Assembly: GCF_006016075.1 (NCBI RefSeq)
Contig: NZ_CP040093.1
Span: 1 to 64,000, forward strand
DNA length: 64,000 nucleotides
Origin: Caloramator sp. E03
GTDB taxonomy: Bacteria > Bacillota > Clostridia > Clostridiales > Caloramatoraceae
Reading direction: 5' to 3'
The position numbers were made by a program, and so were the translations under genes. A model generated the notes under the pieces. It had not been told where the DNA came from. It was given only the letters and a program-made list of their open reading frames with translations, and did no database searches. Below, in pieces: positions 1 to 64,000 of the stretch (position 1 is its first letter; each line of letters opens with the position of its first letter).

Positions 1-90
1 GGCGGACAATTCAGCGTGTCTTTAGGACACAGCCAGTAATATAGCCCTTATAGGCTATGCAAACCACCCGTTTTTACGGGTGGTCATGAT
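1..90 (+). ncRNA. Possible 3' part of a TnpB/IscB guide RNA (omega RNA) or IS200/IS605 right end
   Basis: Three hairpins follow each other directly: GTGTC/GACAC (16-20 with 26-30), ATAGCC/GGCTAT (41-46 with 53-58) and the perfect ACCACCCG/CGGGTGGT (63-70 with 77-84). The last is followed by CATGATTT. No reading frame crosses the stretch. A chain of GC-rich hairpins ending in a strong stem is typical of the RNA made from the 3' end of IS200/IS605-type tnpB or iscB elements, where it overlaps the transposon right end. The nuclease gene would lie left of the window and cannot be seen. An ordinary terminator is less likely because no T-run follows the last stem. The class is inferred from shape only. 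Confidence 0.4.
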
Positions 91-104
91 TTAAATCAGA
101 AAAA

Positions 105-186
105 AGCACTTTATTCAGATGCCAACTTTTGCTAAAATAAAATTAACCCAAAACAAAATTTAGAAAGGAGGATCCAATAAAGTGCT
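105..186 (+). promoter_or_regulatory. Inverted repeat spanning the transposase start
   Basis: AGCACTTTATT (105-115) is the exact reverse complement of AATAAAGTGCT (176-186). The right arm covers the GTG at 182 and follows the AGGAGG ribosome binding site by a few bases. In RNA the pair would close a 60-nt loop holding the ribosome binding site and put the start codon in a stem. This could limit transposase translation, or the arms could be part of the element's end. Both are inference. Confidence 0.45.
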
Positions 187-1358
187 TAAGTATAATTTTA
201 TCAACAATTTACTAAACTTAAAAGATGTTTTTGTTAAAAAACGTTGTTAATAAAGATGATTTTATTGAGATATTTGTTGAAACTAAAAAGAAACCACATG
301 TTTGTCCAGTTTGTGGCTATACTACATCTAAAGTTCATGATTACAGAAAACAAAGAATTAAAGATGTACCCATTCAGTTTAAAAAAACTTTTATCATTCT
401 TAGAAAAAGGAGATTAGTATGCTCAGAATGCGGTAAGCGCTTTTATGAAAAGCTAGATTTTCTTCCACGCTATCATAGAATGACAAACCGCTTATCTTTC
501 TTCATAATTAACGAACTATCTAATGTTAATAGCATGAAGCATGTTTCCTTAAAAGCCAATGTTTCCACCCATACTGTAAAACGCATTTTTGATACTGTTA
601 GTTATACTGCGTATTCTTTGCCTGAAGTTATATCTATTGATGAATTTAAAGGTAATTCTGGTGGCTCAAAATATCACTGTATATTAGTTGATCCTGTTAA
701 TCATAAAGTAATTGATATTATTAAAGATAGACGATTTCATATCCTTTCGGATTACTTTAGAAATTTTAAAAACAGGGATAAGGTAAAATATGTAGTTATT
801 GATATGTGGAGTCAATATGCTGACATTGCTAAAACATACTTTAAAAATGCAACTATCATCATAGATAAGTTCCACTTTATGCGCTACAACACCTGGGCTA
901 TAGAAAACGTTAGAAAGCGCATTCAAAAGAATATGGATAAGAAACTAAGGCGATATTACAAAAAAAGTCGAAAACTCATTCTTGCTAGAAAAGATTCCTT
1001 AGATGAAGACTCTAAGAGACAACTTGAAATTATGCTTTTATACAATGATGAATTAAGACATGCCCATTACCTTAAGGAATCCTTTTACAAAATTTCAGAT
1101 GCAAGGTCTGCTTCTGAAGCAAAAATATTACTAAAGGAATGGATTGAGATAGCAAGAAAAAGCGGTATAAAAGAATATATTTCATGTGCAGAAACTTTAA
1201 GCAGGTGGTTTAAGGAAATAGTTAATTCCTTTGATGTTCCTTATACGAATGGATGTGTTGAAGGTTTTAACAACAAGATTAAAGTTATTAAAAGAAATGC
1301 GTTTGGGTTCAGAAATTTTAACAGGTTTAGAAATAGAATTCTGCATTGTTGCAAGTAA
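182..1358 (+). pseudogene. ISL3-family transposase with N-terminal frameshift
   Basis: A DDE transposase of the ISL3 family that would cut and paste its own element. The intact part begins at ATG 225 (377 residues). It has the N-terminal zinc-binding region (CPVCG and CSECGKRF), a helix-turn-helix (around STHTVKRIFD), and the acidic residues in SIDEF, VIDMW and GCVEGFNNK. The ending AFGFRNFNRFRNRI is typical of the family. A good AGGAGG lies before GTG 182, and that frame reads VLKYNFINNLLNLKDVFVKK, the expected family start, before hitting a stop at 248. A +1 shift within the T5 or A6 runs (227-241) joins the two frames. Either the copy is dead, one base is miscalled, or translation begins weakly at 225. 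No terminal inverted repeats or target duplication were found. Confidence 0.85.
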
Positions 1359-1381
1359 TTGATTACTGTACTCTATTTTTC

Positions 1382-1408
1382 AAAAACCAACATTAGTTTG
1401 GTCTTTTT
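1382..1408 (+). terminator. Probable terminator after the transposase
   Basis: ACCAA (1386-1390) pairs with TTGGT (1398-1402). A-rich sequence lies before the hairpin and CTTTTTG after it, so it could work from both strands, also ending rqcH transcription from the right. The stem is short. Confidence 0.45.
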
Positions 1409-1707
1409 GTTATGCCCATTTTTAGAGAATTTTTGATTCACTTTCTTTAATTCGTTAAAACTTCTTGAAAATTAGCAAGGGCAGGCATTTGAATAAAATG
1501 CCCACCCCAACTATTGACATAGAACCTATGATTATACTAATGTTAATTTTTTTTATTTTACTTTCTTCAGGAGTAACATATATAGTTTTATTTGTAAAAT
1601 AGACTACCATACCAGGTTTTGCACCAGAAGGCTTTTTAACGTTCTTTTTCTCTGTATAATCTACAGGAACGTTAGAAGAATGTTTGGCTTTACTGAAAAA
1701 AGCAGCT

Positions 1708-2308
1708 AAAAGAGCACCTTCAAGGAGTGCAGTATCAGAAACATTTCCGTTTTTGGATTTTATAATGACATGAGAACCAGGAATGTTCTTAACATGCATC
1801 CATATATCGCTTCCTACTGCAAACTTTGTAGTTAAGTAATCGTTTTGGATATTATTTTTTACCAACGTATATATCGAATCCATCACTTGATTTAAAATGA
1901 TGGGGAGAAGCTTTTTTCTGTTTAGTGTTTTTTCTTTTTCTTATATATCCTTGTTCATAAAGCTCTGATTTTATTTCTTCTATTGTGTCTATGTCTGAAG
2001 CATTTTCAAGATTATAAAGTATAGAATCAAGGTACTCCTTTTCTTCAATGCATTCTTTGAGCAATTTATTACTAATCTCTAAGGTGCTCTTTTCTTTGTT
2101 ATATTTTTTATAATAGTTTTGAGCATTTTGTACTATTGAAAGATCGGTATTTATTGGTATAATTATATTTTTAAGTTCTGGATCATAAAAGTTTTGAAGT
2201 TCAACCTTATCTGAATTAAGATCTATATAATACTGATTTGCCATCAATATATCACCATATATTTTTATATATTTCGTAATTTTTACATTCCTCAATTTTA
2301 ACTCTATA
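1708..2308. repeat. Tandem direct repeat in rqcH, copy A
   Basis: This stretch matches the next ~600 bases with no clear substitution away from the ends. The copies differ by small indels, nearly all in A/T runs (for example T6 against T5 at 1855-1860, and a 3-base insertion near 1939). The left edge lies in a TAAA motif also found at the junction and at the right edge of copy B. That microhomology fits a slippage duplication. Confidence 0.9.
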
Positions 2309-2906
2309 AAAAGAGCACCTTCAAGGAGTGCAGTATCAGAAACATTTCCGTTTTGGATTTTATAAATGACATGAGAACCAGGAATGTTCTTAACATGCAT
2401 CCATATATCGCTTCCTACTGCAAACTTTGTAGTTAAGTAATCGTTTTGGATATTATTTTTACCAACGTATATATCGAATCCATCACTTGATTTAAAATGA
2501 TGGGGAGAAGCTTTTTTCTGTTTAGTGTTTTTTCTTTTTATATATCCTTGTTCATAAAGCTCTGATTTTATTTCTTCTATTGTGTCTATGTCTGAAGCAT
2601 TTTCAAGATTATAAAGTATAGAATCAAGGTACTCCTTTTCTTCAATGCATTCTTTGAGCAATTTATTACTAATCTCTAAGGTGCTCTTTTCTTTGTTATA
2701 TTTTTTATAATAGTTTTGAGCATTTTGTACTATTGAAAGATCGGTATTTATTGGTATAATTATATTTTTAAGTTCTGGATCATAAAAGTTTTGAAGTTCA
2801 ACCTTATCTGAATTAAGATCTATATAATACTGATTTGCCATCAATATATCACCATATATTTTATATATTTCGTAATTTTTACATTCCTCAATTTTCTCTC
2901 TATAAA
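2309..2906. repeat. Tandem direct repeat in rqcH, copy B
   Basis: Second copy of the ~600-bp unit, offset 601 bases at its left end and 596 at its right end because of the indels. In coding direction it comes first and joins correctly to the upstream N-terminal part of rqcH. The junction to copy A replaces the rest of NFACT-R with a repeat of the coiled-coil segment beginning KIYGDILMANQYY. Edges are uncertain by about 4 bases. Confidence 0.9.
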
Positions 2907-3934
2907 TTTGAATTTTTTTCTCAGTCCTTTCAATGAAATTAGATACAAGTTTAAAAAGTGTACTATATTTTTGTTTTAAGCTATCCTTTAAGTCCTTATT
3001 ACCATAAAAAGTGTCAAGTACTTTACTTGGTGAATCGTAGTATTCAATTTTCAAGTTGTTATATTCTCTTAGCTCAAAAATATAATAATCAATCATTGAA
3101 GTTCCATCATAAAATATTGTATATTTAAATTCATTGCTTTTTATTTTAGCTAAATAATAAAAGAAGTTATAAACAATATATTCTTTTTGATTACTTGATA
3201 AATCTTTAATCTTTATATTTGCCATATCGCCACAAATTTCAAAGGATAATGTTTTACTAAAACCAAGGAAGCTATCAGTAAAAAATTTGTATAAAGGCTT
3301 ATCGAAATTAAAATTTGATAAAATATTTTTTATATCTTCCTCTCTTTGGTCTAAAGGATTTACCTTTTCTCCAACAGGAGGTTGAATATATTCAACATTA
3401 GGTAAAATTTGTCTATACCTATTTACTTCACTTCCAATTCGTTTTATACTATCAATAACATATTTTTTTTCATTTAGTAATATTATATTGCTATGCTTAC
3501 CCATTATCTCAATAACAAGATAGTATATAATAGGATATCCTAGTTCATCTTTGCCTTCGATTTTAAATTCAATAATCCTGTCAAAGTTTATTTGATATAT
3601 ATCAACTATTTTAGCTCCGTTTAAATATTTTCTTAATGTCATACAAAATAAAGGGGGAGTTATAGGATTTTCATAGTTTTGCTCAGTAATATGTACTCTT
3701 GGAAAACTTGGGTTTGCACACAATAATAATTTAAAAGTTTTTCTATCTTTTTTTATAATAAAAATACTTTCAAAGTCTGAAGGCTGATGAATTTTATCAA
3801 TTTTACCATTTATAACAGTTGAAAGCTCTTTAACAATTGCATTTAAAAATACTCCATCTAAGGGCATAATTACACCTCCAAAGCTTTTATGATTAAAAGT
3901 ATAACACTAATTAAAAAAATATGAAAGGACAGGG

Positions 3935-4774
3935 ATGATTAAAATGTTTTTTTCAAAAATGCATGGTTTAGGAAATGATTTTATAGTATATGATAATATT
4001 TTAAGCCTATCAATCGATTGGAATCAATTAGCAAAGAAGTGCTGTGACAGACATTTAGGAATAGGAGCGGATGGAATACTTATTGTTGAAAAATCAGATG
4101 TAGCTGATATTAAAATGAGAATTATAAACTCAGACGGGAGCAACGCTGAAATGTGTGGCAATGGAATAAGATGCTTTGCTAAATATGTTTATGAAAAAAA
4201 TATAGTAAATAAAGAAAACTTCAATATAGAAACAGGTGCAGGAATAAAGAATGTTAAATTAGATGTAAAAGATAATAAAGTTTTAAGCGTAAAAGTTGAT
4301 ATGGGTATTCCTTGCTTTGAAAAAAGTAAAATACCTTTTAATAGTGATATGGATAATAAAAACTATGAAATTGAAATTAATAATAAAAAATATAATTTAA
4401 CAACTCTTCTATTAGGTGTACCTCATACGGTAGTATATGTTGATGAAATTGATGAAAAGGAAGTAATAGAAGTTGGTAAGATTATAGAAAATTTAGAAAT
4501 ATTCCCTAAAAGAACAAATGTTAATTTTGTTCAAATAATTGATTATAATACGATAAAGGTTAGAACATGGGAGAGAGGGGCAGGTATGACATTAGCTTGT
4601 GGCACAGGAACCTGTGCAAGCGCTGTTGCCTGTTATATAAATAATAAGACTGATAAAAATGTAACTGCAAAGCTTTTTGCAGGAGATTTAAAAGTTTACT
4701 ATGAAGATGACAATATAATAATGGAAGGTCCTGCACAGTTTATATGTGAAGGAGTTTATTTAAATATTTTATGA
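3935..4774 (+). CDS. dapF: Diaminopimelate epimerase
   Basis: Converts LL- to meso-diaminopimelate without a cofactor, for lysine and peptidoglycan. The 279-residue protein has the family start FSKMHGLGNDFIVYDN and both catalytic cysteines: Cys74 in AEMCGNGIRC and Cys222 in LACGTGTCAS. Length is normal. The start ATG follows AAAGGACAGGG; an in-frame ATG 9 bases later is also possible. It is divergent from rqcH, so its promoter must lie in the short gap or overlap the rqcH start. DapL, two genes downstream, makes the LL-DAP that this enzyme uses, so the cluster supplies cell-wall precursor. Confidence 0.97.
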   Translation: MIKMFFSKMHGLGNDFIVYDNILSLSIDWNQLAKKCCDRHLGIGADGILIVEKSDVADIKMRIINSDGSNAEMCGNGIRCFAKYVYEKNIVNKENFNIETGAGIKNVKLDVKDNKVLSVKVDMGIPCFEKSKIPFNSDMDNKNYEIEINNKKYNLTTLLLGVPHTVVYVDEIDEKEVIEVGKIIENLEIFPKRTNVNFVQIIDYNTIKVRTWERGAGMTLACGTGTCASAVACYINNKTDKNVTAKLFAGDLKVYYEDDNIIMEGPAQFICEGVYLNIL

Positions 4775-4839
4775 TAAAGTAATATTTTTATTTCCCCTCA
4801 AATAAATATATAAAAGAGTAAATATATGGGGGGATGTAA

Positions 4840-5718
4840 TTGAAATTTAGGCTTATTGCATTGATTACTATTATAGCTTTAGTAATTGTTACTGTTGGAT
4901 GCCTAAAAAAATCCAGTTCAACTAATGTAGTTACGGAAATTCCTGGGAAGCAAAAAATGATTGTAGTTGTGTTAGACAAGCAAACTAATGCTCCTATTAA
5001 AGATGCAAAAGTATATATTGTTGGAGATAATACGGTATATACAACAGATGATATGGGAAAAACTCCTGAAATTGATGTCGAAATAAATAAAGACTATTTT
5101 TCAAAATACACTGATGAAGTTGCAAATAGGATGAATTGTGGCTTAGTTAATATTGTGGCTGTTAAAGAGGGATATGGAAAGCATCTTGAAGTTGATTACA
5201 ACTTATATCCAGGAAACTCAACCTCAGTTGCCAAAATTCAATTATCAAAAAATAAAAAAGCAACAACAAATTGCAATTTGCCTGATGTTAATTATATTGA
5301 AAACATAATAAAAGCCTACGAAAGATTCGAAGGTGAAGGAATTAAAACTGAAAACATGATTAAATATAAAATTACAGTTACGGATGAATCAAGTAAACCT
5401 ATTGAAGGGGTTAAAATTGTAATCCCAGAAGCAAAGCTTTCTTCTAGTACAAATAAAAAAGGAATTGTTGAAGTAGATGTCCCCTTTGACAATTCAAGCA
5501 GAATAAATTATCCTGTATTAAAAGACTATGGAGAAGTTACAGTTATAGCTTATAAAGATGGATATGCCACAAAGGTAGTACTTAGAGCTCAAATTAACAA
5601 TGATAAAAATAATACTATAAATTTAAAATTGAAAAAGTCAGATGGTAAAAATTATAATTATGAAATAGTACAGCCAAAAGACAGTTGGATAGAAAAATTA
5701 TTAAGTTCATATAATTAG
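4840..5718 (+). CDS. Putative lipoprotein with two Ig-like repeats
   Basis: The protein is not recognised beyond its architecture. It starts at TTG after a GGGGGG ribosome binding site. Residues 1-21 form a lipoprotein signal peptide: MKFRLIAL, a hydrophobic stretch and the lipobox VTVGC, so the protein should be anchored outside the membrane through its cysteine. Two related segments (about 40-95 and 175-240), each with a pattern like APIKDAKVYIVG or KPIEGVKIVIPE, look like carboxypeptidase-regulatory or Ig-type beta sandwiches. A helix-prone linker separates them. No catalytic motif is visible. It lies between dapF and dapL, which hints at a role in the cell envelope, but this is context only. 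Confidence 0.8.
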   Translation: MKFRLIALITIIALVIVTVGCLKKSSSTNVVTEIPGKQKMIVVVLDKQTNAPIKDAKVYIVGDNTVYTTDDMGKTPEIDVEINKDYFSKYTDEVANRMNCGLVNIVAVKEGYGKHLEVDYNLYPGNSTSVAKIQLSKNKKATTNCNLPDVNYIENIIKAYERFEGEGIKTENMIKYKITVTDESSKPIEGVKIVIPEAKLSSSTNKKGIVEVDVPFDNSSRINYPVLKDYGEVTVIAYKDGYATKVVLRAQINNDKNNTINLKLKKSDGKNYNYEIVQPKDSWIEKLLSSYN

Positions 5719-5723
5719 TAACA

Positions 5724-5780
5724 TATAATTCCCCTCCAGAATAATATGATTTTGAGATGATTATCTGGAGGGAATTATAT
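5724..5780 (+). promoter_or_regulatory. Long hairpin that buries the dapL ribosome binding site
   Basis: ATATAATTCCCCTCCAGA (5724-5741 area) pairs with TCTGGAGGGAATTATAT (5764-5780) apart from a bulged C and a bulged A. The flanking TAAT/ATTA extends the stem to about 21 pairs. The right arm contains the GGAGGG ribosome binding site and touches the TTG start at 5780. No T-run follows, so it is not an ordinary terminator. Translation of dapL should need this stem to open. A control role is inferred. Confidence 0.6.
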
Positions 5781-6937
5781 TGAAAAAATGCTATAGGATT
5801 GAAAAAATACCACACTATATTTTTTCAAAATTTGATAATATAAAAAAAGATTTAAAACAAAAAGGAATTGAGATTATAGATTTAGGTATTGGAGATCCTG
5901 ATATACCAACTCCTAAGTTTATTGTAGATTCAATGGTTGAATTTCTAAAAATCAAAGATAATTTTAGGTATCCTCCTTATAGAGGGATAGAAGAGTTTAA
6001 AGTTGCTGTTTCTAATTATTATAAGAAAAAATACAATGTAGAACTTGACTATAATACAGAGGTTGTTGCACTTATTGGTTCAAAGGAAGGCATTGCACAT
6101 TTGTTTCTTGCTTTAACAGATCCAAAGGATTATGTTTTATTGCCTGATCCATCTTATCCAGTGTATCAAGCTGCTGCTTTAATTGCAGGTTGTGAAATTT
6201 ATAGAATGCCTCTCTATGAAGAGAATAATTTTATACCAGATATAAATGAAATAGATAAGCAAGTGGCAAGAAAGGCTAAATTACTAGTTGTTAATTATCC
6301 CAACAATCCAACAGGAGCGTTAGCAAATGAAGAATTTTATAATGAGCTTATTGAATTTGGACTTAATAACGATATTGCAATAGTAAATGATGGTGCTTAT
6401 CTTGATATTTATAAAAACAAAAAGCCGATTAGTATACTTCAAATTCCAAGAGCTAAAGAAATAGCTATAGAGTTTGGATCTTTATCTAAAAGCTTTAATA
6501 TGACAGGTTGGAGATTAGGTTATGCTGTTGGATGTAGTGAAATATTAAATAAATTGATGGTAATTAAAACAAACTTTGATTCAGGACAATTTAACGCAAT
6601 TCAACAGGTTGGAGCTTTAGCTTTAAATACAGGAGATAATTTTACTAAATATATTAATGATATATATAAAGAAAGAAGAATTATTGTTGTAGAAAAGCTA
6701 AGGAAAAAAGGTATTCATGTTTATGATTCTGAAGGAACTTTTTATGTATGGTTTAAAGTACCAAAAGAATATAGTTCTGTTGAATATAGTGAGAAAATAT
6801 TAAAAGAAGCAGGTGTTTTAATAACTCCAGGTAGCGCTTTTGGAATATATGGTGAAGGGTATTGCAGAATTTCTTTGACTATTGATTTAAGTAAGTTAAA
6901 AGAAGCAATGGATAGAATAGTTACTATAAAGCCCTAA
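5780..6937 (+). CDS. dapL: LL-diaminopimelate aminotransferase
   Basis: A PLP enzyme that makes LL-diaminopimelate directly from tetrahydrodipicolinate and glutamate, bypassing the succinyl and acetyl branches. The protein is a 385-residue fold-type I class I/II aminotransferase. It has DLGIGDPDIPTP near the start, PNNPTGA around residue 175, and the PLP lysine at about 237 in SLSKSFNMTGWR. The closest family is DapL, an assignment supported by the neighbouring dapF. Start is TTG with GGAGGG eight bases upstream, inside a long hairpin. Another aminotransferase substrate cannot be fully ruled out from sequence alone. Confidence 0.88.
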   Translation: MKKCYRIEKIPHYIFSKFDNIKKDLKQKGIEIIDLGIGDPDIPTPKFIVDSMVEFLKIKDNFRYPPYRGIEEFKVAVSNYYKKKYNVELDYNTEVVALIGSKEGIAHLFLALTDPKDYVLLPDPSYPVYQAAALIAGCEIYRMPLYEENNFIPDINEIDKQVARKAKLLVVNYPNNPTGALANEEFYNELIEFGLNNDIAIVNDGAYLDIYKNKKPISILQIPRAKEIAIEFGSLSKSFNMTGWRLGYAVGCSEILNKLMVIKTNFDSGQFNAIQQVGALALNTGDNFTKYINDIYKERRIIVVEKLRKKGIHVYDSEGTFYVWFKVPKEYSSVEYSEKILKEAGVLITPGSAFGIYGEGYCRISLTIDLSKLKEAMDRIVTIKP

Positions 6938-6950
6938 GGGCTTTTTTAAT
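6928..6950 (+). terminator. Terminator of dapL
   Basis: AAAGCCC (6928-6934) pairs with GGGCTTT (6938-6944), followed by further T. The three-base loop TAA is the dapL stop codon itself. Confidence 0.85.
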
Positions 6951-6979
6951 TTTTGAGTACATTTAAGATTAAATATATC

Positions 6980-7009
6980 TTGAAAAACTATGTAATAATT
7001 AGGTATAAT
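6980..7009 (+). promoter_or_regulatory. Promoter for the yicC-remA-gmk operon
   Basis: TTGAAA (6980-6985) and TATAAT (7004-7009) are separated by 18 bases and lie directly after the dapL terminator. This looks like a vegetative SigA promoter. Confidence 0.65.
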
Positions 7010-7078
7010 GAGAAAGAATTAAAAAATAATATATTATATTAGAATAATAAATTATTTTATGTTTTGGCAGGTGATTTA

Positions 7079-7957
7079 ATGATAAAGAGTATGACGGGAT
7101 ATGGAAGGGGAAGCTTTGAAAGTGATGGGAGAAGTTTTACAGTTGAAATAAAATCGGTAAATAACAGGTACCTCGATATAAATATAAGGCTCCCAAAGCA
7201 GATGAATGCATTAGAAGATAATATTAGAAAATTTGTATCTTCAAGGATATCAAGAGGGAAAATAGATATATTTATAACCCAAGATAAATTTAAAGATGAC
7301 GATATAAAAATAAACGTAGATGAGCAAGTTGCAAGGGCATATTATAATTCCTTCATATTCTTAAAGGAGAAATTTAATCTAATTGATGATATATCAGTTT
7401 CACTTTTTTCAAGGTTTCCTGATATAATTACAGTTGAAAAAAAAGATGAAGATCTTTCAGAAGTTTGGAATACACTAAGAGTTGCTCTTGATGCTGCTTT
7501 AAGTATGCTTATTGACATGAGGGCAAAGGAAGGCGTAAAATTAAGCAAAGATATAATTGAACGAATCAACTATATAAAAAGTTTGGTAAAAAAAATAGAG
7601 GATCGCTCTATAGATGTTGTTGAAGAATATAGGATGAAAATCAAGCAGAGAATAGAAGAATATCTAAAAGATATAGATATAGATGAATCAAGACTTCTAA
7701 ATGAAGTTGCGTTTTTTTCTGATAAAGTTAATATTACAGAAGAGACAGTAAGGCTATATAGCCATCTTGATCAATTTGCAAGTTCTCTCAATAGTTTAGA
7801 GCCTATTGGCAGAAAACTTGACTTTTTGATACAGGAAATGAATAGAGAAACAAACACAATAGGATCAAAAACGAATGATTTGTATATAACCAATATCGTT
7901 GTTGATATAAAAAGTGAACTTGAAAAGATTCGTGAACAAATTCAAAATATTGAATAA
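7079..7957 (+). CDS. yicC: YicC family endoribonuclease
   Basis: YicC/YloC proteins are recently described RNases linked to sRNA and mRNA decay. The protein begins MIKSMTGYGRG, the strongly conserved family start. The charged C-terminal domain carries the conserved GRKLDFLIQEMNRE. An in-frame TTG at 7064 exists, but ATG 7079 has AGGTGA at proper distance and gives the family N-terminus (292 residues). It is the first gene of an operon running into remA, gmk and rpoZ, the usual order in Firmicutes. Confidence 0.93.
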   Translation: MIKSMTGYGRGSFESDGRSFTVEIKSVNNRYLDINIRLPKQMNALEDNIRKFVSSRISRGKIDIFITQDKFKDDDIKINVDEQVARAYYNSFIFLKEKFNLIDDISVSLFSRFPDIITVEKKDEDLSEVWNTLRVALDAALSMLIDMRAKEGVKLSKDIIERINYIKSLVKKIEDRSIDVVEEYRMKIKQRIEEYLKDIDIDESRLLNEVAFFSDKVNITEETVRLYSHLDQFASSLNSLEPIGRKLDFLIQEMNRETNTIGSKTNDLYITNIVVDIKSELEKIREQIQNIE

Positions 7958-7969
7958 GGAGGTTATATT

Positions 7970-8248
7970 ATGGCAATAAAACTTATAAATATTGGTTTTG
8001 GTAATATAGTATCTGCAAATAGACTTATTGCAATTGTAAGCCCTGAATCTGCACCTATAAAAAGGATAATACAAGAAGCAAGGGATAGAGGTATGCTAAT
8101 AGATGCAACTTATGGAAGAAGAACAAGAGCTGTTATTATAACAGATAGTGATCACATAATCTTATCTGCGGTACAGCCCGAAACTGTAGCTCATAGATTA
8201 TCTGAAAAGAGTGAAGAAGAAGATTTAAGCGAAGAGGAAAATGAATAG
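7970..8248 (+). CDS. remA: RemA-like regulatory protein (DUF370)
   Basis: In Bacillus RemA is a DNA-binding activator of matrix genes and osmoprotection. The protein has the conserved start [12 protein letters not shown] and the core [20 protein letters not shown]. An acidic tail ([14 protein letters not shown]) makes it slightly longer than the usual ~85 residues. GGAGG lies ahead of ATG. The position between yicC and gmk is the conserved one. Its targets here are unknown. Confidence 0.9.
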
Positions 8249-8261
8249 GAAGGAGAATAAA

Positions 8262-8888
8262 ATGGGGAATAAAGGGCTGTTAATTGTAATATCTGGTCCC
8301 TCTGGTGCTGGCAAAGGAACATTATGTAAAACTTTGTTAAGCAGAAATGACAAGCTCAAACTTTCTGTTTCTTGTACTACCCGTCAGCCAAGAAATGGAG
8401 AAGTCCATGGAGTAAACTACTTTTTTGTAACTCATGAAAACTTTAAAGAAATGATAGACAAAGATGAGCTTCTTGAATATGCTCAAGTCTATGATAACTT
8501 CTATGGGACTCCTAAATCCTTTGTTGATAAAAATTTAAATGAAGGATATGATGTAATATTAGAAATAGATATACAAGGAGCCTTAAAGATAAAGGAAAAA
8601 TATCCTGAGGCTGTTTTTATTTTTATTCTTCCTCCATCAATGGAAGAGTTAAAAAATAGGATTAAAAAAAGGGGCTCAGAAACTGAAGAATCCCTTTTAA
8701 AAAGGTTTAGATGTGCCTTTCAAGAGATAAACTATATATCAAGATATAACTATGTTGTTACAAATGATGTTTTAGATGAGGCTGTAAAAAAGCTAGAATG
8801 TATTATTATTGCAGAAAAATGTCGAGTTGATAGAATAAAACAATCTGATATTTTTACACAATTACAGGAGGGATTAAAAAATGAGTAA
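8262..8888 (+). CDS. gmk: Guanylate kinase
   Basis: Phosphorylates GMP to GDP with ATP. The protein begins MGNKGLLIVISGPSGAGKGTL, containing the P-loop GPSGAGKGT. It also has the GMP-binding segment SCTTRQPRNGEVHGVNYFF and the lid region ending RGSETEESLLKRF. The upstream ATG at 8241 overlaps the end of remA and lacks its own site; ATG 8262 follows AAGGAG and fits the family. The 3' end overlaps rpoZ by 8 bases. Confidence 0.97.
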   Translation: MGNKGLLIVISGPSGAGKGTLCKTLLSRNDKLKLSVSCTTRQPRNGEVHGVNYFFVTHENFKEMIDKDELLEYAQVYDNFYGTPKSFVDKNLNEGYDVILEIDIQGALKIKEKYPEAVFIFILPPSMEELKNRIKKRGSETEESLLKRFRCAFQEINYISRYNYVVTNDVLDEAVKKLECIIIAEKCRVDRIKQSDIFTQLQEGLKNE

Positions 8889-9099
8889 TTCTATGATAAA
8901 TCCACCAATTATGTCATTATTAAATAGGGTGAGTGACAGATATTCCCTTGTTGTTGTTACTGCTAAAAGAGCAAGGCAGATTATCGATGGTAAAAAGCCT
9001 CTTGTAAATATAGACTCAACAAAACCAGTAACTATAGCAATTAATGAAATAAATGAAGGTAAGATTCATTATGAAAATATAAAATCAGGTATAAAATAG
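8881..9099 (+). CDS. rpoZ: RNA polymerase omega subunit
   Basis: Small subunit that helps assemble the beta' subunit. The 72-residue protein has the conserved core NRVSDRYSLVVVTAKRARQI and the following region with KPVTIAINEI. It starts inside the end of gmk with GGAGG in the gmk coding sequence, so the two are translationally coupled. Confidence 0.95.
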   Translation: MSNSMINPPIMSLLNRVSDRYSLVVVTAKRARQIIDGKKPLVNIDSTKPVTIAINEINEGKIHYENIKSGIK

Positions 9100-9123
9100 T
9101 TTTGTGTTATGAGGTGTTTAAAA

Positions 9124-10308
9124 TTGAGTACAGTTGTACTTGGAGTAACAGGCGGGATAGCAGCATATAAAGCTTTAGATATAGTAAGCAAGCTTAAGAA
9201 AAAAAACATAGATGTTCATGTAATAATGACTAAAGCAGCTTCCAAATTTGTAACTCCTCTTAGCTTTCAAGCTTTAAGCCAAAATTATGTAACTATTGAT
9301 ATGTTTGCAGAGCCTAAGAGATTTGAAATAAGACATATTTCACTTGCTGAAAGGGCCGATGCTTTTCTAATTGCACCTGCTTCTGCAAATATCATCGGCA
9401 AAATTGCAAATGGAATTGCTGATGATATGTTATCGACTACTGTAATGGCTACAAAATCACCAGTATTAATTGCACCTGCCATGAATACGAATATGTATGA
9501 AAATCCAATAGTTCAAAAAAATATAGCCTTTTTAAAATCATTAGGCTATTATTTTATTGAACCTGAAAGTGGAAGATTAGCATGTGGTGCCATTGGTAAA
9601 GGAAAGCTTGCAGATACAGAAAGTATCGTTGACTTAACCGATATGTTGCTATGTAAGAAAAAGGATTTAAAAGGTAAAAAAGTGCTAATAACAGCAGGAC
9701 CAACAAGAGAAGATATAGATCCCGTTAGATATATCACAAACCGTTCTACAGGTAAAATGGGCTATGCAATTGCAAAAGCAGCAAGAGATAGAGGTGCTGA
9801 TGTTATATTAATCTCTGGTCCGGTTAATATTAAAGCTCCTTATGGAGTAAAACATGTTAATGTATATAGTGCTGAAGAAATGTACAATGCAGTTCTTGAG
9901 TATTTTGATAGTACAGATATACTAATAAAATCAGCTGCAGTTGCAGATTATAAACCTTTAAATAAAAGCAATATAAAGATAAAGAAATCCGATGCAGATC
10001 TTTATATAGAGCTTACTCGCAATAAAGATATTTTATATGAGATAGGAAAAATAAAAAAACATCAAATAGTTGTAGGATTTGCAGCTGAAACCAATGACCT
10101 TATTGAAAATGCAAAAGCAAAGATAATGAAGAAAAATCTTGATTATATAGTAGCAAATGATGTAACATTGAAGCAGTCTGGATTTGGTAGTGATAACAAT
10201 ACAGTTAAAATAATTGATAAACATGGTAATATTACGGAATATCCAAATATGCCAAAGGAAGAAGTTGCCCATGAAATATTCAATTTAATATTAAAAAATG
10301 AGCGCTAA
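9124..10308 (+). CDS. coaBC: Bifunctional phosphopantothenoylcysteine decarboxylase/synthetase
   Basis: Two steps of coenzyme A synthesis. The CoaC flavoprotein half (about residues 1-180) has GVTGGIAAYKALD, the active-site histidine in RHISLAERAD, PASANIIGKIANGIADD and PAMNTNMYENP. The CoaB half begins VLITAGPTREDIDPVRYI and includes NRSTGKMGYAIA and KKSDADLYIELTRNKDIL. TTG 9124 is preferred over ATG 9109 because GAGGTG sits at correct spacing before it. The stop codon lies in the loop of a terminator. Confidence 0.95.
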   Translation: MSTVVLGVTGGIAAYKALDIVSKLKKKNIDVHVIMTKAASKFVTPLSFQALSQNYVTIDMFAEPKRFEIRHISLAERADAFLIAPASANIIGKIANGIADDMLSTTVMATKSPVLIAPAMNTNMYENPIVQKNIAFLKSLGYYFIEPESGRLACGAIGKGKLADTESIVDLTDMLLCKKKDLKGKKVLITAGPTREDIDPVRYITNRSTGKMGYAIAKAARDRGADVILISGPVNIKAPYGVKHVNVYSAEEMYNAVLEYFDSTDILIKSAAVADYKPLNKSNIKIKKSDADLYIELTRNKDILYEIGKIKKHQIVVGFAAETNDLIENAKAKIMKKNLDYIVANDVTLKQSGFGSDNNTVKIIDKHGNITEYPNMPKEEVAHEIFNLILKNER

Positions 10309-10320
10309 GGCGCTTTTTTT
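10301..10320 (+). terminator. Terminator/attenuator between coaBC and priA
   Basis: AGCGC (10301-10305) pairs with GCGCT (10310-10314), followed by T7. The coaBC stop codon is in the loop. With priA directly downstream, incomplete termination would lower priA expression. Confidence 0.75.
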
Positions 10321-10350
10321 AATAAACTATTTATGATTTGGGGGTCAGCC

Positions 10351-12765
10351 ATGGCTAAAATCGCATCAGTTATAGTTGATAATTCGGCTAAAGCTTTAGA
10401 CAAAGAATTTACATATAAAATACCTGAAAAACTTTCTAATATGATAAATAAGGGCTTTAGAGTTGTAGTTCCTTTTGGAAATGCGAATAAATATGTTGAA
10501 GGAATTGTAGTTGATATAAGGGAAGAAATAGAAAATGATATAAAATTAAAAGAGATAGCTGATATACTTGATGAATCGCCAATATTTAATGAAAACATGA
10601 TTAAAATTGCTATGTTTTTAAAACAAAGATATAGATGTAGATTTATAGATGCTTTAAAAACTTTGATGCCACCAGGCATAAGTGCACAAGAAAAGCTTAT
10701 AATAAATTTTTTATCTGATAAAAACTATAATTATAGCAATAAAATAATTGAAACTTTAAGGAATTATAAGTCAATAGAGTATAAAGAATTATGTAACATT
10801 CTCAAATATAAAGTACCTCGTTCTTTGCTTTATGATATGGAAAGTAATGGGATAATATCTATTGAAAGAGTTATGAAGGGAAGAATAAATACAAAAAAAG
10901 TAGATATTTATTTACCAACAGATATAAAGAAATGTGAGGAATTTATAGAAACCTGTTCACAAAAACTAAAAAAACAGGGTGAAGTTTTAAAAGTAATAAT
11001 GCTTAATGATAAACCTTTAACATTAAAAGAAATTTCTATAGTATGCGGTTGTAGCAGTTCTGTTGTTAAGAGCCTCGAAAAAAAAGGGTTAATTCAAAAA
11101 ATAGAAAAAGAAACATATAGAAATCCTGTTAAAAATGATTATTTTTATGAAAGAGTTGAACTAACAGAGGAACAAAAAAAGGCCATTGAAAATATAATGG
11201 AAAATTACAAAAAAGGTCAAAATATATCTCTTTTGCATGGAGTTACCGGCTGTGGTAAGACTGAGATATACCTTAACATTGTTGAGAAATTTATAAAAAT
11301 GGCCTATGACGCAGTTGTTCTTGTACCTGAGATATCATTAACACCTCAAACGGTTGAAAGATTTAAGGGAAGATTTGGTGATGTAGTTGCAGTACTTCAT
11401 AGTAGATTATCTGATGGAGAAAGATATGATGAATGGAGAAGAATAAGAAAAGGAGAAGTTAAAGTAGTAGTTGGGGCAAGATCTGCAATATTTGCTCCTT
11501 TGAAAAATATAAAGCTTATTATAATTGACGAAGAACATGAATATTCATATAAATCAGAGATGACACCTAAATATCATGCAAGGGAAGTTGCTGAATACAT
11601 AGTTAACCAGAATAATGGGCTTTTAATATTAGGTTCTGCAACGCCTTCTATGGAAAGCTATTATAATGCAGTAAATGGTAAATACAATCTTGTTCAGATT
11701 TTAAATAGAGTAGACAATAAAAAGTTACCTATAATATCGGTTATCGATATGAAAGAAGAAATTAAAAATGGAAATAAATCCATGTTTAGTAAAGAACTAT
11801 ATAATTCAATTTATGAAAATTTAAATAAAGATGAGCAAACTATATTGTTTTTAAATAGAAGAGGATATTCAACATTTATATCCTGCAGAGAATGTGGCTT
11901 AATATTAAAATGTAAGAACTGTGATGTTCCTTTAACATATCATATAAGCAGTGGGAAGCTAAACTGTCATTATTGTGGGTTTGAGTATGAGGTTCCTAAA
12001 CTTTGTCCAAAATGTAAGAGTAAATATATTAAATATTTTGGTGCAGGAACAGAAAAGGTAGAAAATGAATTAAAAAAATACTTTCCAAATGCAAGGATTT
12101 TGAGAATGGATGTTGATACAACAAAAAACAAAGGCGACCACGAAAGGATATACAATGAATTTAAAAATAACAAAGCAGATATATTAATCGGAACCCAGAT
12201 GATAACAAAAGGAATGGATTTTAAAAATGTTACTTTAGTAGGAGTTATTGCTGCGGATACAAATCTTAACATACCAGATTTTAGAGCAGCAGAAAGAACT
12301 TTTCAACTGATTTGCCAGGTTTCAGGTAGAGCTGGAAGAGGAGAGAAAACTGGCAGAGTTATTGTACAAACTTATGACCCACAGCATTATAGTATTTCCT
12401 ATGCAAGTACACATGATTATGTAGGATTTTATAATAAAGAAATTATAATAAGAAAAATGTTAAATTATCCTCCTTTTTCTGATATGCTTTATGTTCTTTT
12501 AACTTCAGAAAATGAGCAGGAACTTATAGAATTTGCACAAAAAATAAAAGGAGAATTGAAAACTATTGCAGAAGGTAAAAGAGTAGAAGTTATAGGGCCT
12601 GCTCCATGCCATTTATATAAAATAAAAAAATCCTATAGATGGCATATAATTATAAAGGGAAATGTTTTTGATATATATGATGAATTAGATAACAGATTAA
12701 ATTTTTATACAATAAATACTAAAATTTATTATACTTTAGATATTAATTCATATAATATGATTTAG
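10351..12765 (+). CDS. priA: Primosomal replication restart helicase
   Basis: Reloads the replicative helicase at collapsed forks. The N-terminal DNA-binding part begins [20 protein letters not shown]. Walker A is [11 protein letters not shown] (about residue 300) and Walker B is [12 protein letters not shown]. The zinc site has four CxxC pairs between CRECG and CPKCKSKY. The C-terminal helicase domain has [11 protein letters not shown] and [12 protein letters not shown] 10351 is chosen over 10333 because GGGGGT precedes it and the protein then starts like its family. About 804 residues. Confidence 0.96.
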
Positions 12766-12776
12766 GAGTGATTTGC

Positions 12777-13232
12777 ATGGCTTTGAGGGAAATTAGAAAA
12801 ATAAACGATGAGGTTTTAAGAAAAAAAAGCAGAAGAGTAGATAAAATAGATGATAGAATAAGAATCTTATTAGATGATATGCTTGAAACTATGTATCATG
12901 CTAACGGAGTAGGTCTTGCTGCACCACAAGTTGGAATTTTAAAAAGAGTTGTTGTGGTTGATATAGGGCAGGGACCTGTAAAACTTATAAACCCAGAGAT
13001 AATATATTCTGAAGGATTACAAATAGATGTAGAAGGATGCCTTAGCGTACCAGATGTTAGGGATAACGTTGAAAGGCCTAAAAAAGTTATAGTAAAAGCT
13101 TTAAATGAAAATGGGGAAGAAATAAAAGTTGAAGGAGAAGATTTTTTTGCAAGGGCATTATGTCATGAAATTGATCACCTTGATGGTATTTTATTTATAG
13201 ATAAAGTTAAAAAGGATGGGGGGATGATTTAA
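12777..13232 (+). CDS. def: Peptide deformylase
   Basis: Removes the formyl group from new proteins with a metal ion. All three motifs are present: [17 protein letters not shown] and the metal-binding [11 protein letters not shown] 12777 has AGGAG at the right distance; the GTG nine bases earlier overlaps that site. About 151 residues. It is followed two bases later by fmt, which adds the formyl group, the usual pairing. Confidence 0.97.
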
Positions 13233-13233
13233 A

Positions 13234-14160
13234 ATGAAAATAATATTCATGGGAACCCCTGATTTTGCAGTACCTACGCTTGAAATGCTAAATGAAAAAC
13301 ATGAAGTTCTTGCAGTTTTTACTCAACCAGATAGGCCTAAAGGTAGAGGACAAAAATTGCAAATGTCACCTGTTAAAGAAACAGCACTTAAATATGATAT
13401 ACCAGTATATCAGCCTGCAAAATTAAAGGGAGATAAAGAAAGTTTACAAATAATTAAAGACATTTCTCCTGATGCTATAGTTGTTGTTGCATTTGGACAA
13501 ATACTTCCAAAGGACATATTGGATATACCCAAATATGGATGTATAAATGTTCATGCTTCTCTTCTTCCAGAACTTAGAGGTGCAGCACCTATTAATTGGG
13601 CAATTATTCGAGGATATAAATATACAGGAATTACTACTATGAAAATGGATGTAGGGCTTGATACAGGAGATATGCTTCTTAAAGAGACAGTTGAAATTGG
13701 AGAGAATGAAACAGCTGGAGAGCTTCATGATAGGCTTATGGGAATTGGAGCAGAATTATTAATAAAAACTTTAGAAATGCTGGAAAATAATATGATTGTA
13801 CCAGAAAAGCAGGATGATTCAAAATCCAGTTATGCGCCAATGCTAAATAAGGAGCTTGGTCATATTGATTGGAATAATGATTCATATAATGTCTACAATC
13901 TTATAAGGGGAGTAATACCTTGGCCTGGAGCATATTTTTTCTATGATGATAAAATGATAAAAATATGGGAAGCAATTAAAATTGAAGATATATGTGATAT
14001 ACCAGGGAAAATATTAGATGTAAACCAGGAAGGTATAAAGATAGCTTGCAAAAAAGGTGCAATTATTATAAAAGAGCTCCAGGAAATAGGAGGTAAGCGT
14101 ATGGATGTATTATCATATATTAATGGGCATGAAATTGAAAAAGGTAAAATAGTTAAATGA
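13234..14160 (+). CDS. fmt: Methionyl-tRNA formyltransferase
   Basis: Formylates initiator Met-tRNA using 10-formyl-THF. The catalytic domain starts MKIIFMGTPDFAVPTLE and holds NVHASLLPELRGAAPINWAI (catalytic Asn and His) and the conserved MKMDVGLDTGDML. The C-terminal OB-like tRNA-binding domain follows GVIPWPGAY. 308 residues, normal. GGGGGGA at the end of def serves as ribosome binding site. Confidence 0.97.
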   Translation: MKIIFMGTPDFAVPTLEMLNEKHEVLAVFTQPDRPKGRGQKLQMSPVKETALKYDIPVYQPAKLKGDKESLQIIKDISPDAIVVVAFGQILPKDILDIPKYGCINVHASLLPELRGAAPINWAIIRGYKYTGITTMKMDVGLDTGDMLLKETVEIGENETAGELHDRLMGIGAELLIKTLEMLENNMIVPEKQDDSKSSYAPMLNKELGHIDWNNDSYNVYNLIRGVIPWPGAYFFYDDKMIKIWEAIKIEDICDIPGKILDVNQEGIKIACKKGAIIIKELQEIGGKRMDVLSYINGHEIEKGKIVK

Positions 14161-14169
14161 GGTGAGAAT

Positions 14170-14853
14170 ATGTTTTATGGTTTTGATCCTACTTTTATAA
14201 TACTTATTCCTGCACTTTTATTAACTTTTTATGCTCAAGGGAAAATCCAAAGTGTTTTTAGTAAATATCTTAGAGTTCATTCACTAAAAGGGATATCAGG
14301 TGCTGAAGCTGCAAGAAGAGTTTTAAATAGTAATGGGCTTTATGATATTTCTATTGAAGTTATACCAGGAAGACTAACAGACCATTACGATCCTTCATCA
14401 AGGGTACTTAGGCTTTCAAGGGATGTATATTATGGAGATTCAATTGCATCTATTGGAGTAGCTGCTCATGAAGCAGGTCATGCTATACAACATCATGAAG
14501 GATATGTTCCTATTGCAATTAGAAATGCATTGGTTCCTGTTGCAAATTTAGGTTCTAATCTTTCATGGATATTAGTCATTCTTGGGCTTGTTATAAGGTG
14601 GATGAACCTTGTATATTTAGGAATATGGCTATTTGCAGCTGTTGTTTTGTTTCAAGTTATTACACTCCCAGTAGAATTTAATGCAAGCTCAAGGGCGCTA
14701 AAACAGCTAAAATACGTTGGCATTTTATATGAAGGAGAAGTAGAAGGTGCAAAGAAAGTATTAGATGCAGCTGCTTTGACTTATGTTGCAGCAGTATTTG
14801 TTGCAATATCACAGCTTATAAGGCTTCTTTTAATTGCAAGGGACAGAGATTAG
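14170..14853 (+). CDS. YugP-like membrane zinc metallopeptidase
   Basis: A membrane protein with a zinc-protease motif, VAAHEAGHAIQHH, near residue 100. The N-terminus (FIILIPALLLTFYAQGKI) spans the membrane, and two or three further hydrophobic segments lie between about 115 and 170 and near the end. Known as the YugP or DUF2268-neighbour type of 'neutral zinc metallopeptidase'; its substrate is not established. It sits between fmt and rsmB in an uninterrupted operon, as in many Clostridia. Confidence 0.85.
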   Translation: MFYGFDPTFIILIPALLLTFYAQGKIQSVFSKYLRVHSLKGISGAEAARRVLNSNGLYDISIEVIPGRLTDHYDPSSRVLRLSRDVYYGDSIASIGVAAHEAGHAIQHHEGYVPIAIRNALVPVANLGSNLSWILVILGLVIRWMNLVYLGIWLFAAVVLFQVITLPVEFNASSRALKQLKYVGILYEGEVEGAKKVLDAAALTYVAAVFVAISQLIRLLLIARDRD

Positions 14854-14862
14854 GAGGATTTT

Positions 14863-16203
14863 ATGGAGGATAAAGCAAGATTAATCGCAGTAAAAACTTT
14901 ATGCGATATAGATGAGAAAAAATCATATTCCAATATAAAATTGAATTATTATTTTAAGAAATATGATTTAAGCACAATAGATAGAACTTTTTCTACTGAA
15001 ATACTGTATGGCACAATAAGATGGAAACTTAAAATTGACTATTTAATAAGCAAATTTGCTAAGAAAGGAATTAACAATATACCCAATTGGGTTTTAAATT
15101 CAATAAGGATAGCAGTTTATCAAATATTTTTTATGGATAGAGTACCTGAATTTGCAGCGGTAGATCAATCAGTTGAGATTGTTAAATATAAAGTACCTAA
15201 AGCTGCATCCTTTACAAATGCAATTTTAAGAAACATTTTAAGAAATAAAGATGAATTTAATAACATCGATGTTAAGGATAAATTTAAAAAGCTTTCTATA
15301 CAATATTCTCATCCCGAATGGTTTGTTAAAAGAGTAATAAAAGAAACTGGTGAAGATTTTGCAATCGAACTTATGAATAAAAATAATACGCCTTCTGATC
15401 TTACAATAAGAGTAAACAGCTTGAAAATTTCAAAAAAAGAACTTACAAACGCATTAAGATCTAAAAAAGTTGAAGTATATGAGGGTAGGCTTGATGAATC
15501 TCTTATCCTTAAAGGATATAGCAATATAGAAAAATCAGAGGAATTTAGTAAAGGTTATTTTATAATACAGGATGAAGCTTCAATGCTTGCAACTAAAATA
15601 CTTGATCCAAAGCCCTTTGAAACAATCATAGATTTATGTAGTGCCCCAGGAGGTAAATCAACCCATATAGCACAGCTTATGGAAAATAAAGGTGAGATAC
15701 TTGCTTTTGATATTTACGATCATAAATTAAAACTTGTAAATGAGAATGCTAAAAGATTAGGCATTGATATTATTAAGACACAGCTGAGGGATAGTACTTT
15801 GTATTATAAAGATTTAGAGCAAAAAGGGGATAGGGTATTAATCGATGCACCCTGTAGCGGACTTGGGCTCATAAGAAAAAAGCCTGAGATAAGGTGGAAT
15901 ACAAATGAAGATGATATAAAACAGTTAATTAAAATTCAAAAAAACATACTTAATAATGCAGCAAGGTATGTTAAGGTTAATGGTGTACTATTATATAGTA
16001 CGTGTACAATAACAAGGGAAGAAAATGAAGAAGTTATAGATGATTTTTTAAAAAATAATAATAACTATGAATTAAAAGACATATGTAGCTATTTACCATT
16101 GGAATTTAAGAATGATAGTTGCAAAAATGGTTTTGTTAAACTTTATCCTAATTTAAATAATTGTGATGGATTTTTTATTGCAAAACTCATAAGAAAATGG
16201 TGA
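14863..16203 (+). CDS. rsmB: 16S rRNA m5C967 methyltransferase
   Basis: The NusB-like RNA-binding domain (about 1-140) includes TEILYGTIRWKLKIDYLI. The methyltransferase domain has the SAM motif DLCSAPGGKSTHIAQLM, the catalytic DAPCSGLGLIRKKPEI and the second cysteine in YSTCTI. 446 residues, normal for RsmB/Sun. GGAGG precedes ATG. The 3' end overlaps rlmN by 7 bases. Confidence 0.96.
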   Translation: MEDKARLIAVKTLCDIDEKKSYSNIKLNYYFKKYDLSTIDRTFSTEILYGTIRWKLKIDYLISKFAKKGINNIPNWVLNSIRIAVYQIFFMDRVPEFAAVDQSVEIVKYKVPKAASFTNAILRNILRNKDEFNNIDVKDKFKKLSIQYSHPEWFVKRVIKETGEDFAIELMNKNNTPSDLTIRVNSLKISKKELTNALRSKKVEVYEGRLDESLILKGYSNIEKSEEFSKGYFIIQDEASMLATKILDPKPFETIIDLCSAPGGKSTHIAQLMENKGEILAFDIYDHKLKLVNENAKRLGIDIIKTQLRDSTLYYKDLEQKGDRVLIDAPCSGLGLIRKKPEIRWNTNEDDIKQLIKIQKNILNNAARYVKVNGVLLYSTCTITREENEEVIDDFLKNNNNYELKDICSYLPLEFKNDSCKNGFVKLYPNLNNCDGFFIAKLIRKW

Positions 16204-17240
16204 AAAATATGATTGATTTTAGAGACTTTACTTATAAAGAATTAGAAAACTATATAATAAAAATTAATGAGCCAAAGTTTAGAGCAAAACAGATATTTCA
16301 ATGGATACATAAAGGAGTTAATTCTTTTGATGATATCATAAACATAAATAAAGGGCTTAAAGAAAAGTTGAAAAATGAAGGTTATATATGTAATATGGTA
16401 ATAGAAGAAAAATATACATCAAATATTGACGGAACAACTAAGTACATTATGCGTCTTAAAGATGAAAATTTTATAGAATGTGTTTTGATGAAGTATACCT
16501 TTGGAAATACTATATGTATTTCAACACAAGTAGGTTGCAGCATGGGATGTAGTTTTTGTGCCTCAACTATAGGAGGTAAAATTAGGAATTTAACTGCTGG
16601 GGAAATGTTCGGACAGGTTTTAACCCTTCAAAATGATATCAAAGAAAAAATATCTAATGTAGTTCTTATGGGTACAGGAGAGCCCTTTGATAATTATGAA
16701 AATGTAATTAAATTTTTAAATATAATTAATGACCCAAATGGAATTAATATAGGAATGAGGCACATAACTATTTCAACATGTGGACTTGTTCCTCAAATCA
16801 AAATGCTTGCTGATTTAAACCTTCAGATAACCCTTGCTATTTCTCTTCATGCACCTAATGATGAAATTAGAAAAAAAATAATGCCCATAGCAAATAGATA
16901 CAGTATGGAAGAGCTTTTAGACGCTTGTAAATATTATATTAAACGTACAAACAGAAGGATTACCTTTGAATATGCTCTTATAAATGAAATAAACGATTCA
17001 GAAGAAAATGCTTTGGAACTTTCAAAAAAGCTCAAAGGAATGCTCTGTCATGTTAACCTTATACCACTGAATAAAGTTGATGAGAGGGAATTTATAAAGC
17101 CGGATATGGATAAGGTTAATATTTTCAAAAATATATTATTAAAAAATGGTATCGAAACTACTGTAAGAAGAGAAATGGGAAGTGATATAAATGCTGCATG
17201 TGGACAGCTTAGAAGAAGGTTTATTCAAAAAAATAAGTAG
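16197..17240 (+). CDS. rlmN: 23S rRNA/tRNA A2503/A37 methyltransferase (radical SAM)
   Basis: Methylates C2 of adenosine in 23S rRNA and some tRNAs. The 4Fe-4S site is CSMGCSFCAS near residue 115. GTGEPFDNYENV, the ISTCGLVPQI segment and the C-terminal conserved cysteine in NAACGQLRRRF are present. 347 residues. Two starts are possible, ATG 16197 inside rsmB and ATG 16209; neither has a strong site, so translation is probably coupled to rsmB. Confidence 0.96.
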   Translation: MVKNMIDFRDFTYKELENYIIKINEPKFRAKQIFQWIHKGVNSFDDIININKGLKEKLKNEGYICNMVIEEKYTSNIDGTTKYIMRLKDENFIECVLMKYTFGNTICISTQVGCSMGCSFCASTIGGKIRNLTAGEMFGQVLTLQNDIKEKISNVVLMGTGEPFDNYENVIKFLNIINDPNGINIGMRHITISTCGLVPQIKMLADLNLQITLAISLHAPNDEIRKKIMPIANRYSMEELLDACKYYIKRTNRRITFEYALINEINDSEENALELSKKLKGMLCHVNLIPLNKVDEREFIKPDMDKVNIFKNILLKNGIETTVRREMGSDINAACGQLRRRFIQKNK

Positions 17241-17248
17241 GTGATCTT

Positions 17249-17974
17249 ATGCTAATAGAGTGTAGAACAGATAAAGGTAAAATAAGAGATGTCAATGAAG
17301 ATTATATTACAGTTTTTAGAACTAATAAATATTCGTTAATTATTGTTGCGGATGGTATGGGTGGACATAATGCTGGTGAGGTTGCGAGTAAACTTGCATC
17401 TATAGGCATTAGGGACTTTGTAGCAGAAAACTTTAATAAATATGAAGATATTGAAGAACTTGTAAGGGATGCTGTACTAAATGCAAATAAAATAGTTTAT
17501 GAAAAGTCACAGGAAAATAATGAATATATTGGAATGGGTACAACTATAACCTGCTGTCTTATATATGGTTCAGATTTATATTTTGGACATGTTGGTGATA
17601 GTAGAGCATACGTAATAAATAAAAATGAGATTAAAAAAATAACTGAAGATCATTCTTATGTACAAGAGCTTGTTAAAATGGGAAGTATTACTGAAAATGA
17701 GGCATTAGCTCATCCCCAAAGGAATTTAATTACAAGGGCAATTGGAATTGAAGAATACGTTGTTGTAGATACAAAGCATGAAGCTTTTTCTATAGATGAT
17801 TATATATTACTTTGTACAGATGGGCTAACATGTTACTTAAATAATGATGAGATAAGAGATATTGTATTGGAGCATGGATTAAGTTCAGTTGATTATTTTA
17901 TAAATATTGCTAACGAAAGAGGAGGTAGTGATAATATATCAGTAATTGTTGCCAAGAGGGGGGATGAGCAATGA
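17249..17974 (+). CDS. prpC: PP2C-type Ser/Thr phosphatase
   Basis: Dephosphorylates proteins modified by PrkC. Metal-binding residues are in RDVNEDYI, VADGMGGHNAGEVAS, GDSRAYVI, LCTDGLT and GGSDNISV. 241 residues. AGGTGATCTT precedes the ATG. Its stop overlaps the start of prkC (ATGA), so kinase and phosphatase are made together. Confidence 0.96.
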   Translation: MLIECRTDKGKIRDVNEDYITVFRTNKYSLIIVADGMGGHNAGEVASKLASIGIRDFVAENFNKYEDIEELVRDAVLNANKIVYEKSQENNEYIGMGTTITCCLIYGSDLYFGHVGDSRAYVINKNEIKKITEDHSYVQELVKMGSITENEALAHPQRNLITRAIGIEEYVVVDTKHEAFSIDDYILLCTDGLTCYLNNDEIRDIVLEHGLSSVDYFINIANERGGSDNISVIVAKRGDEQ

Positions 17975-19659
17975 CCAATTTAATTGGTAAGGTACTTGGC
18001 AAAAGATATATAATCATAGAAAAGATAGGAGAAGGAGGCATGGCTCTTGTCTATAAGGCAAGATGTCAGCTTTTAAATAGATATGTTGCTGTTAAAATAT
18101 TAAAGCCGGAGTTTACATCAGATGAGGAGTTTGTAAAAAAGTTTAAAAGAGAATCCTTATCGGCAGCAAGTTTATCTCATCCTAACATAGTAAGTGTATA
18201 TGATGTAGGAGAAGAAGATGGAATATATTATATTGTAATGGAATATGTTCAAGGTCAAACTCTAAAGGAATATATAAAAAGAAATGGAAAAATTGGATTT
18301 AGGGAAACTCTAAAAATAATAAATCAAATAGCTCTTGCTCTTGAACATGCTCATAAAAATGGAGTAGTTCATAGGGACATAAAACCTCACAACATATTAA
18401 TAACTGAGGATAAGATAGTTAAAGTTGCAGATTTTGGAATAGCAAGAGCATCAACAAACACTACTATAACTAATACGGATAAAATATTAGGATCAGTTCA
18501 CTATTTATCTCCAGAACAGGCAAGGGGAAGTTATACAGATCATAGAACTGATATATATTCCTTAGGAGTTGTAATGTATGAAATGCTTACAGGTAGACTT
18601 CCTTATGATGCTGATAGTCCTATTTCTATTGCTATTAAGCATATAGAAGAAAACTTAATTACCCCTTTAGAGATAGATGATAGTATTCCAAAAGCTGTTA
18701 ACGATATAGTTTTAAAAGCTATGGAAAAGAATGTAGCAAAACGTTATCAAAATGCTAAGGAAATGCTGGATGACATAGCTAAGGCACAAGAAAACCCCAA
18801 TATACCTTTGTTTTATAATGAAAATGAAGAAGACGCGACTAAAATAATAGGCATAAACGAAATAAACAGTGCATTAAATGAAAATAATAGAAAAAAGAAA
18901 AAAGGTAAATTAATATATGTAATAATGACTACATTGATATTAATTTTAACGGCGGCTTTTTTGGTTTATGCATATAATAAATATTTTATAGTTAAGGATG
19001 TTAAAGTACCTTCAATTATAGGATTGAGTGAGGAAGAAGCAAAGAAGGTATTAGAGAGTAGAAAGCTTTTTATGGAGGTTGCTAATAGAGTTAGTGATAA
19101 AAAACCTGCAGGACAGGTTATAAGAGTATACCCTGATGAGAACACTACTGTTAAGCAGAATTCCACAGTTAGAGTTGTTATAAGTACTGGCCCAAATCAA
19201 GTTAAAGTACCTGATTTAGCAAATATGGATTTAATTACAGCTGAGTCTTTAATTAAAAAAAATGGCTTAAAAATAGGAATAATAGAAAGAAAAAATAGTG
19301 ATACAGTTCAAAAGGATTTGATAATAAGCCAAAGCCCTGAAAAGGGAACTATGGTTCAAGAAGGAACAGAGATAAATATAGTTATAAGCGATGGACCAGA
19401 GCTTAAACTTGTTACTGTACCGTCCTTGTTAGGTAAAAGCCTTGATAATGCAATAAATGAACTTAAAAAAGCAAATCTTAATCTTGGAACTATAAGTTAC
19501 AGTGAAGATAATAATTATCCCGATGGTGTAGTTATTGATCAAGATGTTGCACAAAATATTCAGGTTAAAGAAGGAACAATTATTAATATAACTGTAAATA
19601 AATTAAACACAGCTAATAATGATAACCAAAATACACAGCAAACTGAAACTGGACAATAA
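17971..19659 (+). CDS. prkC: PASTA-domain Ser/Thr protein kinase
   Basis: Hanks-type kinase that senses muropeptides or lipid II and signals to cell-wall growth and spore germination. The kinase domain (about 10-275) has GEGGMALVYKA, HRDIKPHNIL, ADFGIARA and YLSPEQARG. A transmembrane helix lies near residues 312-332. Three extracellular PASTA repeats follow, starting VKVPSIIG, VKVPDLAN and VTVPSLLG, then a low-complexity Asn/Gln/Thr tail. Three PASTA repeats are common in Clostridia. Confidence 0.96.
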   Translation: MTNLIGKVLGKRYIIIEKIGEGGMALVYKARCQLLNRYVAVKILKPEFTSDEEFVKKFKRESLSAASLSHPNIVSVYDVGEEDGIYYIVMEYVQGQTLKEYIKRNGKIGFRETLKIINQIALALEHAHKNGVVHRDIKPHNILITEDKIVKVADFGIARASTNTTITNTDKILGSVHYLSPEQARGSYTDHRTDIYSLGVVMYEMLTGRLPYDADSPISIAIKHIEENLITPLEIDDSIPKAVNDIVLKAMEKNVAKRYQNAKEMLDDIAKAQENPNIPLFYNENEEDATKIIGINEINSALNENNRKKKKGKLIYVIMTTLILILTAAFLVYAYNKYFIVKDVKVPSIIGLSEEEAKKVLESRKLFMEVANRVSDKKPAGQVIRVYPDENTTVKQNSTVRVVISTGPNQVKVPDLANMDLITAESLIKKNGLKIGIIERKNSDTVQKDLIISQSPEKGTMVQEGTEINIVISDGPELKLVTVPSLLGKSLDNAINELKKANLNLGTISYSEDNNYPDGVVIDQDVAQNIQVKEGTIINITVNKLNTANNDNQNTQQTETGQ

Positions 19660-19671
19660 AAGGAGGAATGT

Positions 19672-20553
19672 ATGCAGGAAGGTATTATATTAAAAGGCAT
19701 TGCGGGATTTTATTATGTAAAAGTAAAGGATGGAAGAACAATTGAATGTAAGGCAAGAGGTAAATTTAGGAATTGTAATTTAACACCGGTTATTGGAGAC
19801 AGAGTTTTTATTGAAGAGATAGACAATAACAGTGGTGTGATTAAAGAAATAATGGACAGAAAAAATTTACTAATAAGACCTTATGTTGCTAATATAGATC
19901 AGGCTATTGTAGTTTTTGCTGCTAAAAAACCTCATATTGTTTTTTCATTGCTTGATAAGCTTTTAATACAGATAGAACATAATAATATCGAAGCTGTTAT
20001 ATGTATTAATAAGTCTGATCTTGATGATAGCCAAATAATTGAAAAAGTTAAGAGCATTTATGAAAAAGTTGGATATAAGGTAATTACAACAAATGCATTA
20101 ACAGGAGAAGGTATAGATAAGCTTAAAGAAATATTAAGAGGTAAGGTATCTGTTTTCGCAGGTCCCTCAGGTGTTGGCAAGTCAACTTTATTTAATAAAA
20201 TACAAAATAAAGTTAAGATGGAAACACAAGATGTAAGTGAAAGAATAAGTAGGGGTAGGCATACCACAAGGCATGCAGAGATTATCGATATTGATTATGA
20301 TACTTATGTTGTAGATACTCCAGGTTTTTCAAGCCTTGATCTTGACTTTATTAAAGCAGATGAACTTCAGTATGCATTTAAAGAATTTAAAGATTATATT
20401 GGAAAGTGTAAATTTACATCATGTATGCACTACAAAGAAACTGATTGCATTATTAAACAAGCAGTTAAAGAAGGTATTATACCTTTTGAAAGATACAATA
20501 CCTATATTGAAATATTACAAGAACTTCAAAGTAGCAGGAGGATGAAAAGATGA
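19672..20553 (+). CDS. rsgA: Ribosome small-subunit GTPase A
   Basis: Circularly permuted GTPase that checks 30S maturation. The N-terminal OB fold is followed by G4 (CINKSDL), then G1 ([12 protein letters not shown]) and G3 ([10 protein letters not shown]). The C-terminal zinc knuckle has [14 protein letters not shown]. 293 residues. AGGAGG precedes the start, and the stop overlaps rpe by 4 bases (ATGA). Confidence 0.97.
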
Positions 20554-21203
20554 TAAAATTAGCTCCATCAATATTATCAGCTGATTTTGGAAAATTATAT
20601 GAGGAAATTAAAAAAGTTGAAGATGCTGGTGCAGACTTACTGCATATAGATATAATGGATGGGCATTTTGTTCCTAATATTACAATTGGTCCTTTAGTAG
20701 TTGAATCCATAAGAAAAAAAAGCAATCTTATTTTTGATGTTCATTTGATGATTGAAAATCCAGATAATTATATTCAGCAATTTATAGATGCTGGTGCTGA
20801 TATAATTTCAGTACATGTTGAAGCATGTAGACACTTGCATAGAACTATACAAAATATAAAATCATCAGGAGCAAAGGCAGGAGTAGTACTAAATCCTGCA
20901 ACACCAATTGAAACTATCGAATATATACTTGAAGATGTTGATATGGTGCTTTTAATGAGCGTTAACCCTGGATTTGGAGGACAAAAGTTTATAGAAAGTA
21001 CTCTTAATAAAATTAAAAAATTAAGAAAGATTATTGATGAAAATAAATTAAAAATTGATATTGAAGTAGATGGCGGAATTAATCTTAATAATGTAAAAGA
21101 TGTGGTTAATGCAGGTGCCAATATTATTGTTGCAGGTTCAGCAGTATTTTATAGTGATAACATAAGTAAGACTATAGAAGAATTTAAGAGGTTAGGAGCA
21201 TAA
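20550..21203 (+). CDS. rpe: Ribulose-phosphate 3-epimerase
   Basis: Interconverts ribulose-5-P and xylulose-5-P in the pentose phosphate pathway. A TIM barrel with [42 protein letters not shown] and EVDGGIN, which carry the metal and phosphate ligands. 217 residues. Translationally coupled to rsgA. Confidence 0.97.
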
Positions 21204-21205
21204 AG

Positions 21206-21841
21206 ATGAGAGCTTTAATAATTGCCCATGGTATAGGTGATGTAAATTATTTAAAGGAATTGCTTCCTTCATTTGATACTGTAATATGTGCAGACGGTGG
21301 GGCAGAATATGCATATAAATGCGGAATTCTCCCCCATTATCTTATAGGTGATTTTGATTCTATTAATAATGATATATTAGAATATTTTAAACTTAAGAAG
21401 GTAAAAATAGAAAAATATCCCCAAAATAAAGACTTTACAGATACTGAACTTTGTGTATACAAAGCCCTTGAGGAAAAATGCAATGAGATCATAATTTTTG
21501 CGGGAATAGGTAGCAGAATTGATCATAGCCTTGGGAATATAGGCCTTTTACATATTATAAAATCCTTTGGAGCAGATGGATGTATAATTTCAGAAAATCA
21601 AACCGTATATATTTGTAATGATATTTTAATCTTAAAAGGTAAAAAAGGTGATTTGGTGTCAATAATCCCCTTTGGTGGCGATGCAAAAGGAATTACGACT
21701 GAAGGATTACAATATTCACTTAAAGATGATACTATTAAGTTTGGATATCCTACAGGTATTTCAAATGTTATGACAGACGATATATGTAAAATAAAAATAA
21801 GTTCAGGTGAGATATTGGTTATAAAGCAAAGTGAAATATAA
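21206..21841 (+). CDS. thiN: Thiamine pyrophosphokinase
   Basis: Converts thiamine to TPP with ATP. Conserved motifs are CADGGAEYAY, LIGDFDSI, DFTDTELC and GSRIDHSLGNI. The C-terminal beta domain binds thiamine. 211 residues. It starts two bases after rpe. No TPP riboswitch is seen, as expected for a gene read through from the rsgA operon. Confidence 0.95.
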   Translation: MRALIIAHGIGDVNYLKELLPSFDTVICADGGAEYAYKCGILPHYLIGDFDSINNDILEYFKLKKVKIEKYPQNKDFTDTELCVYKALEEKCNEIIIFAGIGSRIDHSLGNIGLLHIIKSFGADGCIISENQTVYICNDILILKGKKGDLVSIIPFGGDAKGITTEGLQYSLKDDTIKFGYPTGISNVMTDDICKIKISSGEILVIKQSEI

Positions 21842-21850
21842 TTTAACATT

Positions 21851-21903
21851 CCTATGACAAAATTAATATTACTTTCATAATATAATTATATATATGTCAT
21901 AGG
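21851..21903 (+). promoter_or_regulatory. Inverted repeat at the ribosome binding site of a small membrane protein
   Basis: CCTATGACA (21851-21859) is the exact complement of TGTCATAGG (21895-21903). The last AGG belongs to the AGGAGG of the gene at 21913. The AT-rich 35-base loop contains CATAAT/TATAAT, a possible -10 box. The repeat could be an operator around the promoter or an RNA stem over the ribosome binding site. Confidence 0.45.
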
Positions 21904-21912
21904 AGGATTGTT

Positions 21913-22074
21913 ATGTCTAAGCAAAAGTTCTATAAGACTAATATAATATGTGCATTTATTTTAATCCTTTCAGGCATAGTACTTCTTGCTGTATGGCTCC
22001 CGTATTGGGTATGGTTTGCATTAATAGGATTAGTTTTAATTGTACTTGGAATAAATATTTATTATAAATATTAA
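21913..22074 (+). CDS. Small membrane protein, 53 residues
   Basis: Not recognised. ATG follows AGGAGG directly. The protein starts MSKQKFYKTNIICAF, then has two hydrophobic helices joined by WLPYWVW, and ends INIYYKY. It resembles the next small gene in pattern: helix, LP-x-x-x-W turn, A-x-x-G helix, aromatic end. The position between thiN and rpmB is where Bacillus has spoVM, but the sequence is not SpoVM-like (no LPKFLGG motif, and two helices rather than one). Confidence 0.75.
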   Translation: MSKQKFYKTNIICAFILILSGIVLLAVWLPYWVWFALIGLVLIVLGINIYYKY

Positions 22075-22091
22075 TTTTAGGGGTTGTGGGT

Positions 22092-22268
22092 ATGGGGCAT
22101 AGAAAAAAAAGTTTTTTATATAGATTATGCAGAAATAAAAGTTTAATTTTGGCTATTGGTTTTTTGGGTATTGGCATAATACTTGTCATTATCCTTCCAG
22201 TCAAGTTATGGATAGCATTTGTAGGTATTGCACTGATTTATATCTCATGGTATTGTTACTGTAAATAA
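22092..22268 (+). CDS. Small membrane protein, 58 residues, paralogue of the preceding gene
   Basis: Not recognised. ATG 22092 is preferred to GTG 22086 because AGGGGTTGTGGG lies upstream. A basic N-terminus (GHRKKSFLYRLCRNK) is followed by a helix (LILAIGFLGIGIILVII), the turn LPVKLWIA and a second helix ending WYCYCK. The match in layout with the preceding gene suggests an old tandem duplication. The basic start should face the cytoplasm. The stop codon lies in the stem of the following terminator. Confidence 0.7.
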   Translation: MGHRKKSFLYRLCRNKSLILAIGFLGIGIILVIILPVKLWIAFVGIALIYISWYCYCK

Positions 22269-22300
22269 AAAAATGTGCTAAATAGCACATTTTTTTATTT
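22263..22300. terminator. Bidirectional terminator between convergent genes
   Basis: AAATAAAAAAATGTGCTA (22263-22280) pairs perfectly with 22283-22300 over 18 bases, with T7 on one side and A7 on the other. It serves the small membrane protein on + and rpmB on -. Confidence 0.9.
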
Positions 22301-22307
22301 ACATAAA

Positions 22308-22499
22308 TTAAAGAGCACGTTGAACCTTTCCAGAGCGTAAGCATCTTGTGCATACATATATACGCTTTGGGGCACCATCAACTATAGCTTTTACTTTTTT
22401 TAGATTTGGAGCCCAAGTCCTGTTTGTTTTACGATGTGAGTGGCTGTATTGAATCCCGAAAGTTAAACCTTTTTCACATATTTCACATCTTCTTGACAT
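22308..22499 (-). CDS. rpmB: Ribosomal protein bL28
   Basis: 63 residues starting MSRRCEICEKGLTFGIQYSH. Two CxxC pairs (CEIC, CTRC) show the zinc-binding form of L28. The longer in-frame upstream reading has no support; ATG 22499 has an AGGAGGTGT site. It is transcribed against its neighbours from its own promoter. Confidence 0.96.
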   Translation of the reverse strand: MSRRCEICEKGLTFGIQYSHSHRKTNRTWAPNLKKVKAIVDGAPKRIYVCTRCLRSGKVQRAL

Positions 22500-22555
22500 A
22501 ATGTAACACCTCCTATGCTTAAGACAAACAGAATTACCACATTTAAACAAACTAT

Positions 22556-22584
22556 ATTTTATCAGATGTATTTTAGGATTGCAA
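22556..22584 (-). promoter_or_regulatory. Promoter of rpmB
   Basis: On the minus strand TTGCAA (22584-22579) and TAAAAT (22561-22556) are 17 bases apart, about 55 bases before the rpmB start. Confidence 0.6.
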
Positions 22585-22633
22585 CAATATTATTAGGTAT
22601 AAAGGGAATACACAATTATTATATATAATAATT

Positions 22634-22669
22634 TACGTATTGTAAAGTATAATTGCTTTACAATACGTA
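22634..22669. promoter_or_regulatory. Perfect 14-bp palindrome between divergent promoters
   Basis: TACGTATTGTAAAG (22634-22647) and CTTTACAATACGTA (22656-22669) are exact complements around an 8-base centre. It lies between the rpmB and asp23-operon promoters, ending 11 bases before the latter's -35 box. No T-run follows, so an operator is more likely than a terminator. No known regulator motif was recognised. Confidence 0.5.
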
Positions 22670-22680
22670 TAAATATCATC

Positions 22681-22709
22681 TTGAAGAAATTTATCGTTTA
22701 ATATAAAAT
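22681..22709 (+). promoter_or_regulatory. Promoter of the asp23-like/fakA operon
   Basis: TTGAAG (22681-22686) and TAAAAT (22704-22709) with a 17-base spacer, 60 bases before the gene start. Confidence 0.6.
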
Positions 22710-22768
22710 TAAAGCAAAGAATTTATTATTAATCGGCGATGTTCAATATTTTTTTAGGAGGTTTTGAG

Positions 22769-23119
22769 ATGTCAATAAAGTTAAATAATGATTATGGGTA
22801 TGTTGAGTACTCCGATGAGGTTCTGGCAAATATCGCCGGCGCTGCTACTATGGAATGTTACGGAGTAGTTGGAATGGCATCTAAAAGAGCAACAGATGGT
22901 CTATGGGAGCTTTTAAAGAGAGAAAATTTAAGTAAAGGTGTAAAGATAATATCAAATGATGAAGGTATTATAGTTGAACTCTATATAATAGTTGAATACG
23001 GTACAAAAATTTCGGTAATTGCTAATAATATCATTCAAAAAGTAAAATATACAGTTGAAAGCTTAACTGGTATTAAAGTGTTGAATGTTACAGTCTACAT
23101 TCAGGGAATCAGAGTTTAA
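22769..23119 (+). CDS. Asp23/Gls24 family protein (YloU-like)
   Basis: Family members are envelope-stress associated and often sit next to the fatty acid kinase gene. The protein begins MSIKLNNDYGYVEYSDEVLA, followed by IAGAATMECYGVVGM, both typical. ATG 22769 follows AGGAGG at good distance; an upstream in-frame ATG at 22739 lacks a site. 116 residues. Molecular role is not established. Confidence 0.9.
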   Translation: MSIKLNNDYGYVEYSDEVLANIAGAATMECYGVVGMASKRATDGLWELLKRENLSKGVKIISNDEGIIVELYIIVEYGTKISVIANNIIQKVKYTVESLTGIKVLNVTVYIQGIRV

Positions 23120-23137
23120 TGCAGGGAGGTACTAACT

Positions 23138-24784
23138 TTGAAATATACTATTATTGATGGACAAATACTAAAAGAGATGCTATTAAATGGAGCTTATGAA
23201 CTTGAAAGAAACAAGGATATGGTTAATTCCTTGAATGTATTTCCCGTACCAGATGGAGATACTGGAACTAATATGTCAGCTACTATGTTATCTGCAGTTG
23301 AAGAGATAAAAAAATTAAAAAATATTTCTGTTCAAACTGTAGTTAATGCTGCCTCGATGGGTTCTTTAATGGGAGCGAGAGGAAACTCAGGAGTTATATT
23401 ATCACAGATATTAAGAGGGTTTTCTAAATATTTGAAAAATAAAGCTAATTTAACTACTAAGGATTTTGCCCTTGCACTTAAAGAGGGTGCTAATACTGCT
23501 TATAGAGCCGTTATGAAACCAACGGAAGGAACGATATTAACTGTTGCAAGGGAATCTGCAGATAAAGCAATTGAAATTGCAAAAAATGAAGTAGACTTTT
23601 TAAACTTTATGAAAAAAGTTTATGATCAAGCTGTATTAACTCTTAATAAAACCCCTGATATGCTTCCAGTTTTGAAACAAGCAGGAGTTGTTGATGCAGG
23701 AGGAAAAGGGTTAGTTGTTATATATAGTGGGATATTAAAGTGGTTTCAAGGTGAAGTAATTTCACCTGATACCTTCGAAGTTTCAAACAAGGTTACAAAA
23801 CTTGATGTTGAAAAAGTTGAAGATATAGGAAATATAAAGTTTGGCTATTGTACAGAATTTTTTATTAAAACAGGTAATGCAGTAAATTACAATAGTTTTA
23901 AAGATAGAATTTCATCTTATGGAGATTCTATAGTTGTTGTTGGTATGGAAAACCTTATTAAGGTACACATACATACCAATAACCCAGGAATAATACTTGA
24001 GGAAGCTGTAAAGTTAGGAGAACTATCAAAAATTAAAATAGATAACATGAAGGAACAACACAGAAGTCTTATAGAAGATGAGGAAGAAAAAAAATTAAAC
24101 GTTATTGAACCTGTAAAAGAAGAAGAAAAAGAGTATGGAATTATAACTGTTGCTGCTGGTGATGGAATAACGAGTATATTTAAAGATCTTGGAGTAGATA
24201 TTGTAATTGAAGGCGGACAGACTATGAATCCAAGCACACAAAATATTCTTGAAGCAATAAATTCTATAAACGCAAAGAATATTTTCATTCTACCGAATAA
24301 TGGGAATATAGTAATGGCAGCACAACAAGCAAGGGATGTAAGCAATAAGAATGTAATTGTTATTCCTACAAAAAGTATTCCTCAAGGTATAACAGCAGTT
24401 GTGACTTTTAATCCTGATATTGATGTTAAAGAAAATGAACAGGAAATGCTAAAGGCAATATCGAAGGTGAAAACTGGTCAAATTACTTATGCAGTAAGAG
24501 ATACAGTGTTTAATGATGTTGACATTAAGGAAGGAAATATACTTGGAATTTTCAATGGTAAGCTTATAAAATCAGGAGAAGATATAAATCAAATAACAAA
24601 AGAAGTATTAGATGAGATGGTTGATGAGAATAGTGAGCTTATTACTATATTCTATGGAAATGGTCTTGAGGAAAAAGATACTAATGAGATAAGTGATTAT
24701 GTTAAAGAAAAATTCAATAATTGTGATGTAAGCATAAATTATGGAGGTCAGCCTTTATATTATTATGTTATATCTGTAGAATAA
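23138..24784 (+). CDS. fakA: DAK-domain protein, fatty acid kinase FakA-like (YloV)
   Basis: FakA with FakB phosphorylates exogenous fatty acids for PlsX/PlsY. The N-terminal DhaL domain has FPVPDGDTGTNMSATM (Mg-ATP aspartates) and GARGNSGVILSQILRG. The middle and C-terminal (DegV-like) domains extend to 548 residues, the usual length. The start is TTG after GGAGGT. No fakB was seen in the window. Confidence 0.9.
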   Translation: MKYTIIDGQILKEMLLNGAYELERNKDMVNSLNVFPVPDGDTGTNMSATMLSAVEEIKKLKNISVQTVVNAASMGSLMGARGNSGVILSQILRGFSKYLKNKANLTTKDFALALKEGANTAYRAVMKPTEGTILTVARESADKAIEIAKNEVDFLNFMKKVYDQAVLTLNKTPDMLPVLKQAGVVDAGGKGLVVIYSGILKWFQGEVISPDTFEVSNKVTKLDVEKVEDIGNIKFGYCTEFFIKTGNAVNYNSFKDRISSYGDSIVVVGMENLIKVHIHTNNPGIILEEAVKLGELSKIKIDNMKEQHRSLIEDEEEKKLNVIEPVKEEEKEYGIITVAAGDGITSIFKDLGVDIVIEGGQTMNPSTQNILEAINSINAKNIFILPNNGNIVMAAQQARDVSNKNVIVIPTKSIPQGITAVVTFNPDIDVKENEQEMLKAISKVKTGQITYAVRDTVFNDVDIKEGNILGIFNGKLIKSGEDINQITKEVLDEMVDENSELITIFYGNGLEEKDTNEISDYVKEKFNNCDVSINYGGQPLYYYVISVE

Positions 24785-24817
24785 TAAATGAAATGAATAT
24801 AAATATGTGTTATAATT

Positions 24818-24853
24818 AGTTCGAATGTAATTTAAATTATATTCGAACTTTTT
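24818..24853 (+). terminator. Terminator between fakA-like and recG
   Basis: GTTCGAAT (24819-24826) pairs with ATTCGAAC (24841-24848), with TTTTTG after it. The recG ribosome binding site follows within 10 bases. Confidence 0.75.
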
Positions 24854-24868
24854 GTTTAGGTGATATTA

Positions 24869-26908
24869 ATGGATATAAAAAATATTAAAGGAGTAGGGGA
24901 AAAGACCTTAAAATACTTAAATTTACTTGGTATATATAGCGTTAAAGATGCAATATTTTTTTTCCCAAGATGCTATGAAGACAGAAGAAATATAAAGCCA
25001 ATCTATGAACTTTGTGATGGAGATATAGCCTCAATAATTGCAGAGGTGTCAATAATATATCCTTCAAAAAGAGCAAATAACGGTATGTATATAAACCGAA
25101 TTGTATTTAAAAATGAAACTGGCTATATAGTTGGAGTTTGGTTTAATCAGCCCTATATAAAGAACAATTTTAAAGTAGGGCAGAAAGTTTTTCTATATGG
25201 AAAAATTTCAAGAAAAATGGGTGAAGTGCAGATAATAGATCCACAATATGAAAGGGATATTGATGATTTAAAACTTGGAATTAATCCTATATATCCAAGT
25301 AACAAATATCTTTCTCAAAAGGTTATTAAAAAAATTATTAATGAATGTCTTAAATATATAGATAAAGTAATAATTGATATTTTACCTGAAAGTTTAAGAA
25401 AATCCTTAGGACTTTATGATATAAAAAGTGCTATTTTAAATATACATAATCCCAAAGACTTTAACATATTAAGTGAAAGTATAAAAAGAATTAAGTTTGA
25501 GGAATTACTTGTTCTCCAATTAGGGATTTTTATGGCAAAGAAACGATTTGAAAATATGGAAAATGCATATTCAATACCTGTTAGTAAAGAAATGAAAGAA
25601 TATAAGGATTCACTTCCCTTTCAGTTGACAAATGCTCAATCTAAAACAATTAGAGAGATACTAATTGATATGAAAAAATCAAAACCTATGAATAGATTAG
25701 TGCAAGGGGATGTTGGATCAGGTAAAACAATTGTTGCAATTACTGCTTTATTTAATTGTGCAATGAATGGATATCAAGGTGCATTAATGGCTCCAACTGA
25801 AATACTTGCACAACAACATTTTTTATCTTTAGAATCTTTATTAAAAAAATGGCAAATAAAAATTGCTCTTTTATGCGGAAGTACTTCAAAAAAACAAAAG
25901 GATGAAATATTAGAAAAGATAAAACAGGGAGAAATTGATATCGTTGTAGGAACCCATGCATTAATACAAGAAAATGTTGAATTTAAAAATCTTGCACTTG
26001 TCGTAACTGACGAACAGCATAGATTTGGAGTAAGACAAAGGGGAGAGCTTATAAATAAAGGACATAATCCACATGTACTTGTTATGACTGCAACTCCAAT
26101 TCCAAGAACTTTAGCTCTTTTTATGTATGGTGATATGGATATTTCAATAATAAACGAGTTGCCTGCTGGAAGACAAAAAGTTGACACTTATTTCGTAAGA
26201 CCTTCAATGAGAGATAAGGTTTATGATTTTGTAAAAAAGGAAATAAGAAATGGAAGACAGGCCTATATTGTTTGTCCTCTTGTTGAAGAATCAGAAAAAC
26301 TTGAAGCAGAATCTGCTGTTGAAACTTCAAAAAAGCTTCAAGAAATGTATTTTAAAGAGTTTAAGATAGGACTTCTTCATGGAAAAATGAATTCTTCAGA
26401 TAAAGATTTGGTTATGCAAAAGTTTAAAAATAAAGAGATAGACATACTTGTATCCACTACAGTAATAGAAGTTGGAATAAATGTTCCTAACGCCACAATA
26501 ATAGTAATAGAGAATGCTGAAAGGTTTGGACTTGCGCAGTTACATCAGCTAAGGGGTAGAGTTGGAAGAGGAAGTTATAAATCCTACTGTATTCTCATAT
26601 CAGAAGCTAAAACTGATGATGCTAAAGAACGTATGAACATAATGACAAAAACAAGTGATGGTTTTATTATAGCTGAAAAGGATATGGAACTTAGAGGTAC
26701 AGGTGAATTCTTTGGCACAAGACAGCATGGGCTTCCAGAGTTAAAGTTAGCTGATCCCATAAAAGACATTGAACTTTTAAAGCAAACAAGGGATGTTGCA
26801 AAAAAAATAATTGAGAATAATTTAATTTATAATAAGGATTATGAGAATTTAGTAAAGGAAGTTGATAATAAGTTTAATGATAAATTTAATGATATAACTT
26901 TTAATTAA
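24869..26908 (+). CDS. recG: ATP-dependent DNA helicase RecG
   Basis: Reverses stalled forks and branch-migrates Holliday junctions. The N-terminal wedge domain includes GVGEKTLKYLNLLGI and the FFPRCYEDRR segment. Helicase motifs: GDVGSGKTIVA, VTDEQHRFG, TATPIPRTLALFMYGDMD, STTVIEVGINVPNA and QLRGRVGRG. ATG 24869 with AGGTG upstream is preferred to 24860. About 679 residues. Confidence 0.97.
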   Translation: MDIKNIKGVGEKTLKYLNLLGIYSVKDAIFFFPRCYEDRRNIKPIYELCDGDIASIIAEVSIIYPSKRANNGMYINRIVFKNETGYIVGVWFNQPYIKNNFKVGQKVFLYGKISRKMGEVQIIDPQYERDIDDLKLGINPIYPSNKYLSQKVIKKIINECLKYIDKVIIDILPESLRKSLGLYDIKSAILNIHNPKDFNILSESIKRIKFEELLVLQLGIFMAKKRFENMENAYSIPVSKEMKEYKDSLPFQLTNAQSKTIREILIDMKKSKPMNRLVQGDVGSGKTIVAITALFNCAMNGYQGALMAPTEILAQQHFLSLESLLKKWQIKIALLCGSTSKKQKDEILEKIKQGEIDIVVGTHALIQENVEFKNLALVVTDEQHRFGVRQRGELINKGHNPHVLVMTATPIPRTLALFMYGDMDISIINELPAGRQKVDTYFVRPSMRDKVYDFVKKEIRNGRQAYIVCPLVEESEKLEAESAVETSKKLQEMYFKEFKIGLLHGKMNSSDKDLVMQKFKNKEIDILVSTTVIEVGINVPNATIIVIENAERFGLAQLHQLRGRVGRGSYKSYCILISEAKTDDAKERMNIMTKTSDGFIIAEKDMELRGTGEFFGTRQHGLPELKLADPIKDIELLKQTRDVAKKIIENNLIYNKDYENLVKEVDNKFNDKFNDITFN

Positions 26909-26965
26909 ATTTATTTTCATGTTTTATTATATTTAATTTGTGCTAAAATAAAAAAAGGTGATGCT

Positions 26966-27535
26966 ATGAGGATAATAACTGGACTTGCAAAAGGAAGAAA
27001 GTTAATGGTACCAGAAGGGAATAATACAAGACCTACCCTTGACAGAGTTAAAGAATCTTTATTTAATATTATTTCTAATAATTTAAATATAAATGATTCA
27101 AAAGTATTAGACCTGTTTGCAGGTAGTGGTGGACTTGGTCTTGAATGCATTAGCAGAGGAGCAAAGTTTTGCATTTTTTGCGAAAAAGATAAAAATACAT
27201 TTAGTTATTTAAGACAAAATGTAATAAATCTCGGGTTTTCTTCATGCTGTGAATTATATAATCATGATGCTTTTTTTGTTTTAAAAAAATGCAGTCAAAG
27301 AAATTTGAAATTTGATATTATCTTTCTTGACCCTCCATATAGTAAAGGTTTAATTGAAAAAGCTATAAAGAGTATAAGTGAATATAATATTCTTGATAAA
27401 GAAGGAATAATAATAACGGAATATGATGAAAAAGATATATTACCTGATAAAATAGATAATTACGTAAAATATAGAACTGAAAAATATGGCAGGGTCCGTA
27501 TATCTTTTTGGACTGAGGAGGAAATAAATGAATAA
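26966..27535 (+). CDS. rsmD: 16S rRNA m2G966 methyltransferase
   Basis: Starts [13 protein letters not shown], followed by [19 protein letters not shown] motif [19 protein letters not shown] and catalytic FLDPPYSKG are present. 189 residues. AAAGGTGATG precedes the start. A TGTGCTAAAAT extended -10 box lies just upstream (about 26940-26950). It overlaps coaD by 8 bases. Confidence 0.95.
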
Positions 27536-28028
27536 AATAGCAGTTTATCCAGGGAGTTTTGATCCAATTACTAATGGACATCTTGATGTGATTGAAAGAT
27601 CATGTAAAATATTTGATAAAGTAATAGTTGCTGTACTTGAAAATCCTGAAAAAAAAGCACCTCTTTTTACAATAGATGAAAGAGTAGAGCTCATTAAAAA
27701 ATCAACAAAGGGTATGGCAAATGTTGAAGTTGCAAGTTTTAAGGGGTTATTAATAAATTTTATGAAAAAAAGAGATGCAAATATTATTATTAAAGGTCTA
27801 AGAGCTGTTTCTGATTTTGATTATGAGTTTCAGATGGCTCTTCTTAATCATAAATTAGACCCCAATATAGACACATTATTTATGATGACAAATAGTAAGT
27901 ATTCATACTTAAGTTCAAGTGCAGTAAAGCAAGTAGCAATGTATGGAGGGTGCATTAAAGAACTTGTACCTGATGTTATTATTGAAGATATAATAAATAA
28001 AATAAAAGTATTAAAAAATAAAATTTGA
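27528..28028 (+). CDS. coaD: Phosphopantetheine adenylyltransferase
   Basis: Penultimate step of CoA synthesis. The nucleotidyl-transferase start [16 protein letters not shown] holds the T/HxGH motif. [18 protein letters not shown] and [11 protein letters not shown] are conserved. 166 residues. GGAGG lies in the end of rsmD, so translation is coupled. Converges with ylbJ. Confidence 0.97.
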
Positions 28029-28030
28029 AT

Positions 28031-29200
28031 TTATTTTATTAAAACCTTTTTAATTTGGTTTAGAGCAATAAAAATCCAAATTATCATGAGAAATATTTCT
28101 ATTAAAAATATTTCAGATAATTCAATTGAATAAATAGTATTATTAAATACGGAAAAATTAATTTTAAACAGATTAACTAATAAACAGCAGGATAAGCAAG
28201 AAAAAGCACCATGAGATATTTTTGAAAGTATATACAATTTAATGTTTATTCCTGTCTTATTTATAATACCCGATACTTGACCAATAATTGATATTCCACT
28301 AAATGCAATTATAAAACTTAATAAATATAATTTATATATAAAGCTATTATTTAATGCAGAAATTATCTTTGATCCATTTGATATTTCAAGAGAAGCTTCT
28401 AATAAATTTGAAATAGTTAATGCATAAAAGTTAGATATATGAAGATATTTTTTGAGGAATATTTCTATTATTTTAAAGTATTGTATTTCCCTTAAAAGAT
28501 AAATTATAACAGAGAAAAAAATTATATACCCACCTATTAATCCACAAGTAATAAGTGAATCCTTTATTGAAATTGCAAATATTTCAAAAGGTGAATAATC
28601 CTTTAAAGTACAGGGATTAGAATATATATTATTTTTATTTTCTTTTTTTATAATGAATCTAAATAATATTCCATTTAATACAGCTCCTAATATATGAGAT
28701 ACATATAGTACATAACCTGCTATATTTGATTTTAGCATTCCATAACCAACGGCACCAATAATGAATAAAGGACCTGATGTACTGCTAAAGGTTAGAATTC
28801 TTTGCCCCTCTTTGGGGCTTATTTTATTTCCTTTAATTAAATCTCGAACTATTTTAGCACCTGATGGATATCCAGAAAATATGCTCATTATAAATGCATA
28901 AGCTCCATAACCTGAAGCATTAAAAAATTTTTTTACTATTGGTGTAAAAAGCATTGCAATATTTTCAGGAACATTTATAGCCATAAGTATATCGTTAATT
29001 ACGAAAAAAGGAAATAGAGATGGAACAACAATAAAAAGCCAAAGATTAATTCCTTCTTTAGCACCATTTAAAGATACATTAGGATAAACTATAAGCAATA
29101 AAAGAAATGCTATTAAAAGGTAGGTAAAAGACTTTTTATTTTTTTTCAATAAACACATAAAAAAAGTAATAGTTATAATTACTGAAAATATATATTTCAT
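28031..29200 (-). CDS. ylbJ: Sporulation integral membrane protein YlbJ
   Basis: Needed for spore formation in Bacillus, possibly as a transporter-like protein; its substrate is unknown. 389 residues with about eight to ten hydrophobic helices and the family motifs LWLFIVVPSLFPFFVINDIL and SIFSGYPSGAKIVRDL (nucleoside transporter/gate-type fold). It lies opposite its neighbours with AAAAGG before the start. In Bacillus, ylbJ, ylbK and ylbM are also neighbours of coaD and rsmD. Confidence 0.92.
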   Translation of the reverse strand: MKYIFSVIITITFFMCLLKKNKKSFTYLLIAFLLLLIVYPNVSLNGAKEGINLWLFIVVPSLFPFFVINDILMAINVPENIAMLFTPIVKKFFNASGYGAYAFIMSIFSGYPSGAKIVRDLIKGNKISPKEGQRILTFSSTSGPLFIIGAVGYGMLKSNIAGYVLYVSHILGAVLNGILFRFIIKKENKNNIYSNPCTLKDYSPFEIFAISIKDSLITCGLIGGYIIFFSVIIYLLREIQYFKIIEIFLKKYLHISNFYALTISNLLEASLEISNGSKIISALNNSFIYKLYLLSFIIAFSGISIIGQVSGIINKTGINIKLYILSKISHGAFSCLSCCLLVNLFKINFSVFNNTIYSIELSEIFLIEIFLMIIWIFIALNQIKKVLIK

Positions 29201-29255
29201 ATCAAAACCTTTTAAGAATTATTTATTATATTTCTATGAAAGCAAGGTGGAAGAT

Positions 29256-30032
29256 ATGAAAGAAAGATTAAAAGTGGGACTTGCTTTAGGCTCTGGTGCT
29301 TCAAGGGGACTTGCTCATATTGGAGTAATTGAAACGTTGTTAAAATATGGCATAACAATTGATATGGTTTCTGGAAGTAGTATAGGCGCATTAATAGGTA
29401 GTTTATATTGTTGTGATATCGATTTTAAATATGTTAAAGCTCTTTTTAAACAGTTGCCAAAGAAGGCATATCTAGATGTAAGTGTACCAAGGCTTGGTTT
29501 TATAAAAGGGGAAAGAATAGAAAGTATATTAAAACTAATAACAAAAGACTGTGATTTTAAAGATTTAAAAACACCCCTATCAGTTGTGGCTACAGATTTA
29601 AAAAACAAAAAGGAAGTTATTTTTACAGAGGGTAAAGTATATGAAGCTGTAAGAGCAAGCATATCAGTTCCAGGAGTATTTGTTCCCTATTTTAAAGACG
29701 ATATGATATTAGTAGATGGAGGGGTAATTGAAAGAGTACCTGCAAAAGCAGTTAGAAAAATGGGGGCAGATATTATAATAGGAGTTGATGTAGGATTTAA
29801 TTTAACAAGCAGTAATTGTAAAAGCATTTTTGATGTACTTTATGAATCAATTGATTTGATGGAAAGGGAACTATTTCTTATGAAAAAACAAGATGCTGAT
29901 ATAATGATTCGGGTCGATTTAAATGATATCGACCCGACGAGATTTGATCTTGTAGATGTATGTGTTGAAAAAGGAATAGCTGCAACTTTAGATGTTATTG
30001 AGACAATAAAACAAAAGATTGAGGGTAAATAA
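29256..30032 (+). CDS. Patatin-like phospholipase (YlbK-like)
   Basis: A serine lipase-like fold. GSGASRGLAHIGVI forms the oxyanion loop, GSSIGALIGS holds the nucleophile serine (GxSxG), and LVDGGVIERVPA carries the catalytic Asp (DGG). About 259 residues. ATG 29256 has AAGGTGG upstream. The substrate is unknown; location matches Bacillus ylbK. No signal peptide, so cytoplasmic. Confidence 0.88.
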   Translation: MKERLKVGLALGSGASRGLAHIGVIETLLKYGITIDMVSGSSIGALIGSLYCCDIDFKYVKALFKQLPKKAYLDVSVPRLGFIKGERIESILKLITKDCDFKDLKTPLSVVATDLKNKKEVIFTEGKVYEAVRASISVPGVFVPYFKDDMILVDGGVIERVPAKAVRKMGADIIIGVDVGFNLTSSNCKSIFDVLYESIDLMERELFLMKKQDADIMIRVDLNDIDPTRFDLVDVCVEKGIAATLDVIETIKQKIEGK

Positions 30033-30034
30033 AA

Positions 30035-31258
30035 TTATATAATAACTGGGGGTGTTTTAAGGTCTTGCTTTGCATATTTATATAAAATATTTTTGTAGCC
30101 TAAAACATAAAGATCAGTAGCTCTTATATCCATATCTAAAAATATTGAATCTTTTGGTGATGGATTGGTAATAATAGGAATGTTACACTTTGTTTTGATT
30201 TCTCTTAAAAGCTTTTTACCGTTGCTATTAAATCCAAGAATTCTTATATATTTTAAAGCAGAATTCATATTGTTTTTCCAATATTCCTTTGTAATACCAA
30301 GTAATGAATATATTAGTATCCTTTTTATCCTTGATTCAGTATATCTTTTGCTTTTTATATTTTTTATAAGTTCATTAATAGAGTTTGAATCTTCACTTGC
30401 CTTTTTTATCTTGTATTCAAGTCCTTCTGTTACATCAAGAATTGATGATATATAGTCTAATCCTTCAGTTCTTAGCTTATAAAGTATTATATTTGAAAAA
30501 TCATCTATTATAATTGGCGCTCTACCATTAATTTTTTCCTCCTCTATTATTTCATAAGAATATTGTGGGAGGGAATTTTTTATTATATCGTTATAAAAGT
30601 TTTTCCTTATTGAAGTAGCGCTTGATATACTACCTGACAATTTTTCATCGTTATAAGAACTTATAATTCTTTTTATAGTATAAGGTTTAATATTGCTATT
30701 TAATGTTAATAATGCTTTTATATACTCAATAGAGAGTATATTATTTGGGTTATTTATTAATTTTTCGATATCTTTTGTATTTACATTGACATCATTTTTA
30801 TCTATTATATACTTGTAGAGGGAGTATTGTCTTGCAGCAGGGTATGACAAACCAGACTTAATATATTTTTTTAGCATAAGTCTATATTCTTCAGGTTCTT
30901 GGTATAGTATTTTTGATATATAAAAAAGCTTATCTATATCTCCAACTTCACTTCCAAAACAAATGTTATCTACTATACCAAGTGAGTTGAGTACAGATAT
31001 TGCACCAAAGGCAAAACCTTCAGCACTGCTGATAGAAAAAATAGTAGGGAGTTCAATTACTAAGTCAATTCCTGAAAGTAAGGCAGCCCTAGCTCTTGCC
31101 CATTTATTAATAATGGCAGGCTCACCTCTTTGAACAAAGTTGCCACTCATTACAGCAATAATATATTGACAGCCTGTTATTTGCTTTGTTTTGTTTATAT
31201 GATAAATATGACCGTTATGTAATGGATTGTACTCTACTATTATACCTGTTACAGACAT
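30035..31258 (-). CDS. tmcAL: tRNA(Met) cytidine acetate ligase
   Basis: Activates acetate with ATP and acetylates the wobble cytidine of elongator tRNA-Met. The start GIIVEYNPLHNGHIYHI contains the nucleotidyl-transferase HxGH motif. VMSGNFVQRGEPAIINKWARA and IELPTIFSISSAEGFAFGA are conserved. 407 residues (formerly YlbM). AGGAGGT precedes ATG 31258. It is divergent from pta, whose pathway makes acetate, the substrate of this enzyme. Confidence 0.93.
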   Translation of the reverse strand: MSVTGIIVEYNPLHNGHIYHINKTKQITGCQYIIAVMSGNFVQRGEPAIINKWARARAALLSGIDLVIELPTIFSISSAEGFAFGAISVLNSLGIVDNICFGSEVGDIDKLFYISKILYQEPEEYRLMLKKYIKSGLSYPAARQYSLYKYIIDKNDVNVNTKDIEKLINNPNNILSIEYIKALLTLNSNIKPYTIKRIISSYNDEKLSGSISSATSIRKNFYNDIIKNSLPQYSYEIIEEEKINGRAPIIIDDFSNIILYKLRTEGLDYISSILDVTEGLEYKIKKASEDSNSINELIKNIKSKRYTESRIKRILIYSLLGITKEYWKNNMNSALKYIRILGFNSNGKKLLREIKTKCNIPIITNPSPKDSIFLDMDIRATDLYVLGYKNILYKYAKQDLKTPPVII

Positions 31259-31391
31259 AAAAACCTCCTAAAATGTAAAGTATTTTGTTATTATTTTAGT
31301 TTATTTTATTAAATTAAACAAATCATAATTATATATTAAAGTATATATTTAAAAATAAACATACAAAAGATATAAAAAGGAGGATATTAAG

Positions 31392-32396
31392 ATGGGCTTA
31401 ATGGAAAAAATATGGTTAAAGGCAAAAAGCGAACTGAAAGTTATTGCATTGCCTGAAGGTAGTGAACCAAGAACTGTTAAAGCTGCTGAAATAATAAAAA
31501 AAGAAGGTTTAGCAGAAGTAATATTGCTTGGAGATGAGGCTGAAATTAAAAATGTTGCTCAAAGTGAAGGAGCAAATATCGATGGAATTAAAATAATAAA
31601 TCCATTGACATCAGACAAGACAGAGTACTATGCAGAACAGCTTTATGAAATAAGAAAAAACAAAGGAATGACAATTGAAAAAGCAAGGGAAATGGTTCTT
31701 GATACGATGTATTATGGAACAATGATGGTTAAACTTAAGGATGCCGATGGAATGGTATCAGGTGCTATTCACTCTACTGGTGATTTGTTAAGACCAGGAA
31801 TGCAGATAATTAAAACTGCTCCGGGTATATCAATAGTATCAAGTGTTTTTGTTATGGAAGTTCCAAATGAAGCTTATGGAGAAAAAGGGTTATTTGTATT
31901 TGGAGACTGTGCTGTAAATCCAAATCCTACAGCTCAAGAACTTGCTGCAATAGCAGTAACAAGTGCAAGAACAGCAAAGTCACTTTGTGGAATTGAGCCA
32001 AGGATTGCAATGCTTTCTTTCTCAACTAAAGGAAGTGCAAAACATGAACTTGTTGACAAAGTTGTTGAAGCAACAAAATTGGCAAAGGAAATGGCACCTG
32101 ATATAATGATAGATGGAGAGCTTCAGCTTGATGCAGCAATTGTTCCAAAAGTTGCTTCACTAAAAGCACCAGGAAGTAATGTTGCTGGCAAAGCTAATGT
32201 ATTAATATTCCCTGATCTTCAAGCAGGAAATATAGGATATAAACTTGTTCAAAGGCTTGCAAACGCTGAAGCAATAGGACCTATATGTCAAGGATTTGCT
32301 GCACCAATAAATGATCTTTCAAGGGGATGCAGCGTTGAAGATATAGTTAATGTTGTTGCTATAACAGCAGTTCAAGCCCAGGGAATAAATTTATAA
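31392..32396 (+). CDS. pta: Phosphate acetyltransferase
   Basis: Acetyl-CoA to acetyl phosphate, the first step of acetate fermentation. Conserved motifs include [52 protein letters not shown] and [17 protein letters not shown]. 334 residues. AAAAGGAGG precedes the ATG. Followed by ackA 20 bases later. Confidence 0.97.
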
Positions 32397-32415
32397 TAAA
32401 AGGAGATGTACATAT

Positions 32416-33615
32416 ATGAAGATACTTGTTGTAAACTGTGGTAGTTCATCTTTAAAATATCAATTAATTAATATGAAAAATGAATCATTACTTGCAAAAG
32501 GACTTGTTGAGAGAATAGGAATAGAAGGATCAGTATTAACTCACAAACCTGAAGGTAAAGATAAGGTAGTTATTGAGCAACCTATGAAAGATCATAAGGA
32601 CGCTATAAAATTAGTTCTTGATGCTTTAACAGATAAAAACCACGGCGTTATTGATGATATGAGTGAAATATCTGCTGTAGGACACAGAGTGGTTCATGGA
32701 GGAGAAAAATATGCTTCATCAGTTCTAATAAATGATGACGTAATGAAGGTTCTTGAAGAATGTACAAGGCTTGCCCCACTACACAATCCACCAAACCTAA
32801 TAGGTATAAATGCATGTAAGGCTTTAATGCCAAATACTCCTATGGTTGCTGTATTTGATACTGCATTTCATCAAACTATGCCTGATTATGCATATATGTA
32901 TGCTCTCCCTTATGAATTATATGAAAAATATGGAGTAAGAAGATACGGATTCCATGGTACATCTCACAAATATGTATCAAAAATTGCAGCAGATTTGCTT
33001 GGAAAAGACATAAAAGATTGCAAAATAATTACATGCCATCTTGGAAATGGAGCAAGTGTTGCTGCTGTTGCAAATGGAAAATCAGTAGATACAAGCATGG
33101 GATTTACACCTCTTGAAGGACTTGTCATGGGAACAAGATGTGGGGATATTGATCCTGCAATTGTAACTTTCCTTCAGGAAGAAGCGAATATGTCTTCTAA
33201 AGATGTTAACAACGTTATGAATAAAAAATCCGGTGTATTAGGTATATCAGGAGTAAGCAGCGATTTTAGAGATGTTGAAGATGCAGCTGCTAATGGTGAT
33301 AAGAGAGCAAAGCTTGCTTTAGATATGTTTTATTATAGAGTAAAAAAATATATCGGAGCTTATGCTGCTGCAATGGGTGGAGTAGATGCTATTGTATTTA
33401 CAGCGGGACTTGGTGAGAATTCCCCTGAGGCAAGATATGAATCTTGTAAGGGACTCGAATTTTTAGGCATTAAGATAGATGAAAATAAGAATAATGTTAA
33501 GGGAAAATTAACAGAAGTATCTACTTCAGACTCTAAAGTTAAGGTATATCTTATTCCAACAAATGAAGAACTTATGATAGCAAGGGATACTATGGAAATA
33601 GTAAGCACACTATAA
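32416..33615 (+). CDS. ackA: Acetate kinase
   Basis: Makes ATP from acetyl phosphate. Starts [17 protein letters not shown]. Catalytic and binding residues are in [48 protein letters not shown] and [13 protein letters not shown]. 399 residues. RBS AAAGGAG. A long terminator closes the operon. Confidence 0.98.
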
Positions 33616-33623
33616 ATTGATCA

Positions 33624-33675
33624 ATACAAACAATATTCCATGTATTCGACATGGGATATTGTTTGTATAATTTTA
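33624..33675 (+). terminator. Terminator of pta-ackA
   Basis: The 20-base arms 33624-33643 and 33649-33668 pair fully with one G-T wobble, around the loop ATTCG. AATTTTATTTTA follows, a weak T-run. Confidence 0.75.
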
Positions 33676-33709
33676 TTTTAAATAATTGGTTGGTATTTGT
33701 AATAACAAC

Positions 33710-33738
33710 TTGACTTTTATTTAGCAAATTTATATAAT
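33710..33738 (+). promoter_or_regulatory. Promoter of yceD-rpmF
   Basis: TTGACT and TATAAT, 17 bases apart, 30 bases before the yceD start: a near-consensus SigA promoter. Confidence 0.7.
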
Positions 33739-33767
33739 AAATTGTGGCTTTTATTTGAGGTGAGCAT

Positions 33768-34262
33768 ATGTTACTTAATATTTCTGACCTTATAAAAGGT
33801 AATATTGAAGTTTTGCCATTTGAGATTATTTTAAATAAGGACGTTCTTGAAAGGGATGATTTTAAGTTTGTGCTTTTGTCACCCCTAAAAGTTGTAGGCA
33901 ATGCTTATTATGATGGAGGTCTTGTAAAGGTAAAGGGAAATATTAGTGCAACTGTTCAAGCACAATGCTCAAGATGCCTTCAGAATTTTGATTATGATTG
34001 CAACATTGATTTTGACGAAAATTTTACAAAAGAGCATGAAAATGAAGAGACCTATTACTATAATGGTAGTACTATTGATTTGAGCAACATGGTAATTGAC
34101 AATATAATTCTTTCAATGCCTATAAAGTTTTTATGCAGTGAGGACTGTAAAGGTTTATGTCCAATTTGTGGTAAAAACTTAAATAATGGCAGTTGTAACT
34201 GCGAAAAAGGAGAGATTGATCCAAGATTTGCAGTACTCAAAGATTTTTTTAAAGGCAATTGA
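33768..34262 (+). CDS. yceD: YceD/DUF177 family protein
   Basis: Linked to 23S rRNA accumulation and always found next to rpmF. Conserved cysteines: CSRCL in the middle and CSEDCKGLCPICGKNLN towards the end, likely zinc ligands, followed by IDPRFAVLKDFF. 164 residues. RBS GAGGTGAG. Confidence 0.92.
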   Translation: MLLNISDLIKGNIEVLPFEIILNKDVLERDDFKFVLLSPLKVVGNAYYDGGLVKVKGNISATVQAQCSRCLQNFDYDCNIDFDENFTKEHENEETYYYNGSTIDLSNMVIDNIILSMPIKFLCSEDCKGLCPICGKNLNNGSCNCEKGEIDPRFAVLKDFFKGN

Positions 34263-34274
34263 GGAGGTGTTATA

Positions 34275-34451
34275 ATGGGAAATCCTGCGAGAAGACATTC
34301 AAAAGCAAGAAGAGATAAGAGAAGAGCTCAGACATGGAAACTTTCAATGCCTGGAATGGTTGAATGTCCACAGTGCCATGAGATGAAGTTAGCTCATAGG
34401 GTATGTGATAACTGTGGATATTACAAAAATAGGACAGTTATAGAGAAATAA
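34275..34451 (+). CDS. rpmF: Ribosomal protein bL32
   Basis: 58 residues. Starts [24 protein letters not shown] and CDNC form the zinc ribbon. GAGGAGGTG lies before the ATG, 12 bases after yceD. Confidence 0.96.
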
Positions 34452-34456
34452 CTTTT

Positions 34457-34492
34457 AAAGAAAGTCTTTTATGGACTTTCTTTTTGTTTTTT
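34457..34492 (+). terminator. Terminator of yceD-rpmF
   Basis: AAAGAAAGTC (34457-34466) pairs with GACTTTCTTT (34474-34483), then T-rich sequence. Confidence 0.85.
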
Positions 34493-34511
34493 CTAAATTT
34501 GTATTTTATAG

Positions 34512-34566
34512 TTGATTTATTATAATTTATTTTATATACTTATTATTAGTAGTAGGTCATAAAAAT
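34512..34566 (+). promoter_or_regulatory. fapR promoter with possible FapR operator
   Basis: TTGATT (34512-34517) and TATACT (34535-34540) have a 17-base spacer. The sequence right after the -10 box, TTATTAGTAGTAGGTCATAA (about 34543-34562), has a TTAGTA half-site with a degenerate second half, like the FapR operator, at the place where FapR autorepression would act. The operator match is weak. Confidence 0.45.
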
Positions 34567-34586
34567 AGATATAAGGAGTGGGACCT

Positions 34587-35165
34587 ATGAATAGTAGGGA
34601 AAAGAAAATACAAAGACAAAATGAGCTAATGGAAATAATAAAGGAAAATCCTTTCATTACAGATGAAGAATTAGCTGAAAAATTTAATATTTCAATACAA
34701 ACAATAAGATTAGACAGGTTAGAACTTGGAATTCCAGAACTCAGAGAGAGAATAAAAAATGTAGCTGAGGATAAATTTGCAAAGGTTAAGGCTATAGAAG
34801 GAAGAGAATTTGTTGGAGAACTTATAGATATAACACCAGGAAAGAATGCTATTTCAATTTTTGATACAAATAAAAGTTTGGTGTTTAAAAAGACAAAGGT
34901 TGTTAAGGGACAGTACATATATGCAATGGCGGAAACATTAGCTCTTGCTATAGTTGATGCAAAGGCAGCTTTAACAGGAGTTGCAAATATAAAATATAAA
35001 AGGCCTGTATATGCAGGTGAAAGGCTTGTAGCTAAAGGCGAGATTGTAAGAACAAGAGGTAATAAATTTTTTGTTTGGGTTTTTATATACGTTAACCAGC
35101 AAGAAGTTTTTAGAGGGAAATTTATACTTGTTGCCATTGATGAGAATAAGGAGGAATTAAAATGA
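34587..35165 (+). CDS. fapR: Fatty acid biosynthesis repressor FapR
   Basis: Represses the fab/pls genes until malonyl-CoA binds. The N-terminal winged HTH includes DEELAEKFNISIQTIRLDRL. The C-terminal hot-dog domain has KGQYIYAMAETLALAIVDAK and the malonyl-CoA region with NIKYKRPVYAGERLVAKGE. About 192 residues. ATG 34587 has AAGGAG upstream. It is the first gene of the operon it should control. It overlaps plsX by 4 bases. Confidence 0.95.
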   Translation: MNSREKKIQRQNELMEIIKENPFITDEELAEKFNISIQTIRLDRLELGIPELRERIKNVAEDKFAKVKAIEGREFVGELIDITPGKNAISIFDTNKSLVFKKTKVVKGQYIYAMAETLALAIVDAKAALTGVANIKYKRPVYAGERLVAKGEIVRTRGNKFFVWVFIYVNQQEVFRGKFILVAIDENKEELK

Positions 35166-36157
35166 AAATTATTGTTGATGCTATGGGAGGAGATAATGCA
35201 CCAGAGGAAGTAGTAAAGGGAGCATATCTTGCATCAAATGAATTTAATATTGATATAGTACTTGTTGGAGATAAGGAAAAAATAGAAAAAGTATTTAATG
35301 ATAATAACATATCTACTAATAAAATTGAAATTGTACATACTACAGAAGTTATAACAAATAATGATTCTCCAACTCTTTCTATTAGAAGAAAAAAAGATTC
35401 TTCTATTGTAGTTGGAATGAAACTTTTAAAGGAAAAAAAAGCTGATGCTTTTATTTCAGCTGGAAGTACAGGGGCAATTCTTGCAGGAGGCCTTTTTATA
35501 GTAGGAAGAATTGAAGGAATAGATAGAGCAGCTCTATCTCCTGTAATTCCTGGCAAAAACAATTATTTTATGCTTATTGATTCTGGTGCAAATGCGGAAT
35601 GTAAGCCTGAAAACATACTTGATTTTGGGATAATGGGAGATATATATTCCAAAAAGGTTTTAAAAAAGCAATCACCTACAATTGGGATAGTAAATATTGG
35701 ATCAGAAGAAGAAAAGGGAAATTCTTTTACAAAAGAGTGCTACAATCTATTAAAAAACAGCAATATAAATTTTAAAGGCAATGTAGAAGCAAGGGAGATA
35801 CCTGAGGGTAATATTGATGTTATATTATGTGATGGATTTACTGGAAATGTTATTTTGAAACTATTTGAAGGAGTAGCAGGAACTATTTTTGACATTTTAA
35901 AAGAAGAGATTATGACTTCTACAGTAACTAAACTTGGAGGGTTACTTTTAAAGCCTGTATTTAAGAAATTTAAAAAGAAGTTTGATTATACTGAATACGG
36001 CGGTGCAATACTTCTTGGAGTTGACGGTACTGTAATAAAAGCGCATGGGAGTTCAAATGCTAAAGCTATAAAAAACGCAGTAAGACAAGCAATTCTTTGT
36101 ATTGAGGGTAATGTTGTTGAAGAAATTAAAAATGAAATTAAAAGATATAAATCTTAA
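35162..36157 (+). CDS. plsX: Phosphate acyltransferase PlsX
   Basis: Converts acyl-ACP to acyl phosphate for phospholipid synthesis. Conserved IIVDAMGGDNAPEEVVKGA, DSPTLSIRRKKDSS, SAGSTGAILAGGLF and CDGFTGNVILKLFEG. 331 residues. Coupled to fapR by an ATGA overlap. Confidence 0.97.
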   Translation: MKIIVDAMGGDNAPEEVVKGAYLASNEFNIDIVLVGDKEKIEKVFNDNNISTNKIEIVHTTEVITNNDSPTLSIRRKKDSSIVVGMKLLKEKKADAFISAGSTGAILAGGLFIVGRIEGIDRAALSPVIPGKNNYFMLIDSGANAECKPENILDFGIMGDIYSKKVLKKQSPTIGIVNIGSEEEKGNSFTKECYNLLKNSNINFKGNVEAREIPEGNIDVILCDGFTGNVILKLFEGVAGTIFDILKEEIMTSTVTKLGGLLLKPVFKKFKKKFDYTEYGGAILLGVDGTVIKAHGSSNAKAIKNAVRQAILCIEGNVVEEIKNEIKRYKS

Positions 36158-36173
36158 TTGTTAGGAGGTTATT

Positions 36174-37160
36174 ATGAAATATAATGCAGGGATAACTGGT
36201 ATAGGAATAAGTATACCAAAAAAAGTACTAACAAACAAAGATCTTGAAAATATGGTTGAAACATCAGATGAATGGATTGTTTCAAGAACAGGAATAAAAG
36301 AAAGAAGGATAGCAGACGAAAATATTGCTGCTTCGGACCTCTCAACAGAAGCTGCAAAGGAAGCAATTTTAATGGCAGGAATCGATGCAAAGGATGTTGA
36401 TCTTATAATTGTTACTACAGTTACTCCAGATATGCTGTATCCTGCAACAGCAGCAATTGTACAAAATAATATTGGTGCAGTAAATGCTGCAGCTTTTGAC
36501 GTTTCAGCAGGCTGTACAGGATTTATATATGGGGTTACTATTGCAACTCAATTTATTGAAACAGGTTTTTATAAGAACATATTGGTTATTGGGTGTGACT
36601 TGCTTTCAAAAGTTACAGATTTTACAGATAGGAATACATGTGTACTCTTTGGAGATGGTTGTGGTGCAGTTTTAATTTCAAGAACAGAAGAGAAAGGTAT
36701 AATCGATGAATACATAATGGCTGACGGTTCAGGAGCAGATTTTCTATCGCTTCCAGCAGGAGGATCGAGAATGCCATCAACAATTGAAACTGTGAATAAA
36801 AGGCTTCATTATACTTTTATGAATGGTCCTGAGGTTTTTAAATTTGCAGTTAAAGCTATGCCTGAAGCAGTAACAAAACTAATTGAAAAGTCAGGTTTTA
36901 ATTTATCAAGCATAGATTATCTTATACCTCATCAGGCAAATATAAGAATAATTGAATCTGCTGCAAAAAGGCTTGGAATATCAATGGATAATGTAGGCAT
37001 TACATTAGATAAATATGGTAATATGTCATCAGCTTCAATTCCTGTAACTTTATATGAAGACTTTAAAAATAAAAAAATTAAAAAAGGTGATAATATCATA
37101 TTAGTAGGTTTTGGAGCAGGACTGACTTATGGAGCAGTATTAATAAAATGGATGTTATAG
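36174..37160 (+). CDS. fabH: Beta-ketoacyl-ACP synthase III
   Basis: Starts fatty acid chains from acyl-CoA and malonyl-ACP. Catalytic Cys in DVSAGCTGFIYG (about residue 113), His in YLIPHQANIRII and Asn in DKYGNMSSASIP. 328 residues. RBS TAGGAGG. Confidence 0.97.
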   Translation: MKYNAGITGIGISIPKKVLTNKDLENMVETSDEWIVSRTGIKERRIADENIAASDLSTEAAKEAILMAGIDAKDVDLIIVTTVTPDMLYPATAAIVQNNIGAVNAAAFDVSAGCTGFIYGVTIATQFIETGFYKNILVIGCDLLSKVTDFTDRNTCVLFGDGCGAVLISRTEEKGIIDEYIMADGSGADFLSLPAGGSRMPSTIETVNKRLHYTFMNGPEVFKFAVKAMPEAVTKLIEKSGFNLSSIDYLIPHQANIRIIESAAKRLGISMDNVGITLDKYGNMSSASIPVTLYEDFKNKKIKKGDNIILVGFGAGLTYGAVLIKWML

Positions 37161-37170
37161 GAGGCATTGT

Positions 37171-38112
37171 ATGAAAACAAGAGTTTGTGAATTGCTTAAT
37201 ATTGAGTATCCAATTTTTCAGGGGGGCATGGCTTGGGTTTCAACTTATGAACTTGCAGCAGCAGTATCAGAAGCAGGAGGGCTTGGTATAATTGCTGCTG
37301 GTGGTGCTGATGGTGAATATGTAAGAAATCAAATTAGAAAAATAAAAGAGATTACTAAAAGACCTTTTGGTATAAATGTTATGCTTATGTCGCCCTATGT
37401 TGATGATGTTATGAAGATAATTATTGAAGAAAAAGTTCCTGTAATAACAACTGGTGCAGGTAATCCTGGCAAATATATTAAAGCATTAAAGGAAAAAGGA
37501 ACAAAGGTTTTTCCAGTTGTTCCATCTGTTGCTTTAGCAAAGAGAATGGAAAAAGAAGGTGTTGATGGAGTAATAGCTGAAGGTACAGAATCAGGAGGTC
37601 ATATAGGGGAACTTACTACAATGTGCCTTGTACCTCAGGTTGTAGATGCTGTATCTATTCCAGTAATTGCAGCTGGAGGAATTGGCGATGGAAGGGGAAT
37701 GCTTGCGGCATTTGCACTTGGTGCAGAAGGTGTCCAAATAGGAACAAGATTTGTATGCTCTAATGAATGTGTAGTACACGAAAACTATAAAAGAGCAATT
37801 ATAGAGGCAGGGGATAGAGATGCTGTTGCTACTGGAAGGAAAACAGGACACCCAGTAAGGTGTTTAAAGAATAAGCTTACAAGGGAATTTGAGAAGCTTG
37901 AGAATTCTAATGCGGACAAGGAAGAAATAGAGAAGCTTGGGACAGGTGCTCTAAGAAAAGCAGCAATTTTAGGTGATATTGAGTATGGTTCTGTTATGGC
38001 AGGGCAAATTTCTGGTCTTATAAAGGATATAAAACCTTGTAAAACTATTATTTCTGATTTAATTAAAGATTACGAAGAAAACTTAAAAAAGCTAAAGGAA
38101 TGGTGTAGATGA
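37171..38112 (+). CDS. fabK: Enoyl-ACP reductase II (FMN)
   Basis: Flavin-dependent enoyl-ACP reductase of the nitronate monooxygenase fold, used instead of FabI. Starts with CELLNIEYPIFQGGMAWVST, then GGLGIIAAGG, EGTESGGHIG and the FMN phosphate segment IPVIAAGGIGDGRGMLAA. 313 residues. Stop overlaps fabD (ATGA). Confidence 0.95.
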   Translation: MKTRVCELLNIEYPIFQGGMAWVSTYELAAAVSEAGGLGIIAAGGADGEYVRNQIRKIKEITKRPFGINVMLMSPYVDDVMKIIIEEKVPVITTGAGNPGKYIKALKEKGTKVFPVVPSVALAKRMEKEGVDGVIAEGTESGGHIGELTTMCLVPQVVDAVSIPVIAAGGIGDGRGMLAAFALGAEGVQIGTRFVCSNECVVHENYKRAIIEAGDRDAVATGRKTGHPVRCLKNKLTREFEKLENSNADKEEIEKLGTGALRKAAILGDIEYGSVMAGQISGLIKDIKPCKTIISDLIKDYEENLKKLKEWCR

Positions 38113-39043
38113 TGAAGTTAGCATTTTTATTTGCTGGTCAGGGTGCTCAATATGTTGGCATGGGAAAAGAGTTATACGATAATTTTGAATGTGTAAGAAG
38201 AATATTTGATGATGTAGATAATATACTTAATATTGATATAAAAAAATTATGTTTTGAAGGACCGCAAGAAGAACTTTCAAAAACAGAAAATACTCAGCCT
38301 GCAATTTTAGCAACTTCAATTTCTATAGCTTCTATACTCAATGAGAAAAATATCTATGCTGATTATGCAGTAGGATTAAGCCTTGGAGAATATTCAGCAT
38401 TAACTTATGGAAAAGTATTTTCTCTTAATGATGCAATTGAGATAGTTTATAAAAGGGGAAAACTAATGCAAAACGCTGTGCCAGAAGGATATGGAGGAAT
38501 GGCAGCAATTCTTGGACTTGATAGAGAAACAGTTGAGAATTGTTGCATAGAGCTTAAATCAGAAGGCATAGTTGAAGTTGCAAATTATAACTGTCCAGGT
38601 CAAATTGTAATAACAGGAGAAAAAGAAACAGTAAAAAAAGCTTGTGAAAAGTTAAAAGAAATGGGAGCTTTAAAATCTGTATTACTTAATGTTAGTGGAC
38701 CTTTTCATTCAAGTTTAATGAAAGATGCAGGCATAAAACTTGAAGAAATACTAAAAGATAAAAAGATTTACAAACCAATCATAAATATTTTATCAAACTA
38801 TGATAATGAATATTATAACGATGACATTGAAAAAACTATTAAAAAGTTAAAATATCAAATATCTTCACCTGTAAGATTTGAAGAAAACATAAAAAACTTA
38901 TAGATGATGGTGTAGATGTTTTTATTGAAATTGGTCCAGGAAAAACATTATCTGGTTTTGTTAAGAAAATAGATAAAAATAAACAGATATATAGTATTGA
39001 TAATATAAAATCACTTGAAAAATTACTAAATGAACTTACATAA
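38109..39043 (+). pseudogene. fabD: Malonyl-CoA:ACP transacylase, frame broken near the 3' end
   Basis: Loads malonate onto ACP. The frame from ATG 38109 holds FAGQGAQYVGMGKEL, the nucleophile serine in GLSLGEYSALTYG and the catalytic His in SGPFHSSLM, but stops at a TAG (38901-38903) after 264 residues. The next bases in the -1 frame continue the family C-terminus (DDGVDVFIEIGPGKTLSGF) up to TAA 39041. One base more in the A6 run at 38892-38897 gives a normal protein of about 311 residues. The same spot reads A_AAA_AAC in the right frame, an exact -1 slippery heptamer. An error in the sequence is the simpler explanation, since fabD is normally essential. Confidence 0.9.
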
Positions 39044-39055
39044 AGGAGTGAAAAA

Positions 39056-39799
39056 ATGAAACTAAAAGGGAAAATATCACTTGTAACTGGAGCATCTACA
39101 GGGATTGGAAGAGCAATTGCGATAGAATATGCTAAAGAAGGTGCTGTGGTTATCGTAAACTATTCAGGAAATGAAGAAGCAGCATTAAAAGTAGTTGAAG
39201 AAATAAAGGCATTAGGCGGTATGGCAGAGAGCATAAAATGTGATGTATCAAATTTTGAAAATGTAAAAAATATGATTGATGATATAATTAATAAGTATGG
39301 CAGAATAGATATACTTGTTAATAATGCAGGAATTACAAAGGATAATCTTATAATGAGAATGGATGTTGAAGATTTTGGTAGAGTTATAGATGTTAATTTA
39401 AAAGGCTGTTTTAATACAATTAAATGTGTTTCAAAATACATGATAAAGCAAAAATATGGTAAAATTATAAATATGTCTTCTGTTGTTGGTATTACTGGAA
39501 ATGCTGGTCAAGCAAATTATGCTGCATCAAAGGCAGGAGTTATTGCTCTTACTAAATCTGCTGCAAAAGAGTTAGCAGCAAGAAATATAAATGTCAACGC
39601 AATAGCACCAGGTTATATTGATACAAGGATGACAGAAGCATTAAACGATAAGATAAAAGAAGATATATTGAATAAAATACCCTTTAAAAAGACAGGAAAA
39701 CCGGAAGATATTGCAAAAGCAGCATTATTTTTGGCCTGTGATGAATCAAATTATATAACAGGCCAAGTAATAAATGTTGACGGAGGAATGGTTATGTAA
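39056..39799 (+). CDS. fabG: 3-oxoacyl-ACP reductase
   Basis: NADPH-dependent SDR enzyme. VTGASTGIGRAIAIEYAKEG is the nucleotide-binding start; NNAGITKDNL, the catalytic Ser in NMSSVVGITGNAGQ, and YAASKAG (Tyr, Lys) follow. 247 residues. RBS AAAGGAG. Confidence 0.97.
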   Translation: MKLKGKISLVTGASTGIGRAIAIEYAKEGAVVIVNYSGNEEAALKVVEEIKALGGMAESIKCDVSNFENVKNMIDDIINKYGRIDILVNNAGITKDNLIMRMDVEDFGRVIDVNLKGCFNTIKCVSKYMIKQKYGKIINMSSVVGITGNAGQANYAASKAGVIALTKSAAKELAARNINVNAIAPGYIDTRMTEALNDKIKEDILNKIPFKKTGKPEDIAKAALFLACDESNYITGQVINVDGGMVM

Positions 39800-39837
39800 T
39801 ATTATATATGTGAGTTATTTGAAGGGAGGTGAATTTA

Positions 39838-40071
39838 ATGATATTTGAAAAAGTGAAAGAAAGAATTTCAGATATACTTGGAGTTGATTCTGATGATATA
39901 ACCATGGAATCATCATTTATTGATGATCTTGGTGCAGATTCTCTTGATATCGTTGAGCTTATTATGGCTCTTGAAGAGGAATTTGATATAGAAATTCCAG
40001 ATGAAGATGCTGAAAAAATTCAAACTGTTGGTGATGTAGTGGAGTACATAAAGGAACATACAGATATGTAA
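39838..40071 (+). CDS. acpP: Acyl carrier protein
   Basis: 77 residues, acidic. The serine of [19 protein letters not shown] receives the phosphopantetheine arm. ATG 39838 follows GGGAGGTG; the GTG at 39829 is part of that site. Confidence 0.97.
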
Positions 40072-40076
40072 AAAAT

Positions 40077-40102
40077 AGGTCCCGATTTATTCGGGGCTTT
40101 TA
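40077..40102 (+). terminator. Probable terminator after acpP
   Basis: CCCGA (40081-40085) pairs with TCGGG (40091-40095), extended by weaker pairs, then CTTTTA. The short T-run suggests partial termination before fabF. Confidence 0.55.
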
Positions 40103-40156
40103 AAATATTAAGATTATAAATTTTTTATCTGAACCTTTACGGTTAGGAGGAAAAGT

Positions 40157-41395
40157 ATGAAGAAGAGAGTTGTAATAACAGGACTTGGAGTTATAACCCC
40201 ACTGGGCTGTGAAGTTGATGGATTCTGGAATAATATTGTTAATGGTGTAAGTGGAGTAGATTATATAACAAGATTTGATACAACAGAATTTAATGTGAAA
40301 ATTGCTGCAGAGGTAAAAGATTTCGATGCAGAAAAATATATAGATAAAAAAGAAATAAGAAGAATGGATAAGGCAACACAATATGCAGTTGCAGCTGCAA
40401 AACTTGCCCTTGAAGATTCAAAAATGTGCCTTAATGAAACTAATAAAGATAGGCTTGGAGTAATATTAGGCTGTGGAGTTGGAGGGCTTGAAACCTTTGA
40501 AGATCAAATGACAATTTTAAAGGAAAAAGGACCTAAAAGAGTAAGCCCATTTTTCATACCTATGATGATTGCAAATATGCCTGCTGGTCAAGTTGCTATG
40601 AAAATTGGAGCTCGTGGAATTAATGAAACAATTGTAACTGCATGTGCATCTGGTACCAATGCAATAGGAGAAGCCTTTAGGGCAATACAAAGAGGAGAAG
40701 TAGATGTTGTTCTTACAGGAGGAACTGAAGCTGCAATTACTCCGCTTGCAGTAGCAGGATTTAGTTCCATGAAAGCCCTATCTGAAAATAATGAAAATCC
40801 AAAAGAGGCTTCAAGGCCCTTTGATAAGAATAGGGATGGTTTTATAATTGGTGAAGGAGCAGGAATATTAATTCTTGAGGAACTTGAACATGCAATAAAA
40901 AGAAATGCAAAAATCTACGCTGAAGTTGTAGGATTTGGAGCAAGCTGCGATGCATATCACATGACATCACCAGATCCTGAAGGTGAAGGTGCTGCTCTTG
41001 CAATAAAAAGAGCAATAGAAGATGCAAATATACTGCCTGAAGAAATAAATTATATAAACGCACACGGAACATCAACAGAATATAACGATAAGTTTGAAAC
41101 TATTGCTATTAAAAAAGTATTTGGAAGCAAAGCATATGAAATACCTGTAAGCTCAACAAAGTCAATGACAGGTCATCTTCTTGGAGCAGCAGGAGGGATA
41201 GAAGGTGTAATTTTAGCACTATCAATATATAATAACATTATACCTCCAACAATAAATTTAAATACTCCTGATGAAGAATGTGACCTTAATTATGTTCCTA
41301 ATAAGGCAATAAGTAAAGTTGTAAACTATGGCATTTCTAATTCTTTTGGCTTTGGAGGGCACAATGCAGTTGTAGTATTTAAAAAATATGTTTAA
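40157..41395 (+). CDS. fabF: Beta-ketoacyl-ACP synthase II
   Basis: Chain-elongating condensing enzyme. [13 protein letters not shown] at the start; the catalytic Cys is in [15 protein letters not shown], with His in [11 protein letters not shown] and [15 protein letters not shown]. 412 residues. RBS AGGAGG. It is the last fab gene here; fabZ and the acc genes are not in the window. Confidence 0.97.
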
Positions 41396-41419
41396 TATTT
41401 TTAGTAAAACAGATGCTAT

Positions 41420-41460
41420 AACCAAAGGAAAAGGTAAAAGCCTTTACCTTTGGTTACATT
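41420..41460 (+). terminator. Hairpin after fabF
   Basis: Arms 41420-41434 (AACCAAAGGAAAAGG) and 41441-41455 pair with one mismatch. There is only a short T-run, and the rnc ribosome binding site follows at once, so this may act as an attenuator or RNase III site. Confidence 0.55.
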
Positions 41461-41473
41461 TGGAGGTTGCTCT

Positions 41474-42187
41474 ATGACAAAAGAAAGAATAAATGAACTA
41501 ACTGAATTTCAGAAAATAATAGATGTTGAATTTAAAAAACTATATATACTTGATATGGCTTTAACTCATAGCTCATATACAAACGAACACCCATCTATTT
41601 CTTATTATAATGAAAGGCTTGAGTTTTTAGGTGATTCAATACTTAGTCTTATAGTAAGTGAATATATTTACAATAGATTTGAAAATAAAAAAGAAGGAAA
41701 GCTATCAAGAATTCGCGCCAGCGTTGTTTGCGAATCATCTCTTGCAGATATTGCAAGAAAGATAATGATAAATAAATATATTCAGATAGGAAAAGGCGAA
41801 GAAATTACAGGAGGAAGAAATAAGGATTCCTTACTTGCAGATGCTTTTGAAGCTGTTATTGCTGCAATATATTTAGATGCAGGATATAATACAGCTAAAA
41901 ATTTTGTTCTTAATTACCTTGAAGAAAAAATAGATGCTGTAAGTAATGATGAAATATTTAATGATTATAAGTCAAAGCTTCAAGAACATTTACAAAAAAA
42001 TAAGGAATATTTAATTAAATACAATATAATAAATGAATCAGGACCACAACATGATAAAGTATTTGAAGTTGAAGTTCAAGTTAATGGAAAACAAATTGGT
42101 AAAGGAAAAGGAAAAAGCAAAAAGGAAGCAGAACAAAGAGCAGCCAAACAAGCTCTTATAAATCTTGGAGTTGATTTAGTTGAATAA
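41474..42187 (+). CDS. rnc: Ribonuclease III
   Basis: Cuts double-stranded RNA. The signature NERLEFLGDSILSLIVSEY holds catalytic acidic residues, and DSLLADAFEAVIAAIYLD the others. A C-terminal dsRNA-binding domain follows (GKGKGKSKKEAEQRAAKQAL). ATG 41474 is preferred over ATG 41450, which is inside the upstream hairpin; TTTGGAGG lies before 41474. About 237 residues. Overlaps the next gene by 8 bases. Confidence 0.96.
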   Translation: MTKERINELTEFQKIIDVEFKKLYILDMALTHSSYTNEHPSISYYNERLEFLGDSILSLIVSEYIYNRFENKKEGKLSRIRASVVCESSLADIARKIMINKYIQIGKGEEITGGRNKDSLLADAFEAVIAAIYLDAGYNTAKNFVLNYLEEKIDAVSNDEIFNDYKSKLQEHLQKNKEYLIKYNIINESGPQHDKVFEVEVQVNGKQIGKGKGKSKKEAEQRAAKQALINLGVDLVE

Positions 42188-43250
42188 AAGATATTATATT
42201 ATACCTATTTTTGTCCCACATTTAGGATGCCCACATGATTGTATATTTTGCAACCAAAAAAAAATAACTGGGAATACAAAAGAAGTAACTAAAAGTGATG
42301 TTGAAAAGACTATAGCTCAATATCTTAGTACTATTGATAGAAAAAATTCTTTTGTTGAGATTTCTTTTTTTGGAGGAAGCTTTACTGGAATACCGTTAGA
42401 TTATCAAAATGAACTTTTAAGTGTAGCCAAAGCTGCACTTGATGATGGCAAAATAGATGATATAAGGCTCTCTACAAGGCCAGATTACATTAATGAATAC
42501 ATCCTTCAAAATCTTAAAAGATTTGGCGTTGGTGTTATTGAACTTGGAGTTCAGTCTATGGATGATGAAGTACTTAAAATGGCAGAAAGAGGTCACACTT
42601 CAAACGATGTAATTAAATCAAGTAATTTGATAAAGAAATTTGGTTTTAAGTTAGGACATCAAATGATGATTGGACTACCTAATGATAATATTGAAAAAGA
42701 TATCTTTACTGCAAATGAGATAATAAAGTTAAAACCTGATTTTGTAAGGATATATCCAGCGTTAGTAATAAAAGGTACTGAGTTGGAGAGTTTATATTTA
42801 AAAGGGTTATATACCCCCCTAAGTGTAGAAGAAGCAGTAGAGATTTGCAAAAAAATATATATTTTATTTGTAAAGAATGACATACAAATAATACGTATCG
42901 GGCTTCAAAGGTCTGAAGAGATAAACATGGATAATGATGTAATTGCAGGGCCTTTCCATCCAGCATTTAGAGAGCTCGTGGAATCCTCAATATACATGTC
43001 AATTATTGATTACACAATACAAAAGTATTTTAACCTAGAAAATAATATTTTTATAAATATAAATCCTAAGGAGATTTCTAAACTATTAGCAGATAAGAAA
43101 AAATATTTTAATATTTTAAAGTTATCTTATTCTACAAAACAAATAAAAATATGCCAAGATAATTCAATTGATAGATATGAAATAGCTATTAGTGATGGCA
43201 GATTTACTAAAAAAATGTCAATTAATGAATATATAAAATTATCTATTTAA
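42180..43250 (+). CDS. Radical SAM protein, Elp3-like without acetyltransferase domain
   Basis: 356 residues. The 4Fe-4S motif is GCPHDCIFCNQKKITG (CxxxCxxC) near residue 20. It also has FFGGSFTGIP, LGVQSMDDEVLKMAERGH and GHQMMIGLPND, the radical SAM core shared with Elp3 and HemN-like proteins. The C-terminal ~100 residues are not a GNAT acetyltransferase, so tRNA carboxymethylation of the Elp3 type is unlikely as such. Starts at TTG within rnc. Clostridia often carry this gene between rnc and smc; its substrate is unknown. Confidence 0.85.
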   Translation: MNKRYYIIPIFVPHLGCPHDCIFCNQKKITGNTKEVTKSDVEKTIAQYLSTIDRKNSFVEISFFGGSFTGIPLDYQNELLSVAKAALDDGKIDDIRLSTRPDYINEYILQNLKRFGVGVIELGVQSMDDEVLKMAERGHTSNDVIKSSNLIKKFGFKLGHQMMIGLPNDNIEKDIFTANEIIKLKPDFVRIYPALVIKGTELESLYLKGLYTPLSVEEAVEICKKIYILFVKNDIQIIRIGLQRSEEINMDNDVIAGPFHPAFRELVESSIYMSIIDYTIQKYFNLENNIFININPKEISKLLADKKKYFNILKLSYSTKQIKICQDNSIDRYEIAISDGRFTKKMSINEYIKLSI

Positions 43251-43323
43251 AGAAGGATTTTCCTCTTTCTTATAGAATTATTAATAAACAATATTTACTA
43301 TATATTTGAAGGAGGAATTATAG

Positions 43324-43584
43324 ATGGAAGTACTAAAAGTATCTGCTCAATCACAACCAAAAGCAGTTGCAGGAGCACTTGCTGCCGTTTTAAGAGAAAA
43401 AGCATCAGCTGAAGTACAGGCTGTTGGTGCAGGTGCTGTAAATCAAGCCGTTAAAGCAATAGCAATTACAAGAGGATTTGTTGCTCCTAATGGAATTGAT
43501 CTTGTAGTTATTCCGGCCTTTTCAGAAATTGAAATAGAAGGTGAAGAAAGAACAGCGATAAAGTTTATAGTTCAACCAAGATAG
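43324..43584 (+). CDS. spoVS: Stage V sporulation protein S
   Basis: 86 residues. Starts MEVLKVSAQSQPKAVAGALA and includes EVQAVGAGAVNQAVKAIAI, an Alba-like fold. It is needed for coat assembly and late sporulation in Bacillus. GAAGGAGG precedes the ATG. In Bacillus it lies elsewhere. The stop codon is in the stem of its terminator. Confidence 0.96.
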   Translation: MEVLKVSAQSQPKAVAGALAAVLREKASAEVQAVGAGAVNQAVKAIAITRGFVAPNGIDLVVIPAFSEIEIEGEERTAIKFIVQPR

Positions 43585-43610
43585 GTCTATAAGGCCTATC
43601 TTATTTTATA
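43578..43610 (+). terminator. Terminator of spoVS
   Basis: AAGATAGGTCT (43578-43588) pairs with AGGCCTATCTT (43592-43602) with one wobble and a 3-base loop. ATTTTATATTTTG follows. Confidence 0.75.
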
Positions 43611-43650
43611 TTTTGTTTTTATCCTTAAGTTTTTGCTATAAAATGAAAAG

Positions 43651-43679
43651 TTGACAATAGATTATATTAATTTTAAAAT
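43651..43679 (+). promoter_or_regulatory. Strong promoter upstream of smc
   Basis: TTGACA (43651-43656) and TAAAAT (43674-43679) with 17 bases between them. The predicted transcript would start near 43686, only a few bases before a strong terminator. Confidence 0.7.
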
Positions 43680-43692
43680 TAAAATAGCTTTA

Positions 43693-43728
43693 AAGGGATT
43701 TATCCGCCCGGGTAAGTCCCTTTTTAAA
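43693..43728 (+). terminator. Strong terminator between the smc promoter and smc
   Basis: AAGGGATTTATCCG (43693-43706) pairs with CGGGTAAGTCCCTT (43709-43722) with two G-T wobbles, followed by T-rich sequence. It lies 14 bases after the -10 box of the promoter above, so most transcripts may end as ~40-nt RNAs unless there is read-through. Confidence 0.8.
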
Positions 43729-43759
43729 TAAATCCTATTAGATAAAAAGAGGTGTTATT

Positions 43760-46700
43760 TTGTATTTAAAAAGGCTGGAAATTAAGGGATTTAAATCTTT
43801 TGCTGATAGAGTTGATTTAGAATTTGGAAAGGGTATAACAGCAATTGTTGGGCCTAATGGTTCAGGTAAAAGCAATATATATGATTGTATCAAATGGGTT
43901 CTAGGAGAGCAGAGTGCCAAAACTTTACGAGGCTCAAAAATGGAGGATGTAATATTTGCTGGAACTGAGAATAGAAAGGGCCTTGGATGTGCTGAAGTAT
44001 CTCTAACAATAGATAATTCAAATAAAATATTACCTTATGACTATTCAGAAATAACTGTTACAAGAAGACTCTTCAAGTCTGGTGAAAGTGAATACTTAAT
44101 AAATAACACCCAATGTAGGCTTAAAGATATTACGGAGCTTTTTATGGATACCGGAATCGGAACTGATGGATATTCATTAATCGGCCAAGGTAAAATTGAA
44201 GAGATATTAAGTTCAAAATCTGAGGATAGAAGAATGCTTTTTGAAGAGGCTGCAGGTATTGTAAAATACAAAACAAGAAAGTTAGAAGCTGAGAAAAAAC
44301 TTGAAAGTACAAGACTTAACTTAGTTAGAATTTTAGATATAATAAATAATCTTGAGGAACAAATAGAACCGTTAAAGCATCAGTCGATAAAAGCTAAAAA
44401 GTTTTTAGTTTTAAGAGAAGAATTAAAAGAGCTTGACATAAATGTATTATTACACAGTTATGAAAGCTCAAAAAATAAGCTTAATGATTATTTATTAGAT
44501 ATACAAAACCTTGAAAGTAGTAAAAATGATTTAGAAATAAAAAAGAAAGAAAAGTTAAAGTTAATTGAAAGCTATAAGGAAAAATTATATGAAATAGAAA
44601 AGGACTTTGAAATAAAAAACAATGAAAGAATTGCACTTGAAAAAAAATATGAATCTCTCTTAGGAAATTTAAGCCTTTTAGATGAAAGGAAGAATAATTT
44701 AATACATGAAAAAGAAAGATTGATTAAAGAACAAGAAGAAGAAAAAGGAAATGCACAGAATCTAAATAAAGAACATGAGCTGATTTGTATTAAAAGATCT
44801 GAAGTAAATAAGGAAGTTTTAAAAATTAAATCAGAGATTGAAATGTTAGAAGAAGAATATAATGCGATAAACAATAAATGCAACGAATACGAAGCTTTAT
44901 TAGAAAGAAAAAAAGGGGATTTGCTTCAGGTAATTAAAGATATATCTGATATAAATAATAAAATAAATTCATCAGCAATAATGCTTGATAACCTTAAGAA
45001 TAGAAAAAATCAGTTAAATAGAGATTTAGAATTAAGGAATAATAAAATAAGTGAATTAAATATTGAAGTTGAAAAAATATTAAAATTTATAGAAAGCTAT
45101 AATAACGATTTAAAAATAATAAAACAAGAAGCTTTAGATATAACAAATTATATAAAATTATTGGAAAGTAAAGAAGAAAACCTTAATAAACAAAGCAAAA
45201 TTTGTTTTGAAAACTTAAAGACTTATGAAGCAAAGTATAAAACTCTTTTAGATATGGATAAGGATATGGAAGGTTTTAATAGGGCAGTAAAATCCATAAT
45301 CAAAAATTATTTAGATAAATCTAGGGTATTTGGTACTGTAAGTGATTTAATTGAAGTCCCAAAAGGATATGAAACAGCAATTGAAATAGCTTTAGGAGCT
45401 ACAATGCAGAACATAGTTGTTGATAATGAAGATACATCTATTATGCTAATTGATTATTTAAAGAAAAATAATATTGGTAGAGCAACATTCTTACCTTTAT
45501 CTATAATTAAAGGTAAAGAAATCTCAGATACTAAAGAATGGAAAAATAGTTTGGGTTTTTTAGGCATTGCTTCAGATATTGTAAAATATGATTTAAAATT
45601 CAAAAACATAATCACAAACATTTTAGGAAGAGTTTTGGTTTGTGATAACTTAGAAAATGCAAAATCTATAGCAAGAAAAACAAACTATAATTATAGAATT
45701 GTAACCCTTGAAGGGGATGTAGTTAATGTTGGAGGAGCTTTTACAGGTGGAAGCAATACTATAAAGACCACAGGTGTTTTTGCCAGAAAGAATGAAATTG
45801 AAGAACTTAAAAATTTAGTATCACAAGAAAAGGATAGAATAAAAAAGATATCTGAAGAAATATATGCAAATTCACAAGAAGTAATTGAAAAGAAGAATAG
45901 CTTAAATAGTTATAACCAGAAAATTGTTGACATATCTTCAAAGATACAAAATGAAAACCAGAGGCTAGAAATAATAAATAATGAAATTACAAATATAAAA
46001 GAGATAGTAAAAGATATAAAAATTGAAATTGAACAGATTGATATAGAAAATAATAAAAATACTCAAAATGAAACATATAACAAAGCTGTTTTGGATAACT
46101 ATCTTAATAATCAAAAATCTATCGAAAGAGAAATAGAAGATATTCAATTAAATTTTAAAAATATGAAGGAACAAAAGGATGTAATTTCCAAGGATTTAAC
46201 AGCAAAAAAAATTATTTATGCAGAAAGACAAAAAACAGTAGAATTAATAGAAAGCGAAATTGAAAGGTTAGAAAAGGAATTAAAATCTATAAAGCAAAAA
46301 ATAGAATATCAAGCAAATGAAATAAAAAGCATAGACAAAAGAATTATATCAGTAGAAAATGATTTGAAAAAAACTAAAGATGACATTGATAATATAGTTG
46401 TTACTATTGAATTATTTAAGAAAAAATTTAACGATATAGAAGTCAGCAAAAAACAATTGTCAGAACTTATATTAGTAGAAGAAGGTTATTTTTCAGAAAT
46501 CGAAAGGGATATAATGAATATAATAAATTCAATGCATAAGATTGAAATATCAAAATCAAAACTTGAATCTGAAATTGAAATGTATACAAAGAAAATTTGG
46601 GATGATTATGAAATAAGTATTGCACAAGCTATACAATATAAGAAAAGCCTCAAAAGTATAGCAGATGCTAATAGCAGAATAAGTCAATTAAAAAGTGAAA

Positions 46701-47308
46701 TTAAAAGTTTAGGAGAAATTAATATTAATGCTATAGAAGAATATAAAAGAGTAACTGAACGATATGATTTTTTAACAAAGCAAAAAGAGGACCTTGTTAA
46801 AGCTGAGAATTCTTTAATTGACATTATAAATGAAATAGAAAAAAAAATGAAAGAACAATTTGAAGAGAAGTTTGAAATAATAAGAAATAATTTTAATCAA
46901 ACATTTAAAGAATTATTTGGTGGAGGATTTGCAGATTTAAAACTTGAAAGTAATGATATTTTAAACTGTGGTATAGACATAATTGTACAACCACCTGGTA
47001 AAAAGCTTCAAAGTCTTTCGCTATTATCAGGAGGAGAAAGGGGACTTGCAGCAATTGCTCTTTTATTTGCTATACTAAGAATGAAGCCAACACCTTTTTG
47101 TGTTCTTGATGAAATAGAAGCAGCTTTAGATGATGCAAATGTTAGCAGGTTTGCAAAATTTTTAAAGGACTATTCTAAAAAAACACAGTTTATTATAATT
47201 ACTCATAGAAAAGGTTCAATGGCTGCTGCAGACATGCTATATGGTGTTACTATGGAAGAAAAAGGCATATCAAAAGTAATTTCATTAAAGTTAAAAGGAG
47301 GAAACTAA
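43760..47308 (+). CDS. smc: Chromosome partition protein SMC
   Basis: Condensin ATPase. Walker A GPNGSGKSNIYD (about 32-43) and the head end; a long coiled coil; the hinge around 500-660 with VFGTVSDLIEVPKGYETA and the glycine-rich VNVGGAFTGGSN; a second coiled coil; then the signature LLSGGERGLAAIALLFAI and Walker B FCVLDEIEAALDDANV. 1182 residues. TTG start after GAGGTG. ftsY follows one base after the stop. Confidence 0.97.
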   Translation: MYLKRLEIKGFKSFADRVDLEFGKGITAIVGPNGSGKSNIYDCIKWVLGEQSAKTLRGSKMEDVIFAGTENRKGLGCAEVSLTIDNSNKILPYDYSEITVTRRLFKSGESEYLINNTQCRLKDITELFMDTGIGTDGYSLIGQGKIEEILSSKSEDRRMLFEEAAGIVKYKTRKLEAEKKLESTRLNLVRILDIINNLEEQIEPLKHQSIKAKKFLVLREELKELDINVLLHSYESSKNKLNDYLLDIQNLESSKNDLEIKKKEKLKLIESYKEKLYEIEKDFEIKNNERIALEKKYESLLGNLSLLDERKNNLIHEKERLIKEQEEEKGNAQNLNKEHELICIKRSEVNKEVLKIKSEIEMLEEEYNAINNKCNEYEALLERKKGDLLQVIKDISDINNKINSSAIMLDNLKNRKNQLNRDLELRNNKISELNIEVEKILKFIESYNNDLKIIKQEALDITNYIKLLESKEENLNKQSKICFENLKTYEAKYKTLLDMDKDMEGFNRAVKSIIKNYLDKSRVFGTVSDLIEVPKGYETAIEIALGATMQNIVVDNEDTSIMLIDYLKKNNIGRATFLPLSIIKGKEISDTKEWKNSLGFLGIASDIVKYDLKFKNIITNILGRVLVCDNLENAKSIARKTNYNYRIVTLEGDVVNVGGAFTGGSNTIKTTGVFARKNEIEELKNLVSQEKDRIKKISEEIYANSQEVIEKKNSLNSYNQKIVDISSKIQNENQRLEIINNEITNIKEIVKDIKIEIEQIDIENNKNTQNETYNKAVLDNYLNNQKSIEREIEDIQLNFKNMKEQKDVISKDLTAKKIIYAERQKTVELIESEIERLEKELKSIKQKIEYQANEIKSIDKRIISVENDLKKTKDDIDNIVVTIELFKKKFNDIEVSKKQLSELILVEEGYFSEIERDIMNIINSMHKIEISKSKLESEIEMYTKKIWDDYEISIAQAIQYKKSLKSIADANSRISQLKSEIKSLGEININAIEEYKRVTERYDFLTKQKEDLVKAENSLIDIINEIEKKMKEQFEEKFEIIRNNFNQTFKELFGGGFADLKLESNDILNCGIDIIVQPPGKKLQSLSLLSGGERGLAAIALLFAILRMKPTPFCVLDEIEAALDDANVSRFAKFLKDYSKKTQFIIITHRKGSMAAADMLYGVTMEEKGISKVISLKLKGGN

Positions 47309-47309
47309 T

Positions 47310-48215
47310 ATGGGATGGTTTGAAAAGCTAAAGGAAGGATTATCAAAGACAAGGAGCAATATAACAGATAAAATAGAAGAAATATTATCTATTAATAAAA
47401 AAATAGATGAAGAATTATATGAAGAACTTGAAGAAGCTATGATAATGTCAGACATTGGATTTAATACATCATCTAAAATAATTGAAACATTAAGAAAAAA
47501 AGTCAAAGAAAATAAAATATCAGATCCAGATGATGTTAAGAATTTATTAAAGAATATTATAATAGAGATAATAGGTAATGAGTCAAAAGGAATAGTGCCT
47601 GAAAAACTACCTGCAGTTTATCTTATTGTTGGAGTAAATGGAGTAGGTAAAACAACATCTATAGGAAAAATGGCATACTATTTAAAAAATAAAGGACTTA
47701 AAGTGCTTCTTGCTGCAGGGGATACATTTAGAGCAGCTGCAATTGATCAGCTTGAAATTTGGGGGAATAGGGTAGGAGTTGAAGTTATAAAACACCAGGA
47801 AGGCTCAGATCCAGCTTCTGTGATTTTTGATGCGATTCAAGCAGCAAAAGCAAGAAAGGTAGATGTTTTAATATGTGATACTGCAGGAAGGCTTCATAAT
47901 AAGAAAAACCTTATGGAAGAATTAAGAAAAATTAACAAGATAATTGAAAAAGAATATTCTGATGCTTATAAGCAAACGATACTTGTATTAGATGCTACAA
48001 CAGGTCAAAATGCATTAATTCAGGCAAAACAATTTATGGAAGTATCTGATGTAAATGGGATAATTTTGACTAAACTTGATGGCACAGCAAAGGGTGGTAT
48101 TGTAATTGCCGTTAGCGATGAACTTAAAATACCTGTAAAAATGATTGGAGTCGGTGAGGGAATGGATGACCTTCAAGAATTTGATGCAAATGCCTTTGTA
48201 AATGCTATATTATGA
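47310..48215 (+). CDS. ftsY: Signal recognition particle receptor FtsY
   Basis: SRP GTPase receptor. The short N-terminal helix (MGWFEKLKEGLSKTRSN) lacks the long acidic A domain of enteric FtsY. The NG domain has GVNGVGKTTSIGKMA, GDTFRAAAIDQLEIW, DTAGRLHNKKNLMEEL, LTKLDGTAKGG and GVGEGMDDLQEF. 301 residues. RBS AAAAGGAGG in the end of smc. Confidence 0.97.
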   Translation: MGWFEKLKEGLSKTRSNITDKIEEILSINKKIDEELYEELEEAMIMSDIGFNTSSKIIETLRKKVKENKISDPDDVKNLLKNIIIEIIGNESKGIVPEKLPAVYLIVGVNGVGKTTSIGKMAYYLKNKGLKVLLAAGDTFRAAAIDQLEIWGNRVGVEVIKHQEGSDPASVIFDAIQAAKARKVDVLICDTAGRLHNKKNLMEELRKINKIIEKEYSDAYKQTILVLDATTGQNALIQAKQFMEVSDVNGIILTKLDGTAKGGIVIAVSDELKIPVKMIGVGEGMDDLQEFDANAFVNAIL

Positions 48216-48231
48216 TGTTAAGTAAAAATAC

Positions 48232-48260
48232 TTGACAGACAAATTTACTTTTGTTAATAT
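48232..48260 (+). promoter_or_regulatory. Promoter of ylxM-ffh
   Basis: TTGACA (48232-48237) and TAATAT (48255-48260) with a 17-base spacer, right after ftsY. It shows that a TTG start at 48232 for ylxM is unlikely. Confidence 0.65.
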
Positions 48261-48276
48261 AGTAATGGGTGTTAAT

Positions 48277-48612
48277 ATGATAGACAAATTTAGTGAAAAA
48301 GCCCTTCTTCTTGATTTTTATGGAGGTCTTTTAACTGATAAGCAGAGGATGTTTATGTCTTTACACTATGAGGAGGATATGTCTCTTAGTGAGATATCTA
48401 ATGAGTTTGGAGTGTCAAGACAGGCCGTTCATGATATTATAAAAAGAAGTGAAAAGATTCTTGAAGGATATGAAAAAGAACTTGGATTAGTCAATCGATT
48501 TATGATACAAAGAGAAAAATTGAAAAAAGTAAAAACTATACTTGCAGATAAAATAAATGACATAGATATAAAAAAGGCAATGGATATAATTGATGAGCTT
48601 ATAGATGTTTAA
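48277..48612 (+). CDS. ylxM: YlxM-type SRP-associated HTH protein
   Basis: About 111 residues, all helical. EEDMSLSEISNEFGVSRQAVHDIIKR is a sigma-4-like helix-turn-helix. The conserved partner of ffh in Firmicutes, where it modulates the SRP. ATG 48277 lies after GGGTG and downstream of the promoter. Confidence 0.92.
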   Translation: MIDKFSEKALLLDFYGGLLTDKQRMFMSLHYEEDMSLSEISNEFGVSRQAVHDIIKRSEKILEGYEKELGLVNRFMIQREKLKKVKTILADKINDIDIKKAMDIIDELIDV

Positions 48613-48626
48613 TAGGAGGGCTAAAT

Positions 48627-49967
48627 ATGGCTTTTGAGGGGTTAACTTCAAAGCTCCAACAAACTTTTAAAAAATTAAAAAATAAAGGTAAACTAACTGA
48701 AAAAGATGTAAAAGATGCAATGAGAGAAGTAAAGCTTGCATTGCTTGAGGCTGATGTTAATTATAAAGTAGTTAAAGATTTTATAAGTTCTGTAAGTGAA
48801 AGAGCTGTTGGACAGGAGGTTATGGAAAGCCTAACTCCTGCACAGCATGTAATAAAAATAGTTAATGATGAACTAATAAATTTAATGGGGAAAAATGAGA
48901 GTAAGCTTATTATATCACCTATACCTCCAACAGTTATAATGTTTGTTGGGCTCCAAGGTGCTGGTAAAACAACAATGGCAGGAAAACTTGCTTTGAATTT
49001 AAAAAAACAAGGAAGAAAGCCTATGCTTGTTGCAGCTGATATATATAGGCCAGCGGCTATAAAACAGCTGCAAGTTTTAGGATCACAAATAGATGCTCCG
49101 GTTTTTTCCCTTGGAGATAAGGTGAGCCCTGTTGATATTGCTAAAGCTGGTATAGAAAATGCAAAAAGAAATGGATATGATTATGTAATTATTGATACTG
49201 CTGGAAGACTTCATATAGATGAAGAATTGATGAATGAGCTTATTGATATTAAAAATGCTGTAAGTCCTAATGAAATACTTCTTGTTGTTGATGCTATGAC
49301 TGGACAGGATGCAGTAAATGTTGCTGAACAATTTAACAATGCTCTTGATATCACTGGAGTAATACTTACAAAACTCGATGGAGATACAAGAGGAGGAGCA
49401 GCAATATCTGTTAAGGCTGTTACAGGTAAACCTATTAAATTTGTTGGAGTAGGTGAAAAGCTAACAGATATTGAAGTGTTTTATCCTGATAGAATAGCAT
49501 CCCGTATACTTGGAATGGGTGATATATTAAGTTTAATAGAGAAGGCCCAAGAAGCAATTGACGAAAAGAAAGCAATGGATTTACAAAATAAACTTATGCA
49601 TCAGCAGTTTACATTAGAAGATTTTTTAGAGCAGATGCAGCAAATGAAAAAAATGGGTCCTTTGAAAGATATATTAAAAATGATTCCTGGCGTTGATTCG
49701 AGCAAGCTTGAAAACTTAGAAATAGATGAAAAGGAATTAGCTCATACAGAAGCTATAATAAAATCTATGACAAAACAAGAAAGACAAAATCCTTCAATTA
49801 TAAATGCGAGCAGAAAGAAAAGGATTGCTGCTGGCTCAGGAACTTCAATTCAAGAAGTAAATAAGCTATTAAGTGGATTTGAACAGTCTAAAAAAATGAT
49901 GAAACAGTTTGCGGATATGCAAAAAAATGCTAAAAAAGGGAAATTTAAATTTCCTTTCTTTAAATAA
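48627..49967 (+). CDS. ffh: Signal recognition particle protein Ffh
   Basis: Binds signal peptides and 4.5S/6S RNA. The NG domain has GLQGAGKTTMAGKLA, ADIYRPAAIKQLQVL, DTAGRLHIDEELMNEL and LTKLDGDTRGG. The Met-rich M domain runs from about 300 to the end (FLEQMQQMKKMGPLKDI and SGTSIQEVNKLL). 446 residues. RBS AGGAGG. The last codons form a palindrome, GGAAATTT/AAATTTCC, that may add transcription pausing. Confidence 0.97.
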   Translation: MAFEGLTSKLQQTFKKLKNKGKLTEKDVKDAMREVKLALLEADVNYKVVKDFISSVSERAVGQEVMESLTPAQHVIKIVNDELINLMGKNESKLIISPIPPTVIMFVGLQGAGKTTMAGKLALNLKKQGRKPMLVAADIYRPAAIKQLQVLGSQIDAPVFSLGDKVSPVDIAKAGIENAKRNGYDYVIIDTAGRLHIDEELMNELIDIKNAVSPNEILLVVDAMTGQDAVNVAEQFNNALDITGVILTKLDGDTRGGAAISVKAVTGKPIKFVGVGEKLTDIEVFYPDRIASRILGMGDILSLIEKAQEAIDEKKAMDLQNKLMHQQFTLEDFLEQMQQMKKMGPLKDILKMIPGVDSSKLENLEIDEKELAHTEAIIKSMTKQERQNPSIINASRKKRIAAGSGTSIQEVNKLLSGFEQSKKMMKQFADMQKNAKKGKFKFPFFK

Positions 49968-49995
49968 AATCTGACTTATCAAGGAGGTGAAGTAA

Positions 49996-50241
49996 ATGGC
50001 AGTAAAAATAAGATTAAGAAGAATGGGTGCAAAAAAAGCTCCTTTCTACAGAATAGTTGTTGCTGATTCAAGATCACCAAGAGATGGAAAGTTCATTGAA
50101 GAGATTGGTTACTATAATCCAATTGCTGAACCAACAGAAATTAAGGTTGATGCTGAAAAGGCAAAGAAATGGCTATCAAATGGTGCACAGCCATCAGATA
50201 CTGTAAGAAATTTATTAAAAAAAGTAGGTATCATTGAATAA
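49996..50241 (+). CDS. rpsP: Ribosomal protein bS16
   Basis: 81 residues. Starts [20 protein letters not shown], followed by [31 protein letters not shown]. Order rpsP-khpA-rimM-trmD-rplS is the conserved one. Confidence 0.97.
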
Positions 50242-50256
50242 TAGGGGTGCATTGAT

Positions 50257-50484
50257 ATGAAAGAACTTGTAGAACTTATCGCAAAGGCTTTAGTTGATAA
50301 TCCTGAAGAAGTAAAAGTATCAGAGATTGCTGGAGAGCAATCTGTTATAATTGAGCTTAGGGTAGCTCCAGAGGATATGGGTAAAGTTATTGGTAAACAA
50401 GGCAGGATAGCTAAAGCTATTAGGACTGTTGTTAAAGCAGCAGCTACAAAACAGAATAAAAGAGTAGTTGTTGAGATAATATAA
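50257..50484 (+). CDS. khpA: KH-domain RNA-binding protein KhpA
   Basis: 75 residues with the KH motif [19 protein letters not shown]. Partner of KhpB in binding small RNAs and mRNAs, linked to cell-length control in other Firmicutes. AGGGGTG precedes the start. Confidence 0.95.
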
Positions 50485-50490
50485 TTATAA

Positions 50491-50518
50491 AAGAGTTAGG
50501 ATAGCCTAACTCTTCTTT
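50491..50518 (+). terminator. Terminator/attenuator after khpA
   Basis: AAGAGTTAGG (50491-50500) pairs perfectly with CCTAACTCTT (50505-50514), loop ATAG. The T-run is broken (CTTTAAT), so read-through into rimM-trmD is likely. Confidence 0.65.
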
Positions 50519-50538
50519 AATATTAAAAGGGTGATTAA

Positions 50539-51045
50539 ATGAAAGAATATTTAAAGGTAGGACAAATAATAAATACCCATGGAGTTAAAGGAGAAGTTAA
50601 AATATATCCTTTAACTGATGATATAAATCGATTTAAAAAATTAAAGTATGTATTTAGAAAAGTTGATGATGAATATATAAAAGTAGATGTTGAAGGAATA
50701 AAGTATGTAAAGCAATTTCCTATATTAAAGTTATCTAATATAGACACTATGAATGATGCAGAAAAACTGAAAAATGAATATATATATGTAGACAGAGAAA
50801 ATGCCGTAAAGTTACCTGAAGGTGCTTATTTTATTGCTGATCTTATAGGCCTTAGTGTTGTTTCTGATGATAATAAATATTTAGGAAAACTTACAGATGT
50901 ATTTTCTACAGGAAGTAATGACGTATATGAAATAACTGATGATAATGGAAAAAAATATTATATACCAGCTATAAAAGATGTTATAAAGATAATCGATTTA
51001 ATAGAAGGTAAAATGATAATAAATATCATCGAGGGGCTATTATGA
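50539..51045 (+). CDS. rimM: Ribosome maturation factor RimM
   Basis: Needed for 30S maturation around S19. Starts [18 protein letters not shown] (RimM domain); the PRC-barrel includes [18 protein letters not shown]. 168 residues. RBS AAGGGTG. Overlaps trmD by 4 bases (ATGA). Confidence 0.95.
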
Positions 51046-51778
51046 TATTTGATGTATTAACTTTATTTCCAGAGATGTTTGATATATTTAATTATAGCAT
51101 TATTAAACGTGCAAGGGATAATGGGATTATCTCTATAAATGTATATAATATAAGGGACTTTACAAATAATAAGCACAAAAAGGTTGATGACTATCCTTAT
51201 GGTGGGGAGTAGGGATGGTCATGCAGGCAGAACCAATATATAATGCTGTAAGTTTCATAAAAGAAAAATATGGATATAAGCCCTATACAATTTTAATGTC
51301 GCCTAAAGGTGACGTATTTACTCAGGATATATCAAAGGAGCTAAGCACCATAAATCATATTATGTTAATATGTGGCCATTATGAAGGAATTGATGAAAGG
51401 ATAATGCCTCTTATCGATAGAGAAATATCAATTGGAGATTTTATTTTAACTGGTGGAGAAATTGCTTGTATGGCGATAATAGATTCTGTATCAAGGCTTA
51501 TACCTGGAGTCTTATCTTCAAATGAAAGCTTTGAAGATGAATCATTTTACTCAGGGCTTCTTGAATATCCACAGTATACAAGGCCTGAAGTATTTAATGG
51601 TATGAAGGTTCCAGAAGTATTATTATCTGGCCACCATAAAAATATAAAAAAATGGCGAAGGTATGAAGCATTGAAAATTACTTATTTAAGAAGGCCAGAC
51701 CTTTTAAAAAAATTAGAATTATCAAATGACGATAAAAAGATGCTAGAAGAAATAAAAAACAAAGAAAAGAAGAAATAA
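51042..51778 (+). pseudogene. trmD: tRNA (guanine-37-N1)-methyltransferase, frame broken
   Basis: Makes m1G37, which prevents frameshifting in translation. The first frame ([20 protein letters not shown] up to DDYPYGGE) stops at 51210. The -1 frame continues GMVMQAEPIYNAV, ICGHYEGIDERI, IGDFILTGGE and the C-terminal domain. The family sequence across the joint is PYGGGxGMVMQ, so one G is missing in the G4 run at 51204-51207. With it the protein has about 245 residues, normal. There is no slippery heptamer, and trmD is normally essential, so sequence error is likely. ATG 51042 overlaps the rimM stop. Confidence 0.92.
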
Positions 51779-51781
51779 ATG

Positions 51782-51810
51782 TTGTCATATAACCAAATAT
51801 ATGCTAAAAT
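51782..51810 (+). promoter_or_regulatory. Promoter of rplS
   Basis: TTGTCA and TAAAAT with 17 bases between them and a TGC extension before the -10 box; just after trmD. Confidence 0.65.
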
Positions 51811-51817
51811 ACAAGAT

Positions 51818-51870
51818 GTGTATTACGGGCGTTCCTCTGCAGCAGCATGTATGAACGTCTATGAAGAAGG
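51818..51870 (+). promoter_or_regulatory. Putative L19 ribosomal protein leader
   Basis: GGCGTTC (51828-51834) pairs with GAACGTC (51853-51859), with a small CTGCAGCAG hairpin inside. Position between promoter and rplS, small size and conserved-looking loop fit the autoregulatory L19 leader known from Firmicutes. Not checked against a model. Confidence 0.55.
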
Positions 51871-51881
51871 AGGTAGAAGTA

Positions 51882-52229
51882 ATGGATATTATTAGAGCAA
51901 TTGAAGCTGAGCAGATGAAGAAAGACCTTCCAGAATTCAGAGTTGGTGATACAGTAAAAGTTCATGTAAAGGTTAGAGAAGGTAATAGAGAAAGAATTCA
52001 GATTTTTGAAGGGTTAGTAATTAAGAGACAAAATGGTGGATTAAGAGAAACTTTTACTGTAAGAAGGATTGCTTATGGCGTTGGAGTTGAAAGAACATTT
52101 CCAGTTCATTCTCCAATGATTGATAAGATTGAAGTAGTAAGAAAAGGTAAAGTTAGAAGAGCAAAACTTTATTATTTAAGAAAGAAAGTTGGAAAATCTG
52201 CTACAAAGGTAAAAGAAATAATAGAATAA
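51882..52229 (+). CDS. rplS: Ribosomal protein bL19
   Basis: 115 residues. [19 protein letters not shown], then [20 protein letters not shown] and [23 protein letters not shown] 51882 follows AAGGAGGTAGAAGTA; the ATG at 51861 lies before that site and inside the leader. Confidence 0.96.
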
Positions 52230-52266
52230 AATGAAACAGGACCGTTTAGGTCCTTTTTCATTTTAA
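52228..52266 (+). terminator. Terminator of rplS
   Basis: AGGACC (52238-52243) pairs with GGTCCT (52249-52254). An outer stem, AAAATGAAA (52228-52236) with TTTCATTTT (52256-52264), extends it over the stop codon. Confidence 0.85.
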
Positions 52267-52332
52267 TTGATAAGTTTTTTATATTAGGTTAAAATATATA
52301 AAAAAGTTTTAAAAAGGTAGGTTATTGCAAAA

Positions 52333-53184
52333 ATGAACATACAGTGGTATCCAGGTCACATGGTAAAATCAAAAAGAGAAATACAGGAAAGTTTAAAACT
52401 GATAGACGTAGTAATAGAGATTTTGGATAGTAGAATACCAGAAAGTAGTAAAAATCCTGAAGTAGATAGTATCATTGGAAATAAACCTAAAATTATAGTT
52501 TTAAACAAATGTGATTTAGCTGAAGATAGTGTAACTTTTGAGTGGATAAAATATTATAAAAAAGTTGGAATTAATTCAATTGATGTTGATTCATCTACTG
52601 GCAAAAATATAAATAAGATTTATAATGTAGTGAAAGAAACAGTTAAGGATAAACTTGATAGAAGAATTGAAAAAGGAATAATAGGTAGACCAATTAGAGC
52701 ACTTATAATAGGAATACCTAATGTTGGTAAGTCAACGTTTATAAATAAACTTACTTCTAAATCTTCTGCAAAGACAGGAGATAAGCCTGGAGTTACAAAA
52801 AGTAGACAATGGATAAAAGTTAGTAATAACTTTGAACTTTTAGATACACCGGGTATATTATGGCCTAAGTTTGATGACAAAAGAATTGCTCTACATCTTG
52901 CCTTTACAAGAGCAATAAAAGATGAGATACTTGACATTGAAGAACTTGCCTTGGAACTAATAAAAGAAATAGGAACTTTAAAACCTGATGCTATAATTAA
53001 GAGATATAATATAGAGATTTCCTCAGATCCATTTGAAACTCTAAAGAGGATTGGAAGCAAAAGAGGATGTATTATATCTGGAGGTAATATAGATATTACT
53101 AAAGCATCTAATATAATACTTGAAGATTATAGGACAGGTAAAATGGGAAAAATTAGCCTTGAAAAACCAGGAGAGGTAGAATAA
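52333..53184 (+). CDS. rbgA: Ribosome biogenesis GTPase A
   Basis: Circularly permuted GTPase for late 50S assembly (YlqF). Starts NIQWYPGHMVKSKREI; G4 LNKCDLAED comes before G1 GIPNVGKSTFINKL and G3 LLDTPGILWPKF. C-terminal RNA-binding helices follow. 283 residues. Confidence 0.96.
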   Translation: MNIQWYPGHMVKSKREIQESLKLIDVVIEILDSRIPESSKNPEVDSIIGNKPKIIVLNKCDLAEDSVTFEWIKYYKKVGINSIDVDSSTGKNINKIYNVVKETVKDKLDRRIEKGIIGRPIRALIIGIPNVGKSTFINKLTSKSSAKTGDKPGVTKSRQWIKVSNNFELLDTPGILWPKFDDKRIALHLAFTRAIKDEILDIEELALELIKEIGTLKPDAIIKRYNIEISSDPFETLKRIGSKRGCIISGGNIDITKASNIILEDYRTGKMGKISLEKPGEVE

Positions 53185-53186
53185 TA

Positions 53187-53949
53187 ATGAAAAAAAGTGT
53201 TAATGAAATAAAAGATATGTTTTCAAAATGTACCTATGAAGAGTTTATAAGTCTAAAAAATTATTCATACAAGACGATAGAAAAAGCGTAAGGGATTTGA
53301 TTGAGAAATACGAAAGTAAATTTCAACGTTCTAAAAAATTATGGAAGAATATAACAACAGAAAAAAATATGAAATTGAACTATATAAACAAAACTATAAA
53401 GCAGTAGCCGGTGTTGATGAAGTAGGGAGAGGCCCCCTTGCTGGACCTGTTTACGCTGCTGCTGTTATTTTAAATCCCAGCTTGGACATACTTGAAATTA
53501 AAGATTCAAAAAAACTTTCATCTAATCAAAGAGATAAACTTTCAAAGGATATCAAAAAAAAATGTTTAGACTTTGCAATTGGTATTGCTAGCGTAAAAGA
53601 AATAGATAGTATAAATATATTAAATGCAACAAAACTTGCAATGAAAAGAGCTATAATGAGTCTTAAATTAAAGCCAGATTATCTTTTGATAGATGCTTTG
53701 CATCTTGATGATATATCTATACCTCAAATATCAGTTATAAAAGGAGATGATTTATCTATATCAATAGGTGCTGCTTCAATTATTGCGAAGGTTGAAAGAG
53801 ATGAATATATGAAAAAAATATCTCTTCAATATCCTCAATATAATTTTGATAGAAATAAAGGTTATGGAACTAAAGATCATATAGAAGCAATAAAAAAGTA
53901 TGGTCTTTGTGATTTGCATAGAAAGTCATTTGTAAAGAATTTTATTTAA
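53187..53949 (+). pseudogene. rnhB: Ribonuclease HII with two frame breaks in the N-terminal region
   Basis: Removes ribonucleotides from DNA. The catalytic domain is intact from ATG 53341 (202 residues): AVAGVDEVGRGPLAGPVYAAA, IKDSKKLSSNQR and SIIAKVERDEYM with the acidic residues. Upstream, MKKSVNEIKDMF reads from ATG 53187 in the same operon, then -1 continues as DDRKSVRDLIEKYESKFQ, then -1 again joins to MEEYNN. Both joints are A6 runs inside CTAAAAAATTAT; one more A in each gives about 254 residues, the normal length of a Firmicutes RnhB. The internal ATG alone could still make an active core. Confidence 0.85.
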
Positions 53950-53962
53950 AGGTGATAAATAT

Positions 53963-54325
53963 ATGCTTAATAAAAAGCTTACAGGTAAGCTTGGAGAAGA
54001 TATTGCAGTTAAGTATTTAAAACAAAATGGATATATAATACTTCAAAAAAACTATAGAACAAAGTATGGTGAGATAGATATAATTGCAAAGGATGATAAA
54101 TATTTAGTATTTATTGAAGTAAAAGCTCGCAGAAGTCAAAACTTTGGATATCCTCGTGAAGCAGTAGATATATATAAACAAACAAGAATTAAAAATATTG
54201 CAAGCCTATATTTAGCATCAAAAAAAATTACAAATTCTAAAGTACGCTTTGATGTTGTTGAAGTAGTTTTAGATAATGACGATAATGTTAAATCAATATT
54301 AATTATTAAAGATGCCTTTGACTAA
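53963..54325 (+). CDS. yraN: YraN/UPF0102 nuclease-like protein
   Basis: 120 residues with the restriction-endonuclease-like motif YGEIDIIAKDDKYLVFIEVKAR (Glu-Asp-Glu-x-Lys). Starts LTGKLGEDIAVKYLKQNGY. The role in cells is not established. AAAGGTG precedes the ATG. Usual neighbour of rnhB and comM. Confidence 0.92.
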   Translation: MLNKKLTGKLGEDIAVKYLKQNGYIILQKNYRTKYGEIDIIAKDDKYLVFIEVKARRSQNFGYPREAVDIYKQTRIKNIASLYLASKKITNSKVRFDVVEVVLDNDDNVKSILIIKDAFD

Positions 54326-54500
54326 AGATTACAAATATTTCTATAGAAATTATGTTTAATTGAAAAATTTTGGTCTAAAAATATAATTATGTCATTTATT
54401 ATATAGATTTAATATTTGTTTTGATTATTATGGCATTAATGTAATATTTTGTCCATAAAAAATACATAATTTTATATTAACATTTCATAGGGGTGATGCA

Positions 54501-54686
54501 ATGGGAGATGTACAAAGGATTAAAAACCATATTGAAAAGACAAGAAAATATCTTTATGAGTTAATAAAAGTTAAAGGTAATTTAACGGATGAAGAAATTG
54601 TATTAATAAGTCAAGAGCTTGATAAAGCAATAAATGTATATTATAAAGTACAGAAAACTAAATTAGAAGGTTATAGCTACATATAA
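54501..54686 (+). CDS. Spo0E-like aspartyl-phosphate phosphatase
   Basis: 61 residues, two helices. The motif LISQELDKAINVYYK contains the SQELD signature of Spo0E-family phosphatases, which dephosphorylate Spo0A~P and delay sporulation. AGGGGTGATG lies before the ATG. It has a 175-base AT-rich region before it (promoter likely but not clear) and a perfect terminator after it, so it is probably transcribed alone. Confidence 0.85.
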   Translation: MGDVQRIKNHIEKTRKYLYELIKVKGNLTDEEIVLISQELDKAINVYYKVQKTKLEGYSYI

Positions 54687-54724
54687 ACAAAAAAGTACTA
54701 TAGTTTTATAGTACTTTTTTGTTT
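54685..54724 (+). terminator. Terminator of the Spo0E-like gene
   Basis: Arms 54685-54702 and 54707-54724 are perfect 18-base complements with loop GTTT; the right arm contains T6. The arm begins in the stop codon. Confidence 0.9.
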
Positions 54725-54769
54725 ATGCTATTTTTTTATGGAAATAATCATTATATAGGAGTGATGAAA

Positions 54770-56298
54770 ATGTTAAGTAAAACTTATTCAACATCCTATA
54801 TAGGAATAAAAAGTTTTATAATTGAAATAGAAACTGACATACATAACGGACTGCCAGCGTTTAATATGGTTGGACTTCCTGATACAGTAATAAAAGAATC
54901 AAAAGAAAGAGTGCGTTCTGCAATAAAGAATTCTGGATATGAATTCCCAATAGGTAAAATTACTATTAATTTTGCACCTGCAGATGTAAAAAAAGAAGGA
55001 TCATATTATGATTTAGCAGTTGCTATTGGAATTCTAATTAGTAGTGGTAAGATAAATAATGATGATATAAATAATAGTATATTTATTGGAGAACTTTCAC
55101 TAAATGGTGAGGTAAGAAGTGTAAAAGGAATACTTCCTATGGTAATAGAAGCTAAGCGTTCTAATTTTAATAGAGTTTTTATACCCATACAAAACTGTCA
55201 AGAGGTAAAGATAATAGATGGTATTGATATATATGGTGTTTCAACTCTTTTAGAACTCATAGATTTTTTAAATGGAAACATCCAATTAGAAAGAGTAAAA
55301 AGTCAAGAATACCAACAATTTACCATACCAGAATATGAAGTCGATTTTTGTGAAGTTATAGGTCAAAAATTTGCAAAAAGAGCTGTTGAAATTTCAGCTT
55401 CAGGATATCATAATTTGCTTATGATAGGCCCTCCTGGAGGGGAAAAACTATGATTGCTCAGAGAATACCAACTATTCTTCCACAACTTACCTATGAACAG
55501 GCTATTGAAGTTACTAAAATTTATAGCATAGCTGGTATTTTAAAGGATAATAGCAAAATAATATCATGGCCTCCCTTTAGAAGTCCTCATCATACATCAT
55601 CATGTATTTCAATAATTGGAGGAGGAAGCAATGCAATTCCTGGCGAAGTATCTCTTGCACATAATGGAGTTTTATTTCTTGATGAGCTTCCAGAATTTAA
55701 AAGAGATACTCTTGAGGCTCTAAGGCAGCCAATCGAAGATGGAGTTGTCTCAATATCAAGAGTAAAAGGAAAATATATCTACCCGGCAAGATTTTTATTT
55801 ATTGCATCTATGAATCCATGTCCATGTGGATACTACGGTTATCAGCTCAAAGAATGCAGTTGCACCCAAACACAAATAAAAAACTATTTAAGTAAGGTGT
55901 CTGGTCCTTTGCTTGACAGAATTGATATACATATCAATATTGAACCTATAAAGTTTGAAGAAATAAGTAGTAATAAAAAAGAAGAAAAATCAGAAGAAAT
56001 TAGAAAAAGAGTTATTAAGGTTAGGGAAATTCAAAAAATCAGATTTAAAGATGAAGATATAAGTTACAACTCACAAATGAGGACAAAGCATATTAAAAAA
56101 TACTGTAAAATAGACAAAAAAGGAATGAAATTGCTTGAAAATGCATTTAAAACACTATCATTAAGTACAAGGGCATACAATAAAATACTAAAAATATCAA
56201 GAACTATTGCAGATATGGAAGAAAGTGATGAAATAAAAGAAAATCACGTTGCTGAAGCAATACAATATAGAGCCCTTGACAAAAAATACTGGGCTTAA
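54770..56298 (+). pseudogene. comM: ComM/YifB Mg-chelatase-like ATPase, frame broken in Walker A
   Basis: AAA+ helicase for branch migration in natural transformation. The N-terminal domain starts MLSKTYSTSYIGIKSFI and includes AFNMVGLPDTVIKES. The frame stops at 55453, within Walker A (IGPPGGEKL). From 55450 the other frame continues MIAQRIPTILP, FRSPHHTSSCISIIGGG, GVLFLDELPEF (Walker B) and the cysteine cluster MNPCPCGYYG. One more G in the G4 run at 55438-55441 gives GPPGGGKT and about 509 residues, both normal. ATG 54770 has AGGAG upstream. Confidence 0.93.
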
Positions 56299-56313
56299 TA
56301 TTGGGAGGATTTT

Positions 56314-57372
56314 ATGGATGTTAATTTACTTTCTTTATGGTTTCTTGATATAAATTTAAAAAAGGAAATTAAAGTAAATATACTCAAAAATGGTATATCT
56401 CCTGAATCCTTTTATAAAATGAGTATAAAGGATTATTTAGAGCATAATATTAATATTCTTGAAGCAGAAAGAATTGAAAAATCAAAAAAAATTGAAGTTT
56501 ATAAAGATATAGATTCATATATGTCAAAGGAAAAAATAAACTTAGTTTTATATAGTGATGAAAAATATCCTTTTATCTTAAAAAATATACCTAATCCACC
56601 AGTAGGACTTTTTATAAAAGGTGAATTGCCTAATATTGATAATTCTTTAGCTGTTGTTGGTACAAGAAAGGCAACAGATTATGGTAAGACTGCAGCCTAT
56701 AAGTTATCATTTGACGCTGCTGCCAAAGGTATTATAATAATAAGCGGTATGGCAAGGGGAATAGATACATGTGCTCATAGAGGAGCATTAGATAGTGGAG
56801 GCATAACAATTGCTGTTATGGGTAGTGGCTTTAAAAACATTTATCCTTCGGAAAATAAAAAACTAATGTATGAAATAGCAGAAAGAGGTTGTGTTATATC
56901 TGAATATTTTCCTGATACAAAGCCATTTTATAGCAATTTTCCTGAAAGGAATAGAATTATAAGTGGACTTTCTAAATATACTATGGTAGTTGAAGCAGGA
57001 GAAAAGAGTGGAGCTCTAATTACAGCAGAATTTGCTTTAGAGCAAGGTAGAGATGTTTTTGCTATACCAGGAAATATTTTTAGTTTTAAAAGTATTGGTA
57101 CAAATAAGCTTATTAAAGATGGAGCTAAATTAATATTAAACAGTGAAGATATACTTGAAGAATTTAACCTTACAGATAAAAAGCACATTAATATAACATT
57201 AGATGAATTTGAGTCTTTTATATTAGATAATTTAAAAACAGAAGGATCTACTATTGAACAACTATGCAATAATTTAGATATTGACACAAAAATTTTGATT
57301 TCAACTTTAAGTAAGCTTGAATGTAAAGGCATAATTAAGAAAGCTTATGGTAATTATTTTATTAAAGCATAA
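56314..57372 (+). CDS. dprA: DNA processing protein DprA
   Basis: Loads RecA on incoming single strands. The Rossmann-like domain has VVGTRKATDYGKTAAYK, SGMARGIDTCAHRGAL, MGSGFKNIYPSENKKL and AGEKSGALITAEFALEQGRDVF. A C-terminal winged helix (about 290-352) follows. 352 residues. RBS GGGAGG. Next to comM, as usual. Confidence 0.96.
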   Translation: MDVNLLSLWFLDINLKKEIKVNILKNGISPESFYKMSIKDYLEHNINILEAERIEKSKKIEVYKDIDSYMSKEKINLVLYSDEKYPFILKNIPNPPVGLFIKGELPNIDNSLAVVGTRKATDYGKTAAYKLSFDAAAKGIIIISGMARGIDTCAHRGALDSGGITIAVMGSGFKNIYPSENKKLMYEIAERGCVISEYFPDTKPFYSNFPERNRIISGLSKYTMVVEAGEKSGALITAEFALEQGRDVFAIPGNIFSFKSIGTNKLIKDGAKLILNSEDILEEFNLTDKKHINITLDEFESFILDNLKTEGSTIEQLCNNLDIDTKILISTLSKLECKGIIKKAYGNYFIKA

Positions 57373-57373
57373 C

Positions 57374-57401
57374 TTGATTTTATTACAGAGTTTGTTATAA
57401 T
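57374..57401 (+). promoter_or_regulatory. Promoter of topA
   Basis: TTGATT (57374-57379) and TATAAT (57396-57401), spacer 16, right after the dprA stop and 45 bases before topA. Confidence 0.6.
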
Positions 57402-57446
57402 ACAGTTATTGTACATAATGTAAATATTACCGGAGGTGTTATTTAG

Positions 57447-59519
57447 ATGGCTCAGTCCCTTGTTATTGTTGAATCACCTTCTAAAGCAAAAACTATAGGA
57501 AAATTCTTAGATAAAAACTTTAAAGTTAAAGCATCAATGGGACATGTAAGGGATCTGCCTAAGAGCCAAATAGGTGTTGATATTGAGAATAATTATACGC
57601 CTAAATATATAACTATTAGAGGTAAAGGCAAACTTATAGATGAACTCAAAAAAGAAGCAAAAAAATCTGATAAAATATTTTTGGCGACAGACCCTGATAG
57701 GGAAGGAGAGGCAATATCTTGGCATCTTGCAACAATTCTTGGACTTGATGATAATGAAAAATGCAGGATTGAATTTCACGAGATAACTAAAAAAGCTGTA
57801 TTTGAAGCAATAAATAAGCCAAGAGCTATAAATAAAAATCTTGTCGATGCCCAGCAAACAAGGAGAATATTAGATAGACTTGTTGGATATAAGATAAGCC
57901 CAATTTTATGGAGAAAAGTAAAATGGGGACTTAGCGCTGGAAGAGTTCAGTCGGTTGCCGTAAGACTTATATGTGATAGAGAAAAAGAAATAAAAGATTT
58001 TATACCAAAAGAATATTGGTCCCTTACTGCAAAGTTTAAAGAAGCAAATAAGACATTTGAAGCTAAATTTTATGGTATAAACAACAAAAAAATTTCAATT
58101 GATTCAGAAGAACAAGTTAATAGCATAATTAATGAAATTAAAAATAGTGAATTTAGAGTAGAAGATATTAAAAATCAAGAAAGAAAGAAAAATCCACTTC
58201 CGCCTTTTATTACAAGTACGCTTCAACAGGAAGCTTATAAGAAACTTAATTTTACAACTAAAAAAACTATGTCAATTGCACAGCAACTTTATGAAGGCAT
58301 AGATTTAAAAAATGAAGGTACTGTAGGGCTTATTACATATATGAGAACTGATTCAGTTAGAATTTCTAGCGAAGCTCAAGAAAGTGCTTTAAAATATATT
58401 AAGATAAAATATGGAGATAATTATATACCTGCAATAAAAAGAAATTATAAAACAAAAGAAAATGCACAGGATGCTCATGAAGCAATAAGACCAACTATGG
58501 TAGAAAGAGAACCTGATAGCATAAAAGATTCTTTAACTAATGATCAATATAAGCTGTATAATCTTATATGGTCAAGATTTATTGCAAGCCAAATGTCAGA
58601 AGCTGTTTTTGATACAATTACTGTTGACATAAAAGCAAAAGACTATTTATTTAAAGCAAATGGAAGTACAATGAAATTTCCTGGTTTTTTAACAGTATAT
58701 AAAACAGAAGAGGATGAGGAAGAAGAAAATAAAATACCAAAGCTTGAAAATGGTCAAGTTTTATGTTTAAAATCCCTAGATCCAGCTCAACATTTTACTC
58801 AACCTCCAGCAAGATATACAGAAGCTACTCTTGTTAAAGCATTAGAAGAAAATGGAATTGGAAGACCAAGTACTTATGCTCCTATTATAAGTACGATATT
58901 GGAAAGAGGATATGTAGTAAAAGAAAAAAAATCATTATATCCTACAGAACTTGGTATTGTTGTAACGGACTTATTAAAAGAATACTTTAAAGATATAGTT
59001 GATGTTGAATTTACTGCTCAAATGGAAAATAAATTAGATGAGATTGAGGATGGAAAAGCATATTGGATAAAAATTGTTGACGATTTTTATAGACCTTTAA
59101 AGAGTCAAATTGAATCTGCAGAAGAGAAGATAAGTAAGATAGATATCGAGGAACAAGTAGAAGTTACAGATGTTAAATGCGATAAATGTGGAAGAAATAT
59201 GGTTATAAAGCGTGGTAAATTTGGTAAATTCCTTGCATGTCCTGGGTATCCTGAATGCAAAAATACTAAACCTCTTGTTGAAGAAATAGATGTTCCATGT
59301 CCTAAATGTGGATCGAAGGTTGTTATAAGAAAAAGTAAAAAAGGCAAAATATTTTATGGATGTAGCAGATATCCTGAATGTAACTTTGTAAGTTGGTATA
59401 AGCCTACTAACGAAAAATGTCCTAATTGTGGTGAAATACTCTATGAAAAAAATTTAAAAGGTCAAAAACAGTTTATATGCTTAAATGAAGAATGCAAATA
59501 TAAAAAAACTGAAAGGTGA
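57447..59519 (+). CDS. topA: DNA topoisomerase I
   Basis: Relaxes negative supercoils. The TOPRIM part has [20 protein letters not shown] and [15 protein letters not shown]. The active tyrosine is in [10 protein letters not shown] near residue 297. Three C-terminal zinc ribbons start [16 protein letters not shown] and CPNCGEIL. 690 residues. RBS GGAGGTG. Overlaps the start region of trmFO by 4 bases. Confidence 0.97.
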
Positions 59520-59524
59520 TATAT

Positions 59525-60844
59525 ATGGAAGTTAATGTTATCGGTGCTGGCCTTGCTGGAAGTGAGGCAGCTTTTCAACTTGCAAATAGAGGAATAAAAG
59601 TGAATTTATATGAAATGCGTCCTAAAAAATTTACACCTGCTCATCATACGGATAAGTTTGGGGAACTTGTATGTAGTAATTCCTTAAGATCTAATCTTCT
59701 TGAGAATGCCGTAGGACTTTTAAAGGAAGAACTTAGAATTTTAAAATCCCTTATAATGGAATGTGCAGATAAAAATTCTGTTCCTGCAGGAGGGGCCCTT
59801 GCAGTAGATAGAGAATCCTTTTCTGAATGTATAACAAAAAAAATATTAAATCATCCTAATATTAAAGTTATAAGACAAGAAGTAACAAAAATTGATACTA
59901 ACACTTATACAATAATTGCCACTGGTCCTTTAACCTCAGATGCTTTATCTGAAGAGATAAAAAAAATAACAAATAGTGAATATTTTTATTTCTATGATGC
60001 TGCAGCTCCGATTGTAACTTATGAGTCTATAAATTTACATAAAGTATTTAAAGCATCAAGATATGGAAAAGGTGAAGAAGAAGCTTATATAAACTGCCCT
60101 ATGAATAAGGAAGAATATGACAAATTTTATTTTGAGCTTATAAATGCACAAAGAGCAGAAATCAAAAGCTTTGAAAAACAAATTGTATTTGAAGGCTGTA
60201 TGCCCGTCGAGAAAATGGCTGAAAGAGGAATTAATACACTTTTATATGGACCTTTAAAACCTGTAGGGTTAATTGATCCTAGAACAGGGAAGCAACCCTA
60301 TGCAGTAGTTCAATTAAGACGCGACAATGCAGATGGAACTTTATATAATATAGTAGGTTTTCAAACTAATCTTAAATGGGGAGAACAAAAAAGAGTATTT
60401 GGATTGATACCAGGACTTGAAAATGCGGAATTTGTAAGATATGGTGTAATGCACAGAAATACGTACATTAATTCTACAAAGTTGTTACTTCCAACGCTAC
60501 AGATGAAAAAATATCCTAAGATAATGTTTGCAGGACAAATTACTGGTGTTGAAGGGTATATAGAATCAACTTCAATGGGAATGCTTGCAGGCATAAACAT
60601 GGCAAGGATTGTTAATAACCAAGAACCTTTTGTTTTCCCATTAGATACAGCAATTGGTTCCCTTGCAAGATATATTTCAAATGGTACAGTAAGAAACTTT
60701 CAACCTATGAATATAAATTTTGGTATAATACCTCCAATAAAGGAACATATTAAAGATAAACGATTGAAAAATTTAAAAATTTCAGAAAATGCAATATCAT
60801 CTTTAAGGAAATATGTAGAAAATAATCGAATAACTATTGATTAA
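59525..60844 (+). CDS. trmFO: Folate-dependent tRNA-U54 methyltransferase TrmFO
   Basis: Makes m5U54 using methylene-THF and FADH2. [20 protein letters not shown] is the FAD motif; [20 protein letters not shown] and GALAVDRE follow; the cysteine in [13 protein letters not shown] is conserved. ATG 59525 follows AAAGGTG. About 439 residues. Confidence 0.96.
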
Positions 60845-60887
60845 TAATTTCTTTTATGATATATTCTAATTATTGTTTTTATTTAAA

Positions 60888-60904
60888 CTTCAAAACATTT
60901 CAAA
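60888..60904 (+). promoter_or_regulatory. Possible CtsR-type operator upstream of hslVU
   Basis: CTTCAAAACATTTCAAA contains two TCAAA units with a 5-base spacing, the layout of the CtsR heptad repeat (RGTCAAA-NAN-RGTCAAA). The RG positions do not match. No clear promoter was found beside it. Confidence 0.3.
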
Positions 60905-60948
60905 CTATTCTAACTATATCAGGCTAAGGCTAAGGGGAAGGTGGAAAA

Positions 60949-61479
60949 ATGTTTAAAGCAACCACCATTGTAGCTGTTAAAAAAGGTAATGATGTCGCAA
61001 TAGCTGGGGATGGTCAGGTAACTTTGGGTGAACATACTATAATAAAGGGCACTGCAAAAAAAATAAGAAAAATATATAACAATAAGGTATTAATTGGTTT
61101 TGCAGGATCTGTTGGGGATGCATTTACTTTATCAGAAATGTTTGAGGAAAAGCTACAGCAGCATGGAGGCAACATTAAAAAAGCAGCAGTTGATCTTGTA
61201 AATGCGTGGAGAAGCGATAAAATATTAAGAAAGCTTGAAGCATTAATGATAGCTGCAAATGAAGAGTGTATTCTTATCATTTCTGGTAGTGGGGAAATAA
61301 TTGAGCCTGAAGATGGAATTGCAGCAATTGGTTCAGGAGGAATGTATGCTCTTGCTGCCGCAAGGGCGTTGTATAGGCATTCTAATCTTTCTGCTATTGA
61401 AATAGCTGAAAAATCTTTAAATATAGCCTCAGAGATTTGTGTATATACTAACAATAATATAATAGTTGAGAAGTTATGA
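60949..61479 (+). CDS. hslV: ATP-dependent protease subunit HslV
   Basis: N-terminal nucleophile peptidase of the HslUV protease. The sequence starts [20 protein letters not shown]; removal of the first few residues would expose the catalytic Thr. [20 protein letters not shown] and [12 protein letters not shown] are conserved. 176 residues. RBS AAGGTGG. In many Firmicutes a xerC gene lies between trmFO and hslV; it is absent here. Confidence 0.97.
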
Positions 61480-61505
61480 TAACCTGTGGGTAAGGGGGGA
61501 TTAAT

Positions 61506-62909
61506 TTGGAAAATCTAACACCCAAAAAAATTGTTGAAGAACTTGATAAATATATTATAGGTCAAAATGAAGCAAAAAAAATGGTAGCAATAGCCTTAAG
61601 AAATAGATATAGGAGAAATCTATTAAAAGATGATATAAAAGAAGATATAATGCCTAAAAATATTTTAATGATAGGTCCCACAGGCGTTGGAAAAACTGAA
61701 ATTGCAAGAAGGCTTGCTAAACTTATAAATGCACCTTTTGTTAAAGTAGAAGCAACAAAATTTACAGAAGTAGGCTATGTAGGCCGAGATGTTGATTCTA
61801 TTATTAGAGACTTAATGGAAGATTCAGTTAGAATTGTTAAAGAGGAGAAATATAAAATTACAGAAGGTAAAGCAAAGGAACTTGCTATTGAAAGGATAGC
61901 TGAGCAGCTTGCACCTAATCCAAAGAAAAAAAATGATATAATAAATCCCTTTGGGTATCTATTTGCCCCTCAAAGAGAAAATCAAAAATATCAAGAAGAT
62001 GATTTAGAAAAAGATTATAATGACGATAACTTTTTAAAGAGAGAACAAATTAAAAAACAAATTGAAAATGGTCTTCTTGATGATATGCTTATTGAAATAG
62101 AAATCGAGGATAATTCTGCAGCTCCCTTTGATATAATAGCAGGTGGAAATTTAGATGATTTGAATATAAACCTTCAAGATATGCTTGGTAATATTTTCCC
62201 TAAGAAGAAAAAAAGAAAGAAAGTCACAGTTAAAGAAGCCTTAAGGATATTTCAACAAGAAGAAGCAGAAAAGATGATTGATATGGATGATGTATATAAA
62301 GAGGCCAAAAAACGTGCTGAAGAACAAGGAATAGTATTCATAGATGAAATTGATAAAATAGCAGGTAAAGGTACTACCCATGGACCTGATATTTCAAGGG
62401 AAGGAGTACAACGTGATATTCTTCCTATAGTTGAAGGGAGCACTGTAAATACTAAATATGGTCCTATAAAAACCGATTATATACTTTTTATTGCTGCAGG
62501 AGCATTTCATGTATCCAAAGTTACTGATTTAATACCCGAACTATTAGGAAGATTCCCCGTACATGTAGAACTTCAAAATCTTACAAAGGAAGATTTTGAA
62601 CAGATACTATTAAAACCCAAAAATGCATTAACTAAACAATATATTGAATTATTAAAAACAGAAGGTATCGAATTAATATTTGATGACGGTGCTATAAGTT
62701 ACATTGCTGAAGTATCATATAAGATGAATCAGCAATATGAAAACATAGGAGCAAGAAGGCTTCATACAGTTATTGAAGAAGTATTAAAGGACATATCCTT
62801 TGAAGCACCTGATATACAAGAAAAGAGAATTGTTATTGATGAACTCTATGTTAAAGAAAAAATGAAAAAATACATTAAAGAAACAGATATAAATAAATAT
62901 ATAATATAG
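61506..62909 (+). CDS. hslU: HslU AAA+ unfoldase
   Basis: Unfolds substrates for HslV. GPTGVGKTEIARRLAK is Walker A and VFIDEIDKIAG Walker B; the I domain (about 110-240) is inserted between them, and the C-terminus ends in the HslV-docking region. 467 residues. TTG start after AAGGGGGA. Confidence 0.97.
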   Translation: MENLTPKKIVEELDKYIIGQNEAKKMVAIALRNRYRRNLLKDDIKEDIMPKNILMIGPTGVGKTEIARRLAKLINAPFVKVEATKFTEVGYVGRDVDSIIRDLMEDSVRIVKEEKYKITEGKAKELAIERIAEQLAPNPKKKNDIINPFGYLFAPQRENQKYQEDDLEKDYNDDNFLKREQIKKQIENGLLDDMLIEIEIEDNSAAPFDIIAGGNLDDLNINLQDMLGNIFPKKKKRKKVTVKEALRIFQQEEAEKMIDMDDVYKEAKKRAEEQGIVFIDEIDKIAGKGTTHGPDISREGVQRDILPIVEGSTVNTKYGPIKTDYILFIAAGAFHVSKVTDLIPELLGRFPVHVELQNLTKEDFEQILLKPKNALTKQYIELLKTEGIELIFDDGAISYIAEVSYKMNQQYENIGARRLHTVIEEVLKDISFEAPDIQEKRIVIDELYVKEKMKKYIKETDINKYII

Positions 62910-62928
62910 AAAGGTGAGTGAATAATAA

Positions 62929-63708
62929 ATGCAGACGCTATTAGATAAAACACGAATGCTAAATAAAATACTCCAAAAATCAGCTACTGAACCTGTAATT
63001 TTTTCTGATATATGTGAATTATTAAGTAAAATAATGGATTGCAATGTATATGTAGTAAGTAGAAAAGGTAAAATATTAGGCTACAGTCTTTTTGCTGGTT
63101 TTGAATGTGAAATAGTAAGTAAAAAGGTACTTGCTGAACAAAAGTTTCCAGAAGAATATAATAATAAAATTTTAAAGATTACAGAAACAAAGCCAAATAT
63201 TAAAGAAGAAGGTCTTTGCGTGTTTGATCACGATACAGAGTGCCTACATCATAATAAAATAACTACGATTGTACCTATAATGGGCAACAGAGAAAGATTA
63301 GGAACTTTAATAATAGCAAGGTATGATAAAGAATTTGACAATGATGATCTTGTACTTGCTGAATATAGTGCTACAATAATTGGAATGGAAATTATAAGAT
63401 CAAAACAGGATGAATATGAAGAAGAGGCAAGGAAAAAGGCTGTTGTTCAACTTGCAATAGGAACACTTTCTTATTCAGAACTTGAAGCAGTTGAACATAT
63501 ATTTAATGAGCTTGAAGGAAATGAAGGTTTACTTGTTGCAAGTAAAATAGCTGATAAAGTTGGTATTACAAGATCTGTTATAGTAAATGCTTTAAGAAAA
63601 TTTGAAAGTGCAGGCGTAATAGAATCCAGATCCTTAGGTATGAAGGGAACGCATATTAAGATATTAAATGACAAGTTACTTGATGAACTTAAAAAGCTTA
63701 GAAGCTAA
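62929..63708 (+). CDS. codY: GTP-sensing global repressor CodY
   Basis: Represses amino acid and other stationary-phase genes when GTP and branched-chain amino acids are high. The GAF domain starts [16 protein letters not shown], and the C-terminal winged helix has [19 protein letters not shown]. 259 residues. Order hslV-hslU-codY is the conserved Firmicutes order. No CodY box (AATTTTCWGAAAATT) was recognised in front of it. Confidence 0.97.
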
Positions 63709-63728
63709 AATACTTCTAAGCTTTTTGC
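63691..63728 (+). terminator. Terminator of hslVU-codY
   Basis: AAAAAGCTTAGAAG (63691-63704) pairs perfectly with CTTCTAAGCTTTTT (63713-63726). The codY stop codon is in the loop. Confidence 0.85.
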
Positions 63729-63809
63729 ATGAATAGAAAATATAAAATTGGTAAAACTATTTATTGTGAATTTTTATTTTTAAAAATACAAAAAAATTTT
63801 TTTATGTTA

Positions 63810-63838
63810 TTGCTATGTCTGATTTTATATGCTATACT
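63810..63838 (+). promoter_or_regulatory. Promoter of rpsB
   Basis: TTGCTA (63810-63815) and TATACT (63833-63838), spacer 17, with a TGC extension before the -10 box. Confidence 0.6.
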
Positions 63839-63844
63839 ACTTAA

Positions 63845-63935
63845 GGTAATATTACACACGTCATACAATTCTTAAAAGGGTGCCTTATAGGACTTTTAAG
63901 AAAATGAATATGGCGGCGGAAAAACCAGGAGGTGT
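63845..63935 (+). promoter_or_regulatory. Structured 5' leader of rpsB
   Basis: About 95 bases between promoter and start. TTCTTAAAAG (63869-63878) pairs perfectly with CTTTTAAGAA (63893-63902) around the loop GGTGCCTTATAGGA. An unpaired GGCGGCGG (63912-63919) follows before AGGAGGTG. This may be an autoregulatory leader bound by S2; the type is inferred. Confidence 0.45.
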
Positions 63936-63939
63936 TTTT

Positions 63940-64000
63940 ATGTCAGTAATATCAATGAAACAGCTTTTAGAAGCAGGAGTACATTTTGGACATCAAACAA
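63940..64000 (+). CDS. rpsB: Ribosomal protein uS2, 5' end only
   Basis: The first 20 residues, MSVISMKQLLEAGVHFGHQT, are the highly conserved S2 start. AGGAGGTG lies before the ATG. The gene runs off the right edge; tsf would be expected next. Confidence 0.95.
   Translation, partial: MSVISMKQLLEAGVHFGHQT

Follow-up and report, generated by a model that had tools for sequence, protein, structure and literature searches.

What role might a promoter serve that is followed at once by a terminator-like hairpin, directly ahead of smc? This arrangement, noticed in a first-pass annotation and confirmed here, is found on the forward strand of the 64,000-nt stretch of Caloramator sp. E03 DNA that was analysed (contig NZ_CP040093.1; hereafter the window). 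The promoter is of the sigma-A type, TTGACA-17-TAAAAT (43651-43679), with TTGACA at 43651-43656, a 17-nt spacer and TAAAAT at 43674-43679; it agrees with the consensus at 11/12 positions, which bears out its description as near-consensus, and is the top-scoring promoter-like site on both strands within 42500-45000. Promoter-like sites as a class were not enriched in the promoter scan (9 observed vs 13.7 expected from shuffles), and we regard the smc promoter as credible because it is conserved in the family, not because of its frequency in the scan. A TTGACA-type promoter stands at the matching place upstream of smc in most family genomes, and the three genomes of genus g7 (G008, G011 and G015) carry a different promoter sequence, which by eye is of the TTGATT-17-TATACT type. 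As predicted, transcription would be expected to start at 43686, 7 nt 3' of the -10 hexamer, leaving some six unpaired 5' nucleotides (43686-43691) before the stem begins.

The hairpin itself (43692-43723, forward strand) comprises a 5' arm AAAGGGATTTATCC at 43692-43705, the loop GCCC at 43706-43709 and a 3' arm GGGTAAGTCCCTTT at 43710-43723. Its 14-bp length is as first given; the accompanying label 'GC-rich' is inaccurate, the 14 pairs being five G-C, seven A-U and two G-U. The predicted folding energy is -19.2 kcal/mol (z -4.1), a stability equalled by none of 200 shuffles, and the same hairpin is retained when the leader is folded through smc codon 13. A T5 run (43721-43725) supplies part of its length to three A-U pairs of the stem and, with the remaining 11-bp core stem, forms an intrinsic-terminator-like element. 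In 464 kb of the genome (the 64-kb window and 20 other stretches totalling 400 kb) there are 105 promoter-like sites that lie outside ORFs and match at least 10 of the 12 consensus positions, and the pairing of promoter and hairpin is unusual because just two of these 105, one being the smc leader, have so strong a hairpin (-12 kcal/mol or lower) within about 21 nt. Two other explanations of the sequence were considered and set aside: the element is not a dispersed repeat, its 26-nt core (≤3 mismatches) being present once in the genome, and a 12-nt complementarity between the 3' arm (43719-43730) and smc codons 2-5 (43763-43774) is not exact in the relatives inspected and was taken as chance.

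Considering the gene order, the messenger for smc appears to have no path that avoids this structure. Upstream lies an ORF (43324-43584, forward strand) that we take, as with all the products named in this neighbourhood, to be what its sequence indicates, in this case a spoVS-like gene; it ends in an intrinsic terminator of its own (43578-43602), which separates it from smc and has counterparts at the corresponding place in many relatives. Downstream, the Shine-Dalgarno sequence AAGAGGTG of smc (43747-43754) follows the T-run by only 21 nt, which is too short for a promoter and a start, so that smc mRNA must come through the hairpin; a start site 3' of the hairpin is thus unlikely on the sequence. 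The smc gene (43760-47308, TTG start; a strong match to its N-terminal 191 aa was obtained in 60/60 genomes searched) is the first gene behind the element, and the presumed ftsY, ylxM, ffh, rpsP, KH-protein gene, rimM, trmD region and rplS follow (47310-52229), as judged from ORFs and spacing. All the genes from smc to rplS are on one strand with mostly tight spacing, and it is likely that smc-ftsY-ylxM-ffh-rpsP, with further genes, form one operon behind the element.

Some other structures were seen in this part of the window. Within the presumed operon, between the KH-protein gene and rimM, there is a terminator-like 10-bp hairpin with a CTTTAATATT tail (50491-50514), and rimM, trmD and rplS may in consequence be expressed less than the preceding genes. 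Just before rplS, a promoter-like TTGTCA-17-TAAAAT, its -10 hexamer preceded by TG, is followed by a hairpin of -11.9 kcal/mol (51782-51860); rplS could have a separate promoter and an L19 leader here, and a search of 51740-51900 against Rfam at E 1 matched no family. Further on, a very A-T-rich 20-bp stem followed by a T-run (54682-54727) is found just upstream of the gene for a comM-like ATPase, whose frame is apparently split between the overlapping ORFs 54719-55453 and 55450-56298.

The association of promoter and hairpin is conserved in relatives. Leaders were extracted from both strands of 17 family genomes, all of which have smc, and a homologous hairpin lies between a promoter-like element and smc in ten of them (G000, G001, G002, G003, G006, G007, G008, G009, G011 and G015), with weaker stem stability in G006 and G003 (z about -1.3). 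Since the other 7/17 have no homologous hairpin, the element must be dispensable, and this is the point in favour of its being a chance structure or a relic, an old intergenic terminator that persists in the leader but has lost its role. We hold that explanation to be scarcely probable, given that on both deep branches of the family the stem has survived through substitutions that maintain its pairs. In the SMC tree the carriers are placed on both of these branches, which suggests an old element that was later lost or replaced in some lineages. At the same place G014 has an unrelated hairpin of 16-17 bp and G012 one of 10 bp, each with a weak or absent U-run, and no strong hairpin was found in the smc leaders of G004, G010, G016, G005 and G013. 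In three genomes of genus g3 (G010, G004 and G016), which lack the hairpin, the smc leaders have in common a GGACACCA element with a T-rich tract after it; the element is located upstream of smc in L010 and L012 (1380-1500) and, for G016, in L038. A further individual feature was seen in G007 (L036), where a short ORF of about 12 codons, from TTG to TAA and behind a GGAG motif, spans the hairpin; by eye it has no counterpart among the other leaders inspected.

A covariance model of the element returned the smc leader as the top match in each of the ten carriers, with E values of 9e-7 to 9e-12. Across the order, matches with E ≤ 1e-4 were obtained in 25/147 genomes, ten of these in the family, and nearly all of the strongest were the ten family smc leaders; the two strongest outside the family were inspected and both lie near gene ends, and seven sites giving weaker matches within the family looked on inspection mostly like ordinary terminators near gene ends. 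One model-like hairpin, in G010 (L156 224-265, E 3e-5), is located before another ORF or at its beginning, and may be a further leader of this type. In other Clostridia and Bacilli, 94 smc loci yielded no significant match to the model, and among 87 smc leaders from these groups 15 have a terminator-like hairpin, none with a promoter-like site shortly before it.

These searches also bear on the proposal that the region encodes a dedicated small RNA of about 43 nt (~40 nt in the first-pass annotation) ended by the hairpin, with smc expressed via readthrough. The promoter and the terminator-like hairpin do enclose a very short RNA, and its 5' arm GGGATTTATCC is better conserved than the 3' arm. 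However, nearly every residue of such an RNA is in the stem, as had been noted from the outset, the loop varies between genera, and the strong covariance-model matches are always ahead of smc. Searches of the full window, and of the element itself at a relaxed threshold, against Rfam 15 gave no credible match and none reaching, or near, the gathering score. A small RNA consequently finds no positive support here, and we consider it very unlikely.

Whether the conserved feature is an RNA stem or a DNA palindrome can be judged from the pattern of substitutions. In the alignment the 5' arm is nearly fixed and the 3' arm variable; 96.4% of the cells are paired, compared with at most 61% in slid versions. 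Shuffling the 3' letters within pairs still gives 95.3% paired, so that the make-up of the columns already carries most of the pairing. Covariation is mostly one-sided, with one pair changed on both sides; the covariation score was reached by 31/500 shuffles of the 3' letters, and these measures are only slightly raised. Departures from the consensus were counted as independent events per lineage in G000, G006, G007 and G011, with G003 (poor alignment) and G009 (altered loop end) omitted; all seven of the stem substitutions scored retain a standard pair, for which the probability by chance is 0.00005 to 0.0035 for transition shares of one third to 0.8. Even without strong covariation, this pattern speaks more for a folded RNA than for a DNA palindrome. 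We therefore find little reason to think that the inverted repeat is an operator binding a repressor just past the start, a role that we judge most improbable: its location directly downstream of the promoter would suit such a function, and the arms are perfectly palindromic in G011, G015 and G009, but the arm changes in g1, G006 and G007 keep G-U pairs in the RNA and break the symmetry of the DNA.

In addition to the stem, the U-run has the character expected of an intrinsic terminator. We used a d score that adds the hairpin energy per nucleotide and a weighted T-tail and is maximised over the stem ends; on this scale, which is calibrated on E. coli, the smc-leader element reaches 24.8, in line with its first description as a strong terminator, vs 13.2 for the adjoining spoVS terminator. 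A simple terminator scan of the window did not list this hairpin. The score is above zero in 10/10 carriers, clearly so in six (G000 24.8, G001 20.7, G002 24.6, G006 17.4, G007 25.0 and G009 26.3) and weakly in G003 (5.8) and genus g7 (5.1, 7.9 and 6.5), where the U-run is T3 only; the spoVS-end terminators of the same genomes score from 13 to 33. Ranked among the 15-mers of its leader, the U-run falls within the top 0.1-3.2% in 7/10 genomes and at 11% in the three g7 genomes, and in those seven, by eye, it has more residues than the A-run that could pair with it.

The principal rival to termination is that the structure acts as a 5'-terminal stem-loop that would stabilize smc mRNA by burying its 5' end and so keeping an RppH-type pyrophosphohydrolase and the 5' exonuclease RNase J from initiating decay, with the T-run incidental; a review covers both stabilizing 5' structures and the preference of RppH for single-stranded RNA (PMC3997798). 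Its position is well suited to this, since in 8/10 genomes the stem starts 12-20 nt past the -10 hexamer and thus about 5-13 nt from the inferred start, and the replacement hairpins in G014, with its poor U-run, and G012 could be understood in the same way. Yet a stabilizing role leaves unexplained why a high-ranking U-run is kept in seven genomes of several genera, and why it exceeds the A-run with which it could pair; moreover, the hairpin of G011 and G015 lies about 45-55 nt past the -10 hexamer, distant from the 5' end. Stabilization of the mRNA is, in our estimation, possible though doubtful.

On balance we favour, with some reserve, a short leaky promoter-proximal terminator that would limit the likely smc-ftsY-ylxM-ffh-rpsP operon. 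From the sigma-A promoter, RNA polymerase would start near 43686, the opening 38 nt of the RNA would fold into the hairpin with the U-run next, and part of the polymerases would release an RNA of about 43-46 nt at the U-run, while the remaining polymerases would read through to produce the smc-ftsY-ylxM-ffh-rpsP mRNA; here we infer the termination, its efficiency and its partial nature. The throttle may be fixed, or responsive to NusA/NusG or to an RNA-binding protein. We identified no antiterminator, ligand domain or protein site in the smc leader and, given that it also has no conserved alternative fold or leader peptide, a fixed or factor-tuned throttle is likelier than a classical sensor; with about 6 nt from start to stem in Caloramator sp. 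E03, there is indeed no room for antitermination by a leader peptide, as was pointed out at first. Of the two roles proposed in the first-pass annotation it is thus the attenuator that gains support, from the terminator score, from conservation in ten genomes and from there being no other place for an smc promoter; that it would set SMC levels stands, not for SMC alone, since the probable operon would bring in the SRP and possibly ribosome genes too.

A route to tuning without a sensor in the leader may be offered by dependence on NusA or NusG, as B. subtilis terminators can show when their stem base is made of A-U or G-U pairs and their U-run is interrupted (PMC8060035). We can also imagine, as a rather improbable extension, that the first ~40 nt are the whole of a family-specific device in which NusA, NusG or an RNA-binding protein tunes readthrough and so couples SMC to the expression of SRP and ribosome genes. 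Within a literature search made largely without subscription papers, we found no paper linking smc, spoVS and a 5' UTR terminator and no report of smc regulation in this bacterial group, and the sole match for smc, ftsY and ffh together with premature termination deals with SRP dynamics. If termination does take place, the element would act as a conserved brake right where an operon begins that probably joins chromosome organisation, protein targeting and ribosome genes, and would be a compact natural test case both for intrinsic terminators no more than about 45 nt from a promoter and for readthrough as the means of setting the level of an essential operon.

Finally, considering known systems, the smc-leader hairpin is a new, family-specific example of an ordinary, known kind of element and probably serves as a brake built into the leader. 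The trp leader, the T-box and PyrR systems are classical leader attenuators or riboswitches whose terminator comes ahead of the first gene; the putative terminator of the smc element is likewise placed in the leader, and the element differs from them in having no antiterminator, leader peptide, ligand domain or Rfam match at the gathering score. Constitutive, unregulated attenuators also exist; one precedes rpoBC within the rplJL-rpoBC operon of E. coli. Similar to that attenuator, an intrinsic-terminator-like element precedes essential genes, would allow partial passage and has no sensor domain; unlike it, the smc element, known from its sequence, lies not between genes of an operon but at the head of the predicted transcript, some 6 nt past the start, with no structure before it. 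With the NusA- and NusG-dependent terminators of B. subtilis (PMC8060035) it has in common, as a likeness of sequence, a stem closed at its base by A-U pairs and a U-run that is short or interrupted. With the stem-loops of papA in E. coli and aprE in B. subtilis, the aprE leader being cited as a stabilizing 5' structure (PMC3997798, PMC7509114), it shares a stable stem, few unpaired 5' nucleotides and a long mRNA, but it is set apart from these by a U-run right after the stem in most members and by the two genomes in which the stem is not near the 5' end.
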